From Leclercia adecarboxylata (GTDB taxonomy: Bacteria > Pseudomonadota > Gammaproteobacteria > Enterobacterales > Enterobacteriaceae): a stretch of 64,000 bases of DNA. A model generated the notes under the pieces. That model saw only the letters and a program-made list of their open reading frames with translations, did not search any database and was not told the DNA's origin. Numbering within the stretch: the first letter of the stretch is position 1; the number at the start of each line of letters is the position of its first letter. Of the stretch, positions 1 to 64,000 are shown piece by piece. The translations under genes were made by a program, and so were the position numbers. The DNA lies in assembly GCA_901472455.1 (NCBI GenBank), contig LR590464.1, positions 2,108,001 through 2,172,000 on the forward strand, read 5' to 3'.

Positions 1-546
1 TGGTTCTGGATCACCTCGCGGTTAATTGGGTCGACTGCACCGAAAGGCTCATCCATCAGCAGTACCGGAGGATCCGCCGCCAGGGCGCGGATCACGCCGA
101 TACGCTGCTGCTGACCGCCGGACATTTCACGTGGGTAGCGGTTAAGGAACTTATGCGGGTCCATCGCCACCATGTCCATCAGCTCTTCAGCGCGGGTTTT
201 ACAGCGCGCTTTGTCCCAGCCCAGCATCCGTGGCACCACGGTGATGTTCTCTTCGATGGTCATGTTCGGGAACAGACCAATCTGCTGGATCACGTAGCCG
301 ATGTTACGACGCAGGGTGACGGTATCCATGTCGCTGGTGTCCTGACCGTTGATCAGGATCTTCCCGCTGCTCGGAGTAATCAGACGGTTAATCATCTTCA
401 GGGTCGTCGTCTTGCCGCAGCCGGACGGGTCCAAGCAGAACGCACATTTCCCCTTCGGGTACGTTCAGGTTAACGTTGTCTACGGCCTTAAATGTCTGGC
501 CCTGCTTCTGTGAAAATTGTTTGGTGAGGTTTTCCAGTTTTATCAT
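1..546 (-). CDS. osmV: Osmoprotectant ABC transporter ATPase (OsmV/OpuCA-like), 3' end outside window
   Basis: Energy-coupling ATPase of a glycine-betaine/choline-type importer at the inner membrane. It starts MIKLENLTKQFSQKQGQ at 546. Walker A (GPSGCGKTTT) lies near 430-400 and is reached only after removing one extra base near 431. Further on are the Q-loop (YVIQQIGLF), the signature (MSGGQQQRIG) and Walker B (PVLLMDEPFGA) near 115-60. The window cuts off the C-terminal part, where OpuCA/ProV proteins may carry CBS domains. The start codon overlaps the osmW stop (TAATG), indicating translational coupling. Family assignment is firm; the osmU paralogue (rather than yeh or pro) is inferred from the binding-protein sequence and the permease-SBP-permease-ATPase order. 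Confidence 0.85.
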
Positions 547-1189
547 TATCGAATCCCCTTTGGAGTCAGTACGATCTGCAGACGGTGCAGTACCAGTCGA
601 GCACAATCGCTAAAAGACAAATCATCAGCGCACCGGCAATCAACATACGGATATCACTTCCGCCGATGCCGTTAAGCAGCAACAGACCCAGCCCGCCGCG
701 CCGATAACGGCGGCAATCGCCATCACGCCGATGTTCATCACACGGCGGTACGGATCCGCCGAAAATCACCGGCAGCGCCATGGGAATCTCTACCCAGCGC
801 AGACGTTGCCAGAAGGTCATGCCGATGCCACGCCCCGCCTCACGCAGGCCGGGCGGCAGGCTGTCGAGTGCGGTGTGGGTGTTACGCACAATTGGCAGCA
901 GCGAGTAGAGAAATACCGCGGTAATCGGCGGCAGGGCACCAATACCCTGACCCGATCAGCGAAAAGAGCGGGATCATCAGACCAAACAGCGCAATGGATG
1001 GGATGGTCAGTACGATGGTGGCAATACCCAGCACCGGGGTCGCCAGCCATTTGTGGCGTACAATCAGAATGCCCAGCGGCACGCCGATAATGATGGCCAG
1101 GCCTACAGCCAGCGCCACCAGCCACGATGTTGCAGCGTCAGGGTGCAGAGATAACCCCAGTTATCAATCATGTAGTGAATCGTATCCAT
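546..1189 (-). CDS. osmW: Osmoprotectant ABC transporter permease (OsmW-like), frameshifted
   Basis: Inner-membrane permease of the OsmU-type importer. The reading MDTIHYMIDNWGYL starts at 1189 behind a GGAGG-type ribosome site and ends VLTPKGIR at 548-546. The BPD_transp_1 signature region is visible (LPPGLREAGRGIGMTFWQRL, with the EAA-loop pattern EAGxGIGMT) and hydrophobic helices cover most of the rest. Frame changes are needed near 1130, 945, 755, 695 and 595, all single-base, so the gene was most likely intact in the cell. It sits between the binding protein and the ATPase. Confidence 0.8.
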
Positions 1190-1198
1190 AGCGCCTCC

Positions 1199-2095
1199 TT
1201 ACAGCAGCTGCTTGCTACGCAGGAAATCACGGGCGACCTGCTGCGGTGACTGATGATCGATATCCACCTTTTTATTCAGCTCGGTGATACGTCGTTATTG
1301 AGCTGTGCAGAGAGGGTGTTTCAGCGCCTCCTCCAGACCCGGATTGGCTCCAGGGTGTCCTTACGCACCACCGGGGTCACCGCATAGCTCGGGAAAAAGC
1401 CTTTATCATCTTCCAGTACCTTCAGGTCAAAACCCTTCACGCGCCCGTCGGTGGTATAAATCAGCCGGCGTCGACAAAGCCATCGCGCACCGCGTTATAG
1501 ACCAGACCGGGGTCCATCTGGCGGATCTGCGGGCGATCAAGCTCCAGGTTGTAGGCGGCTGCAGCGGCTTCATGCCGTCGCTACGCCCGGAAAATTCGAG
1601 GTCCAGACCGAGCAGCCAGTTGTTATCCGGGTCGGTTTTACGCACCTGTTCAACCTTTGCCACCAGTTCCGACATGGTGTTGATATGTTCTGCTTCGGCG
1701 CGCTTACGCTGCATAGCGAAGGCGTAGGTATTGTTCATGTCAGCAGGCTGGAGCCACACCAGGCCGTGTTTCGCATCCAGGCGTTTTCACTGTCTCGTAA
1801 GACTCCTGCGGTGACATGCGTTTGTTGATGTGGTTAAGATGATCAGCGAAGTACCGGTGTACTCCCAGGTCATATCGATCTGCTTGTTGATCATGGCATT
1901 GCGGGAGATGACCGTCGCAATGTTGGTCTGGGGCTGTACCTGAAACCCTTTCTTTTGCAGGTACTGCACGGTCATTGCCGAAAGAATATGCTGTTCGGTA
2001 AAGCTCTTGGTCGCCAGAATCAGCGGCGCGGCGAGCGCCTGGCTGGAGAAGAGCGCGGCGGCGCACAGCGCCGTCAAGCCGGTAAACAGTCTCAT
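1199..2095 (-). CDS. osmX: Osmoprotectant ABC transporter substrate-binding protein (OsmX-like), frameshifted
   Basis: Periplasmic binding protein. The start at 2095 gives a clear Sec signal peptide (hydrophobic core ending SSQALA|AP), followed by [20 protein letters not shown], the typical opening of the OpuAC/OpuCC fold. The aromatic box region of this family includes the WEYTGT segment seen near 1865. Several frameshifts (about 1840, 1785, 1565, 1465, 1345, 1295) interrupt the reading, which ends near SKQLL at 1199. The mature protein would be about 275 residues, normal for the family. The ligand is probably glycine betaine or choline-O-sulfate-like compounds, inferred from the family. Confidence 0.8.
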
Positions 2096-2113
2096 AAAAG
2101 CTCCTTATTATAA

Positions 2114-2822
2114 TTATCGTGCGAGATGCGGGCTCATCAGACGACCCAGCGCCGCCAGCAACGTATCCAGAATCAGGGCGAACAGGGCGGTGGCCGCGGC
2201 ACCCAAAATCAGCGTCGGGAAGTCATTCAGGTAAATACCCGGGAAGATCAGCTCACCGTAGCTGCTGGCACCAATCAGGAAGGCCAGGGGCGCAGTCCCG
2301 ACGTTAATGGCGGTAGCGATGCGGATCCCGGAGAGCATCACCGGCCAGGCGTTAGGAATCTCCACCTGCCACAGCCGTTGCCATTTGGTCATGCCGATAC
2401 CGTTTGCTGCTTCCAGTAACGAGCCAGGCACCGAGCACAGCCCGGCGTAGGTGTTACGCACAATCGGCAGCAGCGAGGCAAGGAACAGGCAATAATGGCA
2501 GGGGTATCGCCAATACCAATCACCACCATCGCCAGCGCCAGAACGGCCAGTGGCGGCAGGGTATTCCCCACGTTAAAGATCTGCATGACGTATTCGGCGA
2601 TACCGCGCGCGCCGGACGGCTCAGCAAGATACCGCTGGGAATACCGACCAGCAGTGCGAAGAACATCGACGAGAAGACTAAAATCAGATGCTGTTGCCCG
2701 AGATAGACCAGGTCAACCTGACGCGCTTTGATGGTCTCCAGCCCAATTCCCCAGACGAGGAGGGCGACGACCACGATAATCGCGCCGACAAAAAGCAGCG
2801 AACGTTTGAATAGTGGATGCAT
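2114..2822 (-). CDS. osmY: Osmoprotectant ABC transporter permease (OsmY-type of OsmU), first gene of operon
   Basis: Second permease of the importer, transcribed first. It starts MHPLFKRSLLFVGAIIVVV at 2822 and ends MSPHLAR at 2116. The EAA loop LLEAANGIGMTKWQRLWQVE is seen near 2420-2360. Frameshifts near 2625 and 2490 break the reading. The symbol follows the Salmonella OsmU naming and should not be confused with the periplasmic stress protein of the same name. The 255 bases upstream (2823-3077) should hold the operon promoter; a CTATAG -10-like element lies near 2910 on the minus strand, but I cannot define it with confidence. Confidence 0.8.
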
Positions 2823-3077
2823 TGCGGTGTGTCTCCCTGTGCGCATGCGTTATAGCAACCACCGGTTGCCTGTTGTTATGCCATGAATCGGCAGGGGTCA
2901 TTGAGCTATAGCAAGCGAACGGGAAGGGTTCCAGCGAAGCGGCGAAATTTGTAACCCTATGAAAGTGAGGGAAACATGGGGTTATGCCTTATGGGATAAG
3001 GGTTGACAGGTGGCGGGCAGAATTGTCTTAAAGATAATTTCATTAAGTGACACCGTCACTTAATGAAAGGATGTGGT

Positions 3078-3824
3078 TTATGATTTGCTAAGCGCAGCGC
3101 GAACCTTGCGCACACGCAGTGAGGTACTGACAATGGAAAAGGCGGCCACGAGCACCAGTATGACTCCCAGCGCCAGCATCGCATTAAAGCCAAACCACCT
3201 GAACAGTATCAGCCCCGCAATACCCCCGGTGATAAACGAGAAAAGGGTGGTGAGATGGGTTATCAGCTGATTTTTTTGTCCTGCGGTATCTTTGGAGTAG
3301 TCCCTGCGGAGCATCGCCACTACCACGGAGGCCAGCGAAATGCCTGCGTCGGTTAACGTACCGGTAATATGAGTCGATCTTACCCGGCCACCGGAAAGTT
3401 GAGTGGAGGTTGAATTATGGATCCCCATCCAGGCCGCAGAGAAAAACAATAATTTCACGGTTGGTGGTGAAGGTATGAAAAAACATTTCATACAGGGACA
3501 CACCGGCCAGTAATAACCCTTCAATAAACAAAACCTGACAAAAAATGAGCCGGACATTATGAACAATGCCCCATAAAACAATAATCCGTGCAACGATTGC
3601 CCCGTGACAAAGGCTAAAATAATCGTGGCAAAGAAAATAATATCATTCAGATCCGTTGAGGAGACTTCACTGGAAAATTGTGAGGTGTTGCCGGTCATAT
3701 GGGAAGGGAAAAAGCCGAATGCCCCCAGCGCAATGGCATTCAGCAATCCTGCGGAAGTGGCGAGCCACAGGGCAAGCCGACGATCCTCCTGATGCGTTCG
3801 TTCTTTCTTGAGTTTGATCAGCAA
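3078..3824 (-). CDS. DUF1275 (YoaK-like) membrane protein
   Basis: Multi-pass inner-membrane protein of 248 residues of unknown function. The family pattern is clear: LWLATSAGLLNAIALGAFGF with the SHMTGNTSQF motif near residues 41-50, then further hydrophobic helices. The start is TTG at 3824, chosen because a strong GGAGG lies 7 bases upstream and no ATG fits. The middle (residues about 85-125) reads unlike the family and may hold two compensating frame errors. It stands alone, downstream of and divergent from nothing obvious. Confidence 0.7.
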   Translation of the reverse strand: MLIKLKKERTHQEDRRLALWLATSAGLLNAIALGAFGFFPSHMTGNTSQFSSEVSSTDLNDIIFFATIILAFVTGQSLHGLLFYGALFIMSGSFFVRFCLLKGYYWPVCPCMKCFFIPSPPTVKLLFFSAAWMGIHNSTSTQLSGGRVRSTHITGTLTDAGISLASVVVAMLRRDYSKDTAGQKNQLITHLTTLFSFITGGIAGLILFRWFGFNAMLALGVILVLVAAFSIVSTSLRVRKVRAALSKS

Positions 3825-4049
3825 AGAATACCTCCGGTTTGAGCTTTGCCTGAATAATCAGGCTAGCAAAGCGTTTTAACGGGTTGTCCAGGATAGTGCT
3901 TAATTATTACGGCACCGGAGGTGGAGGGAGATTTAGTAATTAATTAAAATAACCTTGTTAAAAAAGGGATTATTTAAACCCGGACGCGAAACGTCTCCCG
4001 ACTACTGTGTCGCAATCGCGAGACGGCGCGGGATGCTCACAGCATTCCA

Positions 4050-4661
4050 TTATTCCCGTGGCGTAAAAATGCCGGACGCTGGTTTTAAGTGTGCAAACCA
4101 GGCCTCAATAGCAGGGAACGACGGGCGGTCAAAGGGCGTCATTTTCCAGCGGTTCACCGACAGCCCCAGCACCACGTCGGCCAGGGTAAAGGTCTCGCCC
4201 GCCACCCATGCCCCGGTGCGTTGCAGCTGCTGATTAAGGATCGCGATATGGTGGTTCCACTCCTTAATCCCCGCCGCAATGCGTTCAGGATCGTTAAAGT
4301 CCGGGTTTTTACGCCCCAGCGCCGGGAAGACATAGCGCCAGGCGTTGTTAAATTCGCTTGCCTGCCAGTCCATCCAGCGCTCGACGTTAGCACACCCCTG
4401 CGGATCGCCGGGGAGCAGATCGTCACGCCCGGCTTTGCGCACCAGATAGCGGCAGATCGCGTTGGATTCCCACAGAACAAAATCGCCATCGATCAGCACC
4501 GGCACCATGGCGTTCGGGTTCAGTGCGCGAAAGGCATCGGTTTCCGTCGAGGCAAAGCCGCTGCCGTAATCTTCCTGGAGATAGTCCAGACCGATTTCTT
4601 CGCAGGTCCAGAGCACTTTACGCACGTTGATGGAGGTGGTTTTGCCGAGGATTTTTAGCAT
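4050..4661 (-). CDS. Glutathione S-transferase family protein
   Basis: Intact 203-residue cytosolic GST. The N-terminal thioredoxin fold (MLKILGKTTSINVRKVLW) has the conserved cis-proline strand NPNAMVPVLIDGDFVLWESN at about residues 48-67, with Glu-Ser of the glutathione-binding site. The alpha-helical C-terminal domain contains the N-capping FTLADVVLG box near residue 160. The likely catalytic Ser is in KTTSINV. Physiological substrate unknown. Monocistronic. One of the few genes in this stretch with no frameshift. Confidence 0.85.
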   Translation of the reverse strand: MLKILGKTTSINVRKVLWTCEEIGLDYLQEDYGSGFASTETDAFRALNPNAMVPVLIDGDFVLWESNAICRYLVRKAGRDDLLPGDPQGCANVERWMDWQASEFNNAWRYVFPALGRKNPDFNDPERIAAGIKEWNHHIAILNQQLQRTGAWVAGETFTLADVVLGLSVNRWKMTPFDRPSFPAIEAWFAHLKPASGIFTPRE

Positions 4662-4957
4662 GCTGCAGATGTCCTTTGTCGTATGAGTTAATCACAATAC
4701 ATCAGGTATGCAGGGAGTTTAGGGCAAATTTTGGTGGGGGAAGGGGGCGACCAGCAAGATATCCCGATCACCGGTTTCTTTGAGATGTCGAGGGTTGCGG
4801 ACAATGTGATCAAAGCGCGGGGTATCTTTTAACATCCGCGCACAACGCTCAGGTCGGCAGGCTGATGGCTGTTCCACGACGTTTTCTGTGGGACGGGCAA
4901 GCGAAACGCACCCGTCGTGGCTGGAAGGCTCTCTCCCTAAACGAAGAATTCATCTTC
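4662..4957. other. Intergenic region without a supported gene
   Basis: About 296 bases between the GST gene and the next gene. It holds an inverted repeat with 8-bp perfect arms (CCACGACG at 4875-4882, CGTCGTGG at 4913-4920) and a 38-codon minus-strand ORF (about 4832-4714) without a convincing ribosome site. I do not recognise anything further. Confidence 0.4.
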
Positions 4958-5398
4958 TTAGTCGAGAGGAATAAGCCCTTCTGTACAGTCGCACTCCTCA
5001 CCGAATACGTATGCCGGAATGCCTAAACCGCCGGACAAGGCCCAGACCTGTTTAACCCAGCCAATGGCTGCCTCAACAATAATATCGTTGACCGAAAATG
5101 AAACCTCTTCAGGGTCGAAGATGGGCACGTCTGGCTGGAGTTTACCGTCGATAAATTTTACGTCGAAAAGCTCCCGGTAAGGCGCTATAGCGCTGTTTAA
5201 CACGTATAAATCTGGCCCCCGGAGATGGATCATGACAGAAAACATCCCGTCCTCATCCTGGACGGGATGGATACCCACCTCAACGGCCTGCGTTTTTATG
5301 GGAAGAATGCCCTTAATGCCGCGGATCTTTTCGACCGCCGCCTGCGTGTGGAAGTGAAGAATATCGTGCAGCGCACTCCTGTATTGTGTTTCTGTCAT
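4958..5398 (-). CDS. Conserved hypothetical protein, 146 residues
   Basis: Soluble protein of unknown function. The start MTETQYRSALHD at 5398 is preferred over the longer reading from 5461 because an AGAGAA ribosome site precedes it. No signal peptide or membrane segment. It has a Cys pair near the C-terminus (EECDCTEG). Composition and length are those of a real gene and the reading is unbroken. I do not recognise a characterised family. Confidence 0.65.
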   Translation of the reverse strand: MTETQYRSALHDILHFHTQAAVEKIRGIKGILPIKTQAVEVGIHPVQDEDGMFSVMIHLRGPDLYVLNSAIAPYRELFDVKFIDGKLQPDVPIFDPEEVSFSVNDIIVEAAIGWVKQVWALSGGLGIPAYVFGEECDCTEGLIPLD

Positions 5399-5507
5399 AT
5401 CCCGATTCTCTTTAATTCTGGGGCTTACACTATAGCGGCCTGTCCTCTGCTTCTGGCACACAGCGGATTTTAAGCCTCGTCCAGTAAGCCGTTATGGACT
5501 TCCATAT

Positions 5508-5543
5508 AAAAAAACGCCGCAAGCAGTTTTCTGCTTACGGCGT
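5508..5543 (-). terminator. Rho-independent terminator of yebG
   Basis: 13-bp stem with one mismatch (ACGCCGCAAGCAG / CTGCTTACGGCGT) and a TTTT loop, followed on the minus strand by a run of seven T (A-run 5508-5514 on plus). It lies just beyond the yebG stop. Confidence 0.85.
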
Positions 5544-5572
5544 TCAGGATCGGTGATGATGTGTTCTGGCTA

Positions 5573-5891
5573 TCAGGCCGCTTTTACCGCTCTGATTTTT
5601 TTACTGCCAGCCGCCATCTGACTCGGTGTTATCTGTTGCAGGGGGTGGCATTGCGATCGGGCACCTTACTGGTACGCAGAATATGCTGCACAGCCTCTTT
5701 CTGCTCGGCGAGATACAGCCCAAGATCTTCAGCCTGCGTTTCATCCATCTGCTTACCGCTTTGCAACAGCCAGTCGGTGAACGCTTCTGCCAGGTCGAGC
5801 AGTTTGTCGTGAGCGTCAGCCTCTTTCTTACTGGCAATGTCATTTTCTCTTCACCTTTTCTTACGACAACAAATTTTGTTTCAACAGCCAT
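5573..5891 (-). CDS. yebG: SOS-induced protein YebG, frameshifted
   Basis: Small DNA-damage-inducible protein of unclear function. The N-terminus MAVETKFVVVRKGEEKMT matches YebG (MAVEVKYVVIREGEEKM in E. coli). At least two single-base errors follow (near 5835 and 5655); reading through them gives a KKEAD-type segment, then an acidic helix and a basic tail ending KIRAVKAA at 5575-5573. A perfect LexA box stands 14 bases upstream of the start and a terminator follows the gene, so it is a single-gene SOS unit. Confidence 0.85.
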
Positions 5892-5904
5892 TATGCGCCC
5901 TCCG

Positions 5905-5924
5905 TACTGTAATTATATACAGTA
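5905..5924 (-). promoter_or_regulatory. LexA box of yebG
   Basis: On the minus strand TACTGTATATAATTACAGTA, a perfect CTGT-N8-ACAG with the preferred AT-rich centre. It is placed immediately upstream of yebG and implies LexA repression and SOS induction. Confidence 0.9.
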
Positions 5925-5983
5925 TACCAGTTCCTGATGGGTGTTGCAGCCAAAATGTGCTACCGCGCGTTGCCGCACATCCG

Positions 5984-6469
5984 CTAGATGTCGAGAGCAG
6001 CAAGAATAGAGGCTTCCAGTTTTTTCCGGGGTGGTGAGCGGTGCAAAACGCTTGATGGGTTTGCCGTCGCGTCCGATCAGGAACTTAGTGGAAATTCCAC
6101 TTGATCCGCTTACCCAGCACGCCGGGTAATTCGTCTTGCAGGTAACGAAACACCGGGTGCGCCGTTGGGCCGTTAACGTCCACTTTCTCGAATATCGGAA
6201 AGCTCACCCCGTAGTTGATCTGACAGGTCTGCGTGATGTCGTCGGCATTGCCGGGTTCTTGCTTACCGAACTGGTTGCAGGGAAAACCCAACACCACCAG
6301 CCCCTGGTCGGCGTACTTTTTATAAAGCTTTTCCAGGCCGGCGTATTGCGGTGTAAAACCACAGTGGCTGGCGGTATTCACCACCAGAACCAGCTTACCT
6401 GCATAGTCGGCCATCCGGGATAAGCTGGCCGCGCAGGCTGGTGGCAGAAAGTTGATGAAAGGTCGTCAT
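5984..6469 (-). CDS. Glutathione peroxidase family protein, frameshifted
   Basis: Thiol peroxidase reducing hydroperoxides in the cytosol. Starting at 6469 (MTTFHQLSATSLRGQLIP) and crossing one error near 6418, it reads NTASHCGFTPQYAGLEKLY, with peroxidatic Cys in place of selenocysteine, then the GFPCNQFGKQEPG motif and the catalytic WNF(T)KFLIGRDG motif. The latter is interrupted by a frame error near 6090. It ends at 5984 after ILAALDI. About 160 residues, normal for the short bacterial Gpx type, and closer to that type than to BtuE. Confidence 0.85.
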
Positions 6470-6562
6470 AGCGGAAACCTCAAAGATGAACCCTTTTTTC
6501 AGGCGTTGTGGAGTATAGACGCTGGGGGCAAGATGCGGTTTCCGTCTCAGGGCGTGAGAGGC

Positions 6563-6803
6563 TTACTCAGCTACCAGCCACATATCAGCTTCGTCAAACA
6601 TCTCCTCCAGCATGCGATTGAGTTTTTTCCCGATCGCTTTTACTGGCATCGCTGTTCAGACCGTTCGCCTGCATCGGCTTAACCTTCACCTCGGCGTCCG
6701 GAAAGATGCGGTGCACGCGTCTGGTCAATTCATCCAGGATGATTTCCCTGGCGCCCGCAAGCCCCGCAACATTTCGTTTGTCGTAAACCAGTTCTACGAA
6801 CAT
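6563..6803 (-). CDS. DinI-family SOS protein, frameshifted near the 3' end
   Basis: DinI-like modulator, whose family acts on RecA filaments. MFVELVYDKRNVAGLAGAREIILDELTRRVHRIFPDAEVKVKPMQ matches the DinI pattern (basic helix, then FPD). A frame error near 6625 breaks the ORF; the corrected C-terminus ends DEADMWLVAE at 6563, like the acidic C-terminal helix of DinI. A perfect LexA box lies just upstream. It could also be called ImpC-like. Confidence 0.8.
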
Positions 6804-6819
6804 GACAGATCTCCAAAAA

Positions 6820-6839
6820 TACTGTTTTAATGTACAGCA
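6820..6839 (-). promoter_or_regulatory. LexA box of the dinI-like gene
   Basis: CTGT (6822-6825), eight bases, ACAG (6834-6837), 20 bases upstream of the start codon at 6803. Perfect match to CTGT-N8-ACAG. Confidence 0.85.
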
Positions 6840-6901
6840 TTCTTACCGGAGCAGTGATATCTGTCAACTACCGCCCGTCTTGCAGGCGGTAGTTGTTACT
6901 A

Positions 6902-9095
6902 TCAGAAACAGGACCGAGTAGTTCAGGCCAAAGGTACGACCGCGGCCTTTATAGGTATAGAGGTTCTCCGCCCCGTAGGTTGGGCTGTACAGACCCGGTG
7001 CGCGCTGTCCCCATGCGGTGGTGTAGTCTTCATCCAGGACGTTTTCAACACTAAAGCTCAGCTTGCCCCACCGGCAGAAGGTAGCTACCTAACAGATCCA
7101 CAGTGTTATAGCCTTCAATGCGTTTACCCGCTTCATCAGACAAATCAAAGGTCTGCGTACTTTGCACACGCAGCGTCCAGTCACCTGGCGCCCAGGTCAC
7201 CCATGCGCTCATTTTGGACGGGCTGGCGCTGTCTACCGTCAGCTTTTCCCATTTCCCATCGACGCGGGTTTCCGATTTGATCACGTTAAAGTTTGTGCCG
7301 GTGCTCCACTCGCTGTCAGTGAAGAAGTAATCCACCTGGCCTTCAACACCGTAGATGCGACGCTCATCATCTTCCACGTTGATGGTCATGTCACTTTTGT
7401 TGATGTTGATGGTTTTGTCAGAGAGCGAATAGTATCCGGCAATCTGGGTGCGCAGGTTATCCCCGGTAAAGCGCCAGCCCAGCTCGTAGGCATCCACCTT
7501 AATACCGTCGAGTTTCGAGTCGTTAACGTTAACGCTGTTGACCAGGCGATAATGGCCATTCACCAGCTGATAGGTGCCGGAGCCGTAGTATTTCGCCAGA
7601 TCCGGGATCTCAAAGCCCTGCGAGAAGTTAAACCAGAGCTGCTGGCGTTCGGTCAGATGACCCAGAATACCGGCGTTAAAGAGCAGGTTGTTGTAGTCGG
7701 TTTTCCCGCCCGGTACAGCGTCTGCCGAGGTGGCTCGGCCCGTGGCAATCCCCTGTTGTTGGGCGTAGCCAATAAAATCGTCGACCTTGTTTTCGGTGTA
7801 CTGATAACGCACGCCGCCGCTCAGGGTGATGGCGGAGAAGTCATAGCTCGATTGCAGGAACGGGGCGAGGTTAGTGATGCTGTAGCCCGGATAGCGACCG
7901 ACGTTATAGGCGTTATCCAGCTTCATGCCGCCGCTGGCCGCCGCTTTGTTAAGGTCGAAGAACTGCTGATTGGCATCGAAGGTTTCGTGCTCGGCATCCA
8001 CACCCCATGTCAGCGTTAACGCATCCAGAGGTTTACTGTTGAGGGTGAGTTTGCCGCCGTAAAAATCGGTTTTTTGCTGGGATGCGCCAATTGCTGGTGA
8101 CCCGGCCACCTGAAAGCGTAGGGAAGGGGTAGTACGTCAGGTTCTCATCGCGGTAGTAAATTTGTGCGAGCAGATCCTGACCCCAGAAATCGGTGTTGGA
8201 ATATTGCAGGTTAATAAGATGGCGTTCGGTGCCCGGGATACGGTCGGAATCGAGATTATTTTTATTGTACGCATTGCCGGAACCGGTCACGGCCGAGAAG
8301 TTTTCGCCAAGATACAGGCCGTGCTTACCGTCGGATTCACTCTTGTAATACTGCGTGGTGAGCTGCAACTGCTTGATGTTCGTCGATATTCAGGGTGCCG
8401 GTGCCCATTACATCCAGACGGTCTGAGTATTGCAAACCGGTCTGGGTGTTATCAATGTTCACCTCGTTACCTTTGCCGTCATACCAGCCGCCAAAGCGCT
8501 GATACGCCACTGACAGTCGCCCCGAGGCGTTGTCGTTGCCGCCGCTGACTGCCGCCGCAATGTTTTCGTCATTATCGTTATGGCTGTTGAAGCCCGACTT
8601 CACGCCGGTCTGGAACTCGACTTCCGTTTCCGGCTGGCCCTTTTTCGTGACGATATTGATTAAGCCGCCGGTACTGCCGCCGCCGTAGAGGGAGGTCGCG
8701 CCGGAGATCACTTCAATGCGGGAAATATTAAACGGATCGATAGAGTCCAGCTGACGGCTGTCGCTGCGCGAGGAGTTCAACCGCACGCCATCAACCATCA
8801 CCATCATGGAACGACCGCGCATATTCATACCGTAATTGGTACGCCCCTGGCTGCTGACATCCATACCGGGGATCAACTGCGCCAGTACCTCTTTAAGTTC
8901 TTTCCCGCCCTGAACCTGCTGCTCAATGTCAGCCTGTTCAATGACCCAGGTGGTCTGTGCCATGTCGGTAATGCTGTGATTTGTACGACTGGCGGAGACC
9001 ACCAGCGACTCTTCTTTTTGTCCTTCAGCCGAGGCGTTAGCGGCTAACATCATTAATAAACAAGGGTTTAAAGCCCAATAGCGACGCGCTTTCAT
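6902..9095 (-). CDS. iutA: TonB-dependent ferric siderophore receptor, IutA-like, frameshifted
   Basis: Outer-membrane receptor of about 730 residues. Signal peptide (MKARRYWALNPCLLMMLAANASA), TonB box EESLVVSA, plug domain with GKELKEVLAQLIPGMDVSS, RTNYGMNMRGR and ATSLYGGGSTGGLINIVTKK, then a 22-strand barrel. Many segments match the aerobactin receptor IutA (LQYSDRLDVMGTGTLNIDE, SDRIPGTERHLINLQYS, TENKVDDFIGYAQQ) and it ends GLNYSVLF. Frameshifts near 8375, 8105, 7065 and 6905. No iucABCD genes flank it, so it probably takes up a siderophore made elsewhere in the genome or by other strains. A Fur-like site lies upstream. Confidence 0.88.
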
Positions 9096-9171
9096 TGTTG
9101 TGATCATCCTGATTATTCAAGGTGTCAGAGGCGTTGATGCCCCGTACCGCACGTGAATCACCCTTTAAAGG

Positions 9172-9210
9172 TGATAGTGATTATCGGAATAATATGAATT
9201 CTCATTTCAA
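9172..9210 (-). promoter_or_regulatory. Putative Fur site of the iutA-like gene
   Basis: On the minus strand, AAATGAGAATTCATATTATT followed by CCGATAATCACTATC resembles two overlapping copies of the GATAATGATAATCATTATC consensus, with several mismatches. The position upstream of an iron-uptake receptor supports the call. Confidence 0.5.
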
Positions 9211-9429
9211 TGTAAACAGTTAGTGTTAAAAAATGTTTCTATAAAGACGTGATTTTAATGGGGTTTTTGTAGGCGAGGGGCGAGGCTGAGAAGATGCAGG
9301 CCGCTATTTCGCAGGCCGTGACGCTTGCAGTTCGGCTTTAGTGCCAGCCATAAGCGAAACGCGGACATACGGGAATGAAAAGCGTTGATTTAACCGAATA
9401 GCCATCACTACCCGGCCGTCAGGAATGAA

Positions 9430-9807
9430 TTAAAACCCAAAAATAGCTTCCATTTCGATTGAGAGGTCTGGTGAGAAAAGGCGGCTGATTTCCACGAGCG
9501 AACTGGCAGGTAAGTGATGACCATAATTTCGGTACAGCACTTCACGAAGCGCAGCGATCTCTTCAAAAGAGGTAATGAAAATGGTCACTTTGATCAGGGC
9601 TGAGAAATCCGCGCCTTCTACGCTGACAATTTTCCTGAGTTGACTGAATATTTCTTCAGCCTGCTCAGCAATGCCTTTATGTTGAGCAGGTGTGCCAAAT
9701 GCGGTCAATCCTGAAACATAGAGCGTGCTGCCATGTTTTACAGAATGAACATAAGGTGCCTTTACTTCACCTAACTCAGGATAATTCTTCCGTATTATAT
9801 TGTTCAT
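9430..9807 (-). CDS. RidA/YjgF-family protein lacking the deaminase arginine
   Basis: 125-residue cytosolic protein of the RidA fold; the start MNNIIRKNYPEL at 9807 is chosen over the longer reading. The family pattern LYVSGLTAFG, the QAEEIFSQLRKIV helix and IEMEAIFGF are clear. In imine-deaminating RidA an Arg sits in PARSxVEV; here the same place reads PASSLVEISR, so the catalytic Arg is replaced by Ser. It therefore belongs to the Rid subgroup without proven deaminase activity. Intact reading, monocistronic. Confidence 0.8.
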   Translation of the reverse strand: MNNIIRKNYPELGEVKAPYVHSVKHGSTLYVSGLTAFGTPAQHKGIAEQAEEIFSQLRKIVSVEGADFSALIKVTIFITSFEEIAALREVLYRNYGHHLPASSLVEISRLFSPDLSIEMEAIFGF

Positions 9808-10274
9808 AACGAAGGCCTTTCTGGAAGTGAGCAAACAACAACCTTACCATCCCTCTGTTAATGCTCAACGATTTTTAATAATGACGCTCGCCATGTCCGC
9901 TTACTCCACAGTCCGTTGCCTGTTTCGCTATAAGCGAGGAGCGACCAATCGGCATGCGTTCTTCCTGAAGAACAATAATCCACTTAGTGGCGTCAGCACG
10001 TCGCCGTTCGTCCAGAAGCCATACTGCCGGAGGATTATCGCTGAGGTTTGGCCCGGCAAATAATTGCGGCCGCATTACTCAACCCGCTATTCCCGTCAAT
10101 CCTGCTGTCTCAAGGCCGTTCATCTATACTGACTGTTGCAGTGACATACCGTGCTCATATGAAAAAGCGTAAATAACGTGACCGTGTAAGTGCGTTAATC
10201 AGAAAGAGTGTTCCTGGCTTCTACCGCAATAAAGCTTAAAGAATAAAAACTTTTATCTATCCGGGAGATAATGA
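9808..10274. other. Intergenic region without a supported gene
   Basis: About 470 bases. A 66-codon minus-strand ORF (9875-10075) has no recognisable family and no good ribosome site. I see no clear element apart from a GGGAGA ribosome site for the next gene. Confidence 0.3.
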
Positions 10275-10751
10275 ATGAAATTAACCCAATTTGTTTATTC
10301 CGCCTTAATTGGCGTTGTTGCCAGCTGCCGTTCCATGACGCCGATGGCGGCCATCCGCCGCAGCACGCATTGCCGGGCGCAACACAACGGGCCATCTTTT
10401 TCTGCTCGACCGTTCGTTATTTAAATTCGGCGCGTTAGCGATGGGGGTAGGTGAACTCTTTGGCGACAAGATGAAGTCAGCGCCAGACCGCACCGTGTTT
10501 TTGGGCCTGACAGCCCGTGTGGCAAGTGCAGGGATTGCGGGCGCCGCGTTGGCACCCAGCGGAAAAAGAAAAAGCCGGAGCAGCGATCGCTGTCTCTGCC
10601 GCCGTGCCACTGGCCTATGCCACGCTGGCGGCACGCAAAAAAGCCATCGAAGGGATAGGGCAGACCAAAAGTGGCCTGGTTGAAGATACGCTCATCGTTG
10701 CTCTCGGAGCTGCGGTGGTCTACTTCGCAAACGCGCTCAAATCGCCATTAA
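10275..10751 (+). CDS. DUF4126 family membrane protein, frameshifted
   Basis: Small hydrophobic inner-membrane protein. MKLTQFVYSALIGVVASCRSMTP, then after frame errors near 10345, 10395 and 10560: LFKFGALAMGVGELFGDKMKSAPDRT, GLTARVASAGIAGAALAP, AGAAIAVSAAVPLAYATLAARK, matching DUF4126 (the RTP-GD-LPSAPxRT pattern and glycine/alanine-rich helices). A diverged second copy of the 3' end at 16.24 kb reads ..YFATRSNRH then stop, so the extra A near 10728 here is probably an error and the true stop is 10749-10751. Function unknown. Confidence 0.7.
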
Positions 10752-10830
10752 AGGCACGCCTGCCTCTCAGGATGATTCCGACAGGGCATCATGTAAGAGC
10801 CAGTGGCCGCGTCTGGCACAAAGCGGACAT
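10690..10830 (+). repeat. Copy 1 of a diverged 130-bp duplication (DUF4126 3' end plus downstream)
   Basis: Starting at about CGTTGCTCTCGGAGC, this segment is repeated with perhaps 80% identity at 16234-16370, including TTCGCAACGCGCTCAAATCG-type sequence and the CAAAGCGGAC palindrome downstream. It covers the last 17 or so codons of the DUF4126 gene and its 3' flank. Confidence 0.7.
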
Positions 10831-10894
10831 TCAATCTCACAGCCTGTGGGCCTCCTCCGGCTTCCCGATATAGCCAGGTCGTCAGCCCCACCCG

Positions 10895-11807
10895 CTAACC
10901 AGCATGGCCGGCAAGCGTTACGGCTGACTCCGCCCAGACATCGGGAATGATCTTTATCGCCTCGCTGACGGCGAAATCTATCGTCATGCCGGGCTTCCAC
11001 AGCATTACGATCATCTGGCTCAGCGCCAGATTGCCCACCTCCACGTCAATCGCTTTAACGTCACGCCAGCTGGCGGCGGCAAAATGCTTCGGCAGAAAGG
11101 CCCACCCCTGGCCGCTCTCCAGCATATGGCGCAGCAGCGCCCGGTCATTGGTGTAGAAGGTACGAATCGGCGATGCGTCCTTGCTTCGCCGCCACGCCGT
11201 CGGGCGCCGGATGCATCACCAGTTGCGGCTGCGAGGCGAGTTCGAATAGCGATACCGGCTGCTCGTCCGCGAAGAGCGATGCGGCGGCGTAAAAATCGAG
11301 TTCGACCACCCCCACCGAGCGCCACGCCATCTCGCTGCCCAGACTGCGGTTGCGCGCCTGGCAGAGCGCCAGCTGCACCGCGCCGCAGGCGAGCGCCGCT
11401 TCCGCCTCTTCGCGGGCCGCGCTCCAGGCGCTGACCCGGATGTTGCTTTCCGCCAGCGTCTCAATCAGACGGCAGAGAAAAGGGCGTGGCACAAAGGGAT
11501 CGTAAACCAGGCTGATTTCGTCGGAGATATCATGACGGACGTGGCGCGCCGCCGCGTCGAACGCCTGCGCCTGGCGCATCAGCAGCGCCGCCTGTCGCTT
11601 CAGCCGCTGACCCTCTGGCGTCAGCGCCAGCGTGCGGCCCTGTCGCGAAAAGAGCGCATAGCCCAGTGCCGCCTCCAGAAACTCAATTAGCTCGCTGACC
11701 GTGGCGCGATCCTTGCCAAGCTGTTTCGCCGCTTGCGAAACGGTGCCGAGCGCGGCGACGGTAGAGAACGCCTCTATTTGCGCAAAGGAAAAACTGAGAC
11801 AGGCCAT
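10895..11807 (-). CDS. LysR family transcriptional regulator, frameshifted
   Basis: Helix-turn-helix at the N-terminus (FAQIEAFSTVAALGTVSQAAKQLGKDRATVSELIEFLEAALGYALFSR, in parts) followed by a periplasmic-binding-protein-like effector domain. The start MACLSFSF at 11807 follows GGGAGCAG. One frame error near 11140-11190 splits the reading; the second part (GWAFLPKHFAAASW) ends at 10895. It is divergent from the serine hydrolase gene at 11930, which it may control; an inference from layout only. Confidence 0.8.
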
Positions 11808-11929
11808 ATCTGCTCCCTGATGCAACTGGTTGGGGGGATTTCCCCACATATGCTGATTTTTGCACAGCGCAGGCCAAATCTATACTAGGGCTCGTCGATT
11901 TTAAGGCTTGCTAAGAAGGAAACAGAGTG

Positions 11930-13241
11930 ATGAAAAGTAAAAAAAAACCTGCTACTGGCAGCATCGCTGACGACGGCTGCGCTGCTGTCGTATGCAGCAA
12001 CAGCCGCTGAGCCTGAGTCCTGCGGCGGCGTACCGCTGAGCGTCTGTCCGACGCCGTTCGATCGCAACCTGCCCGATCCTAAAACCATGCTCAACTGGGA
12101 TCAACAGGATCGCGTGGTGGGCTTTCGCAACGACTACCGCAACTATCCCGCCGATGTTTTTCATCACGGTACCGCCCAGCCGCTGCCGCTGGCGAAGCAT
12201 CAGCTCGGTGAGGTTAGCTACCGCGTCAACGGCCACCGCTACAGCATGGCGGACTACCTGCAGCGTCAGAACGTGGCGGGTATGTTGGTCCTGAAAAACG
12301 GCCAGATTGCCTACAAATATCTGGCGCACGGCAACAACGACAGCACGCTCTGGACTTCGCGCTCGGTGGGTAAATCAGTGGTGTCGACGTTGGTCGGCGT
12401 GGCGCTGAAACAGGGGAAAATCCACTCGCTGGATGACAAGGTCACCGATTACGAGCCGGAGCTGAAAGGCACCGACTGGCAGGACGTGACGCTGCGACAG
12501 CTGCTCACTCACACCTCCGGCGTGGCGTGGAATGAAGATTACACAAGATCCGACTCCGATTTTGCCCAGTTGACCCAGTGCGAGGCGCGTGCTGGCACCT
12601 ATGATTGCGTGCGCGGGCTGATTACCGGCCTGAAGAAGGCGCATCCGGCGGGCCAGCACTGGTCCTATTCGTCGGGCGGCGCCTGGTTGCTGGGTGACGT
12701 GCTGGAGCGCGCCACCGGCATGTCGCTCGCCGCGTATCTGCAGCAGAGCATCTGGCAGTCTTACGGCATGGCGAGTGACGGTGTCTGGCACGCCTACCAG
12801 TCCGGCAAACATGACGTTGGCGCGCACGGCTTCAACGCCACGCTGGAGGACTGGGGGCGCTTCGGCGAGTTTGTACGGCATGAGGGCCGTCTGCCGGACG
12901 GCGATAAAGCGCTGCCGGACGGCTGGCTGAAGCTCGCCTCTGGCTGGACGCAGGCACAGGGCTCGGTTTCCGTCGCGCATCCGCAGGGCATTTACGGCTT
13001 CCAGTGGTGGAACAACGAGGTACCGGCGAACGCGAAAAACGTCGAGCCTACGCCGCAGCAGTCGCTGAAGGGGGCGCTCTGGGCGCTGGGCATCTATGGC
13101 CAGATTATTATGGTTAACCCCGCGAGCAGCTGGTGATTGTGCAGTGGTCGACCTGGCCGCAGGCGGAACCCTCGTTTTAGCGCCCAGCCGCTGGAGGCGT
13201 CGCTGATGTATAGCGCAATCGCGCAGCAGCTGCGCGACTAA
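11930..13241 (+). CDS. Serine hydrolase, beta-lactamase/class C-like, frameshifted
   Basis: Secreted serine hydrolase of about 430 residues. After correcting a nine-A run at 11938 the N-terminus reads MKSKKNLLLAASLTTAALLSYAATAAEPES, a Sec signal peptide. The SxxK catalytic motif is in SRSVGKS, followed by LRQLLTHTSGVAW, the Tyr motif in HWSYSSGG and the C-terminal LWALGIYGQ strand. Frame errors near 13120 and 13180 precede the end QQLRD. It resembles EstB/6-aminohexanoate-dimer-hydrolase-like proteins; substrate unknown. Divergent from the LysR gene. Confidence 0.8.
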
Positions 13242-13664
13242 GAAAATCGGTATGAGGGCTGTCAGCTGGCGGAGCCGAAAGGATAGTGCAGCGTTTATTC
13301 AGCAGCGATTCAACGGAGGCGCGATTGCCCTTGTCCCAGCCGCGCCGCGTGGTCAGCAGGGTATGTCCCTTCTCGGTCGAGAAGGTAGCGCTGTACCAGC
13401 GCTACGTCAGTTGATGGGAGTAGCAACTTTTCACCATTGCTTAAGTTCCTGAACGAAGCTGGCGACAGACTCTAGTCTTCCTCACTAAATTGTCTGTCCG
13501 TACTCGCTGTGATGGCTCCCAACTTCATACTCGTCCGCTTTGAGCGAAAAGCAGACGTTTTACAGAATGGCTTCTGGCACCCGTCATTAAAAAGCGTCGA
13601 GGCGTAAAGAGTCCGTTTCCGGGCGCACTATGACGCACAAGAACACCTGCGAGCCTGAAACGTC
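13242..13664. other. Intergenic region without a supported gene
   Basis: About 420 bases. It contains one copy of a dispersed palindromic repeat (13532-13558, GTCCGCTTT/AAAAGCAGAC arms) and otherwise nothing I can assign; short ORFs on both strands have no recognisable family. Confidence 0.4.
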
Positions 13665-13688
13665 AAAACCGCCTTTCGGCGGCTTTTA
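13665..13688. terminator. Bidirectional terminator
   Basis: AAAACCGCC, TTTC loop, GGCGGCTTTT. It lies just past the stop of the aldo/keto reductase gene and faces the serine hydrolase gene, with A and T runs on both sides. Confidence 0.8.
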
Positions 13689-14565
13689 TTATTTATTTTC
13701 AGTCATTTCGTTAAGACGACGGACCTGATCTGCCGAGAGCGACAAACTGGCTGCTGCAAGGTTCTCGCGCAGGTGCGCCACCGAGGAAGTGCCCGCTATA
13801 ACCAGAATATTGGGCGATCGCTGAAGCAGCCAGGCAAGTGCTATCTGCTTTGGTGTCGCACTGGCTTCTTCTGCAATCTCGTTAAGCAGCGAGGACTGTA
13901 ACGGCGTAAACCCCCCAAGCGGGAAAAAAGGGTACGTAGGCCACCCCTTCATCTGCAAGCGCGTCGATAAACGCGTCATCGGTGCGACTGACGAGGTTGT
14001 ACTGATTCTGTACACAAACAATGTCAGCGATAGCTTTAGCCTCCGTAAACTGCTTGTGAGTCACATTGCTCAGCCCGATATGGCGGATTAATCCTCTCTG
14101 CTGTAAGCGGACAAGCGCCTCAAGTGAGTCAGCGAAAGGCGCATCCTGAGGGCCGTTGGCATTCCCCAGTCTCAGGTTGACGATATCAAGCGTACTGAGT
14201 CCCAGCGTATTAAGATTCTCATACACTGCGCGTTCAAGCTCTTCTGGACGTCGGGCAATTTGCCAGGAGGCATCGGCTCCCCGGACAAAACCTACTTTGG
14301 TGACCAGGGTCAGGCTGTCTGGATAGGGTGACAGTGCCTCGCGTATCAGCTGATTCGCAACGTCCGGGCCATAAAACTGGGCTGTATCGATATGATTTAC
14401 CCCTCTCTCTACCGCCTCTCTGAGCACGGCAATTGCCGCCTCTTTATCGCGCGGCGGCCCCCATACGTGCGGCCCGGGCAGTTGCATGGTGCCATAACCC
14501 ATCCTCCTGAGGCTAAGACGGGTTCCGGCGGGTGTGAAAATATCGTCAGCGAGGTGAGTTTTCAT
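13689..14565 (-). CDS. Aldo/keto reductase, frameshifted
   Basis: NADPH-dependent oxidoreductase, about 290 residues. MKTHLADDIFTPAGTRLSLRRMGYGTMQLPG; catalytic Asp and Tyr in NHIDTAQFYGPDVANQ, Lys in LVTKVGF, NADP-binding IRHIGLSN, and the C-terminal PKQIALAWLLQRSPNILVIAGTSS. The catalytic His position is not obvious (LRLGNANG region). One frame error near 13920 splits it. It is divergent from a TetR regulator with two palindromes between them, so it is probably repressed by that regulator. Confidence 0.85.
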
Positions 14566-14641
14566 AGGATTATCCTGACCATGGAGGGGGTGAGTGCGAA
14601 TAAATTTTATGGCTTGTGAAGGCCAGCCTGACCGGGATAAA

Positions 14642-14681
14642 ATTGCACCCGGTGCAATTCAATATATTGCACTGAGTGCAT
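14642..14681. promoter_or_regulatory. Two palindromic operators, likely for the TetR regulator
   Basis: ATTGCACCCGGTGCAAT (14642-14658) is a perfect palindrome and ATTGCACTGAGTGCAT (14666-14681) a near-perfect one with the same TGCAC/GTGCA half-sites, 24 bases apart centre to centre. They lie in the divergent promoter region. Confidence 0.75.
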
Positions 14682-14707
14682 TATTTCAATAAGGACGGGA
14701 AAGTATC

Positions 14708-15310
14708 GTGTCAGAATCGTCATCACCGCATGAAGGTCTGCGTGAGAGGAAGCGCCGGGAAATGTACCAGCACCTGACTGAAACAGGGCTGAAACTGTTT
14801 TCCGAAAAAGGGTTTGAGGCGACCACCCTTGATGATATCGCCAGTCACGCGGGTATCGCGCGGCGCACATTCTTTAACTATTTTAGCTCTAAAGAAGAGA
14901 TCATCCTTGCCTGGCAGAATGGTCTACCTGACGCCCTGTATGCCGAAATACTCAGACGAGGTAAAACGGTAACGCCGTTCGGGCTAGTCAGCGAAGCCCT
15001 GATGACGATGACAATCAATATGTCTCCTGACGTGGCGATACTGATTGCGAGGATCACTCAGTCGACAGAACAGTTGCGTCTGGGAAACCAGATGAAGTTT
15101 CTCAAAATGGAGGAGGCCGCTCATGCTGCTCTCTGCGTACTCTGGCCAGAAACGGAGAGAGTGCAGGCGCTTAAGATCGCGGCTATGACAGGCGTGGGTG
15201 CTATGCGGATCGCAGTGGATACCTGGTTAAGCGAAGCGTGTAGTAAACCGCTCAGCCAGTATCTCGAAAGTAACATTCGCTCTTTGCAGTCTACAGTGAC
15301 GACCTCCTGA
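14708..15310 (+). CDS. TetR family transcriptional regulator
   Basis: 200 residues, GTG start. N-terminal HTH: YQHLTETGLKLFSEKGFEAT, TTLDDIASHAGIARRTFFNYF, SSKEEIILAW, a textbook TetR_N domain at residues 20-70. The C-terminal ligand domain is unassigned. It is transcribed away from the aldo/keto reductase gene, with two shared TGCAC-type palindromes between them; autoregulation plus repression of the reductase is likely. Confidence 0.9.
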   Translation: MSESSSPHEGLRERKRREMYQHLTETGLKLFSEKGFEATTLDDIASHAGIARRTFFNYFSSKEEIILAWQNGLPDALYAEILRRGKTVTPFGLVSEALMTMTINMSPDVAILIARITQSTEQLRLGNQMKFLKMEEAAHAALCVLWPETERVQALKIAAMTGVGAMRIAVDTWLSEACSKPLSQYLESNIRSLQSTVTTS

Positions 15311-15673
15311 CGTTGTTCCAGGTATCACACGGGGTGCTGTATCGAAACGACCAGCATCCCCATTACCCACCAAATTTTGCCTGAAGCGTCCCTGCGTTTT
15401 AATCAGTTTGGATATCTCTTCTCCTGTTAATTCTCGCCCTGAGACGTAAACGCTGGAAATAAGGATTCGCTAACATTGTTTTGAGGAGGTAAGTCAAAAT
15501 CAAAAGCCGCAATTAACGCTGCTTTGCGCTCTTTGAGTCATTTGATCGGTTCTGCGTTATTCACTTGATGAGATATTTCAATCCTGTAGTCAACCCTAAA
15601 TAGGGTGGTAGTGCACGCTGTCTTGATAGCGTAGTCTGCCTGCATTTGAAGACTTATTAACAAGAAGCGTTGC
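15311..15673. other. Intergenic region without a supported gene
   Basis: About 360 bases, AT-rich toward the right. The short inverted repeat ACCCTAAATAGGGT (about 15593-15606) lies 70 bases before the next start codon. Nothing else is recognisable. Confidence 0.3.
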
Positions 15674-16233
15674 ATGGAAATTATTTTTAATGCGTCATGG
15701 AAGGCCTGCTTTTACTGGCTCTTCGAAAGTAACGAGCCATGAAATGGCCGATTGGATCACAGGATATGATCTCTCTGATACGGGCAACGATATTCCGTCA
15801 GAGTCCAGTTTAGCCATAGCGTCCAGCGCGCATCGGATTTTAAGCAGCAATCTTCCCAGAGCACTTTCTTCTTTGAACGCATTAGGCCGTGAACCTGAAT
15901 GCGTAGATGAGGTATTCAGGGAAGCGGGATTGCCGATATTTCACATGCCCATTTTTAGATTATCTCCAACCCTCTGGGCTGCTTTTTTCCGTGTCATGTG
16001 GCTATTGGGCATATCCCGTAATGCGGAGCCTCTGGAAGTAGCGAAACACCGTGCCTTTCAGGCGGCGAGAATCCTTGTGGCGTATGCAAAAGAATCAAAC
16101 GGCCCGGTGTTACTGATGGGGCATGGAGTGATGGTCAGACTGATTGCAAAAGAACTCATATCGTTGGGCTGGAAAAAGTGCCAGCGACAGGGTAAGGGGC
16201 TACTGGAACGCGGGTATCTACAGCTTACGGTAA
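15674..16233 (+). CDS. Histidine phosphatase superfamily protein, frameshifted
   Basis: Phosphoglycerate-mutase-like fold. The start MEIIF at 15674, then after one error near 15690 MRHGRPAFTG with the catalytic RHG, later ASSAHRILSSNLPRALSS (SxLxRA pattern) and VLLMGHGVMVRLIAKEL with the second catalytic His. A second frame error near 16195 gives the natural end KGYWNAGIYSLR at 16231-16233. About 186 residues. Substrate unknown. Directly after its stop begins the duplicated DUF4126 3' segment. Confidence 0.75.
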
Positions 16234-16370
16234 AGTTGCTCCCGGAGCCGCGATGGTCTACTTCGCAACGCGCTCAAATCGCCATTAAAGGCACGCCTGC
16301 CTCACGAAATGATCCCGTCAGAGGATCATGAAAGAGCCCGCGACCGCTTCTACAACAAAGCGGACGTCAG
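16234..16370 (+). repeat. Copy 2 of the diverged DUF4126 3'-end duplication
   Basis: Begins immediately after the phosphatase stop and parallels 10690-10830: 17 codons of DUF4126 in frame (..MVYFATRSNRH stop), then flank with an ACCGCTTC..CAAAGCGGAC palindrome. There is no start, so this is a gene remnant. Confidence 0.7.
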
Positions 16371-16961
16371 GGGCGATCCCTGTTGTCGTAGAGAATGAGA
16401 TAAAAGTATTGCGCTTAATGAGCGGCATGTCTGTTGACCAGCGGCGCGAACCTGATGGTAATACATTAGCGTTTTTGTATGGACAACATGTTGGGCTTGA
16501 AGCAATCCGAAGATGAGAGATCTTATAAATCACTGAATAACCTGATGCCGAAAGAGTACCTGCTGCTGGTTAAAAATCCGGGAGTCTCACAAAATACATG
16601 GAACTAAAAGGGAGGTGCTTAAAGTCCACCTACCGATGTATGCGATTTTGATTTTGGCCCCCATGTTGATGCCTTGGCCTGACTGGAATCTGCAAGATAT
16701 ATCCCTTCTTCATAAATTTAAACCATGAAGTGAAATAACCTTTTTAGGGGGTGCTATGGTCATGTAAACAGGAATATTCCTAATGGCACAAAATATATCC
16801 TTGATGGGTTTGTTGGTAATTAAAATTTTTAAAAACACACAATAACTGCGGTCTGCTGGTGCGTTTATTAATAACTGATGAGAAATTATTGCATTCAGTT
16901 GCAAAGCAAATTTTGTGAATGTAAATTATAGCCATAATTCATCGCAATAATCAGAGGGAAA
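16371..16961. other. Mostly unassigned region with a possible degraded ORF
   Basis: From about 16390 to 16608 there is a codon-like stretch (IKVLRLMSGMSVDQRREPDGN; later LNNLMPKEYLLLVKNPG, ending at 16606-16608) that needs a frame change. It resembles the remnant of a small gene that I cannot identify. From 16610 to 16961 the sequence is AT-rich and holds no supported gene; it should contain the promoter of the next gene. Confidence 0.3.
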
Positions 16962-17565
16962 ATGAAAACTCGCCTGCAATACCCCTTATATTTAGTAGCT
17001 TTATCTTCTGCGCTTATTTCTGTATCAGCAAATGCAATTCCTCCTGTTCGTGCCGTAGATGTCAAATCATTTGACGTTGGTGGCGTTAAAATGGGAATGA
17101 GCATTGAAGAAGCGCAAGCTGCAATGCAGAAAAACTTTGGTATAAAGCCTGCTCAAAATAAGAGCATCAAAGTCGATGGAAAGTCAGACGCCAAGTATCG
17201 TTACAGGAAGTCAGCAGATCATTCATCTGGTATACGAAGAGAATGGAACCCGCCATGCAGGTGAGTTTCGAACCTCGTGTTCCTTATAACAAATCTAATC
17301 CGATGGCTGTTTCGCATGTCACCTATGAAATACCATGGACGAAAGAGAATGAAGTCAACATGGTCGAAGCAGCCTTGAAAAAGTACGGGCCGTATCTACA
17401 GGCGGTGTATTTCCTGTCTGGTGTGAAAAACCAATGCCCACTTCAGGAATGGGCTGTGAGAGCGGTACGGCAAGCCTTACTATGGGGAATACGAAAATAA
17501 ATCTGATTGATCCTGCGTGGCAGAATGCCGTCATCAATTACATGAATCAACAAAAAAAAGACTAA
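16962..17565 (+). CDS. Secreted protein of unknown function, frameshifted
   Basis: About 200 residues. Sec signal peptide MKTRLQYPLYLVALSSALISVSANA, then VDVKSFDVGGVKMGMSIEEAQAAMQKNFGI, a pattern typical of periplasmic proteins with a GxxxGMxxxEA helix. Frame errors near 17195, 17395 and 17420; the corrected C-terminus reads INLIDPAWQNAVINYMNQQKKD. A Cys pair (CEKP..GMGCESG) may form a disulfide. Family not recognised. Confidence 0.65.
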
Positions 17566-17580
17566 AGCCTATGCTGTAAA

Positions 17581-17636
17581 AATGAATCCGGATTCATTCT
17601 GACTTCATTAAATTAAGTCATTGAATCCGGATTAAT
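17581..17636. repeat. Pair of GAATCCGGATTC palindromes
   Basis: AATGAATCCGGATTCATT (17581-17598) is a perfect 18-bp palindrome; TTGAATCCGGATTAAT (17621-17636) repeats its core 39 bases further on. It lies just after the stop of the secreted-protein gene. There is no T-run, so it is not a simple terminator; an operator is possible. Confidence 0.5.
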
Positions 17637-18149
17637 TACACCACGCATTAAATACACTTGAACGCTTTGTTTCCGGCGATCTCCTGCACGGAAGCCTGAA
17701 TGGGTAAGCTAACCCCGCGTTTGCCGCTGCGAGGCTCGGCAAAATAACCGACAACGGCGGAAGGGCCGTTTTGGCTGAACGCTGTCTGACATTATTTCTC
17801 TGATAAAGGGGTGTAAAATAAATTCAGTGGTGTTCCGTTAAACAGTTCAACGTTGATAAAAATGCAAAGAGTGGCTGACATTATTTGTCAGAAGCAGGAG
17901 AGAGGATGAATAAGGGTGCAGAACAGACAGCGCGTGCAAAAGGCGCTAATTAATCGCCTTAAGTCAAATTAACGCCGGTTAATAGAACCACAGCGCAACG
18001 TTGTGTAAGTGGTTTGTTAAGATTAATCTTAGAATTAACGAAAAAATATGGACGAATCATTAGAGATGCTAAATATTTTGGCGTAAATTCACTCAAAAAA
18101 ATTATGTTACAAATCCTACGAATTTATTCACAACCAAGACGTTTAGCGT
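17637..18149. other. Intergenic region without a supported gene
   Basis: About 510 bases upstream of the surface-lipoprotein gene. It includes a perfect 14-bp palindrome TAAGATTAATCTTA (18018-18031) that could be a regulator site. No ORF is supported. Confidence 0.35.
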
Positions 18150-18915
18150 ATGGGGATCTTAAAACCTGGTTTATTACTGACTGCTTTTGTGCTGACTGCA
18201 TGTGGAGGCGGTGGCGTGGTGGCGGCGGCGGTGGAAGTGACAGTACGCCCCCGGTAACCACTGCGCCTGTGCAAACGGATAACGGCAACACGGACACCAC
18301 ACCGGAAACCCCTGTCACGGCACCGGAAACCCCTGCTACGGCACCGGTCAGCCTGACCACCGGCGGTACCATTTCGGGTTGGACCTACACCACACCTGAG
18401 GGCCGTGAATACGTTATGCGCGGCACCGGATCTCTGCTGGTCTGGTGCAAACCCAGCGACTCACCCGTGACGACCATTCCCCGGTCTCCTCAACGTCATG
18501 GTGCTGTGCCGTATGAGTTACACCACCTTCGTACCTGGACACAGTATGAAAAAGGTCAGCATGGACGTCTTCTACACCGGGATGCCACGCTCGCGGCTAA
18601 CGTGCCAACCCAGGGAACGCGACCTATGTGGGTCACGGCATGCGTGAAAATTAATCTGAGTGATGCTCGCTTTGACCATTGATTCGCGCGAAAACCATCA
18701 ACGCACCCTTGCCGGAAATGATACCTTCGGTAGCGAAGTTGCGATGCAGGGCAACATTGCCAACGGTGGTTTCACCGGTAATGCGCAATCTGGCGGACAG
18801 GAAGGACGTTCACCGGACATTTCAATGGTCCCACAGCTGAAGAGTTTAGGCGGTCTGGCGCAGTTTGCAGACCACGACTAAAACGCTTCCTTTGGCGCGA
18901 CACGTCAAAAAAATC
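18150..18915 (+). CDS. TbpB-like surface lipoprotein (probable Slam substrate), frameshifted
   Basis: Lipoprotein: MGILKPGLLLTAFVLTACGG with a canonical LTAC lipobox, a Gly-rich linker and a Thr/Pro-rich stretch (TTPETPVTAPETPATAP). The C-terminal half shows the 8-strand barrel pattern of transferrin-binding-protein B-like domains: IANGGFTGNAQSG, GHFNGPTAEEFGG and the ending NASFGATRQ. Frame errors near 18210, 18460, 18560, 18660, 18800 and 18880 make the exact length uncertain (about 240 residues). The next gene is a Slam translocon, whose known clients are such lipoproteins. The ligand (haem, metal or host protein) cannot be told. Confidence 0.65.
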
Positions 18916-18919
18916 GTTT

Positions 18920-18940
18920 CCGGTCAGCCTGGCTGACCGG
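18920..18940 (+). terminator. Hairpin between the lipoprotein and Slam genes
   Basis: CCGGTCAGC, loop CTG, GCTGACCGG: a perfect 9-bp stem without a T-run. It may attenuate transcription or stabilise the upstream mRNA, giving more lipoprotein than Slam. Confidence 0.45.
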
Positions 18941-18963
18941 ACCTTCAGATGGTAAAGCCTTCT

Positions 18964-20390
18964 ATGAATATTTTGCCGTACTGGCGCACTGAGTTTGCTG
19001 TGCCCGCTCAGCGTTGCGTTTGCTGCGCCGCCGGAAAACCGACTCGATTCCTGCTGCTCCCCACTTTGAACGACTGGCCCACGCCAGAGAAAGCGCACCG
19101 CCGCCTGGCGATAAAACGCTGCATGTGACCAATGCGCAACTGGCGGAACAGCCTGAGCTGGCGATGGCGCTGCTCGATCAGGCCATACGCGAAGAAAAGT
19201 GGCCGATGGTTCGTGCCATATTACCAGTCTATGCGGGCGTCACCGAATCCTGATCTACCCTGATTCATTTTGCCAAAGCTGGCCTTGCGCGCAGTCAGGG
19301 GAATTATGCAGAGGCGATTGAACACTATCGCGCCATTCTGAGTCGTCATCCTGACTTTGCTGCAGTGCGTCTGGATTTAGCGCGTGCCATGTTTGAAAAT
19401 CGTCAGTTTGACGCGGCTGATTATCAGTTTCGTCGTGTATTACAAAGCAATCCGCCTGAGAATATTTCAGCAGGTTATTGCACAGTATCTTGAGCGCATT
19501 CAGAAAGGCAGCGCATTGACGGGTTCATTCAGCGTGGAGTTATTTGAATGACAGTAATGTGAATAATGCATCATCGGGTAAAACCATTCGGGTTGGCGAT
19601 CGTCTGTTTTATTCGTAATAAGGATAGTTTCCCACAGCGCGGAGAAGGTTTCTGGTTCAATGGCGCATTACAAAAAGATGTTCAGCTCTTTGATCAGCAT
19701 GGCTTGCGATTTCTTGGTACGGTAAACGGTAAAAGTTACTGGAATAATCATGATTTTGATGATGTGACTAGCCGGGCTTATGCCGGATATCAATGGCGTA
19801 ATTTCCGGCAGCAATTTGCCCTGTTGCCGTTTTATGAAAAAAGATGGTATGGCACCGAGGCCTATTCTTCTGGCCCCGGCGTCCGCGCGGAATACAGTTA
19901 TTTACTGACGCCCACCTGGCAAGGTGAGTCAGGCGCTGGAATATCAGAAACTGGATTATGATGATGAAGATTATCGCTTCTTGCGCGGTCAAAATCGTTA
20001 CTCTTCCACAACCCTGTCCCATGCCTTCAGTAACCGGGTGTCAGGCTTTGCCGGCGTCGATCTGCTTGAGCAGCAGACCTCCACTCGCAGTGAATCTAAC
20101 CATCGGGGTCGGTTTGCGCAGCGGGGTGCAGGTTGATATGCCCTGGCAAACTCTCTTTTGCCGCCACCACGGCCATTGCCAGACGCAATTACCAGGCCGA
20201 CAGTGATATCTTTTCGACGCGACGCAAAGATAACGAACAGATCTATAACCTCTCGCTCTGGCATCGCGACCTCTATTTCTTTGGGGTGATGCCGAAACTG
20301 AATTTCAGCTATAAGCGGGTCGATAGCAATATCAATTTCTATGATTATCAACAGAGGTATATCACGCTTTCTCTGGATAAGAATTTTTAA
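18964..20390 (+). CDS. Surface lipoprotein assembly modifier (Slam, type XI secretion), frameshifted
   Basis: Outer-membrane translocon of about 475 residues. Signal peptide (LALSLLCPLSVAFA after one correction near 18990); N-terminal TPR-like domain (LIHFAKAGLARSQGNYAEAIEHYRAILSRHPDFAAVRLDLARAMFENRQFDAADYQFRRVL, in parts); and from about 19530 a DUF560 14-strand barrel (SYLNDSNVNNASSG, LTPTWQ, GQNRYSSTTLSHAFSN, PKLNFSYKRVDSNINFYDYQQ) ending in LSLDKNF with terminal Phe. Frame errors near 18990, 19250, 19470, 19540, 19610, 19925, 20110 and 20160. Paired with the lipoprotein gene just upstream. Confidence 0.8.
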
Positions 20391-20458
20391 CAGACGTATG
20401 CCAGGTCATTTTACTGAGTCTGCAGAAAAAGTCTGATACGAAAGAATGAAATTAACCT

Positions 20459-20486
20459 GAAAAACACGCTTCGGCGTGTTTTTTTA
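20459..20486 (+). terminator. Rho-independent terminator after Slam
   Basis: AAACACGC, TTCG loop, GCGTGTTT followed by T-rich sequence. It ends the lipoprotein-Slam unit. Confidence 0.85.
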
Positions 20487-20714
20487 TTTCATGCGTTGGT
20501 AAAAGGTAAGCGTGACTGCTAACGTTTTGAGCAGCGTCCAGGTGTTTATTTGAAAATAAGTAGTGCTTTATTGGGTAAGGGTAAATACGAAAAAAGTATG
20601 ACATTCAACATTTTCCTGTGCTTTTTTGTTTCTTGTTTGGCAAATAAATTCTCGTCATCATTCAGTCATGAATAAATGAAAAGCTCACGTTAAAACAGAG
20701 ATAAAGGGTTAACT
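20487..20714 (+). promoter_or_regulatory. Upstream region and probable mRNA leader of pgaA
   Basis: About 230 bases of AT-rich DNA before pgaA. In E. coli the pga leader of similar length is bound by CsrA; here there are GGGTAAGGG and AGGGTTAACT elements near the start codon that could act this way, but I cannot define sites or a promoter with confidence. Confidence 0.35.
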
Positions 20715-23183
20715 ATGTTCAGCGTTTCCTGCTCCTCTTGCGTTATTAAACCCTTGCGTTCAGGACGATACTTATTAATGGTGAGCATGTTATTCCCGAC
20801 ATGGGCATACGCCCAAACATCTGCTTACGACGAACTTATTATTCAGGCACGGGAGGGCGACCGCCCAAACCTTTATTGCAATACCTTGCCGTTCGGGAAA
20901 AGCAGACACAATTAACGGCAGGGGAGATTGCTGACTGGCTTCAGGTTTCCTCATGGGCCAATAATGACGTCGAGACGCTGGCGGTATGGGATCGTTATCG
21001 CCACAGCATGGCCATCCCTGCCAGAGGGCAGGTCGCTGCCGCCCGCGCGCTGCGTAACCAAAAGCAGTGGAATGCCTCGCTGGCCGTCTGGGAAACCGTT
21101 CTGCAAGATGAACCCGGCAATAGCGACGCCCGCACCGGCTGGATAATGACGCTCGCCGATGCCCATCGCAACGAGCAGGCCATCACCGAAGCGCAGCGCT
21201 GGGCTGACGAGGAGCCGGGGCCAGAGAGAGAGGCACTGCTGGCTTATGTTTATCATGCTCAGGGGAAAAACTGGGATTCCGTACTGGCGGCCAGCCACCT
21301 CGATACCGATTCAGACCGCAACAAAAACGCGGTGCCCACCCTGTTGGCTGCCATGTCGGCCAACCGCATTGCCGGCCCCGCGCTGACCCTTTCAGAACGC
21401 TACCCACAGCCGGATGCCATTGTACGTCAACTTGAACTGGACGCGGCGGCGCAAACCGTCCGCGCGGCGTTCACACCTACCCGCAATGAAGATGAACGCT
21501 TTCTGGTGGCAGACAAAGCACTGGCTCGCTATAACGCGCTGATCGCCGAGTGGAAAAACCATCCTGAAGCGCAAGCTGATGTGCGACGCGCCAGAATTGA
21601 CCGGCTGGGGGCGCTGGTTGTCCGTAAACACACGGCTGAAGCGGTCGCTGAATTTGAATCTCTCGAGGCGGACGGAACGCCTGTTCCTGACTACGCCAGA
21701 AGATGGATCGCGTCTGCCTATCTTGCGCAGAAGCAGCCGGACAAAGCCGAGTCCCTGCTTGAAAGCATCTATTTTCCACGTGGCTCGACCCTGGCCTCAA
21801 AGCCGCTCACCATGGACGATCAACAGGAGCTGCTGTATGCCCGTCTTGATAACAACCACTTCGACGAAGCGAAGCAGCAACTGGATGCATACAGTAACGA
21901 AACCCCTTACCTGCAAAAGGTTTATGGTTCTCCCACGCCGCAGCCCAATGACAACTGGCTGCTGGCCAAAACCTTACAAACCGACTATCTGGTGGCTATC
22001 AATGATTTGCCCGCAGCCGAGACGCATGCGGAGCGCCTGGCCGCGTACCGGGTCGGGTAACCAGGCCCTGCGTATTGCCTATGCGTCAGTGCTGCTGGCG
22101 AGAGGATTACCTCGTGCCGCAGAGCGCGAACTGAAGCTTGCCGAAGTCATTGAACCCAGCAACCTGGCGCTGGAAAGGCAACAGGCATGGACGGCCATGG
22201 AGTTACAGGAGTGGCGGCAGGCTGACGAACTGACGAAGGATGTGGTCGCCCGCAGCCCGGATGACGTCGCCTCGTTGCAGCTTGAACGACTGATGGCATT
22301 ACATAACAAAGCTGAACTGCGGATAGCCGGGTCTCAGGGCATCTCATCCGACAGTCCGGTCAGTGGCAAACACGATTTTACCCTCAACACTGCGCTTTAT
22401 AGCCCGCCGATTAACCAAAACTGGCGTCTGTTTACCGGCTACAACTTTGCCCGTGGCGAGTTTGAGGAGGGGAAGGGCATCAGCCGGGACCTGCTGGCGG
22501 GCGCGGAATGGACGTCTCGGGGCAGTTGGGCCGAAATGGAGATTTCCGGGCGCAACGATGGTAGCGATCAGAAAATCGGCGGACGCCTCTCGGGCTGGTA
22601 CGACTTCAACGACAACTGGCGAGCCGGTGGCTCGGCAGAGCGGTTATCCCGTAACACGCCGCTGCGTGCCCTGCGCAATGGGGTAAACGCCAACGGTGGG
22701 GATCTGTGGTTACGCTGGTATCAGAACGAACGACGCGAATATCAACTTTCAATTTTCGGCGCTCATTTCACCGACGGCAACGATCGGCTGGAATATGGCA
22801 TCAGTGGCAAAGAACGCCTCTGGACGCTGCCACTTTTTACTCTTGATTTTATCCCTGGCATCAGCGGCAGTCATAACACCAAAGAAGATGTGCCTTATTA
22901 CAACCCTAAACGTGATGTTTCGGCGGTTGCAGGGCTGCGCGCCGAACATGTGCTGTACCGCCATTACGACACGGTCTGGAGGCAGCAGTTTGAGGCGGGG
23001 GCGGGCGGTTACTGGCAAAAAGGGCACAGCGCCGGGGCCATCAATCAGTTAGGTTACGGGCAACGTATTCAATGGAATAACGTAGTGGATGCCGGGGTGA
23101 AACTGACCTGGGATAAACGTCCTTACGATGGGAAGCGGGAGCGCAATATTGCCCTCGCATTTGATCTGAATGTCAGGTTCTAA
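20715..23183 (+). CDS. pgaA: Poly-beta-1,6-GlcNAc exporter PgaA, frameshifted
   Basis: Outer-membrane exporter of the biofilm polysaccharide PNAG, about 820 residues. Signal peptide ending AYAQ; TPR superhelix (WNASLAVWETVLQDEPGNSDARTGW, NQALRIAYASVLLARGLPRAAERELKLAE, in parts) that binds deacetylated polymer in the periplasm; then a 16-strand barrel from about 22370 (NTALYSPPINQNWRLFTGYNFARGEF) ending in AFDLNVRF. Frame errors near 20870 and 22040. First gene of pgaABCD. Confidence 0.92.
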
Positions 23184-23192
23184 GGGCGCTTC

Positions 23193-25209
23193 ATGATGAA
23201 ACGATGGCTTCTCGCCGCGAGGGTAATCGTCGGGTGGATGATGATGAGCATGTGTGCATTGGCCGCGGCACCACGTTATCTTCCTCCTGCCGAACGGCCG
23301 CCGCTGTATGCGGACCAGCGCTGGCCCACAAACAGTTTTCTTGTGCTGGGTTGGCATGACGTGGAGGACGGTGCCGCCGATCAGCGCTATCTGTCCGTGC
23401 GTACCAGTGCCCTGAACGACCAGTTCGCCTGGTTGCATGATAACGGCTACCACCCGATTAGCGTGCAGCAGGTGGTGGATGCCCATGCCGGGAAAATCAC
23501 CTTGCCTGAAAAGGCGGTGCTGCTGACCTTTGATGATGGATACAGCAGCTTCTCAACCCGCGTTCTGCCGCTGCTTCGGTTGTTCAAATGGCCGGCTCTG
23601 TGGGCGCCTGTCGGCAGTTGGGTGGATGCACCGCAAAATTCGCTGGTGGATTTTGGCGGGCTAAAGACGCCGCGGGGAAAATTTGCCACCTGGAAGATGG
23701 TGCGCGAGGCCAGCGAGTCGGGGTTAGTGGAAGTGGGCGCGCACACCTGGGCATCCCATTACGGTATTCAGGCCAATCCGCAAGGCAGTCTGGAGCCTGC
23801 GGTTGCTAACCGTTTATACGATAAAACGCGCGGGCAGTACGAAACGGATGCGCAGTTTGAACAGCGTATACGTGCCGACCTGCAGCGCATTTCAAACAAA
23901 ATCAAAGAGGTCACCGGGAAAGCGCCGCGTGCCTGGGTATGGCCCTACGGTGCGGTGAGCGGTACAACACTGAAGCTTGCGCATCAGGAGGGCTATCAGA
24001 TGGCGTTTACCTTGAACCAGGGGCTGGCGAATGCCGCAAATCTGGAAGATATCCCCCGGGTGCTGATCTCCAACAACCCTTCGCTGCGAAGCTTCGCCAG
24101 CCAGATAGCTCAGGTCAGGGAACCTGAAACCATGCGGGTTATGCATATCGATCTCGACTATGTGTACGACAAAAACCAGGCTCAACAGCGTAAGAATATC
24201 GATCTGCTCATCCAGCGTGTTTTCGATATGAAGATTACCCATGTCTTTTTACAGGCCTATGCCGATCCGAAAGGGGACGGCAACGTCAATGCGCTCTATT
24301 TCCGCAGTCGCTGGCTGCCTATGCGGGCGGATCTGTTTAACTTCGTTTCCTGGCAGTTGCAGACCCGCGCCGGGGTGAAGGTTTACGCCTGGATGCCGGT
24401 CCTGGCATTTGGGTTAGACCCTTCAGTACCTCGCGTGGCGGCGTGGTCGCCAGACAACGGGCGCATTGCGCCAGATACTCGCCATTATTTACGCTTATCG
24501 CCCTGGAGTGCGGTTGCCCGGCAGAGAATCAACGACATCTACGAAGACCTGGCGCGCCATGCCAACTTCAGCGGCATCCTGTTCCATGATGACGCGTTTT
24601 TGACCGACTTTGAGGATGCCTCCCCGGATGCGCTTAAAGCTTATCGGGCAGCGGGCTTCCCGGACAACCTCGCGCAGATCCGCGCCAACCCGCAGATGCT
24701 GGCGCGCTGGACGCGCTTCAAAAGTCTCGCCCTGATTGATTTTACGCGACAGCTCACGCAAACCGTGCGTGCCGTGCGCGGCCCTCAGGTCAAAACCGCC
24801 CCGCAACATTTACGCCATGCCGATACTGGATCCGCAGAGCGAAACCTGGTTTGCGCAGAATCTGAATGATTTTCTCAGCACCTACGACTGGACAGCCCCG
24901 ATGGCGATGCCGCTGATGGAAAATGTCCCGGTCAACGATGCCAATGCCTGGCTGGACAGACTCGTCGGGCAGGTAGCCCGTTACCCTGGTGCGCTGGATA
25001 AAACGGTTTTTGAACTTCAGGCACGCGACTGGCGTAAGGGGGCAGGGCAGGACGATATTAGCGGTGAAATGCTTAACGGGTGGATGCGGCAGCTCAAGCT
25101 AAGCGGTGCCAGAAACTATGGCTACTACCCGGACGATTTCATTAACGATCAACCCCGGATGGCAGAGATCCGTTCTGCTTTTTCCTCCTACTGGTATCCG
25201 CAAAAATGA
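23193..25209 (+). CDS. pgaB: Poly-beta-1,6-GlcNAc N-deacetylase PgaB, frameshifted
   Basis: Periplasmic two-domain enzyme of about 670 residues that partly deacetylates PNAG before export. N-terminal polysaccharide deacetylase domain: NSFLVLGWHDVED, LLTFDDGYSSF (catalytic/metal DD), VGAHTWASH (metal His pair), WVWPYG. C-terminal glycoside-hydrolase-like domain: MRVMHIDLDYVYD, FSGILFHDDAFLTDFED (acidic active site). One frame error near 24800 in KTARNIYAMPILDPQSE. Ten bases after pgaA; overlaps pgaC by ATGA. Confidence 0.92.
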
Positions 25210-26542
25210 CCGATCGCCTCATCGCCTTTCTGATCCTTTGCCTGATGTTCAGTTTTCCGCTCGGCGTGGCGGTGGTTTTTACCGGTGAAGTGATCCTTGA
25301 TTTCGTCTTTTTCTGGCCGCTGTTTATGTCGGCCCCTCTGGATAAGCGGTGGGCTTTATTTCTGGTTCTACCGCGAGCGGCACTGGCCATGGGGGCCGGG
25401 CACACCGCCTCCTGTACTCGAAGGCAATCCGCTGATTTCCATTCTTGTGCCGTGCTTTAACGAAGGGCTGAATGCACGTGAGACTATCGAAGCGGCGCTG
25501 GCGCAACGTTATGAAAATATTGAAGTCATTGCTATCAATGACGGTTCTATCGATAACACTGCGGCGGTGCTGGATCAGTTAGCGCGTGAATATGCGCGGC
25601 TGCGGGTGATTCATCTGGCGGAAAATCAGGGCAAAGCGGTAGCCCTGCAGGCGGGTGCCGCGGCGGCGCGCAGTGATTTTCTGGTGTGTATTGATGGGGA
25701 TGCGCTGCTGGATAAAGATGCGGCGGTGTATTTGGTCGCACCGCTGCTCAATCACCCTCGCGTGGGGGCGGTGACCGGTAATCCGCGTATCCGTACGCGT
25801 TCAACGCTGATTGGGCGAGTCCAGGTGGGGGAATTTTCATCGATCATCGGCCTCATCAAGCGTACCCAGCGCATCTATGGTCAGGTCTTTACCGTTTCCG
25901 GTGTCATTGCTGCTTTTCGCCGTCGCGCCCTGGCAGAGGTGGGGTACTGGAGCCCGGATATGATCACGGAAGATATTGATATCAGCTGGAAGTTACAACT
26001 GCGCCACTGGTCAATTTTCTTCGAACCTCGTGCGCTGTGTTGGATATTGATGCCCGAGACGCTGAAAGGGCTTTGGAAGCAGCGTCTGCGCTGGGCGCAG
26101 GGGGGGCGCAGAGGTGTTTATTGTCAATATGCGTCGCTTGTGGAACTGGGAGTACCGGCGCATGTGGCCGCTGTTTATTGAGTTTTGTATGTCAACCGCA
26201 TGGGCCTTTGCTTATGCCGTCAGCATTCTGTTGTTTCTCATCGGGCTGCTTATACCGATGCCCGATTCTTTATATGTTCAGCACCTTTTCCCGCCAGCTT
26301 TTACCGGCCTGATGCTGGGCGTGGTCTGTCTGTTGCAGTTCGCGGTCAGTCTGTTTATTGAAAGACGCTACGAGAAAGGCATTGCGGCGTCACTGTTCTG
26401 GGTTATCTGGTTTCCGGTGGTCTATTGGATGCTGAGCCTGTTCACTACGCTTGTGGCTTTCCCGAAAGTCATGCTGCGCCGCAAACGCAGCAGAGCTCGT
26501 TGGGTGAGTCCCGATCGCGGTATTGGGAGATTAAAACCATGA
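25206..26542 (+). CDS. pgaC: PNAG synthase catalytic subunit PgaC, frameshifted
   Basis: Inner-membrane family 2 glycosyltransferase polymerising UDP-GlcNAc, about 444 residues. N-terminal helices ([20 protein letters not shown]), then [54 protein letters not shown] and the QRLRWAQGG product-binding motif, then C-terminal membrane helices. Frame errors near 25335 and 26105. Its start overlaps the pgaB stop and its stop overlaps the pgaD start, so all are coupled. Confidence 0.92.
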
Positions 26543-26976
26543 TTCAACCTTTAATTTTTACTGAACAACGTCTGTTTCCACGCGCGCTGGATCTGCTGTT
26601 AACGATCATTGCCTGGCTGGGGTTTTGCTGGCTGATTTACAGTGGTCTGATAAACGCGATTGAACATGATCCTTTTATGGGAACCAGGCCGTTCTACACC
26701 ACGCTCAGTACGCTGAGTATCTACCTGCTGGTGGCCTGTCTTATCGATATGGCGCTGATCGGCTGGGCAAAATACAACCAGCTGCGCTTTCGTATTGAAC
26801 GTCGTAAGCGTCGGCCTGAACTTGAGCACCATGAAGTTGCGGCAAGTTTCAGTATCACCCCCGAACTGGCGCTCATGATGAGTCAGGCCCAGGTCTTTAC
26901 CCTTTCCCATTATAATACGGGGGGAATCGACCGCGTGTGGATGGCGAAAAACCTCGTTGACGTGCAGAGCAAATAA
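26539..26976 (+). CDS. pgaD: PNAG synthase accessory subunit PgaD
   Basis: Intact 145-residue inner-membrane protein with two membrane helices (LLLTIIAWLGFCWLIYSGLI and IYLLVACLIDMALIGWAKYN). With PgaC it forms the c-di-GMP-responsive synthase in E. coli. The start ATG overlaps the pgaC stop. Confidence 0.9.
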   Translation: MIQPLIFTEQRLFPRALDLLLTIIAWLGFCWLIYSGLINAIEHDPFMGTRPFYTTLSTLSIYLLVACLIDMALIGWAKYNQLRFRIERRKRRPELEHHEVAASFSITPELALMMSQAQVFTLSHYNTGGIDRVWMAKNLVDVQSK

Positions 26977-27186
26977 CCTAAAACCTGCCGGTCATTCTGG
27001 ATGTTTGCCGGCACGTTTTTATGGACTGCCTGCGGCTCGCTTAATACAGCAGGGCATGAATAAGCGTGGGTTGGGTGATGCCTGTAATGATGGGAATCAC
27101 GTAGCGAAACAGCCTGACAATCCGGCTGGCAATGCCCGGAAAATACCGACACCGGGCACATCAACTGTCGCCGATCTTCATGAGCA

Positions 27187-27213
27187 TAAAAAAACCACCT
27201 TTACAGATGGCTT
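27187..27213 (-). terminator. Rho-independent terminator of the alpha/beta hydrolase gene
   Basis: On the minus strand GCCATC, loop TGTAAA, GGTGGT followed by seven T. It sits 27 bases past the stop at 27240. Confidence 0.65.
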
Positions 27214-27239
27214 AGTGATTGGATTTACCTGGCACAGAG

Positions 27240-28016
27240 TTAGTCAGCAAAACATTTGCGTACATGTTCTTCCACAAAAGCCGTAACGGTTTCTGGTGCC
27301 TCCAGTGGCGGGAAGTGGTTGACCCCCTTCAATACTTTCAACTCTGCTCCACCGCCCAGAACCTGCTGCAGCGCAGTGGCAAACGGAAGCGGGTTGGGTG
27401 CATCGTTTTCGCCCTGTAGGATCAGTGCCGGTGCGGTAATGGCTGAATACTGATCCGCCATTTCATGGTTCAGAAACGCCGCCGCATTCGCCTGCAATGC
27501 ATGCGTCGCCCATTTGGCAGCCTCTGCACCCACGCTTTCGGTTACGCCAAAGGGTTTATAAAATGCCACCGCACCTGAGGGTGTGGATACCGCTTCGCTG
27601 ACACCTTCCACAGACATACCCGCGTCGCGCATCTGTTTGCCGTCAACATAGCAGGCGGTATAGACCAGCCCGGCCACCTGCTGCGGATATTTCACTGCAA
27701 AGGTGGAAATGATGTTACAGCCGATCGAATGGGAAACAAGAACAGCAGGGCCATTGATGCCCGCGGCGTCAATAACCGCTTTCAGGTCGTCTGCGTGACG
27801 GGGAATGCTGTATGCCTCTGCTGGCAGGGGTTTGGCTGAACGCCCGTATCCACGGCTGTCATAAGAGACCGTGCGGAATTTTTCAGATAACGCGTTGGTT
27901 TGCGCCTGCCAGATATCGCTGATCCCAAAATAGCCGGAGACAAAAATGACCGGCAGGCCCTGGCCCTTTGCTTCGTAGTAGATTTCGATGCCGTCGTCAG
28001 TGATTGCGTATGCCAT
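27240..28016 (-). CDS. Alpha/beta hydrolase
   Basis: Intact 258-residue cytosolic hydrolase. The start MAYAITDDGIEIYYEAKGQG at 28016 follows a GAGGT site and is preferred over the longer reading. Nucleophile elbow VLVSHSIGCN (Ser), acid in LQGENDAPNP, His in KGVNHFPPLEAP; oxyanion loop VSGYFGISDIW. It looks like the 3-oxoadipate enol-lactonase/haloperoxidase-like branch; substrate unknown. The 349 bases between its start and the next gene at 28366 are promoter territory with no supported gene. Confidence 0.85.
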   Translation of the reverse strand: MAYAITDDGIEIYYEAKGQGLPVIFVSGYFGISDIWQAQTNALSEKFRTVSYDSRGYGRSAKPLPAEAYSIPRHADDLKAVIDAAGINGPAVLVSHSIGCNIISTFAVKYPQQVAGLVYTACYVDGKQMRDAGMSVEGVSEAVSTPSGAVAFYKPFGVTESVGAEAAKWATHALQANAAAFLNHEMADQYSAITAPALILQGENDAPNPLPFATALQQVLGGGAELKVLKGVNHFPPLEAPETVTAFVEEHVRKCFAD

Positions 28017-28365
28017 AGTTTTACCTCGGTGTTTACAGTCCGGTAAGGATAAAGGGCAATCCGCAAGCGCGTGAGAGGCAGAAAAGTCAAAATGCGATGA
28101 TATCGGGTCAGAGGGCATTTCCCGGAAAACAGAACCCTATCCGACGGGAAGCATACACCGCCTGAGATAGTTGCTCAGGCGCCAGAGCGCGCGTTCGCTG
28201 TGGTGCATCAGCCTCCTCTGTAGCGGCGGCGATCTGGCCTGGCGCTTTGACCCTTTTTCATCGAATAATGACCTTCGCGCACCTCACAACCTCGTCTGCA
28301 ACTTTTTTATAATGCACTTTCAATGCACAGACCGCGTCGCAGCGGTTTATCTGAGGGAGTAAAAA

Positions 28366-29142
28366 ATGCAGCTGACTCAAATACGTAACGCCACACTGAA
28401 GCTTGACTATGCCGGGGTTCGCTTCCTGATCGACCCGATGCTCGCTGATAAAGAGGCCTGGCCCGGTTTTGCCGGAACCGCACGCGCTCACCTGCGTAAT
28501 CCTCTGGTAGCATTGCCGGTTGCAGTTGATGAGTTGCTGGACGTGGACGTGATTATTGTGACGCACACGCATCAGGACCACTGGGACGAAGCGGCACAGC
28601 AGCTGATCCCTAAAGACAAGGTGATCTACACCCAGAATGAAAGCGACGCGTCCCTCATCCGTTCTCAGGGCTTTACCGCCGTCAAGGTGCTGGCTGACAG
28701 CAACGTCATCTCTGGTATTAAGATCGTGAAAACCGATGGACAGCATGGCAGTGATGAGGCCTATGCCATTCCAGAGGTGGCTGAGCGTCTGGGCGATGCG
28801 TGCGGGCTGGTCTTTTCTGCAGAGGGTGAAAAAACGCTCTATATTGCAGGCGATACCATCTGGGTTCCCCCTTACGTGGACAGCCTGACAAAATACGCGC
28901 CGGACGTTGTGGTCCTGAATATCGGATGTGCCACGGTTGACGGGATTGGCGCCATTATAATGGGTAAAGAGGATGCCCTGCGCACGCTGGACATTCTGCC
29001 TGCTGCGACCATCGTGGCATCCCATATGGAAGCGGTGAACCATTGCCTGCTGAGCCGCGCGGAACTGCGCGACTACACCGCAGAGCAAGGTATCCAGCAA
29101 AATGTGCTGGTGCCTGAAGACGGCGAGACGCTGAGCCTCTGA
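28366..29142 (+). CDS. Metallo-beta-lactamase-fold hydrolase (UlaG-like)
   Basis: Intact 258-residue protein. Metal-binding HTHQDHWD motif near residue 66, further ligands in GQHGSD, YIAGDTIW and ASHMEAVNH. This is the UlaG/RNase-Z-like MBL branch; substrate unknown. Followed after 92 bases by a GATase1/AraC regulator in the same direction, so the two may form a unit. A perfect 8-bp inverted repeat (CAGGCGAC / GTCGCCTG, 29157-29184) lies between them. Confidence 0.85.
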   Translation: MQLTQIRNATLKLDYAGVRFLIDPMLADKEAWPGFAGTARAHLRNPLVALPVAVDELLDVDVIIVTHTHQDHWDEAAQQLIPKDKVIYTQNESDASLIRSQGFTAVKVLADSNVISGIKIVKTDGQHGSDEAYAIPEVAERLGDACGLVFSAEGEKTLYIAGDTIWVPPYVDSLTKYAPDVVVLNIGCATVDGIGAIIMGKEDALRTLDILPAATIVASHMEAVNHCLLSRAELRDYTAEQGIQQNVLVPEDGETLSL

Positions 29143-29234
29143 CGCCGACATGCCTGCAGGCGACTAAGATCCGACTGTCGCCTGTACGGCATAACATCAG
29201 CCACACCCGGTTTAATCAGTAAAAGGTCACCATC

Positions 29235-30194
29235 ATGTCCGCTCTGCACGTTGTTGTTATCGCCACGCCGGGCTTCAGCCCGTTTCACTTTTCCGTTCCG
29301 TCCATGGTCTTTGACAAGGCGATGCCGGAGCGGGGACTTTTCGAGGTGACGGTCTGCGCTGAACAGCCCGGTACTGTGGTGTCCGATATCGGGATTTCAA
29401 TCAATGTGGAGCACGGGCCTGAGCAACTGGAAACGGCGGACATCATTATCGTGCCGTTCTGGGAGCATCCTGAGACGCGCCCGGCACCCGCATTGCTTGA
29501 CGCGCTGCGCAGAGCCTGGCAACGGGGAGCCGAAGTCGCAGGGCTGTGTCTTGGCGCTTATGTCCTCGCCTACGCCGGACTGCTGGATAACCGCAGAGCC
29601 TCCACGCACTGGGAATTTGAGCAGGATTTTGCCAGACGCTTTCCGCAGGTCAGGCTGGACAGCAATGCGCTTTATACCAGCGATGAACGTCTCATTACAT
29701 CCGCCGGTACGGCGGCAGGCATCGACTGCTGCCTCAATATCGTGAGGGAACACTACGGTACCGCGCTGGCGAACCGCGTAGCCCGAAGGATGGTCATTCC
29801 GCCTTACCGGGAGGGCGGGCAGGCGCAGTTTATCGAGCATGCGGTACCTGAAACGACGCGTGACGAGCAGATAAATGACCTTATCGATTACCTGCGCCGC
29901 AATCTGGACAAGCGACACGATATTGACTCTTTAGCCGGTTACGCTGGCATGAGCCGTCGCACGCTGACCCGCCATTTTATCAAGGCAACCGGTATGACTG
30001 TCGGAGACTGGCTCAGCGCCCAGCGTCTGCAGCGCAGCCAGGAGCTGCTTGAAACCACGGATCACAGCATTGAAGTCGTCTCATCCCTGGCCGGATACCA
30101 GTCTCCGGTCTCTTTCCGCCAGAGTTTCAAGGCGCGCTACAACGTCAGCCCAAGCGAATGGCGGCGCACCTTCAGGGGGCCGGGTCTGATGTAA
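29235..30194 (+). CDS. GlxA/FtrA-family AraC-type transcriptional regulator
   Basis: Intact, 319 residues. N-terminal DJ-1/PfpI (GATase1-like) domain with the Cys elbow VAGLCLGAYVLAYAG near residue 100, and C-terminal AraC DNA-binding domain with two HTHs (DIDSLAGYAGMSRRTLTRHF and IEVVSSLAGYQSPVSFRQSF). It likely regulates the MBL gene upstream or a nearby hydrolase; target unknown. Confidence 0.9.
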   Translation: MSALHVVVIATPGFSPFHFSVPSMVFDKAMPERGLFEVTVCAEQPGTVVSDIGISINVEHGPEQLETADIIIVPFWEHPETRPAPALLDALRRAWQRGAEVAGLCLGAYVLAYAGLLDNRRASTHWEFEQDFARRFPQVRLDSNALYTSDERLITSAGTAAGIDCCLNIVREHYGTALANRVARRMVIPPYREGGQAQFIEHAVPETTRDEQINDLIDYLRRNLDKRHDIDSLAGYAGMSRRTLTRHFIKATGMTVGDWLSAQRLQRSQELLETTDHSIEVVSSLAGYQSPVSFRQSFKARYNVSPSEWRRTFRGPGLM

Positions 30195-30444
30195 ACGGCA
30201 CAGACGGCTCCCGCTCGCACCCGCCCTTGACTACTTTTTGCGGAACAAAATCGGTATATTAAGCTATGTATTTCAAAAGGATGGGCTGATGCCTGCATGG
30301 CTGTATGTCATCCAGCCATTCTAAAAAGCGCGTCTCTCTACGACCTTATGCGTCACAAACTCGCTTTATAAAATGTCCTGGCGACTCGCGATCTGGCGCG
30401 GCTCCCGCTACTTTCTGACCGCTTAGCTTAAACAGGGAAATCCA

Positions 30445-31357
30445 ATGTATACCGCAACTATCCGTACCATGATCGGCGGGACGTTTTTTTTGATGTTAGC
30501 CTTAGTCTCGACGTCCACAGCTCAGTCTCTGCCTACACCTGCCGAACATCCGAACTCGCAGCGTATCTCTGTACAGACGCAAGGCTCAGGTACGGATGTC
30601 ATACTGATTCCGGGGCTGGCGTCGTCCCGAGACGTCTGGACCGGTTTAGCCGCAGATTTACGTAAGAACCACCGCATTCATCTTGTCGAACTGGCGGGAT
30701 TTGCGAGTACACCTGCCATTTCCAATCCTGACGGGAAGGTTATCGCTCCGGCAGTTGACGCGATCGCGGAGTACATTCGTACCCGACACCTGAAAGCCCC
30801 TGTGATTATTGGTCACTCCTTGGGGGGGGAGATCGCATTGATGCTGGGTGCCCGCCATCCCGACCTGGTCAGTCGCTTGATGATTGTCGATGCGTTGCCA
30901 TTCTATACGTTGATGATTGATCCCACTGCGACCCGCGAAACGGCTGCCCAACCTGCCACCAGGATGCGGGATTGGCTGCTGTCGCAGTCGCCGGAGCAGC
31001 GTGCAGAGTTTCAGACGACTTCCATCGCCCGTTTAGTTAAAACCGATGCGGTGAGACCCGCCCTGGTGGCGGCAGGGATCAATTCCGATCCCAAAAACCG
31101 TGGCGGATGCCGTGTACGAACTGATGATGACCGATTTGCGCCCCGAACTTGGCCACATTAAAGCGCCGATTGAGGTTGTGTACGCCTATGACCCTTTATT
31201 CGGTATTTCCGACACCCAGCGTGGATGCGATGTACCGTCAAGCCTATGCCTCTGCAAAAGATATTCATTTCACCCGTATCGATGACAGTTTTCACTTTGT
31301 CATGCTTGATCAGCCCGAGCGTTTCTCGACGCGGTGGCGACATTCTTAAAGGAATAA
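30445..31357 (+). CDS. Secreted alpha/beta hydrolase, frameshifted
   Basis: About 300 residues with an N-terminal hydrophobic signal (GTFFLMLALVSTSTAQS). DVILIPGLASSRDVW oxyanion region; nucleophile VIIGHSLGGEIALML; acid likely in EVVYAYD; His in DDSFHFVMLDQPERF. Frame errors near 31095, 31215 and 31325; it ends ATFLKE at 31355-31357. Esterase or lipase-like; substrate unknown. Confidence 0.75.
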
Positions 31358-31524
31358 GATCCAGAGCGTCCATCAAGTCGATGCTGCTGGAGCATGTTAA
31401 GTCTGCTTGGCAGCTATCGGAGCAAGGAAGTGATAAAAGAGCTTTCGATGGGGGCAGGGGGCAGATCAGTTTGCCAGCGCAAATGATATTCATTATCATA
31501 AACAGATGTGCAAAAGGAGAGACA

Positions 31525-31845
31525 GTGAAAATATACTGGACGAAAAAGAGTATTCCTGAGCTTAGGGATCTGCCTGAACCAATCAGAGATCGCAATTATA
31601 AAGAAGCGCGCAGCAAAGCCAGTGCACATTATGAACATTGGTTGGGAGCGCTTTTATTTTTTGCACTGATTTTTATCTTTTTTTCCCTTTTTAATACATT
31701 ATTTCCAGGCGAAAACGCATTATGGCGAGACATTGCACAGTGTGTGCTTTGTATTCCTCCAGCAGTCATGGCCTGGGACCAGTGTACTATTTATGTCATG
31801 CGGAAGTATTACCGGCATATTTTGATTAATAAAGATCCGGGTTGA
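31525..31845 (+). CDS. Small membrane protein of unknown function, 106 residues
   Basis: GTG start chosen because AAGGAGAGACA precedes it: MKIYWTKKSIPELRDLPEPIRDRNYKEARSKA in parts. Two hydrophobic segments (LLFFALIFIFFSLFNTLF and IAQCVLCIPPAVMAWDQC) and a basic C-terminus. The reading is unbroken. No family recognised; two-helix membrane proteins of this kind occur widely in enterobacterial genomes. Confidence 0.55.
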   Translation: MKIYWTKKSIPELRDLPEPIRDRNYKEARSKASAHYEHWLGALLFFALIFIFFSLFNTLFPGENALWRDIAQCVLCIPPAVMAWDQCTIYVMRKYYRHILINKDPG

Positions 31846-32104
31846 ATTTGTTGTCTGCACAAATATTGAAAATACTTACTTTCCGGTATGCAGCCTCCTA
31901 CTGAACGCTATTCATAGCTATCTCTGGGCGAAATAGCAGGCAAGTCGGTCGAATCAGTCATGAGCAGATAATGAACACCTTCTGTTATCTGCGAGAAGCG
32001 GACATCGCGGTTAACGTCATCTCCAGACTCCCTCAAAAGTGTGCTTAAATCAAAAGGAACCCTCTAAAAAACAGACTGTTGGCCTGAGGGCCTGGGAGCT
32101 AAAA

Positions 32105-32644
32105 TTGCGAATTCAAACACATCGGTTATACCTTCCGCCCTGTAATCTCATCAGATGCAGACGATCTCTTCAAAATCTATGGTGATCCCGCGACGAATAC
32201 GTTCAATCCGGCGGGTCCCTATCCGAGCATTGACCATGCAAAAACGGTTCTGAACAGTTGGCTCGACCACTGGCAAACTCAGGGGTTTGGAAACTGGGCA
32301 ATTTCGCTTCTGGCTGAGCCTGGAAAAATTATCGGTTTTGGCGGGCTGAGAATTCGGAGTTACGGGGATCTCGTTGTCAATAATCTTGGATACCGTTTTT
32401 CCACAGAGGCCTGGGGCAAAGGCCTGGCCACAGAGTTTGCTTCCCGCCGCGATAAAATTTGGATTTGAGGAGAGCAAACTCACGGAGATTTCAGCGGTTG
32501 TCCGGCAGAACCATCTGGCGTCACAGAAAGTACTTGAGAAAACGGGGTTAAGATTTATCAAAAAGATCCATGGACGTTGAAGATGCACCGCCAAGTCTTC
32601 TCTATTCGATAAAAATGCATGAGTGGTTAAGCGACTCGCGCTGA
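32105..32644 (+). CDS. GNAT N-acetyltransferase (RimJ-like), frameshifted
   Basis: About 180 residues, TTG start at 32105 with weak ribosome site, so the start is uncertain. TERLxL-like opening (LRIQTHRLYLPP), SDADDLFKIYGDP, IIGFGGLRIRSYGDL, acetyl-CoA loop in GYRFSTEAWGKGLATEFA, then the C-terminal VRQNHLASQKVLEKTGLRF. Frame errors near 32445 and 32568; the corrected end is DVEDAPPSLLYSIKMHEWLS to the stop at 32642. It resembles ribosomal-protein-type acetyltransferases. Confidence 0.7.
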
Positions 32645-32991
32645 ACGCGTCCGTTCACTCTCACTAAGGTCAATGTGAGGATGTAGCATACTGGCTGGGC
32701 TAGGTTCGCTTCAGGCACGAAACGGACCGTCCCTGAGACATCAAGTTCCGCTTTGAGCGAAAAGCGAACATCGTTGAGGCCAGAGAATTGTGCATGATGA
32801 GTTAAGGATGATTTATTCTCTGCATTAGAACCTGAAAAGCGTTTTAGCATCATGGGTAGTTAAGACAGCAATATCTAAACTGGCTTGCTGACATCGTCAG
32901 ATTATATTATCTGTAACCGGCCGACAGTCATCTTGATTTGTTAACGGGTACAGTTAAAAATCTCGACTCCGCTAGCAGCAGGTCTCTTGGT
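32645..32991. other. Intergenic region with dispersed repeat copies
   Basis: About 350 bases without a supported gene. Two degenerate copies of a dispersed palindrome: GTTCGCTTCAGGCACGAAAC at about 32703-32728, and GTTCCGCTTTGAGCGAAAAG at 32744-32773. Confidence 0.5.
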
Positions 32992-33318
32992 TTATGCTTT
33001 GAGCATATAGATACATGATTGCACTGTCTGACCGGTAGATATGGTTACCTCTACTGGAACACGTTCATACTCATAACCTTCGAACTCGTCGAGTATGTGC
33101 CAGTGATTAAGTAAATTCTCTGACGTGAAAAGAAAGCCCTGCACACGATTTCCTGAATCATCCAGCACAATTCCCGGATAACCCATTTCTGCTCCCCAAC
33201 CTTTGGCAAGAAGAGATCCTCCCACGTGACCCTCCTGCCATGTTCCCCCAATATTTTCAAGAATATGAGCATTAGGCCGGCCAAGACCGAGAGTCCCGTA
33301 AACAAACAAACTTTCCAT
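32992..33318 (-). CDS. Gamma-glutamylcyclotransferase-like (AIG2/YtfP) protein
   Basis: Intact 108-residue protein. LFVYGTLGLGRPNAH is the YGTL substrate-binding motif at the N-terminus; the catalytic Glu lies in LDEFEGYEYERVPVEV. Family members act on gamma-glutamyl dipeptides, but many bacterial members have no proven substrate. Monocistronic, divergent from the LysR gene at 33434. Confidence 0.85.
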   Translation of the reverse strand: MESLFVYGTLGLGRPNAHILENIGGTWQEGHVGGSLLAKGWGAEMGYPGIVLDDSGNRVQGFLFTSENLLNHWHILDEFEGYEYERVPVEVTISTGQTVQSCIYMLKA

Positions 33319-33433
33319 TAATGCTCCGGTATCGCTATGAAAATAGTAATGTTCTTTATGTTGATTTTGATTTTCGAACTCTGACCTGACAAATTATTTG
33401 TTCTCACTACACGCGTGAATTATTATCACGCGT

Positions 33434-34338
33434 ATGATATTCGATCGCCTTCCCCCATTGCAGACTCTGCGCGCTTTTGAAGCCACTGCCCGCCTCTCGA
33501 GCATGACGCTGGCGGCAGCGGAGTTGCACGTTACGCATGGCGCGATAAGCCGGCAAATCCGAAAGCTCGAAGAGCATCTGGGGTTTAAGCTATTTTTCAG
33601 GCTGACAAGGCAGATAATTCTGACGGAGCAAGGGGGTGAATTTCACCATGTGGTTACCCGTCTTTTAAGTGATTTAATGAAGGAGACTGAGCGTCTGCGT
33701 GGAAGAAACCTGATAAAGAGTTTACGTATAAGTACAACGGTTTTCATTTGCCAGTAAGTGGTTAGCACCTCGTCTCAGCCGGTTCAGGCAGAGATATCCA
33801 GAATTTGATATTCAACTGGATGTTACTGACATTAATGTAGATCTTAACGATGGTCAGGTAGATGCTGCAATTCGTTACGGCCTTGGCAATTATCAATATG
33901 TTTCGTCTGAGCGTATGTTTGATGAAACAGTCACCCCTGTCTGTAGTCCAGGTTTTCTTGAGAAACATAATGGTCTGACAGAGATTAAGGAACTTTTAAA
34001 CTGCGTTCTTCTTCATGAGTATAGAATGCAGGCGAACTGGCAGGCATGGTTTGAGATGGCCGGAGAAAAAAATTTCAGTTGCCATCAGGGGCCCTTATGG
34101 ACTCTTGGCAGCATGGCGACTGAGGCTGCTATACGTGGGCGAAGGTGTTGCTCTCGGACGCAGTCTTCTGATTGCAGATGATGTAGCTGCTGGAAGGCTT
34201 GTTGTTCCGTTTCCACAGCACAAGCTTAGGGCTGAACGGGGGTACGATTTAGTCTACCGTCCAGATAATCAGGATTCATTTAAAATAAGCATTCTAAGAC
34301 AATGGCTCTCTGAAGAAATGAGCTTGCTAAAAGATTGA
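33434..34338 (+). CDS. LysR family regulator (GcvA-like), frameshifted
   Basis: About 300 residues. [50 protein letters not shown] (in parts) is the N-terminal HTH with the LPPLxxLRAFEAxAR opening of the GcvA subgroup. The effector domain includes [20 protein letters not shown] sequence and [21 protein letters not shown]. Frame errors near 33740 and 34110. Target unknown; neighbours offer no clear candidate. Confidence 0.85.
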
Positions 34339-34355
34339 ATGGCGCTTCAGGAAAA

Positions 34356-34424
34356 GTCCGCTTCTGGCACAAAGCGGACCGACTAACAGAGCTGAAGGTC
34401 TGCTATGAGCGAGAGACGGACATC
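34356..34424. repeat. Dispersed palindromic repeat, best copy
   Basis: GTCCGCTT-ctggcac-AAGCGGAC (34356-34379, perfect 8-bp arms) followed at 34397-34424 by a second hairpin-like arm (GTCTGCTATGAGCGAGAGAC..GGACATC). Related elements occur at about 10804-10828, 13532-13558, 16343-16367, 31990-32010, 32703-32773 and 44179-44203, all outside or at the edges of genes. Confidence 0.65.
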
Positions 34425-34867
34425 CAGAATTACTTTCTTTACTGATGGATTAAGTATCTATTATTCAGGATCGTCGATTTTCATTTGCGATAGCCAAGTT
34501 TTAGCGTGCTGGGTAATCGTCAGCCCAGCGAGACGAAAATATTTTTTCAGCGATATATCATGCACCTTTTAAACTGTAATTATTAAGCCCTTCACCGAGT
34601 CATGCCCTAAAATGTCGTATCCACAAAAAGGCTAAAATTGGCCATTCCAATACCATCATTGTTAGATAAACTTAAACTCAAATTAGAGTCATAGTATTCC
34701 GTTTTTTATCATGTCCTACGCGTTTTCTTCTTCTTTGTGTCTTTTTTATATGTCAATATTGATTATTATGATTTAACTCTGAAGTATCAGTTAGTAACCC
34801 TTCTGATGAAGGTGAGGTCTATTTTCGTAGATAAATCATGCACCTAACTCTCTATAAAGGAAAGAAA
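34425..34867. other. Intergenic region without a supported gene
   Basis: About 440 bases of AT-rich DNA upstream of the AhpD-like gene at 34868. I see no ORF or element I can name; promoter elements for the next gene must lie here. Confidence 0.3.
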
Positions 34868-35317
34868 ATGAATCGTCCAAATTGGTTTCAAGTATCTGCA
34901 GAAGGCTCAAAGGCACTGGGAGCGCTGCATCATTTCGCTACAAAAGGAACAAGTCTTCCGGAAGAGCTAATACATTTGGTTTTTTTAAGAGTATCGCAGA
35001 TTAATGGCTGTGCGCATTGTATTGATATTCACACACGCGATCTTATAAAGTGTGGTATGTCAGTAGAGAAAATAGTACTGATTCCAGTATGGGATGAGGC
35101 TACTTATTTATTCTCGGACCTGGAGCAAGCGGCACTGGCATGGGCAGAAGAAGTTACCCGTGTAAGTGAGACACATGCTTCGGATGAAGCGTATTCTGCA
35201 GCGCTGTCAGTATTTGGTGAAAAAGATTTGGTCGACTTAACCATCGTTATTGCAACAATGAATGCTCTGAATCGTATGGGCATCAGCTTTCGAATGAAAC
35301 CACTAGCCAAGGCGTAA
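34868..35317 (+). CDS. AhpD/carboxymuconolactone decarboxylase-family protein
   Basis: Intact, 149 residues from MNRPNWFQVS; this start has a strong AAAGGAAAG site and the upstream ATG at 34838 does not. CxxC redox motif with His in INGCAHCIDIHTRDLIKCG at residues about 46-65; LSDLEQAALAWAEEVTRVSE-type helix follows. Such proteins act as alkylhydroperoxidase-like reductases. A second family member lies on the other strand at 35577. Confidence 0.85.
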   Translation: MNRPNWFQVSAEGSKALGALHHFATKGTSLPEELIHLVFLRVSQINGCAHCIDIHTRDLIKCGMSVEKIVLIPVWDEATYLFSDLEQAALAWAEEVTRVSETHASDEAYSAALSVFGEKDLVDLTIVIATMNALNRMGISFRMKPLAKA

Positions 35318-35365
35318 ATTACCATTCGTTTTCTTAACGAGACCGGTTATTAATTCTCCCCAATG

Positions 35366-35391
35366 GAAAAACCGCCTTTCGGCGGTTTTTC
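35366..35391. terminator. Bidirectional terminator
   Basis: AAAAACCGCC, TTTC loop, GGCGGTTTTT, between the two convergent AhpD-like genes. Confidence 0.85.
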
Positions 35392-35576
35392 CATTTTTAA
35401 CAGAAAGTCATTAAAATAATCGCTCTTAACGTTCTTTTAATGTACGTATAATATTCCCTTACGTGAAGGTTGAAAATACACTATGAATACTATTCGTGAG
35501 CGATTATAAAAAAATATGCAAGCTTAGATTTAAAAAAATAAATCCGCCAACAAGAAGTGATGCTGGCGGACATTTA

Positions 35577-36056
35577 TTAATGTAATTCAGCACGATCCAG
35601 ACCGTAAGCGCTATCCATCGAGCCTGGTGCCATCTGTGATAAAATCTGTAGACGATTCCAGGCGTTGATTACAGCAATGGTAAATGTTAACTCTGATACT
35701 TCCACTTCAGAGAAATGTTCACGCAATTCGCTGTAAAGCGCTTCGCTTACACCATTATCACCAATGCGGGTCAAAGCTTCAGTCAGTGCCAGCGCAGCTT
35801 TCTCTTTGGCGTTGAATAATGGCGATTCCCGCCAAATTGCAACATGATAAAGACGCAGTTCACGCTCCCCATGCATTTTTGCTTCTTTAACATGCATATC
35901 CAGACAAAATGCACAATGATTCAGCTGTGAGGCACGTATATCTACTAAGTGCTTAAGTTTTTTATCCAGCGAGATTTTTCCTAATGCCATAGAAGCATCG
36001 GCAAGTGTTTTAGCCAGTGCAGGGATAGTTTTGAAATGATTCACACGTGACGACAT
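35577..36056 (-). CDS. AhpD/carboxymuconolactone decarboxylase-family protein
   Basis: Intact, 159 residues. LKHLVDIRASQLNHCAFCLDMHVKEAKMHG has the CxxC-His signature at residues about 52-59. It is followed 15 bases downstream of an azoreductase-like gene, so the pair (and perhaps the GNAT gene before) is one operon with a redox or xenobiotic-stress role, controlled possibly by the divergent MocR regulator. Confidence 0.88.
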   Translation of the reverse strand: MSSRVNHFKTIPALAKTLADASMALGKISLDKKLKHLVDIRASQLNHCAFCLDMHVKEAKMHGERELRLYHVAIWRESPLFNAKEKAALALTEALTRIGDNGVSEALYSELREHFSEVEVSELTFTIAVINAWNRLQILSQMAPGSMDSAYGLDRAELH

Positions 36057-36071
36057 ATTGTAATCCTCTTT

Positions 36072-36680
36072 TTAAAATAAACGATCAATGGTTTGCAGTG
36101 CATAGGGTAATGCTGTTGTACGAGCGACGGGATCATGCGTTCCGTCTACCCGAATAAATTGCACGTCGGTAATGCCAATATATTCAAGCGCTACGCGAAT
36201 GTATGGAGTGAACTGGTCATCTGCTACAAAAGGACCGTGGGCAAATACACTGCCGCTGGCGACAACGCAATACACCTTTTTGCCGCTGACGAGTCCTATT
36301 TTTTTGCCCTCTGGCGTAAAGACGAAAGTTCGTCCGGCGCGGGTTATATGATCGAACCAAGCCTTCAGTACGGAAGGCAGGCCGAGGTTCCACATCGGTG
36401 ATGAGATAACCAGCGTGTCACAATCAAAAAGCTGATCTACCAGTTGTTCCGAAGTCTGAATAGCAGTGAGCTGAGCTTCACTGCGTAGGTCTGGTGGGGT
36501 AAAAAAACCAGCAATGGTAAATGCATCAAGATGCGGTAGCGGCCGTTGAGCCAGGTCCAGCACTAATTCTTCAAGCTCGGCATGATGCGCGCGTAATTTT
36601 TCTACCAGGCGTTCAGACACCGCGCGGGATGTCGATCCTGATAAATCCGGACTGACCTTAATGTGAAGCAGTTTCATCAT
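36072..36680 (-). CDS. FMN-dependent NADH azoreductase / NAD(P)H oxidoreductase
   Basis: Intact flavodoxin-fold enzyme of 202 residues. MMKLLHIKVSPDLSGSTSRAVSERLV is the phosphate-binding loop of the AzoR family; SSPMWNLGLPSVLKAWFDHITRAGRTF and GKKVYCVVASGSVF complete the FMN site. The start at 36680 (or 36677) follows GAGGAAAAA. It reduces quinones or azo compounds in family members. Operon with the AhpD-like gene. Confidence 0.88.
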   Translation of the reverse strand: MMKLLHIKVSPDLSGSTSRAVSERLVEKLRAHHAELEELVLDLAQRPLPHLDAFTIAGFFTPPDLRSEAQLTAIQTSEQLVDQLFDCDTLVISSPMWNLGLPSVLKAWFDHITRAGRTFVFTPEGKKIGLVSGKKVYCVVASGSVFAHGPFVADDQFTPYIRVALEYIGITDVQFIRVDGTHDPVARTTALPYALQTIDRLF

Positions 36681-36687
36681 TTTTTCC

Positions 36688-37107
36688 TCAGGTGAGATCG
36701 CGATAAAAGTGCAGGCCGAGGGCGGTGTATCCGACACGCTGATAAAATGCCTGGGCTCCTGAATTACTTATGGCGGTATCAAGGACCATCTGACCACAAC
36801 CGTATTCACGTGCGATTACCGCTAAGTGATTCAACAGTGTTGCACCCATCCCCTGACCGCGAGCCTCGCTCACTGTTACCAGATCGTCGACGTAACAGAA
36901 TTGCCCGTGAATAAAATTTTCGAGCAGCCGATAACCGGCTAGCGCCATTGGTTTGCCATCCTGCTCAAGTCCTGCAAGACGGTAGCCTTGCGCCTGCTGG
37001 CGCTGTACCTGGGCAATAAATTGTTTCTCATTCGTCAGTTTGCTGCGTAGTTCCCGCATCAGCGCAAAGCAATGGGCAAGGTCGGTGGCGGTGTTCGTAA
37101 TGTTCAA
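36688..37107 (-). CDS. GNAT family N-acetyltransferase
   Basis: About 139 residues. Acetyl-CoA-binding VSEARGQGMGATLLNHLAVIA motif near residue 80, followed by DTAISNSGAQAFYQRVGYT. The reading begins at a TTG (37107); an ATG a few bases upstream is in another frame, so a start-proximal sequencing error is possible. It ends 8 bases before the azoreductase start, so it heads the operon. Confidence 0.82.
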   Translation of the reverse strand: MNITNTATDLAHCFALMRELRSKLTNEKQFIAQVQRQQAQGYRLAGLEQDGKPMALAGYRLLENFIHGQFCYVDDLVTVSEARGQGMGATLLNHLAVIAREYGCGQMVLDTAISNSGAQAFYQRVGYTALGLHFYRDLT

Positions 37108-37223
37108 TTTTCATGACGCCTCATATTGAGTGGCTTTGTTAATAGCCATATCTTAATCTTGTATGTCTGATTAAAAAGGGCCATTATTAGACTTAATTGG
37201 TAGGACATATAAGGGTGCATTTC

Positions 37224-38603
37224 ATGGGGTACAAAGAGATTTATGCCCGCTATCGTCAGCAGATTCAGGACGGTGCTTTGAAACCGGGAGCGCGCGTTCC
37301 CTCGATTCGTTCGCTAGCGAGCGAGTTGCAGGTAGCGCGTAAAACGGTGGAAACCGCGTATGAAATTCTTATTGGAGAAGGCTATTTCGTGAGTCTGGGG
37401 GCGAAGGGGACCTATATAAACCCGGAGCTCAGGCTGACTTCAACGGTCAGCGCAGACAACGCTGTATCTTCTTGTTCACTTAACACACAGGTTACTGAAA
37501 GGAAGGGTGATCTGCGGCTCGGAATCCCTGCTCTGGATGAATTTCCCCATAAAAAATGGTTACTAATATCGGGAAAAGCGGCGCGAAGTCTTCGCCCAGA
37601 AGAAATGCTCATGCCCCCGGCAATGGGCTTCCAGCCGCTACGTGAGGCCATTTCAAGTTATCTCAATATTTCAAGAGGACTGAATTGCCGACCGGAGCAA
37701 ATCTTTGTTACCAGCGGCTATCGGGCCAACTTACGGTTAATTCTGTCGGTACTTGCACAGCCTGAAGATAAAGTGCTGTTTGAAGATCCTGGCTACTTTT
37801 ATGGTCAGCAATTATTGAAGCGAATGGCATCCAACCTGCACTATATACCTGTTGATCGGCAGGGCATGGATGTTGATTATCTTCAGCGCTATCACAACGA
37901 TGGGCGTTTCGCTATCGTTACACCCACTCATCAAAGTCCGCTCGCAGTTAGCCTTTCATTACCGCGTAAGCACCAGTTGCTGGCCTGGGCACAGCAAAAC
38001 AGTAGCTGGATCATCGAAGATGATTACGACGGAGAGTTTCATTACACACGAAAAGTAATCCCGGCGTTGAAAAGTCTCGATATGCATGACCGGGTTATTT
38101 ATACCGGTACGTTTAGTAAAACCATAATGCCAGCTATGCGTATCGGCTATATGGTAATGCCACAAGAGACGGTAGCCCGTTTCAGCGAACTGGGCGAAAT
38201 CCTTGAAACGGGTCTGCCATTACTGCCGCAAAAAATTCTTGCGCAATTCCTTAGCGAAGGGCACTTCTACCGGCATATAAAAAAAATGCGTTTACTCTAC
38301 CAGCAACGGCGTCGCATGATGCTTGAGGCAATTGAAACGAGCTTTCCTGGGCTATTTGAATTTGAGCTTACAGATGGCGGGATGCATATTGTCGCCTACC
38401 TGCATCGCGGTATTGAAGACACTGCATTAGCTGCATTATGGACACAGCACGATCTTTATGTCCGGCCACTCTCAAGCTGGTATACGCAGACACAGAAACG
38501 TTATGGGTTAGTAATTGGATACACTAATATTCGTTCAACCGAAGAGGCGCAGAAAATTTTGCTGCGCGTTAGGGCAAAAACACTGGCGCTTATGCAGCAT
38601 TAA
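37224..38603 (+). CDS. MocR/PdxR-type GntR regulator with aminotransferase domain
   Basis: Intact, 459 residues from MGYKEIYARYRQQIQDG. N-terminal winged helix (LKPGARVPSIRSLASELQVARKTVETAYEILIGEGYF, in parts) and C-terminal type I aminotransferase fold with IIEDDYDGEFHYTR and the PLP-lysine segment YTGTFSKTIMPAMRIGY. Divergent from the GNAT-azoreductase-AhpD operon, which is its most likely target. Confidence 0.92.
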   Translation: MGYKEIYARYRQQIQDGALKPGARVPSIRSLASELQVARKTVETAYEILIGEGYFVSLGAKGTYINPELRLTSTVSADNAVSSCSLNTQVTERKGDLRLGIPALDEFPHKKWLLISGKAARSLRPEEMLMPPAMGFQPLREAISSYLNISRGLNCRPEQIFVTSGYRANLRLILSVLAQPEDKVLFEDPGYFYGQQLLKRMASNLHYIPVDRQGMDVDYLQRYHNDGRFAIVTPTHQSPLAVSLSLPRKHQLLAWAQQNSSWIIEDDYDGEFHYTRKVIPALKSLDMHDRVIYTGTFSKTIMPAMRIGYMVMPQETVARFSELGEILETGLPLLPQKILAQFLSEGHFYRHIKKMRLLYQQRRRMMLEAIETSFPGLFEFELTDGGMHIVAYLHRGIEDTALAALWTQHDLYVRPLSSWYTQTQKRYGLVIGYTNIRSTEEAQKILLRVRAKTLALMQH

Positions 38604-38664
38604 GCTTTTGATAGCCGGGCGTGAATAATGATCTATTGTTTACCAGTATTGTCGCCTGAAAAAA

Positions 38665-38708
38665 ATATTTAGTCGATCACTCTCTGTAAATGAGGATCGA
38701 CTAAATAT
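38665..38708. other. Perfect 14-bp inverted repeat in a convergent region
   Basis: ATATTTAGTCGATC (38665-38678) and GATCGACTAAATAT (38695-38708) with a 16-base loop. It lies between the ends of the MocR and HlyD-type genes. No T-run follows, so it may act as a transcript-end stabiliser or two-way barrier. Confidence 0.6.
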
Positions 38709-38859
38709 GGTCGTGATAGTACATGCGTTTTTCTTACAGGAAGCTAGCCTGGTGTCAGTGCCCTTTATTTTCTACAGGAAATTATGTATAGATAACGGGA
38801 ACACCGTTTCTAAGCCAGACGTTCAAAAATAGATCGGGGTTTTGAGAATGTATGGAATA

Positions 38860-39888
38860 TTAGCGGATCTCAATTTCAGGAACGGCTGACATCCCAACGC
38901 GCAATAATTTTGCATCGGGCTGATTACCATCCAGCACTATTTTTACCGGTAAACGCTGAACGACTTTAGTAAAGTTACCAGTTGCATTGTCTGGCTGGAT
39001 GGCAGAAAACGTTGCGCCGGTTGCAGGAGCGATACTATCGACATGTCCAGTAAACTTTTTGCCAGGCATGGCATCAATTTTAATTAAAACTTTCTGCCCC
39101 TGCTGAACATTTGCCAGCTGTGTTTCAAGATAGTTGGCAATGATGTAAGTTTGATGTAGCGGAACCACAGCCAGCAGACGTGTCCCTGCGTTAACGTAGG
39201 CACCGAGGCGCACCGAACGCTGGCCTACCATCCCATCGACTGGTGCAACAATACGCGTATAAGAAAGATTAACCCTCGCCTGACTGACCTTTGCCTGCGC
39301 GACTGCAACATCGGCTTCCGCCTGACGTAATGCAGCCCTCAACACGCCTACCTGTTTTTCTGCTGAGGTCAGTGCAGCTTCGTTTTGACGAACGACTGCG
39401 GATGCAGAACGCTGCGTTGAATGGGCTTTTTGTTGATCGTCCGCAGCGACGGTACCTCTTTGATAAAGCTTGTTAAAACGTTCAGCGTTCTGACTGGCGT
39501 ACTGCGCCGATGCCTGACTGGCTAAAAGGGTCGCTTTTGTCTGAGCAATAATGGATTGTTGCTGCTCCAGTTGTGCAAGGCTGCTCAGGTGTTTTGCTTC
39601 ACTAAGCTGCAAATTCGCCTGCGCCATTTCAAGCGCTATTTTGTAGTCACGGTCATCCAGCGTGGCCAGTGTTTGCCCTGCTTTAACGCGTTGGTTATCT
39701 GCGACATAGATATTTTTGATATATCCCGATACTTTTGGTGCCACCAGTGTGTAATCCGCATTCACATAGGCATCATTAGTACGGGTATCATTATTCAGCA
39801 TTGTCGACCAGACAAAAAATATCATCGTCATCATCAGGATTAATAATGCGCTGAGCAGAGTCGTTCTTCTGGATACAGGAAATTTCAT
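38860..39888 (-). CDS. HlyD/EmrA-family membrane fusion protein
   Basis: Intact, 342 residues. One N-terminal membrane helix (TTLLSALLILMMTMIFFVWS), TNDAYVNADYTLVAPKVSGYI and VADNQRVKAGQTLATLDDRDY (lipoyl-like half), a long coiled coil (about residues 85-215), then ARVNLSYTRIVAPVDGMVGQ, the second lipoyl half, and a beta barrel. Periplasmic adaptor of a tripartite drug efflux pump; it is the second gene after the MFS transporter, 28 bases apart. Confidence 0.92.
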   Translation of the reverse strand: MKFPVSRRTTLLSALLILMMTMIFFVWSTMLNNDTRTNDAYVNADYTLVAPKVSGYIKNIYVADNQRVKAGQTLATLDDRDYKIALEMAQANLQLSEAKHLSSLAQLEQQQSIIAQTKATLLASQASAQYASQNAERFNKLYQRGTVAADDQQKAHSTQRSASAVVRQNEAALTSAEKQVGVLRAALRQAEADVAVAQAKVSQARVNLSYTRIVAPVDGMVGQRSVRLGAYVNAGTRLLAVVPLHQTYIIANYLETQLANVQQGQKVLIKIDAMPGKKFTGHVDSIAPATGATFSAIQPDNATGNFTKVVQRLPVKIVLDGNQPDAKLLRVGMSAVPEIEIR

Positions 39889-39916
39889 TTGACCACCTCT
39901 ATTTTGTCATGGCAGT

Positions 39917-41492
39917 TTAAAAACGTATCTGGGGCGGCCAGACACGTTTTGGCAGCCAGACGGTGAGTAATAGCAACAGGACGGCAAAGCCAGCCATGAG
40001 CAGATAGCTGTCGCCCAGACTCAGAACAATTGCCTGATGTTTTAATAAGGTGATAAATCCAGCGATGTTCTCGGTGTTGCTGATGCTGCCGTCGTGTAAT
40101 AAAGGGAAGTTGCTGCTGGCCTGCTCACTTACCGGTGTCGATATCAACCATGGGCGGTTGGCTACGTTATTGACCAGAACATTAGAATGAAATTGTTCTC
40201 TGTGATTTATAAACCATTCAACTAAAACGCCAGCAGCGATGCTTGAAAAACCCCGTACGGTATTGAACATAGCAGAGGCATAATGTCCTTCCGGGGGCGC
40301 CACAACGCTGGTTGCGCTCATAAGTAAAGGTAAAATAATTGACGGTAATCCAATCGCCTGCAGAGCCTGCATGGCCCAGAAATTCTGGCGTGCCCAGTCG
40401 CTGGTTATCTGCATACCCATCAGGCTGGCGAAAATCATCAGGGCAATCCCGAAAGCTATCAGCCAGCGACAATCAACCCAGCGCAGACTAAGCAGTGCGG
40501 CAACAAGCGGGGTGATAATTAACTGCGGGAGCCCAATGGTCAAAGCTAGCGGCGCAAATTGCGCTGTTCTAAAACCCTCAACTTTGCCAAAGAAATTGGA
40601 CGGCAAAGCCGAGCCAGCCAGCGCCAGTACCAACACCACAGCGAGCGCCATCAGGCCATATGAAAAGTTACTTCTCTCCAGCATCTGTAATTTGAACAAA
40701 GGAAGGGGATGAAACCATTCATTAATCAGAAAAACTGTCAGGCAGACGATGGCACTGGATAACAGACCATTAAATAATGGCGATTCAAACCAGTCCATAC
40801 GTCCACCCTGAGTGATGGCGATTATTAAAAACGCCATACCAGAACAGCCGGTGAGCATGCCGAACAGGTCGATCTGCTTAAATCGGTCGAGATGAATCGG
40901 GTCCTGCGGCAAAACCCCAGCCAATAAATAGCATCGAAATCAAAATGGCGGGGACCACTTGCCAGAACATGAACATCCAGCTCACATCATCCGTCCAGAA
41001 TGCCGCCAGTGTAGGCGCCACATTTGGACCAAAAGTCGCAGTCAGAGCATAAGCTCCAAGACCATAAAGTTTTATCGATGGTGGCAGAAAACGTAGCGCC
41101 ACAGTCATGAGTAAAGGCGGAAGTGCGCCGCTAAACAGACCCTGTATCGTTCGCAAGAGAAGAAACAACTGCGCATTCGGTACTAAGGGTAAAAGTATGC
41201 CGCAAACCATAAAACCGCCAGCGCAACCAAGAGCGAATTTACGCAGCGAAAAAGTCACAGCAAACCATGGTGCGATCATCATCGCCACTACTTCCGCGGC
41301 CTGGTAGGCAGATGTGAACCAACTGGCTTGATCATACGTCACGCCAATTCCGGCACGCACATCTGCAAGCGCTATATCTATAACCCGACCATTAAGCCCA
41401 GAGGTCAAGGCTGCAATCAGTACCCCCACAAACCCCAATGCAAGGCGCCAGGTAAAAGGGGGCGAGGGTGGGGTAGAACGCTGTGCATTCAT
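39917..41492 (-). CDS. DHA2-type MFS efflux transporter (EmrB-like), frameshifted
   Basis: Inner-membrane drug:proton antiporter, about 525 residues and 14 helices. VIDIALADVRAGIGVTYDQASWFTSAYQAAEVVAMM corresponds to the TxVxVALPxIxxxLG..xxxxWVxTSY signature (motif D1/A), FLLLRTIQGLFSGALPPLL to motif B/C, and it ends LPKRVWPPQIRF. One frame error near 40920. With the HlyD-type adaptor it forms an EmrAB-like pump; a TolC partner is not in the window. Divergent from an IclR regulator. Confidence 0.9.
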
Positions 41493-41522
41493 ACAAAATT
41501 CTCATGCATTTAATCAATACAG

Positions 41523-41580
41523 TGTACCGTATTGTGGTACAATTTGGCATCTTACATTGCGACAGCGTCCATTGCAATGT
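41523..41580. promoter_or_regulatory. Two inverted repeats in the pump/IclR divergent promoter region
   Basis: TGTACC-N7-GGTACA (41523-41541) and ACATTGC-N13-GCAATGT (41554-41580). Both are perfect in their arms and placed between the two starts, where the IclR-type regulator would be expected to bind. Confidence 0.65.
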
Positions 41581-41641
41581 GATAATTAAGACAAGAACTG
41601 AGATAACAAGCTGTCCGTCACCGGACGATAAGGAGCTCTAT

Positions 41642-42427
41642 ATGGCCGTTAATGCTTCAAGCTTTGAGGATGAAAAACCCGGCGGGATTCAGGTTATCGC
41701 CCGTGCAGCTGCAATTTTGAATGTGCTGGGTAAACACCCTGGCGGCATGAGTCTGGGGGAAATTGCGCAGGAGGTTGCTCTCCCTCGTTCAACGGTGCAG
41801 CGTATTGTCGCGGCTTTAGATAGCGCTCAACTTGTGCGTAGCAGCGGGGCCGGTGGCCTGCGTCTGGGACCTGCACTACTCAAACTTATTTCCAGTGTGC
41901 ACAGTGATGTAGTGGATCTTGTACGTCCCTTCCTGGAGCAACTTTCGGCCAATGTTAATGAAACAGTGACCCTTGCACGTGCCAGTGGTACCCAACTGGC
42001 CATCATCCACTACGTCGTCGCATCACGTGAATTACGTGTTGTACCTCGTATTGGACTTAATTTGCCGCTCTACAGCACTTCCGGCGGCCGTGTGTTACTG
42101 GCTATGGAAAGTGATGAAGATGTCCGCATACTGGTAGGCGACGCCTATGAAGATCTCACCGGAATGACAGTTAAAACTTTTCCACAGCTTCAGGAGCTGA
42201 TCGCCGATGTTCGTGCCAATGGGCTAGCTATAGATCTGGGTGAAACTCTTGAAGGCGTCTGCACGATAGCTGTAGCGCTGGACACACTTTTGGGTCGCTT
42301 TTCTATCTCATTATTAGTTCCGGCGGCACGTTTCCATAAACATGAAGCCTTTTATCGGAAAGAACTCATGCAATGCAAGGAGGGGATAGTTAATGAAATT
42401 GGAAGAATAACCACGGTGGAAGAATAA
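41642..42427 (+). CDS. IclR family transcriptional regulator
   Basis: Intact, 261 residues from MAVNASSFEDEKPGG behind AAGGAGCTC. N-terminal winged helix (IQVIARAAAILNVLGKHPGGMSLGEIAQEVALPRSTVQRIVAAL, in parts) and C-terminal effector domain (LPLYSTSGGRVLLAMESDEDV, GETLEGVCTIAVAL). Divergent from the EmrAB-like operon; probably represses it. Confidence 0.92.
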   Translation: MAVNASSFEDEKPGGIQVIARAAAILNVLGKHPGGMSLGEIAQEVALPRSTVQRIVAALDSAQLVRSSGAGGLRLGPALLKLISSVHSDVVDLVRPFLEQLSANVNETVTLARASGTQLAIIHYVVASRELRVVPRIGLNLPLYSTSGGRVLLAMESDEDVRILVGDAYEDLTGMTVKTFPQLQELIADVRANGLAIDLGETLEGVCTIAVALDTLLGRFSISLLVPAARFHKHEAFYRKELMQCKEGIVNEIGRITTVEE

Positions 42428-42577
42428 CTAAGAACAGGAATAAGTATTCTTAACGGAATCAGGTAGGACGCTGGTATGGCCTACCCCATTCTTCGTGATT
42501 ATGTGTTACATAGTTCTGCCTTAATGAATAAGCGGGGCCGATCTTATTCGACGCCTGTAATACGCGCGCTAAATGCC

Positions 42578-42843
42578 TCAGTGACCCTGAACGGTCAATC
42601 CGACGAGTCGGATAACAACAGGCCGGACAACAAGTATGCAAAAGAAAGCCGCTGGCATAGCAACCTGGTAAGCATTCATCACATTTGCCATGTAATGGGG
42701 CCCCATTCCGAATTCAGCAAAAGTGATAACCAGACTCATCAGGAACGCCATGATTGTCGCCATATAAAGAGCAAATATATAGGGTGCCGGAGCGCACAGG
42801 AAGGCGGGTTCGCAGGTTTTTTTTTTGCAGTAGCATCAGTCAT
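42578..42843 (-). CDS. DUF2798-like small membrane protein, frameshifted
   Basis: About 88 residues. From ATG at 42843 the reading MTDATAKKK enters a run of ten T (plus strand, about 42817-42826) where a length error shifts the frame; it continues YIFALYMATIMAFLMSLVITFAEFG, YMANVMNAYQVAMPAAFFCILVVRPVVIRL, two membrane helices typical of DUF2798. Divergent from the LysR gene at 42972, which may regulate it. Confidence 0.7.
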
Positions 42844-42971
42844 CGGGATATCCTGTTAAACAAAGGTTAACGAAACTGCGGCTAACTTAACAAGCTTATG
42901 AAGCCTGTTGTAGAGCACTTATGCTTTAATCATTGTTAAACAAAAGTGACGAATTCGGTATTAAGGATGCT

Positions 42972-43871
42972 ATGGACGTTTTAGGCCTCATCAGTACGTT
43001 TATCCGCGTGGTGGAGAATGGCAGTATTGCAGCGGCGGCACGCGCTAAAGGGATGAGTCCGGCAGCCGTTAGCCAGAGCCTTTCTCGTCTTGAAGGGCAT
43101 CTGGGCGTACGACTGCTGTCGCGCACCACCCGCAGCATGACGTTAACTGAAAATGGTAAACGGTATTTCGAGAAAGTTCGTCACATTCCCGATGATGTCG
43201 AACTCGCCTCGCAGGCTGCCGCACACGTAACCAAACCGAAGGGGCCACTTTGTATCGCGACGACGGCCGCGTTTGGCCGATACGTTCTGGCTCCACTTAT
43301 GCCAGCCTTCAAAGCGTCTTTTCCCGATATAGATATTGAACTGATCAGTACCGATCGCAACGTCAGTCATCACCTTGAAGGCGTCGATGTCAGTATCCGC
43401 ATCGAGGCACAACTGAATGATCAACTGATCGCCAGAAAAATTGCATCGTTACCCTTTATATTCTGCGCGGCGCCCGCTTACCTTGACCGTGCAGGCACGC
43501 CTCAGACACCTGAAGACCTCAGCCAGCACGACTGCGTGGTTTTCCGCTATCCAACCGACAGACGATTTCTGCCATGGTCTTTTATGGTCAACGGACAGCT
43601 CGTCAATGCGAAGCTCAACCCCAGCTTTATCAGCGATGATATTGATATCATCGCCAAAATAGCCGTGAACGGGGGCGGCATTGCCCGTCTGGCAAGTTTT
43701 GTCGCACAGCCATTGATAGACGCCGGTCAGCTAAGGCCTGTGTACTGGTCAGGTCACAGTGAGAGCACCATTGAATCCCTGCCGATGGATATTTTTGCGT
43801 GTGTTACTGAACGTTCAGCACTTAATTCAAAGGTCAGGGCATTTATTGAATTTTTAGAAGAGGCGATGTAA
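42972..43871 (+). CDS. LysR family transcriptional regulator
   Basis: Intact, 299 residues from MDVLGLISTFIRVVENGSIA. HTH: AAAARAKGMSPAAVSQSLSRLEGHLGVRLLSRTTRSM in parts; the effector domain contains GRYVLAPLMPAFKASFPDIDIEL and the GVDVSIRIEAQLNDQLIARKI pattern of the AaeR/DsdC-like CrgA subgroup. Neighbour on the other strand is the DUF2798 gene. Confidence 0.9.
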   Translation: MDVLGLISTFIRVVENGSIAAAARAKGMSPAAVSQSLSRLEGHLGVRLLSRTTRSMTLTENGKRYFEKVRHIPDDVELASQAAAHVTKPKGPLCIATTAAFGRYVLAPLMPAFKASFPDIDIELISTDRNVSHHLEGVDVSIRIEAQLNDQLIARKIASLPFIFCAAPAYLDRAGTPQTPEDLSQHDCVVFRYPTDRRFLPWSFMVNGQLVNAKLNPSFISDDIDIIAKIAVNGGGIARLASFVAQPLIDAGQLRPVYWSGHSESTIESLPMDIFACVTERSALNSKVRAFIEFLEEAM

Positions 43872-44429
43872 GGCATAAACCTCTTTGACGAAAAATTGAC
43901 CGCATTTTGCGGGGTATCACCCGCAGAGATAACCCACCGCAATCTGGCAGCTTATCGGGTCTGGACAGATCAAAACTTCCTGACAGAAATGCAGCTTTAT
44001 TGCGGGGGCTTTTATTCCATCTTATGAAAAAGCTTCCGAATTGTGCCCAGAACGATGCAGATCCCTACGGACGCTACGGGGACAGGCATCGCTATAAAAC
44101 AGGAGAAACGACGGCTTGCCCAAGGAAAGCCAGTGGGTGTTTATTACGCTTTAGCCAGACCATTGCCTGAAGCATCAATGTTCGCTTCCGGCACAACGCG
44201 GCCCCTTACTTTCGCGCATCAAGCTCATCCTGAGACATTTTAAAAACAACGCGCTGTCACCCATTCCTCCAGCACCACCACAGTGCACTCTCCCCGCGCA
44301 GGTTCCCCAAAACAGTGAAACGCGTTGCGCACAATTCACCAACAAACTGATAATAAAAGGAAAAAATTCCTGGCATACCCTTTGCAATAACGACAAGCGA
44401 AGGGCAGTGCATCACACAATATAAAAAAT
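43872..44429. other. Intergenic region without a supported gene
   Basis: About 560 bases. A degenerate copy of the dispersed palindrome lies at 44179-44203 (TTCGCTTCCGGCACAACGCG). Short ORFs are not convincing. The riboswitch transcript must start near the right end; an AT-rich stretch near 44360-44400 (AAAATTCCTGGCATACCCTT with CTTTGCAATAAC) is the likely promoter zone. Confidence 0.4.
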
Positions 44430-44525
44430 AGCTGGCTAGGGTTCCGGTTCACGTTGGTGAATGGCTGGTCCAAGAGCTGGCGACCTCTGAGAGGTTACAC
44501 GGCGGACAAAAGCCCGGGAGACAGC
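44430..44525 (+). ncRNA. Guanidine-I (ykkC) riboswitch
   Basis: The conserved ykkC blocks appear in order: GCTGGCTAGGGTTCCG, then TGGTCCAAGAGCTGGCGACC, CACGGCGGACAAAAGCCCGG and GAGA. The last block usually reads GGCGGGA(C/T)AAAAGCCCGGGAGA, so one G appears to be missing here, in line with the many indels of this assembly. A terminator-like CACCAGAAGGTG stem follows. It controls the transporter and guanidine-degradation genes from 44581 onward; binding of guanidinium is known for this class. Confidence 0.93.
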
Positions 44526-44580
44526 AGCACCAGAAGGTGTCGCGCTGCCCCCTTATTTTGTGCCACTCAGAGGTCAAGCA

Positions 44581-45641
44581 TGAAGAAAACGCCATTACTC
44601 CGCTCTCTTGTACTGTCGCTGGCGATGCTGGTCAGTCTCCCCACCTTTGCTGCCGTCAAAAAAGAGTTCAACGTCTGCTGGACCATCTACGCAGGCTGGA
44701 TGCCCTGGGGCACCATCAGCACCAACAAGATCATTGATAAATGGGCCGACAAGTACGGCATCAAAATCAATGTGGTACAGCTCAACGATTACATCGAATC
44801 CATCAACCAGTACACCGCGGGCCAGTTTGATGGCTGCACCATGACCAACATGGATGCGCTGACCATTCCGGCGGCGGGGTGGGGTGGACACCACGGCGCT
44901 GATCCTCGGCAGCTACTCAGAAGGCAACGGACGGCGTCGTGATGAAAGGCGAGGGCAAAACCCTCACAGACCTGAAAGGGATGAAAATTTACCTGCCGGA
45001 GCTGTCCGTCTCGCACTATCTGCTGGTGCGCGGGCTGGAAAAAGCCGGGCTGGCGGAGAAAGACGTCACCGTGGTGAATACCTCGGATGCGGGATATCGT
45101 CTCGGCCTTCGCCACCCAAAATGTGCAGGCCGTCGTGGCCTGGAACCCCAGCTATCGGTGATCAAAGGCACGCCGAAAACCACCGAGGTGTTCAGCTCCT
45201 CGCAGGTGCCGGGCGAGCTGATCGACATGATGGTGGTTAACAGCGAAACCCTGAAGGACAACCCGGCGCTCGGCAAAGCCCTGACCGGCGCATGGTACGA
45301 GATGATGGGGCTGATGAAAGCCCAGGACGCTAACGCCCTGAATGCCATGGCGGCGGCGTCCGGCACCGATCTCACTGGCTATCAGGCGCAGCTGAAAACC
45401 ACCCACCTGTTCTACACCCCGCAGGACAACATTGCCTTTGTCACCTCTGCGGATCTGGCGAAAACCATGCAGCGTGTAGCGGCCTTCTCTTTCGATAAAG
45501 GGCTGCTGGGTGAGGGCGCGCAGGAGTGCCGATTTTATCGGTATGAGCTTCCCTGGCAATGTCACTCAGGGCGATGCTAACAACGTCAAACTGCGTTTTG
45601 ACGACAGCTTCGTGAAAATGGCCGCCGCGGGCCAGCTGTGA
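44581..45641 (+). CDS. ABC transporter substrate-binding protein, probably for guanidine, frameshifted
   Basis: Periplasmic protein, about 353 residues, of the NMT1/SsuA (nitrate-taurine) type. Signal peptide MKKTPLLRSLVLSLAMLVSLPTFA; then KKEFNVCWTIYAGWMPWGTI, QFDGCTMTNMDALTIPAAG, LGSYSEGND and LPELSVSHYLLVRGLEKAG. Frame errors near 44880, 44935, 45095 and 45525. It ends KMAAAGQL. First gene behind the ykkC riboswitch; the ligand guanidine (or a derivative) is inferred from that. Confidence 0.88.
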
Positions 45642-45658
45642 TGACTGACGGAGTCTCC

Positions 45659-46474
45659 ATGCGACACATTAATCGCATCCTGGTCCGGGCATGCGGCTGA
45701 TGCTGGTGATACTGCCCTTTGTCCTGCTGCTGGCCGCCTACTTTTTTGGTTCGGCGGTACGCCTCGAGGCTAACCCCCAGGACAAGCTGCTGCCCGGCCT
45801 GCAACAGATGCTGGATGCGATCTCGCGGATGGCCTTTACCCCGGATAAACGCAGCGGGGAGTATCTGTTCTGGGTCGATACGCTGGTAAGCCTGGCCCGT
45901 CTGCTGGTGGGGCTGGGGATCGCGTCGCTCATTGGCCTGTGCATTGGCGTCACCGCCGGGGTGTTCCCCCTGTGGCGCGCGTCGCTCTCGCCGCTGATGA
46001 CGGTGCTGTCGATGGTTCCGCCGCTGGCGATTTTACCGGTGCTGTTTATCGTCTTCGGGCTGGGATGAGCTGTCCAAAATTATGCTGATTGTGATTGGCA
46101 TCACCCGATGCTGGCCCGGGATCTGGAGCATCGCGCCTGCGAAATCCCGCCGGAGATCCTGATCAAAGCCCAGACCCTGGGCGCCAACAGCTGGACGCTG
46201 GTGCTGCGGGTGGTACTGCCGCAGCTGCTGTCGCGTCTGCTGACTTCGCTGCGTCTGCTGCTTGGTTTCGGCCTGGTTATTCCTCATCTCGGCGGAGGCC
46301 ATCTCTTCCACCGCCGGGCTGGGCTACCGCATCTTCCTCGTCCGCCGCTATATGGCGATGGACGTCATCATCCCCTATGTCCTGTGGATCACGCTGCTGG
46401 CGTGGCTGATGGATCTGGCCTTGCGCCAGCTGCACAAATCCTGCTTCCCGTGGGCAGAAGGAGGCAAAGCATGA
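45659..46474 (+). CDS. ABC transporter permease, frameshifted
   Basis: Inner-membrane permease, about 270 residues. MRHINRILVRA, then after one error near 45690 a hydrophobic N-terminus, LVSLARLLVGLGIASLIGLCIG, SPLMTVLSMVPPLAILPVLFIVFGLG and the EAA-like loop IPPEILIKAQTLGANSWTLVLR. Further errors near 46065, 46105 and 46275. The stop overlaps the start of the ATPase gene. Confidence 0.87.
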
Positions 46475-47247
46475 GTTTTATCACCATCAACAATATCTGG
46501 CAGGAGTACGGCGACCATGTGGTGCTGGAGCGCCTGAATCTGCAGATCAACGAGGGGGAGTTCTGCTCAATGGTCGGGGCATCGGGCTGCGGGAAATCGA
46601 CCTTTCTGCGCCTGCTGCTCGGCCAGGAAAAGCCGAGCAAGGGCACAATCACCCTGGACGGCAAACCGCTGACCGCCGAGCCGGACAGCCGCCGGGGTGT
46701 AGTGTTCCAGCGCTATTCCGTCTTTCCGCACCTCAGCGTGCTGGATAACGTTGCCATTGGCATCGAACTGCCGCAATCCCCGCTGTTCGGACGGCTGTTT
46801 GGCGCGAAAAAACGCGCCGCACGTGAACGGGCGGCTGAAATGCTGGAGAAGGTGGGTCTCGGCCACGCCCTGCAAAAATATCCCGCCCAACTTTCCGGCG
46901 GGATGCAGCAACGTTTAGCCATCGCCCAGGCCTTCATCATGCAGCCGCGCGTCCTGCTGCTGGATGAGCCATTTGGGGCACTGGATCCCGGCATCCGCAA
47001 AGACATGCATGCGCTGCTGCTGCAGCTGTGGGGCGAAACCCGCATGACGGTCTTTATGGTCACCCACGATCTCTCCGAAGGCTTCAACCTCGGCACCCGT
47101 TTGCTGGTGTTCGATAAGGTGCGCCTCGATCCGCAGGCCCCGAATGCCTACGGCGCGCGCATCACCTACGACATTCCGCTCAATGAGACACGGCTTTCCA
47201 GCCTGAGCGGAACGGCTCCCGACAACGTGTATGCATTAAGAGGATAA
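46471..47247 (+). CDS. ABC transporter ATP-binding protein
   Basis: Intact, 258 residues. Walker A GASGCGKSTFL, Q-loop VVFQRYSVFPH, signature LSGGMQQRLA, Walker B VLLLDEPFGALD, H-loop VTHDLSEG. NrtD/SsuB-like branch. The ATG overlaps the permease stop; the next gene starts 3 bases after its stop, so all are co-translated. Confidence 0.93.
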   Translation: MSFITINNIWQEYGDHVVLERLNLQINEGEFCSMVGASGCGKSTFLRLLLGQEKPSKGTITLDGKPLTAEPDSRRGVVFQRYSVFPHLSVLDNVAIGIELPQSPLFGRLFGAKKRAARERAAEMLEKVGLGHALQKYPAQLSGGMQQRLAIAQAFIMQPRVLLLDEPFGALDPGIRKDMHALLLQLWGETRMTVFMVTHDLSEGFNLGTRLLVFDKVRLDPQAPNAYGARITYDIPLNETRLSSLSGTAPDNVYALRG

Positions 47248-47250
47248 CCC

Positions 47251-47964
47251 ATGAACACGACAACATTACGCGAAGAGACCCTGCCGGGCGGCGGCCACCT
47301 CTCCTTTGTGCTTAAGCGCGGGCAAATCCTGCGGATGACCGACATCGACGGCGGGGCGAACGTCAGCCTGATGATGCTTAACCCGCACGAGAAGAGCGAA
47401 CGCCTGAACCTGCCGGACACCCTGAAAGGCCAGCACACTGCGCGCCTGACCGCCGGGCACTGTTTTTACTCGGATATGGGCCGCGTGCTGGCGGGCATTA
47501 TCGCCGACACCTCTGGCTGGCACGATCCCTTTGGCGGCGTGCTTAACGCCGCTGAAGTCACGGAAAAATATGGTCAGGGACGTTATCAGGAGCTGCGCAA
47601 CGGCTTCTACCGGAACGGCACCGACAATTTGTTGGTAGAGATGGGTAAGTGGGATCTCAACCTCGAAGATCTGCTGATGGTGGTGAACTTCTTCAGCAAA
47701 GTCACCGTAGATGATCAAGGGCAGTTCAGCTTCCATCGCGACCATTCCCGGCCGGGAAGCTACGTGGAGCTGTTTGCCCCGATGGACACCCTGATCGTGA
47801 TGACCGCCTTGCAGCATCCGATGGACCCCTCCACCGAGTATGCCCCGCGCCCGGTACAGCTGAGCTGGCGGCAGGCCGGGGACGAAGAGGCTGCCATTAA
47901 CGCACTCCTCACGCGCCCGGAAAACAGCCGCGCCATCACCAACACGCAACTTTTCGCCCTGTAA
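47251..47964 (+). CDS. DUF1989 protein, probable carboxyguanidine deiminase subunit
   Basis: Intact, 237 residues (urea-carboxylase-associated protein 1). ILRMTDIDGGANVSLMMLN, AGHCFYSDMGRVLAGIIADTSGWHD and the acidic/His residues of the DUF1989 fold are visible. In Pseudomonas the two DUF1989 proteins next to guanidine carboxylase form the deiminase CgdAB that turns carboxyguanidine into allophanate; the same neighbourhood plus the guanidine riboswitch support that role here. Which subunit is A or B I leave open. Confidence 0.85.
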   Translation: MNTTTLREETLPGGGHLSFVLKRGQILRMTDIDGGANVSLMMLNPHEKSERLNLPDTLKGQHTARLTAGHCFYSDMGRVLAGIIADTSGWHDPFGGVLNAAEVTEKYGQGRYQELRNGFYRNGTDNLLVEMGKWDLNLEDLLMVVNFFSKVTVDDQGQFSFHRDHSRPGSYVELFAPMDTLIVMTALQHPMDPSTEYAPRPVQLSWRQAGDEEAAINALLTRPENSRAITNTQLFAL

Positions 47965-47975
47965 GGAGCCGCACT

Positions 47976-48610
47976 ATGACCATTGTCAGCGATAAACAGC
48001 CCCAGGATGCGATCTTCCGCCATGTGATCCCGGCGGGCGAGCCTTACCTGTTCGAAGTGAAAAAAGGCCAGACCCTGCGCCTGCTCGATCTGGAGGGCAA
48101 CCAGGCGGTGGATACCCTGTTTTATAACGCCGATAAACCCGCGCGAACGCTACGATGCACAGCGCACGCTGCGCCGCCAGAATAATGCCTATCTCACCAG
48201 CGGGAGCGTGCTCTACTCCAACCTCGGCAATCCGCTGCTGACCCTGGTGGCCGACACCTGTGGACGTCACGATACCCTCGGCGGAGCCTGCGCTCAGGAG
48301 AGCAATACCGTCCGCTATGCCCTCGACAAACGTCATATGCACAGCTGCCGGGACAACTTCCTTTGCGCCTGTCTGCACGATGGTCGCCTGCACAAGCGCG
48401 ATATCGGCGCCAACATCAACTTCTTTATGAATGTGCCGGTGGACCCCGCAGGGCGGGCTGACCTTTGCCGACGGCATCTCCGCGCCGGGGAAATATGTCG
48501 AGCTGCGCGCAGAGTGCAACGTCATCGTGCTGATCTCCAACTGCCCGCAGCTGAACAACCCCTGCAACGGCTGGAACCCGACGCCTGCGGAGGTACTGGT
48601 ATGGAACTGA
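47976..48610 (+). CDS. DUF1989 protein, probable carboxyguanidine deiminase subunit, frameshifted
   Basis: About 211 residues (urea-carboxylase-associated protein 2). [62 protein letters not shown] with conserved Cys and His, [25 protein letters not shown], and [16 protein letters not shown] at the end. Frame errors near 48140 and 48450. It lies 11 bases after its partner gene. Confidence 0.85.
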
Positions 48611-48762
48611 CGCCCACCCGCTGGCAGCGCCTGCGTCAGGCGTTGTATCGCCTGTTTTGAAGTCCGCGCCGGACGCATCCTGCCTTAAACGTTTTTCCCC
48701 GTGGACGACCATGCGGTGAGCCAATTTTCGGCGGGACGACCCGCCACGATTGAGTCTGAACT

Positions 48763-51700
48763 ATGTTGACAAAACTCCTGATTGCCAACCGCGGGGCGAT
48801 TGGCCTGCCGCATTCTGCGCACGCTGCGCGCCATGAACATTGGCGGCGTGGCGGTCTATTCCGAGGCGGATATCAGCAGCCTGCATATTCGCGAGGCCGA
48901 CGAGGCCCTGAGCCTGGGCGACGGCCCGGCGGCGAACACCTATCTGGTCAGCGACAACATTATCGCCGCCGCAAAAGCCAGCGGTGCTCAGGCCATCCAT
49001 CCGGGCTACGGCTTTCTGTCGGAAAACGCCGCCTTTGCCGAGGCGTGTGAGCAAGCCGGTATTGCCTTCGTCGGTCCCACGCCGGAGCAACTGCGCCTGT
49101 TTGGCCTGAAACATACCGCCCGGGCGCTGGCCAAAGCCCACGGCGTGCCAATGCTGGAAGGCACTGAACTGCTGGCAGATGTGAACGAGGCGCAGCAGGC
49201 GGCAGAGCAGGTGGGTTACCCGGTGATGCTGAAAAGCACCGCGGGCGGAGGTGGAATCGGGATGCGCGTGTGTTATACCGCCGCGGAACTGGTGGATGCT
49301 TTCGATGCGGTGGTACGGCTGGGCAAAAATAACTTCAGCGATGCGGGCGTCTTTATTGAGAAGTACATCGAGCGGGCGCGGCATCTTGAAGTCCAGCTGT
49401 TTGGCGACGGGCAAGGGGGAGGTGATTGCCCTCGGTGTGCGCGACTGCTCCGGTACAGCGCCGTAACCAGAAAGTGCTGGAAGAGACGCCCGCGCCTAAC
49501 CTGCCGGAGGGGATGGCCGATGCGCTCTGTGCGGCCGCGATCACCCTGGCAAGGCGATTAACTACCGCAGCGCGGGCACGGTAGAGTTTGTCTATGACAG
49601 CGACGCCGCTCGCTTCTATTTCCTTGGAGGTCAATACCCGTCTGCAGGTGGAGCATGGCGTTACCGAGCAGGTGTGGGGCGTGGACCTGGTGCGCTGGAT
49701 GATAGAGCTGGCGGCCGGAACGCTGGCCTCCGCTGGCCGCCCTGGCTGAAAGCCTCAACCCCGTCGGGACATGCCATTCAGGCGCGGGTCTATGCCGAAG
49801 ATCCGGGTCGTCAGTTCCAGCCTTCTCCGGGTCTGCTCACCGAAGTGGTGTTCCCGGCGGATGACCGCCGTACCCTGCGCATCGACACCTGGGTAGAGTC
49901 CGGCTGCGAAGTCCCGCCATTTTTTGACCCGATTGCTGGCGAAAATCATCGCCTGGCGACCCACGCGCGACGCGGGCATCAATGCCCTGCTCGCCGCGTT
50001 GGGTGATACCCGCCTGTACGGCGTGGGAGACGAAACCGCAGCTATCTGCAGCAGATTTTGACCTTTACGCCATTCGCCCGCGGCGAACCCTGGACCCGCT
50101 GTCTGGAAGGGCTGGAGTATCAGGCCTTCACCCTCGAGGTGCTGAGCGCCGGAACACAAACCACGGTGCAGGACTACCCGGGGCGCACGGGCTACTGGGC
50201 GGTGGGGGTGCACCTTCCGGGCCGATGGACAGCCGGGCGCTGCGTCTCGGCAACCGTCTGTTGGGCAATGACGACCGCGCCGCGGCGCTGGAGATCACCC
50301 TCAGCGGCCCGACGCTTAAATTCAACTGCGATGCCCAGCTGGTGGTGACCGGGGCCGAGATTGACCTTAGCCTGGACGGCGAGCCGCTGGAAAACAACCG
50401 GATTATTCATGTGCGACGCGGCATGACGCTGCGGATGGGTGATATTGCTGACGCTGGCGTGCGCAGCTATCTGTGCCTGCGCGGCGGGTTTAACGTGCCG
50501 GATTATCTCGGCAGCAAAAGTACCTTTACCCTCGGGCAGTTTGGCGGTCACGCCGGACGCGCGTTGCGTACCGGCGACGTCCTGCACATTTCGCCGTTAA
50601 CCTCGCCGTGCCCGGAGCAGGCGCTGCCGCAGGCCTTGCGCACCCGCCTGGCGGCGGTGCGGGAGCTGCGGGTGATCTCTGGCCCGCACGGTGCGCCGGA
50701 ATATTTCACCCCTGACTACATGCAGACGTTCTTCGCTACCGACTGGGAAGTGCATTTCAACTCCAGCCGCACCGGCGTGCGCCTGATCGGCCCGAAACCC
50801 GAGTGGGTACGGGACAGCGGCGGCGAGGCGGGGCTGCATCCGTCGAACATCCACGATAATCCCTATGCCATAGGCGCCGTGGATTTTACCGGCGATATGC
50901 CAGTGATCCTCGGCCCGGATGGCCCAAGCCTGGCGGGTTTGTCTGCCCGGTCACCATCATCGAGGCCGATTTGCACGCGGTCGGGCAGTTGAAAGCGGGT
51001 GACAAAGTGCGTTTTGTCCCGGTAGATATCGCCACGGCCCGACGTCTGGCCCAGGCGCAGGAAGCAGAGATCCGCAGCCTGCAGCCGCAGCAGCTCGACT
51101 GGCAGCCAGCGAAAGAGGCCTCGCCAGTGGTGCTTGAGCAAGGACAGGGCGATAAACGGCTGGTTGCGCGTCTCTCCGGCGATACCCATCTGCTGCTGGA
51201 GATTGGCGATCCTGAGCTGGATCTGGTCCTGCGTTTTCGCGCCCACGCCCTGATGCAGGCCCTGGAGGCGCGGGCGTTTGAGGGGGTTATCGATCTGACA
51301 CCGGGCATTCGCTCGCTGCAAATTCACTATCAGCCCGAGGCGCTGAGCCTGGCGAGCCTGCTGGATAGCGTGGCCGGGATTTGGCATGACGTCTGCGAGC
51401 AGGCGTCGCTGGACGTGCCGTCGCGTATCGTCTGGCTGCCGCTCTCCTGGGACGACCCGGCCTGCCAGAAAGCCATCGACAAATACATGACCACCGTGCG
51501 GCGGGATGCGCCCTGGTGCCCGAGTAACCTTGAATTTATTCGCCGCATTAACGATCTGGCGAATATCGATGAGGTCTATAAAACGGTGTTTGACGCCAGC
51601 TATCTGGTGATGGGACTGGGGGATGTCTATCTCGGTGCGCCGGTGGCAACGCCGCTGGATCCGCGTCATCGTCTGGTCACTACTAAATACAACCCGGCGC

Positions 51701-52371
51701 GTACCTGGACGGCGGAAAACTCGGTGGGGATCGGCGGGGCCTATCTGTGCGTCTATGGCATGGAGGGGCCGGGTGGGTATCAGTTTGTCGGCCGGACGTT
51801 ACAGATGTGGAATCGCTATCACGCCGTCGATGATTTTGGTGGCAAGCCCTGGCTGCTGCGCTTCTTCGACCAGATCCGCTTCTATCCGGTCTCTGCTGAG
51901 GAGTTGATCACCATCCGTCGCGACTTCCCGCTGGGGCGCTATCCGCTGCGCATCGAGCACACCACCCTGAAACTGGCCGAGTATCAGCAGTTCCTGGCTG
52001 ACGAAGCCCAGGGCATAGAGGCGTTTCGCGCCCATCAACAGGGGGCTTTTAACGCCGAGCGTGAGCGCTGGATTGCCAACGGCCAGGCGCATTTCGACAG
52101 CAGCGATGTGCTGGCGGAGGAGGGCGAAGATGCACCGCTCCAGCCAGGACAGGCAGGTATCGACAGCCCGATTTCCGGCAACCTGTGGCAAGTCAATGTC
52201 GAACCCGGTCAGCCGGTACGCGAGGGCGATGTGCTGGTGGTGCTGGAGTCAATGAAGATGGAGATCCCGCTGCTGGCCTCGCAGGACGGCGTGGTTAGCC
52301 AGGTGCGTGTCCAGCCGGGTTCGTCGGTGCGCGCGGGTCAGTGTGTAGTGGTTCTGGAGAAAACAGCATGA
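48763..52371 (+). CDS. Biotin-dependent guanidine/urea carboxylase, frameshifted
   Basis: ATP-dependent carboxylase of about 1,200 residues. Biotin carboxylase domain ([33 protein letters not shown]-grasp loop [24 protein letters not shown]) to about 50100; AHS2-type carboxyltransferase part ([31 protein letters not shown] region; [20 protein letters not shown]) to about 50990; AHS1-type part ([25 protein letters not shown]) to about 51910; C-terminal biotinyl domain with Lys in [11 protein letters not shown]. Frame errors near 48800, 49410, 49465, 49550, 49625, 49725, 49940, 50025, 50215 and 50930. Often annotated urea carboxylase; the ykkC riboswitch and DUF1989 partners argue for guanidine as the true substrate. 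Confidence 0.9.
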
Positions 52372-54168
52372 TGCATCCCTTTGATTTGCGGCTTGATGCC
52401 CTGACGCAGGCTTACCGTGATGGCCGTTTTACGCCGCGGGAAGTGATCGCCACCCTGCGCGAGCGGGCGGTGGCGTTAAACCCGGAGTTCAACACCTTTA
52501 TTTATCTCCTTACCTCCGAGGAGCTGGAGCCGTACCTCGCCGCGCTGGACGGTGCGGCGCCGCAGACGTTGCCGCTTTATGGCGTGCCTTTTGCCATCAA
52601 AGACAATATCGATCTGGCGGGTATCGAGACCACCGCCGCCTGCCCGGCGTTTGCTTACCGGGCCGGGCGAGATGCGACCATCGTTAGCCAGTTGATTGCG
52701 CTGGGGGCAATCCCGCTGGGTAAAACCAATCTTGACCAGTTCGCCACCGGCTTAAACGGCACGCGCTCGCCGTACGGGCTTTGTCGCAACAGCGTGAATG
52801 CGGATTATCCCTCGGGTGGCTCCAGCGCCGGGTCGTCGCTGGCGGTAGCGCTGGGGCTGGCGAGCTTTGCCCTCGGCACGGATACCGCCGGGAGCGGTCG
52901 TGTACCGGCTGCGCTGAATAACCTGGTCGGGCTGAAAGCCACCAAAGGGTTAATTTCCACCGCCGGGGTGGTGCCAGCCTGTCGGACGCTGGACTGCGTG
53001 ACCTTCTTCACGGCCACCGCTGACGAGGCCAGTCAGCTGCTGGCCCTGACGGCGGTGAAAGACCCGCGCGACGACTACAGCCGCGCCAACCCAGCGTGGA
53101 ACGGGGCGCAGGCCTTTGGGGTGCCTGAGGCAGGTTTCCGCTTTGGCGTGCCGGACCAACTGGAGTTCCTCGGCTGCGCGGAGAGCGAAGCGTTCTATCA
53201 CCGCGCCCGTGAGCGACTCATGGCGCTGGGCGGCGTTCCGGTGACCATCGACTTTGCGCCGTTTTTAGCGGCGGCGACGCTGCTGTACGACGGCCCGTGG
53301 GTGGCGGAGCGCTATCACGTTGCCGGAAAACTGATTGAGCAGCAGCCGGAGGCAGTATTGCCGGTGATCCGCGATGTGCTGCGCAAAGCCCCCGGTACCG
53401 ACGCGGTGGCGGCGTTTGACGCCCAGTACAAACTCCAGCATTTCAAAACCCTGTGTGACGAAATCATGGCGGAACTGGATTGTGTGCTCACCCCGACCTA
53501 TCCGCGCCCGGTGACGCTGGTAGAGCTGGCGGAGGAGCCGGTTAAACGCAATTCCGAGTTAGGGGTTTACACCAACTTCATGAACCTGCTGGACTACGCC
53601 GCCGTGGCGGTGCCTGCGGGTGTAATGGCGAATGGCCTGCCGTCGGGCGTGACGCTGTTTGGACGGGCCTTCACCGACCAGTATCTGCTCAGCCTTGCCG
53701 GGGCGTTACAACGTCACCAGAACCTGGCCTTACCCGGCGATCGCCTGATCCAGACTGCTGCACCTGCTACCCCCGCCACTCACGATCGCCTGTCGGTCGT
53801 GGTCTGTGGGGCGCATCTGGACGGGCTGGGCGCTCAACCACCAGCTGCGCCAGCGGGAGCCGTCCTGCGGGAAGCAACCCACAGCGCGCCGCACTATCGG
53901 CTTTACGCTCTGGCTGACGGAAAACGCCCCCGGCATGGTGCGCGACCGGGAGCAGGGAGCGGCCATTGCCGTTGAGGTATGGGAACTGCCCCATACTGAA
54001 GTGGGGTCGTTTCTGGCAGGCATCCCGGCCCCGCTGGGACTGGGCAAAGTGGAGCTGGAGGACGGGCGCTGGTTAACAGGGTTTATCTGCGAAGAGTATG
54101 GTTTGCAGGGGGCGCAGGAGATAACGGCGTTTGGTGGCTGGAGAGCCTGGCTTGCCCACCAGGGGTGA
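52368..54168 (+). CDS. atzF: Allophanate hydrolase, frameshifted
   Basis: About 600 residues; hydrolyses allophanate to ammonia and CO2, the last step of the pathway. Amidase signature: Lys in PFAIKDNIDLAG, cis-Ser and nucleophile Ser in YPSGGSSAGSSLAVALG and DTAGSGRVPAAL. The C-terminal AtzF-type domain (VGSFLAGIPAPLGLGKVEL, FICEEYGLQGAQEITAFGGWRAW) is present. Frame errors near 53765 and 53830. The ATG overlaps the stop of the carboxylase gene (ATGA). Confidence 0.92.
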
Positions 54169-54184
54169 GCAGCCAGGCATCTCG

Positions 54185-54785
54185 TTAACGGTACAGCGGC
54201 TTTTCTGCTACCGGGATCAACAACGTGGATTGCCACTCTGCCAGCGTCAACTGCGCCAGCTGTCCCAGCGCACGGTAGAACGGGTGGCCCGCGTTTTCGA
54301 CAAACAGGGTAAGAAAACGCGTGCTCCACGGCAGAAGATGCCAGGCCAGCAGCTGATCCCGCTCCGCATCCCGGCCCGTTTCGGCCAGCCATGCGGCCAG
54401 CAGCAGCAGGGTGCCAAAGTGATCTTCCGGTTCATTCTGCGCCATTTCAAAGGCGATGCCGTTGTCGCGCATCCACTGGCGCAGTGCCAGAGTGGAGTCG
54501 CCAAACAGTACGCTCTCGCGATCCAGCCAGACCGATCCCCCATGGCGGCGCGGGAAGCGCCCAGGGGCCAATAAACAGCCGCTGCCAGGCATCCGGGAGC
54601 GCTTCGTCAGACGGCTGGCGCAGGATCTCTGCGACAGGGGCTAACTGCCCGGACGGCAGCGGCCAGTCCTGCTGCCAGTCGCCCCCGGTCAGCGCCGCCA
54701 CCAGCGGTGCAGCCTGCTCGCTGTCAGGGGCGAAATAAAACAGTGCGCCCAGTACCCGGGCGGTAAACGCAAAACCTTCATTCAT
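54185..54785 (-). CDS. dmsD: DmsD/TorD-family Tat proofreading chaperone, frameshifted
   Basis: About 200 residues; all-helical chaperone that binds the twin-arginine signal of DmsA before export. MNEGFAFTARVLGALFYFAPDS; LPDAWQRLFIGPWALPAPPWGSVWLDRE, EDHFGTLLLLAAWLAE and HLLPWSTRFLTLF are family hallmarks. One frame error near 54550. Last gene of the dms operon as laid out here. Confidence 0.85.
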
Positions 54786-54828
54786 TACTGCATTCCTTGA
54801 ACGGCGCGGGTTGCCCCGCGCGCACAGA

Positions 54829-55683
54829 TTATCCGGCAATCGCCATACCCACGGTCATATGCAGGCCGTAGAAGACGCCGCGGCCAATAAGCTCCCCGAC
54901 CACCACCAGCAGTAGCCCCAGCGCCAGTCCTGCTGGCGTAGGCACTTTACGACGCATCAGCGCGCACAGCCAGCAGCCCAGACCGGCCGTAAGCAGCATG
55001 ATACGCCACACCTGCAGGGAACCATAATCCGGGACCAGGGCGTTGGCCTGCTGGACGGAACTGTGGATCGAACCGAGGTCGTGGCTTTGCAGAACCACCG
55101 CTGCCGCGCTGACCAAGAGTGCGACAACGGCGATGCCTGCTGCTACATGCGCGTGAAACGGCACCTTCGCCATCCGCACCAGCAGGGCGGCGAACAGCGG
55201 GCCGCCGAGCAGCATGGTCAGGAAGAAGTTCAGGGTGGTGTAGCCATTGTGCCAGGTAGGCACCGTGTCTATCTGATACACGCGGGTCATCGCCCAGACA
55301 AAGACCAGCCCCAGCACCATGCTCAGCACCAGCCAGATCCTGCCCAGCACCGCGGGCATTTTGCCGAGCACGGCCACTAACCACCAGAAGCCGCCGACGG
55401 CGAAGAACAGCGTCCCGCTGGCGATTTCGTTGCTCAGGCCGGATGCGCCGACGCGATTAAGGGAGTTAAAGGCGCGCAGCGGTGAGCCGAGGTGCAGGAT
55501 CGAGGCGACAAAGCCCACGCCCATCACCAGCCATAAAAAGAACATGCTGCGCACCAGCCGGTTGCGCGCCATCGGGTCGCGCTCCCGCAGCCAGGCGACG
55601 CCCGCCACAATCAGCGCCCCGGCAACACACTGGCCTAGTACGGTAAAAATGACCAGCGGCCATTCATGCCATCCGTTTCCCAT
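54829..55683 (-). CDS. dmsC: DMSO reductase membrane anchor subunit DmsC
   Basis: Intact, 284 residues with eight predicted membrane helices. MGNGWHEWPLVIFTVLGQCV, the quinol-site His region LGSPLRAFNSLNRVGASGLSNEI, and GRGVFYGLHMTVGMAIAG at the end. Takes electrons from menaquinol and passes them to DmsB. It starts 2 bases after the dmsB stop. Confidence 0.9.
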   Translation of the reverse strand: MGNGWHEWPLVIFTVLGQCVAGALIVAGVAWLRERDPMARNRLVRSMFFLWLVMGVGFVASILHLGSPLRAFNSLNRVGASGLSNEIASGTLFFAVGGFWWLVAVLGKMPAVLGRIWLVLSMVLGLVFVWAMTRVYQIDTVPTWHNGYTTLNFFLTMLLGGPLFAALLVRMAKVPFHAHVAAGIAVVALLVSAAAVVLQSHDLGSIHSSVQQANALVPDYGSLQVWRIMLLTAGLGCWLCALMRRKVPTPAGLALGLLLVVVGELIGRGVFYGLHMTVGMAIAG

Positions 55684-55684
55684 C

Positions 55685-56302
55685 TCACACCTCCTGCGGA
55701 TTAGCCAGATAGCCGGTGGTATCACCCGTGGGTCGGCTGTTGGCATTGGGTTTAATGACGATAGACGGCTTCGTGAAGTGCGCCGACGGCAGCGGCGCGA
55801 CAGCGGCCAGTTTGCCGTGCTTCTTGCGCAGCTCTTCAATCGGGCCGAAGTCCAGCGCCCGCAGCGGGCAGGACTCGACGCAGATCGGCTTCTGGCCCTC
55901 CGCCACCCGCTCATGGCAGCCGTCGCACTTGGTCATATGGCCTTTGGCAGCGTTGTACTGCGGGGCACCGTACGGGCAGGCCATGTGGCAGTAGCGGCAG
56001 CCGATGCAGACATCCTCATCCACCACCACAAAGCCGTCTTCGCGCTTGTGCATCGCCCCGCTCGGGCAGACCTTGGTGCAGGCCGGGTCCTCGCAGTGGT
56101 TGCAGGAGATGGACAGATAGTAGGCAAACACGTTCTGGTGCCAGACGCCGTTGTCCTCCTGCCAGTCGCCGCCCGCGTACTCGTAGATGCGGCGGAAGCT
56201 GACATCCGGGGTGAGATCCTTGTAATCCTTGCACGCCAGCTCACAGGTTTTGCACCCGGTGCAGCGGCTGGAATCAATAAAAAATCCATACTGAGTGGTC
56301 AT
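55685..56302 (-). CDS. dmsB: DMSO reductase iron-sulfur subunit DmsB
   Basis: Intact, 205 residues. Four ferredoxin-type Cys clusters: CTGCKTCELAC, CNHCEDPACTKVCP, CIGCRYCHMACP, CDGCHERVAEGQKPICVESCP. It carries electrons from DmsC to the molybdenum subunit. It lies 10 bases after the dmsA stop. Confidence 0.93.
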   Translation of the reverse strand: MTTQYGFFIDSSRCTGCKTCELACKDYKDLTPDVSFRRIYEYAGGDWQEDNGVWHQNVFAYYLSISCNHCEDPACTKVCPSGAMHKREDGFVVVDEDVCIGCRYCHMACPYGAPQYNAAKGHMTKCDGCHERVAEGQKPICVESCPLRALDFGPIEELRKKHGKLAAVAPLPSAHFTKPSIVIKPNANSRPTGDTTGYLANPQEV

Positions 56303-56312
56303 CGGCTACTCC

Positions 56313-57360
56313 TTACGCCTTCTCGATTTGCACCAGATTGGTGTGTTGTGGATTGCCCTTCGCCAGCGGCGACGGGACGGTGCGTGGTCAGGGTGTTCAT
56401 GCAGGCACCGTGGTCAACGCGGTCACCCTGCATATCGGCCTGATGCCACGCCCCCTGGCCCATGGCGCTGACGCCCGGCATGATCCGCGGGGTCACTTTG
56501 GCGGGAATGCGCACTTCGCCGCGGGTGTTGAAGACCCGCACCATGTCGCCGTTTTTAATGCCGCGTTTCTGCGCATCAACCGGGTTGAGCCACACTTCCT
56601 GGCGGCAGGCGGCCTGCAGCACGTCCACATTGCCGTAGCTGGAGTGGGTGCGGGCTTTGTAGTGAAAGCCGAACAGCTGCAGCGGAAACTGACCGCGATC
56701 GTCCGAATCCCAGCCTTCGAAGGTCGAGGCATACACCGGCAGCGGGCTGATCGTTTCGTCCTCCTTCAGCTCCCAGGCGCGGGCGATCTCTGCCAGCCGA
56801 CTGGAGTAGATCTCGATTTTGCCTGACGGGGTTTTAAGCGGATGAGCCTCGGGATCCTCGCGGAATTTCTTATAGGCCACGAAGTGACCGTTGGGGTCCT
56901 TGCGTTTATAGATGCCCATCTCTTTTAGCGCTTCGTAAGAGGGGAGTTGTGGATCTTTGGCCACCATTTTGGCGTACAGATACTGCAACCACTCCGCCTG
57001 GGTGCGGCCTTCGGTAAAGCGTTGGTGGATATCCGGCCCGAGGCGTTTCGCCACTTCGCTCATGATCCAGTAGATGGGTTTACGTTCGAATTTCGGCGCG
57101 GTTACCGGCTGGAGGAAGATCAGATAGCCCATATTCCCCGCGTAATCGTTGGGAATGATGTCTTCCTGTTCGACGGTCATCAGATCTGGCAGCAGCAGGT
57201 CGGCATATTTCGCCGACGAGGTCATGAAGTTGTCGATCACCACAATCATTTCGCACTTGCGCTCATCCTGCAGAATGTCGTGGGTTTTATTGATGTCTGA
57301 ATGCTGGTTGATGATGGTGTTGCCAGCGTAGTTCCAGATGGACTCCACTGTCAGACGGAT
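56313..57360 (-). pseudogene. dmsA: DMSO reductase catalytic subunit DmsA, 5' part lost at an insertion junction
   Basis: Only the C-terminal 340 or so of about 810 residues remain: WNYAGNTIINQHSDINKTHD, FMTSSAKYADLLLPD, NDYAGNMGYLIF, PSGKIEIYSSRLAEIAR, FGFHYKARTHSSYGNVD, the molydopterin-binding MPGVSAMGQGAWHQAD and NTLTT, then one frame error near 56385 before LVQIEKA. Homology to DmsA stops at about 57340 and the following plus-strand DNA is phage-like. The twin-arginine leader, the iron-sulfur site and most of the cofactor site are missing, so no functional enzyme can come from this copy unless the assembly is wrong. Confidence 0.88.
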
Positions 57361-57405
57361 GGACGGACTTGAAGTAGTTGACTCAACGCTACTTAAGGTC
57401 CTGAT

Positions 57406-59002
57406 ATGACTGACATTAACCATGACAACACTGTATATCCATCCAGTTCTTTCTCTGGGTCTCCCTATCTGTATGGGCAAGTCTACACCCCAAGTCCTGA
57501 CACAAGGCTGACACAAATCAATCTACTCGGCGTAGCTAAGCCTCAGTTAGTCCGTAGAGCCAATGGTCGATATACTATCCGCTTCAGACTCAAGGGACAG
57601 ACCACACCGTTTCTTTCAGTATCGACCCGCAGCACAGACAGGAGAGTAGCCACAATGCGTCAGAGAGAGCTTGCAGCCACAGCTAAGGCCTTCATGTTGG
57701 ATAGACCTGAAGTCTCGCTACAGGAGCTTACAGAGCACCTCCGGTCTATGGCTGAGCAGTTCCTGACAGACGCTAGTGACGATTACTGGAATGGACTTGA
57801 GGTCGCTACTTTGGTGGACGAGAAGTCCAACCTGAAGGAGCTAGCCGCTACGCAAGCCTTAAGTCTGGACCAGCAGAAGGGCATAAGGTTAGCGCTTGAA
57901 GTCCTGACCGCAGCACAGCAGAGGGTAGACACTGGTGATACCTCTGTCTGATTAAGCTGATTGATGATAATAACCATACTGATTACTCAACTATTAGGGC
58001 GACTCTACGTCAATTCTGAAGAATGGAGCAGGGGGATAGACCAGTAGTTTTCACACAGGAGCGCCAACCTGAGGTCACTATCTGTAGTTTTTCTGAGCTA
58101 GTGTCCTCGCTGCTGGCTGAGAAGGTCCAGACCCTGAAGTCCTCCAGCTACAAGGACCTCTCGTCCTCACTGAATACCGTCTCCCGGTTCCTGCCTGAAG
58201 ACATGGACCTGATGTCTCGCTCTGAGTGGCTGGCTGTCAGGGACGCTATGCTGGCTTCTGAGGTGAGACCGTCGACGATTAACAAGCTGCTGACTAAGGC
58301 GAAGATGTGTCTGGACTATGGCCTGATGAATGGGCAACTTGAGGGCCGCAACCCGATTGAGCGCATGAAGTTAACTAAGGATGTAGACTCCAAGCGTAGA
58401 GCATTCACTGACGAGGAGCTGGGAGAGACTTCTTGTCCGGGTAGAGGCTGAGTATCAGTTCACGCGACACACCGCTCACACGACCTCTGAGGCTCGCAGA
58501 TGGGCGACTCTGGTATCTGTGGGTCACTGGAGCTAGGTCTGCTGAGGTCTGCCACCTGATTAAACGTGACATTGTAACGATTGATAAGATGGTCTGTATC
58601 GACATTAATGAAGATGGGGACGGGAAGTCCGTAAAGAACAAGCATTCAGTCCGACTTGTACCGCTGACCGATGGCGCTTATGGGTTTGACCTGACGTCCT
58701 TTCTGTCGTGGGTAGACGCTCAGCCTGATGATGGTCCTCTCTTCGGGATGACACCGAGCGCCTACTCTAGCTGGTTTAACTCTCGGGTCCTGACTGAGGC
58801 CCTGCCAGACGCCGATAACGTCTCGCTTCATAGTCTGAGGCATTGGCTGGCGACCCGTATGAAAGAGCGTGGTGTCAATCTGGTGGACGCTCAGGGCATC
58901 TTAGGTCATAGCTCGCAGTCAATCACTTACGACCTGTACGGGAAGGGGCACGCGGTTGGACGTCTGGCTGATGCGCTAAATCTGGCACTGGTAGGGATGT
59001 GA
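57406..59002 (+). CDS. int: Large tyrosine recombinase (integrase), frameshifted
   Basis: About 530 residues. N-terminal arm-binding-like domain (LVRRANGRYTIRFRLKGQTT, LSVSTRSTDRRVATMRQREL); core-binding SAM-like domain from about 58080 (FSELVSSLLAEKVQTLKSSSYKDLSSSL in parts; RPSTINKLLTKAKMCLDYG); catalytic domain with Arg I in TGARSAEVCHL (about 58527-58559), beta-hairpin Lys in SVKNKHSVRLVPL, HSLRHWLATRM (His/Arg II) and GHSSQSITYDLYGKG (His III and nucleophile Tyr). Frame errors near 57950-58020, 58425 and 58525. It begins only about 45 bases from the dmsA junction and points inward. Confidence 0.88.
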
Positions 59003-59015
59003 GTGGAGAATCGTA

Positions 59016-59129
59016 ATGGTTAAAGAGTTTAAAGTCCGTAAAGAAAATAAGCCGTCATATGAATGTATGATTACTGCTGAAACCTGTTTGGGGTTAGCAG
59101 GTCTGGCGACCGAGGAGGTGGGAGCGTGA
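59016..59129 (+). CDS. Small ORF, 37 residues, coupled to the HEPN gene
   Basis: MVKEFKVRKENKPSYECMIT.., preceded by GGAGAATCGTA. Its TGA overlaps the GTG start of the HEPN gene (GTGA), so translation is probably coupled. It could be an antitoxin-like partner or an excisionase-like protein, but the sequence shows no motif. Confidence 0.45.
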   Translation: MVKEFKVRKENKPSYECMITAETCLGLAGLATEEVGA

Positions 59130-59572
59130 GCACCATTATCGTACAGGTATCATATTCACTGCCTTTGCTATTGAGGCTATGTTCATCTTCTATAGAAAAC
59201 AGGTTGACCCCGGTTACGATAAGACGAAACCAGAGTGCAGAAAGACAATGCACAAGAAAACGTTTAAAATTGTGCGGCTTTACTAATTATATGGGGACAA
59301 AACCTTATCAAATTATCAAAGAGTGTCTTGAGGTAAGAGATGCAATTGCTCACGGCGATTCGTACACTTCCAGCTTTAATTTCTCAGCGGATCATTTGGA
59401 TAACCAAGACGATATTGCAAGAGGTGTCTTGGCGGTAAACTCCGAACAATTCCGGGGATTAACTGCCGACCTCCTTAAGAAATACATTGAGATGGCAAAG
59501 CATATTGACCATGAGATTTATGATAACGGTTACAGGCCTTCTGAAGGAGGACCTCCCGGCAGCCGAGCGTAG
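59126..59572 (+). CDS. HEPN-like protein with RX4H motif, frameshifted
   Basis: About 148 residues. After correcting a frame error near 59145, HHYRTGIIFTAFAIEAMFIF is a helix with the pattern of HEPN proteins; after a second near 59270, LCGFTNYMGTKPYQIIKECL, then EVRDAIAHGDSY with the catalytic-type R-X4-H, then a third helix (LTADLLKKYIEMAKHI). HEPN proteins are often RNases in toxin-antitoxin or abortive-infection systems. GTG start with GAGGAGGTG upstream. Position next to the integrase fits cargo defence against rival phages. Confidence 0.65.
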   Translation: MSTIIVQVSYSLPLLLRLCSSSIENRLTPVTIRRNQSAERQCTRKRLKLCGFTNYMGTKPYQIIKECLEVRDAIAHGDSYTSSFNFSADHLDNQDDIARGVLAVNSEQFRGLTADLLKKYIEMAKHIDHEIYDNGYRPSEGGPPGSRA

Positions 59573-60104
59573 AAACCTGATGTTAGCTTTCGGGGTCAGT
59601 GGGGTGTCAATGTGGCCTAGCGTCTGAACGTAGGGGCTTAACTAGCATTTTAAGGATAGATATGGTTCTGCGAAATATTATAATTGATATAGTTTACAAG
59701 GGTTACAATTAGCGGGCATTATACCCTCACTATAGGGAAGGGGACTAAACTATCACTATAGGGGACCCCTAGCCCTCGACCCATACACACATTCATTTAG
59801 TCTCAGGCTTCCGGTAGCGGACCGATTGGAAACCATCCGCATACGCCTAGTGTTAAATCACCTTTGTCTGAGACCATTCCCTTTAACGTAGGTTATCTTC
59901 CCTTTTGACAGGCGGGGAGCAGAAGACCACATCCGACTTTAAGTTGGCTCTGTGATAATCGCTGCGCGGATAACTGAAGAACCAAGACACCATTGCTGAG
60001 GTCTGCCATCCATTTGTGGACAGGCGGAAACTCAAAGAGGTTAGACCAGTGGTGGTGTCTGAGGTTGGAGCTTTGAGTCCTGACCAGCAGGCTGGGAGGA
60101 GACC
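59573..60104 (+). other. Non-coding region around promoter pair A
   Basis: About 530 bases without a convincing ORF. It holds a host-type -10 candidate (TATAAT, 59679-59684, without a good -35), promoter pair A, and one copy of the 13-base direct repeat GGTCAGTGGGGTG (59594-59606; second copy 60613-60625). In T7 tandem promoters with adjacent AT-rich DNA mark the primary replication origin; the AT-rich stretch 59640-59720 just upstream makes an origin possible here. Confidence 0.45.
59719..59767 (+). promoter_or_regulatory. Tandem T7/T3-type phage promoters, pair A
   Basis: First: TTATACCCTCACTATAGGGA (59719-59738). It has the -11 to -8 CCCT of the T3 promoter and the TATA/GGGA initiation region of T7. 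Second, 26 bases downstream: ACTATCACTATAGGGG (59749-59764), with TATCACTATAGGG and fewer specificity bases. Such promoters are read by single-subunit phage RNA polymerases, not by the host enzyme. Confidence 0.88.
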
Positions 60105-60233
60105 ATGAGTTTATCTTATTATGGATTGTGTTATCACAATTCCAATAAGAAGAACTTTAAGTCCAGCCTCCAGTCCTGTCAGCCCGAAGTAAACTATGGT
60201 CGCTATGATGTGGTCTCCATGCTTCGGGTCTAA
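60105..60233 (+). CDS. Small ORF, 42 residues
   Basis: MSLSYYGLCYHNSNKKNFKS.. ending SMLRV. A very strong ribosome site GGGAGGAGACC lies right before the ATG. No family recognised. It sits between the two promoter pairs and is a candidate early gene transcribed from pair A. Confidence 0.5.
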   Translation: MSLSYYGLCYHNSNKKNFKSSLQSCQPEVNYGRYDVVSMLRV

Positions 60234-60247
60234 CTGGAGGTCAGATT

Positions 60248-60394
60248 ATGGCCTTATCAGGTAGCAAATCTTATACCCTCACTATAGGGACTGGACCCTT
60301 AGCTATCACTATAGGGACCATACATTCCGCCTCTGGTCTTGATGCGTCAAGTTATGCGGAAGCTCTCCCGACATTAAGTCTTTCTCCTAAGTAA
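60248..60394 (+). CDS. Small ORF, 48 residues, overlapping promoter pair B
   Basis: MALSGSKSYTLTIGTGPLAI.. ending LSLSPK; ribosome site CTGGAGGTC 6-7 bases before the ATG. Codons 8-26 are made of the two embedded phage promoters (SYTLTIGT and AITIGT). It is either a real short gene or a chance reading of the promoter array. Confidence 0.4.
   Translation: MALSGSKSYTLTIGTGPLAITIGTIHSASGLDASSYAEALPTLSLSPK
60270..60317 (+). promoter_or_regulatory. Tandem T7/T3-type phage promoters, pair B
   Basis: First: CTTATACCCTCACTATAGGG (60270-60289) plus A; second, 27 bases downstream: AGCTATCACTATAGGGACC (60301-60319). Same two-part arrangement as pair A, almost the same spacing. It directs transcription rightward into the regulator and capsid genes. 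Confidence 0.88.
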
Positions 60395-60660
60395 GCAAGG
60401 CCAGCAGTCCGCCTCTGTCAGACTCCCAGCCCGTTAGCGTTCTCGTGTCTTCATTTTGACTTGGGTCTATCGCCGCTCACCATCTGGACGTCGGACATGC
60501 TGTCTTGCACCTTTATCATTACTGGTCATCGCAGACCACATCACAATTACCTCAAGTCATTCTGTTTGCGTCCTGTTGCCTGCTGGTCTCCCTTTACGTG
60601 GGGGCTTGAGTAGGTCAGTGGGGTGCGACTTCAGGGTGCAAACAAAAGGAGTACACGTAA

Positions 60661-61365
60661 ATGTCCCAACCAAGAAATCAGCATCATTAACCTCGACCAG
60701 CTTGTGTCCATGACCTCAGTTGAAATTGCGGAGCTGACAGGCAAGGATCACCGAAATGTCCTGCGCGATATTCGCAATATGGCTGGAGGAGCTTAACGCG
60801 CTCAAAACTGAGCTGGTTGGCGAGGAAGTATACAAGGACGCTAAAGGCGAGAGCCGGGTAATGTACCGTCTCGACCGTAAGCATACTTTTATTCTGGTCG
60901 CTGGCTATTCCGTTCACCTCCGCGCCAAGTGTTACGGACCATATTCAGACGTTAGAGCGTCGAGTCCTTCAACTGGAAGACCAGAAGAAGCGAGCAGCCA
61001 TTCAGTCTGCTAACCGTCGAGGCGTGACTTGGGGTGACTACTGCAAAACCTATGGTCTACCTGCTCAGAAGCTAATGACCGCACTTCTTCAGCATCGTGG
61101 TCTCTTTCGTAAGAATCCAATCAGTAACGAGTGGTCTGTAAATCCAAAGTATTCCGACTGCTTCCGTATCATTAAGCCGTCAGACCAGAAGTTCTCAGCA
61201 GGTGGTTATAACTTTCGCTTCAACGCTAAGGGATTGGAGGTCTTCGGTAAGCCTGCGATAGTCGATAAACTGCGAGGCATCCTTATTGCCTTCACTGGCA
61301 CCGACCAGCAGAAGCAAGAGCATCTCCTGAAGCAGGCCCAATCCGGCAAGCTGGAGGGACTCTAA
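60661..61365 (+). CDS. Rha/antirepressor-type phage regulator with KilAC-like C-terminus, frameshifted
   Basis: About 234 residues. After an error near 60672: EISIINLDQLVSMTSVEIAE, LTGKDHRNVLRDIRNMLEEL (the Rha DNA-binding-like domain), then YRLDRKHTFILVAGYSVHLRAK; an error near 60932 and a C-terminal ANT/KilAC-type domain: GVTWGDYCKTYGLPAQKLMTALLQHRGLFRKN, ending QSGKLEGL. Another error near 60780. In prophages and satellites such proteins act as antirepressors or regulators; here it may time excision or gene expression after helper infection. Confidence 0.8.
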
Positions 61366-61366
61366 G

Positions 61367-61558
61367 ATGATTGACCCGCGCACACCTGAGGGCCGCATGA
61401 CTCTCCGTTACCGTGGCTACCAGACTGAAGTCATCTTGAAAGAGCTTGGTCTAGACCCGGAAGATGAGACCCGCCAGCACCAATCACGAGACGAGCTGAT
61501 AGCGCAACTGGTCGCTATGAAACTGCCGTCAGCTAGCAAGCTAGCGCCTAACCGTTAG
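61367..61558 (+). CDS. Phage-type hypothetical protein, 63 residues
   Basis: MIDPRTPEGRMTLRYRGYQT.. starts one base after the stop of the regulator gene, with GGAGGGACTC as ribosome site. Soluble, charged, no family recognised. Same operon as its neighbours. Confidence 0.6.
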   Translation: MIDPRTPEGRMTLRYRGYQTEVILKELGLDPEDETRQHQSRDELIAQLVAMKLPSASKLAPNR

Positions 61559-61593
61559 CAGCTCACCTACTTAATACCTAATTTTAAACCTTT

Positions 61594-61657
61594 TGAGATG
61601 ACCGATGCGGGGAGACGCCGCAGGACTAAACACGCCTGTGGTCGACCGATAGTCTCA
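61594..61657 (+). other. Structured RNA element upstream of the scaffold-like gene
   Basis: Outer arms TGAGA (61594-61598) and TCTCA (61653-61657), inner hairpin TGCGG-GGAGACG-CCGCA (61607-61622), and the direct repeat GACCGAT (61600-61606, 61644-61650). In T7-like phages such structures are often RNase III processing sites; that role here is a guess. Confidence 0.4.
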
Positions 61658-61679
61658 ACTCTCAAGAGGAGTATTCATT

Positions 61680-62172
61680 ATGTTGTTCAATAACCAAGAC
61701 TGGAAACTGTCTGTCACCGACATCAATCTCTACGAAAACACTGTGAGTCTGGACGGTCAGTCCTACCCACTGTCCTTCGCTATTAAGACCCTGATTCCGG
61801 GCTACCTGTCAGGACTGCCTGCCACCAGCCGCGAGTCCATGGAATTACTGGAAGCTCTGGCTGAAGCTGGCGTGACCATTGGAAACTTCTTCAGCAATGA
61901 CCTGATGACCGCCTACCAACGTCGCCAGCAGAACAAGCGAGCCGAGGCTGAGCGTATCGCTAAAGAGCAGCGCATTCAGGCTGAGCGTATGCGTGAAGAG
62001 AACATGACCGATGCAGAGTGGCAGAAAGAGCTACAGCGCCGCGAACAGGTCAAAGCTGAGGCGCCGGACCTATGGTGAGAACCTCCGCAGTGCTACCCAT
62101 TCCGCTGGTCGCTCCCGTGCCGCTATTGTCGCTGACATTGAGTCAGGCGGTAACTGGATGGACAGCCTCTAA
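61680..62172 (+). CDS. Coiled-coil protein upstream of capsid, possible scaffold, frameshifted
   Basis: About 163 residues. MLFNNQDWKLSVTDINLYEN.. with a beta-rich first third, then a strongly charged helix (AYQRRQQNKRAEAERIAKEQ, RIQAERMREENMTDAEWQKE). One frame error near 62062; the corrected end is RRTYGENLRSATHSAGRSRA.. to SGGNWMDSL. AAGAGGAGTATTC gives a strong ribosome site. In T7 the scaffold gene stands just before the capsid gene, and the helical, Glu/Lys/Arg-rich character fits, but there is no sequence motif to prove it. Confidence 0.55.
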
Positions 62173-62190
62173 GACACAGACACACAAGTG

Positions 62191-62211
62191 GTCCTGACCC
62201 GATGTCGGGAC
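62191..62211 (+). terminator. Hairpin before the capsid gene
   Basis: GTCCTGAC-CCGAT-GTCGGGAC, an 8-bp stem with one G-T pair, no T-run. Either a weak terminator or an RNA processing site just before the capsid ribosome site. Confidence 0.45.
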
Positions 62212-62247
62212 CCACAGTATCCAAACTAATTTAGGAGATTGATTATT

Positions 62248-63237
62248 ATGACTATGACTAAAGACGCTTTCCAGTTCGGCATTGAGCCTGTTCGTATCAC
62301 CGACACCGACAACATTCAGGTCAATGAAGGTCTGCCGACTAACGCTGACCCGCAGGTCTATGCCCTCCAGTTAGCTAAGACGGTTAAGGCTATGCTGAAC
62401 GGTGTACTTAAAGACGCTCAAGAGAACATCCCGTTCCCTGTAGAAGTCCTGCCTACCCGCAATAGCCTGCCTACCCCAATCATCGCCCACACTCTGTCTG
62501 ACCGCTCTGTGGTCGTCCCTGTACGCGGTGGTGAGCGACCTGAAGTCGTGACCGTTCCGTCTGGTCAGGAGATTGTCGTCGAACCTATCGAACAGGCAAT
62601 CCTCATCTCGGAGCAAACTAAACTGTGGGACGCCAAGTCCTCCACTGGTTTCACTCATGGCACACTCCAGCAGGACGCTATGAACATCTGTGAGAATGTG
62701 GTCCGTACCATCAACGCTCGCATGGTTGACGTTCTGGAGTCCTCCAAGCTGCTGAAGACCGTAGAGCTGCCAGTCCTGACTGGAAGCCTGACCACTAAGG
62801 CAGACGCTATCATGGACGCTCTGTTTGAGAACACCGAGTCCTCTTTCGGCTCTGAAGTGTCTGATTACGGCATCATCGCCCATGAGTCCCAACTGAAAGC
62901 GCTGTCCCGTCTGGCTGCTAAACAGGGCTTCTCTGGTGAAGACGCTATCGTGGATATGCTGGGTACCGACATCGCGTATTACAACGGTGAGGACAAAGGT
63001 GTGTTCATGCTGGCTAAACGCTTCACGGCCCTGAGCTTCGGCTGCTTCCGTCACGACGGTGAGAATATTACGGTCGTCCTTTCACGTGATGGCGACTCTC
63101 AGTCCCACGACTTGGAAATCCTCGGTAAAGTGTTCGTTGTCGCTGAAGCTGCTACGACCGTCAAGATGGGCACTGGCTCAGCTACTGCCGTCCTGCCTGT
63201 AGTCAAACGCCTGAAGTTCACCAAGACCGAAGCGTAA
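62248..63237 (+). CDS. Probable HK97-fold major capsid protein
   Basis: Intact, 329 residues from MTMTKDAFQFGIEP, ribosome site TTAGGAGATTG. Layout of an HK97-type shell protein: helical N-arm (VYALQLAKTVKAMLNGVLKD), extended beta loop (LSDRSVVVPVRGGERPEVVT), long spine helix (GTLQQDAMNICENVVRTINA), an A-domain with ADAIMDALFENTESSFGSEV, IAHESQLKALSRLAAKQGFS and a closing beta segment (DLEILGKVFVVAEAATTVKM). The segment IIAHESQLKALSRL is a typical capsid helix pattern. I do not see close similarity to T7 gp10. The lack of any portal or terminase nearby is unusual for a phage and normal for a capsid-encoding satellite. Confidence 0.65.
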   Translation: MTMTKDAFQFGIEPVRITDTDNIQVNEGLPTNADPQVYALQLAKTVKAMLNGVLKDAQENIPFPVEVLPTRNSLPTPIIAHTLSDRSVVVPVRGGERPEVVTVPSGQEIVVEPIEQAILISEQTKLWDAKSSTGFTHGTLQQDAMNICENVVRTINARMVDVLESSKLLKTVELPVLTGSLTTKADAIMDALFENTESSFGSEVSDYGIIAHESQLKALSRLAAKQGFSGEDAIVDMLGTDIAYYNGEDKGVFMLAKRFTALSFGCFRHDGENITVVLSRDGDSQSHDLEILGKVFVVAEAATTVKMGTGSATAVLPVVKRLKFTKTEA

Positions 63238-63242
63238 GACCA

Positions 63243-63482
63243 ATGGGTAAGAGCATTAGTAAAGGCTTCAGGTCCATCGCCAAGGGCCTGACAGGTGGTG
63301 GTGGGACTCAAGGTGGGGCTTCGGTCCCGCCTCCTGTAGCTCCTCCTGTAGCTCCTCCAGATGACGCTCAGCAAGCTGTAGTCGATACCCAAGGTCAGGA
63401 GACCGAGGGAGGTAAGACCATGAGCAGGGGTAAGTCTGGACTGAATATCAGCAGGACTTCAGGTGGTGGGTTATCACTGTGA
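63243..63482 (+). CDS. T7 gp7.3-like virion/tail assembly protein
   Basis: 79 residues. MGKSISKGFRSIAKGLTGGG, a proline-rich middle (VPPPVAPPVAPP), and the ending RGKSGLNISRTSGGGLSL. T7 gp7.3 has the same plan: a basic MGKK..KAVKK start, a low-complexity centre and the end KKSLSVARSSGGGINI. gp7.3 is a small T7 virion protein needed for adsorption or tail assembly. It starts 6 bases after the capsid gene, a different order from T7. Confidence 0.75.
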   Translation: MGKSISKGFRSIAKGLTGGGGTQGGASVPPPVAPPVAPPDDAQQAVVDTQGQETEGGKTMSRGKSGLNISRTSGGGLSL

Positions 63483-63637
63483 TTAAGACATCCATACAGC
63501 CTGTGGAGGGTGGACGATATCAAGCAACAATCTGGATGACACGCAGAGTCTATAAGCGGCTATGCTGGTCACTGGCTGAAGCTGAACAATGGGTGAGACG
63601 TAAAGTGCCTACCGTTCAATCATTCCAATCATCATGA
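63479..63637 (+). CDS. Small phage-type ORF, 52 residues
   Basis: GTG start overlapping the stop of the gp7.3-like gene: VIKTSIQPVEGGRYQATIWM.. AEAEQWVRRKVP. The coupled start and Trp-rich regular composition make it likely real. No family recognised. Confidence 0.5.
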   Translation: MIKTSIQPVEGGRYQATIWMTRRVYKRLCWSLAEAEQWVRRKVPTVQSFQSS

Positions 63638-63694
63638 TAACTGTGGTCTGGACCTGAGGGTCTGGACCTCATTACTGGTATGGTAGTATGCAGT

Positions 63695-63850
63695 ATGTCT
63701 ATGACTTCCGCAGACCTGAAGTCCCTCCTGACTCTGGTCTATAAACTCGTGTTCCTCTCTGTGGGTCTCTACATGGTCCTCTCTGGTCGACTCGGTGTGG
63801 ATGTGTTCGACACTCTGTCTAAGGCTGTGGGTGGACTTCTAGGTCCTTAG
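63695..63850 (+). CDS. Small single-helix membrane protein, 51 residues
   Basis: MSMTSADLKSLLTLVYKLVF.. with one clear membrane helix (VYKLVFLSVGLYMVLSG), a charged N-terminus and an amphipathic C-terminus (VFDTLSKAVGGLLG). It resembles small holin-like or pinholin-like proteins in plan but has no weighty ribosome site. The last 150 bases of the window after it hold no ORF I can support. Confidence 0.45.
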   Translation: MSMTSADLKSLLTLVYKLVFLSVGLYMVLSGRLGVDVFDTLSKAVGGLLGP

Positions 63851-64000
63851 GTTTGGACTCACAGTGGGACCGATGGTTTCTGACAGAAAAATGTGAATGA
63901 CCATCTAATACATTAAGCCAGCAGACTTCCCCCCCATAGGCCCACCTCAAGTCCAGACCGAGGCCACCGGGGGTCCTGACCAGCCGTCTAGACATCCCGT

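Follow-up and report, generated by a model that had tools for sequence, protein, structure and literature searches.

A likely satellite of K1F-type phages with a predicted capsid gene of its own in Leclercia adecarboxylata

A 64,000-nucleotide stretch of Leclercia adecarboxylata DNA (contig LR590464.1; hereafter the window) holds most of an integrated element of 6.76 kb (~6.6-6.8 kb), which is likely a satellite that spreads by borrowing the RNA polymerase, DNA-packaging motor and tail of a K1F-type phage. This borrowing is likely because promoters of the helper and a near-copy of its genome end lie beside the element's own predicted capsid gene. T7 and its kin are textbook virulent phages. 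The original prediction had described a satellite of T7-like phages, and the promoters together with the right-end junction now allow the putative helper to be named more narrowly as a Kayfunavirus (K1F-type). We consider it highly probable that this integrated element, with its Kayfunavirus promoters and junction, is a satellite switched on, packaged and tailed by the helper, with a head made from its own predicted HK97-fold capsid protein.

Boundaries and gene content of the element

The complete element extends from position 57330 to 104 bases beyond the window end, with 11-bp repeats on both sides. Its genes and borders are as follows.

56299..57329, minus strand: interrupted dmsA/ynfE-type reductase gene, portion for the C-terminal part (E. 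coli ynfE shows the same layout)
57330..57340, no strand given: attL core, 11-bp direct repeat AGTTCCAGATG
57406..59002, plus strand: tyrosine integrase, in three ORF pieces here; intact copies are about 530 aa long
59016..59627, plus strand: cargo slot with a frame-broken gene for a HEPN-like protein; intact copies encode 202 aa
60661..61365, plus strand: Rha/KilAC-type regulator, 233 aa in an intact copy, frame-broken here
61367..61558, plus strand: small conserved ORF, 63 aa
61680..62172, plus strand: 163-aa protein (intact copies) directly upstream of the capsid gene, frame-broken here
62239..63237, plus strand: capsid candidate with a predicted HK97 fold and no detectable similarity to gp10
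63243..63482, plus strand: T7 gp7.3 homologue, for which PHROGs/Pfam give the name host range/adsorption or virion assembly protein
63695..63850, plus strand: 51-aa ORF containing a hydrophobic segment, found in 12 of 14 ynfE-type loci
64094-64104 in window numbering: attR core AGTTCCAGATG, just outside the window, 94 bases into the next stretch (L004)

An integrase adjoining a cut dmsA-type gene had been predicted, and the integrase start at 57406, the paired 11-bp repeats and the other half of the reductase gene were all located; the N-terminal half follows directly after attR (about 105-1507 of L004). A T7-like genome to the right of position 64000 was also looked for, and only 104 bases of the element, the reductase half and host genes were found there. 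The junction at 57.36 kb is no assembly artefact, because ynfE of E. coli CT29 and EC21Z-137 holds this element too (query coverage 100%, identity 99.6%); their left junctions were 100% identical to each other, and the layout was read in CT29. The left end matched phage genome ends at chance level only. Two of the integrase pieces matched phrog_1 (E 3.6e-9 and 2e-18), and the intact copy in locus L006 matched PF00589 (E 4.2e-12). As is general for satellites, this is a discrete integrated element with att repeats and an integrase.

The integrase, cargo, regulator and 163-aa ORFs are frame-broken in the window assembly, and all four genes are annotated intact in the nearly identical CT29 copy. 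Sequencing errors in this copy (assembly completeness 78%) probably account for the frame breaks, because a comparison with the CT29 copy shows 6 substitutions and 14 places where the two differ slightly in length.

When the 53 proteins of the T7-like phage EcoDS1 were compared with the element, gp7.3 was the sole match at E < 0.001; the best of the others, gp11 (E 0.04), was taken as chance. Helper polymerase, portal, capsid, scaffold, tail and terminase genes had no match in the element, and a blastn search of the whole element against phages found none. With host DNA at the right, the predicted absence of a self-sufficient T7-like gene set was borne out. Like satellites generally, the element has neither a full set of virion genes nor those needed to replicate by itself, and the RNA polymerase, DNA polymerase, portal, terminase and tail genes of a temperate T7-like phage were not found.

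Two further predicted genes were recovered by profile searches. The gp7.3 homologue matched the phage gp7.3 profile over its whole length (E 6.3e-13; hhalign 98%) and PHROG 1320 (E 1.8e-11); its match to Pfam VirionAssem_T7 reached only E 0.0057, under the cut-off of that model, and tblastn against phages gave no match. The Rha/KilAC regulator was supported by Pfam and PHROG matches (PF09669, E 5.5e-17 for the L006 copy). In the divergent relative L224, a similar 67-aa ORF was seen by eye in the same place as the 63-aa ORF. The 51-aa ORF had no match in PHROGs.

As for the predicted HEPN protein, the cargo sequence contains RxxxxH, a motif of HEPN proteins, and matched PF18735 weakly; this match (E 0.088-0.099) fell under the curated cut-off, and no PADLOC model was matched. 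Sister elements carry PD-T7-4, HNH or other genes in this slot instead of the HEPN-like gene. PD-T7-4 lies behind the integrase in four of them (L016, L017, L018 and L060), whose DUF4145 cargo matched the PADLOC PD-T7-4 model with E 1.7e-97 and 1.3e-102.

The element belongs to an enterobacterial family with the same gene order in loci of several genera and at two insertion sites, ynfE or tRNA-Gly. Relatives of the capsid gene were found in 309 of 5,426 complete E. coli genomes, and an order-wide survey with an enlarged capsid alignment found them in 2 of 394 genomes, the window's own included. The capsid alignment A2 comprised 9 of 32 protein hits, leaving aside P0023 (another N-terminus), fragments and some near-full-length hits; A4 added five locus translations. 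Annotated stretches were examined for 14 E. coli hits and one plasmid hit, of 314 genomes with matches. Left junctions occurred at ynfE in 148 and at tRNA-Gly in 271 of the 5,426 genomes, together more than the 309 capsid carriers, so that some left ends must come from other elements or from copies with no capsid gene. Element length was narrow, with 6.2-6.8 kb at both of the unrelated sites and a cargo gene that differs between elements. The set of 14 lengths was taken without the IS-bearing or reduced loci (L017, 9,085 bp; L018; L021; L059) and those without a measured att-core pair (L009, L010 and L014). Lengths outside this set were 6,327 bp (L011), 6,160 bp (L228) and 12,486 bp (L226, beyond the range). 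Several capsid clusters lie on contigs no longer than 6.4-7.8 kb, which may hint at unit-length forms.

Helper promoters and the copied packaging junction

The signals that point to the helper lie behind the cargo slot and at the right end.

59727..59737, plus strand: first type A promoter core, ACCCTCACTATAGGG; 18-19 nt identical to GW1 promoters
59753..59763, plus strand: first type B promoter core, GGACTAAACTATCACTATAGGG; matches the promoter that precedes gene 10 in EcoDS1/CR44b exactly over 22 nt
60279..60289, plus strand: type A promoter core, second copy; matches a GW1 promoter exactly over 23 nt
60306..60316, plus strand: type B promoter core, second copy; matches EcoDS1 promoters exactly over 16 nt
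63855..63965, plus strand: copy of the Kayfunavirus concatemer junction; the equivalent of the phage terminal-repeat start is 63903/63904

T7/T3-type promoters had been predicted, and the exact sequence TCACTATAGGG indeed occurs four times in the window, against 0.03 expected by chance, and nowhere else in the 5.06-Mb genome. The tandem promoters represent two Kayfunavirus specificities, with up to 22-23 nt identical to Kayfunavirus promoters, and point towards the regulator, the 163-aa protein, the capsid gene and the gp7.3 gene.

The strongest evidence for the satellite reading, absent from the original prediction, is the copy of a packaging junction: the right end of the element copies the Kayfunavirus concatemer junction at the point where the terminal repeat begins. 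This copy was seen in 22 of 22 loci, which are related, so that this and similar counts are not independent events, and was reached by none of 554 control windows and by no shuffle. A divergent relative has copied T7's junction instead and carries a gp16 homologue. The junction of the capsid-less element L261 was marginal (score 18, the best control scoring 15), and those of L259 and L260 scored only 14. Promoters and junction are cis signals of a specific helper, for expression and packaging respectively, as satellites in general carry them.

The capsid candidate and competing explanations

An HK97-like capsid had been predicted, and the part of this claim that concerns the fold was supported. 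Two AlphaFold2 models of the capsid candidate had mean pLDDT values of 44 and 64.5, the first judged too poor, and the best structural matches of both were HK97-fold shells, which predicts an HK97 fold with moderate confidence. By sequence, no match was found in the PDB, and tblastn against 50,697 phage records found no relative. Hmmsearch and hhalign comparisons with T7 gp10, made with and without more divergent relatives, showed no relation (hhalign probability 0.3%), and the protein is not detectably derived from gp10. The "possible scaffold" of the original prediction is the 163-aa protein, whose conserved ORF immediately precedes the capsid gene; this position suggests that it may have a scaffold or size-setting role. 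By the same methods and with divergent relatives added, it showed no detectable similarity to T7 gp9; a 16-nt word shared with gene 9 was too little for a claim of homology.

From the sequence we infer helper packaging and use of the element's own capsid. During infection, the helper RNA polymerase would transcribe the right-hand genes directly, the element would excise, and helper enzymes would replicate its DNA into concatemers. The satellite capsid protein would form small heads, for which the 163-aa protein would serve as scaffold, and the helper terminase (gp18/gp19) would cut at the copied junction and fill them with satellite DNA by way of the helper portal. The particle would be finished with tail and core proteins of the helper and the gp7.3 of the satellite. 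Protection from T7-like phages, for the host or for the satellite itself, would come from the cargo gene.

An unlikely alternative is a Kayfunavirus satellite whose DNA fills unaltered helper heads in concatemeric or multicopy form, as reported for the Vibrionaceae minimalist islands (PICMIs; PMC10803314), its capsid-like protein disturbing head assembly or being a minor component. The element is about one sixth as long as the 39-40-kb helper genomes, and capsid-less relatives exist with the same integrase type, PD-T7-4 and T7-type promoters, both of which suit this alternative. Against it, a full-length HK97-fold protein and its upstream partner are kept together down to 28-41% identity, and total length is narrow. 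Also against it, T7-type terminases cut at the concatemer junction, and the junction occurs once per element. Very improbable is an anti-phage island that does not move and whose helper promoters merely set off a defence gene and a capsid-like decoy when a phage infects. PD-T7-4 in the cargo slot of four sister elements and transcription by a T7-like polymerase would fit such a response, although the promoters lie behind the slot, but paired att repeats, two target sites, several genera and the copied junction fit a transmitted element. Also very improbable is a decayed temperate T7-like prophage that lost the missing genes, which the integrase, gp7.3 and the described T7-like phage with temperate features, LUZ100 (PMC10134795), might recommend, but which is opposed by the same gene order at two sites in several genera, the single EcoDS1 match and a capsid with neither detectable gp10 ancestry nor a relative in 50,697 phage records.

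The satellite with its own heads is the preferred reading. Its extension to the whole family is probable: a widespread, hitherto unrecognised lineage of T7-like-phage satellites with HK97 heads of non-gp10 type, whose tandem promoters read the identity of the helper RNA polymerase, whose DNA the helper terminase cuts and packages at the copied junction, which is a natural home of PD-T7-4, and whose sister lineages switched helper via promoter and junction. If true, this few-gene satellite would reveal what set of functions is enough to exploit a T7-like phage and would explain a frequent source of the experimentally found anti-T7 gene PD-T7-4. The exact helper prediction is testable with phages already in collections. 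Strains used in phage work may harbour the element unnoticed, because 309 of 5,426 complete E. coli genomes carry capsid relatives.

Comparison with known systems

In the published literature searched, preprints being outside the scope, no satellite of T7-like phages was found. P4-like satellites and PICIs have AlpA/Stl-type control and a primase-replicase; none of these appeared in the Pfam/PHROG matches of the 10 window ORFs scanned, a set above the 63-aa and shorter ORFs. Capsid-forming phage-inducible chromosomal islands (cf-PICIs) have further packaging genes besides the capsid. They are integrated satellites with their own capsid (PMC10803314, PMC11389934), average 14 kb and use temperate helpers (PMC10803314). 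The element resembles them as a likely integrated satellite with a capsid candidate of its own, here with a predicted HK97 fold, and differs in its length of 6.76 kb, in having no portal or terminase match and in its putative helper of a virulent T7-like type.

PICMIs are small satellites of virulent phages that carry a defence gene and rely on helper particles; they are described as lacking capsid-remodelling genes and adjoining fis, and were searched for via AlpA plus primase (PMC10803314). The element shares the small size and would share the virulent helper, the defence gene and the reliance on helper particles; unlike PICMIs, it lies at ynfE or tRNA-Gly and has a capsid candidate, and neither AlpA nor primase was seen in Pfam/PHROG scans of its ORFs. 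PD-T7-4 was found experimentally as an anti-T7 defence gene (Vassallo et al. 2022, PMC9519451), described without a satellite setting in the passages concerned; the same gene fills the cargo slot of the four sister elements, whereas the window slot holds a different, HEPN-like gene. LUZ100 is a T7-like phage that combines T7-family genes with lysogeny features (PMC10134795), a combination also seen in the element; LUZ100 is a phage, whereas the element has no match to T7-like core genes. The PLE of Vibrio cholerae is a satellite of the virulent phage ICP1 with small heads (PMC10945586), two properties that are proposed for the element from sequence. PLE remodels hijacked phage coat proteins and averages 18 kb (PMC10803314), whereas the 6.76-kb element carries a capsid candidate of its own.

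Boundaries, insertion sites and gene content of the element

The window corresponds to G000:C1:2108001-2172000 on the 5.06-Mb enterobacterial chromosome of the source genome. The element and one small gene near its right end were placed as follows, in window numbering.

57330..64104, element (right end 104 bases past the window end)
63695-63850, 51-aa hydrophobic ORF kept in 12 of 14 ynfE-type loci

The halves of a dmsA/ynfE-type reductase gene lie on either side of the element. A second reductase-gene piece and direct repeats, which the original prediction had expected to the right, were both found, with the 11-bp core AGTTCCAGATG at each end. Because the reductase half is followed by host genes, the full T7-like genome considered as the alternative is absent to the right of 64000. 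A separate prophage-like region (L004:6175-20000, in the stretch directly right of the window), integrase first, begins beside rspB about 6 kb from the satellite end and is distinct from it. Two insertion sites were seen among related loci: ynfE, where the elements have the 11-bp core, and tRNA-Gly, where the repeat is 17 bp long. In loci L016, L017 and L060, the tRNA-Gly copies are flanked by actS on one side and a decayed type III secretion cluster on the other, an arrangement of which L018 shows one side; thus, the satellite belongs to a hotspot at this site. Despite differing cargo, 14 elements without insertion sequences were 6,321 to 6,764 bp long (mean, 6,581 bp).

The gene order is integrase, cargo slot (HEPN-like in the window), two T7-type promoter pairs, Rha/KilAC regulator, a 63-aa ORF, a 163-aa protein, the capsid candidate (329 to 332 aa, with a predicted HK97 fold), a gp7.3 homologue, two small ORFs, a conserved noncoding block, and att. 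The 51-aa ORF had no match in a PHROG search. When all 53 annotated proteins of phage EcoDS1 were compared with the element by tblastn, only gp7.3 matched at an E value of <0.001 (4e-5). Frame breaks split the integrase, cargo, regulator, and 163-aa genes in the window assembly; these four are annotated as intact in the Escherichia coli CT29 copy, which differs from the window copy by 6 substitutions and 14 short length differences. Although assembled as a single contig, the source genome has an estimated completeness of only 78%, and genes outside the element, such as rspA (L004:3750-4965), also look frame broken, which is what uncorrected long reads would be expected to give.

Helper-type promoters and packaging junction

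TCACTATAGGG was present in four copies in the element, which are the only copies in the host genome. Each promoter pair contains a type A site (ACCCTCACTATAGGG) and a type B site (CTATCACTATAGGG). Over 22 nt that include its upstream bases, type B exactly matches the promoter directly before gene 10 in EcoDS1 and CR44b, and type A shows an exact 23-nt match to a promoter of GW1; neither type was present in the T7 genome. The matching phages are Citrobacter phage CR44b, Escherichia phage EcoDS1 (genus Kayfunavirus in its record), Cronobacter phage GW1, and their kin. In the 5 kb that precede the capsid gene, 17 of 23 loci had an exact CACTATAGGG, 4 had it only in a version with one mismatch, and 2 lacked it. 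A third promoter type, ACCCACACTATAGGG, was found in L017, L018, L060, and L227, and two other T7-like phage records carry 9 and 11 copies of it. The tandem pair could let one satellite answer two classes of helper polymerase. In addition, a CACTGTATCGCACTACAGGGCTGGACA-like word recurs about 0.9 to 1.4 kb upstream of the capsid gene in L010, L016, L021, L024, L060, and L227.

In T7-like phages, the terminase makes the genome end at the concatemer junction. The right-hand blocks of the ynfE-type and tRNA-Gly-type elements are similar to each other and collinear with the Kayfunavirus concatemer junction, aligning in the order of a GATGAGTTTT stretch, GACC, the terminal-repeat start TCTCACAG, CCCCATAG, and CAGACCAAAGG. 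The EcoDS1 terminal repeat is annotated at 39075 in its record, and TCTAATA stands at the terminal-repeat start in 21 of 22 loci, with L019 deviating. With L019 as the query, 220 phage records matched, the best being K1F (E value, 5e-6). Against the EcoDS1 junction, all 22 loci scored 31 to 42. In the controls, 554 windows from elsewhere in EcoDS1 scored 20 or less, and none of the 200 shuffles per locus reached the observed score. The junction of the divergent locus L226 scored best with T7 (39, versus 30 with EcoDS1; control maximum, 16), that of L228 was closer to EcoDS1 (30), and that of L227 was weakly closer to T7 (26; control maximum, 19).

Distribution, cargo and divergent relatives

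DNA relatives of the capsid gene were found in 309 of 5,426 complete E. coli genomes, 302 of them over at least 80% of the gene length. Relatives also occur in Leclercia, Buttiauxella, Enterobacter, and Citrobacter, on one Enterobacter plasmid record, in 9 of 392 genomes sampled from the family of the source genome, which is itself one of the 9, and, by protein name, in Shigella flexneri, Citrobacter koseri, and Rouxiella; none was found among 50,697 phage records. The longest contigs of capsid-candidate clusters P0001, P0005, P0006, P0007, P0012, P0018, and P0024 are 6.4 to 7.8 kb, approximately the element unit length, and may represent free or packaged copies in the sequenced samples.

The cargo slot was HEPN-like in 5 of 22 loci and encoded HNH in L020, L023, and L057. 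The DUF4145 cargo of four loci was identified by PADLOC as the anti-T7 defense gene PD-T7-4, which was reportedly found in a selection for phage defense in E. coli (PMC9519451); other loci carry ORFs without assigned identity. The PD-T7-4 gene follows the satellite integrase immediately or runs into it, with an 8-base overlap in L017 and L060.

L016:4748-5401, PD-T7-4
L017:2057-2716, PD-T7-4
L018:3457-4116, PD-T7-4
L060:4725-5384, PD-T7-4

PD-T7-4 occurred in 11 of the 392 family genomes; in 4 of these, the capsid gene lies no more than about 3 kb away. Among the other seven, a satellite-type integrase was present in four (L258, L259, L260, and L261) and absent from three, and no capsid gene was seen in the seven stretches. 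T7-type promoters were also found in L259, L260, and L261; L258 stops at a contig end.

L260:5244-10591, element of 5.35 kb between tRNA-Gly cores, with an invertase-type recombinase
L261, element from 6352, with satellite-type integrase, PD-T7-4, and T7-type promoters, without the capsid gene

The satellite-type integrase and T7-type promoters in the absence of a capsid gene thus indicate that capsid-less relatives probably exist, and L259, L260, and L261 may be satellites that lack a capsid gene and exploit helpers of T7 type.

Seven of the 22 loci have an intact gp7.3 gene, and two further ones (L024 and L058) have a visibly truncated copy. A divergent relative at tRNA-Gly carries a different virion protein.

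L226:2466-14952, element of 12.5 kb

It encodes an integrase, regulators, a 163-aa homologue, a capsid protein (28% identity), and a homologue of the T7 internal virion protein gp16 split over two ORFs, and has two CACTATAGGG sites of a fourth type. Different relatives thus carry different single T7-type virion proteins, a pattern compatible with the tuning of helper particles.

Overall reading and known satellites

The most economical reading of these sequences is that the element is a satellite of Kayfunavirus, which would excise, be transcribed, replicated, and packaged by the helper into putative heads of its own, and carry a cargo gene that may be protective. Its anatomy, its family, the helper-type promoters and junction, and the lack of matches to helper core genes were established by sequence, and the HK97 fold by prediction. 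No satellite of T7-like phages was found in the PubMed Central papers searched, which did not include preprints and most subscription papers, and priority is therefore uncertain. Among known systems, a 2024 review of satellites names P4-like elements, PICI, cf-PICI, PLE, PICMI, VEIMEs, Tycheposons, and a few others (PMC11389934).
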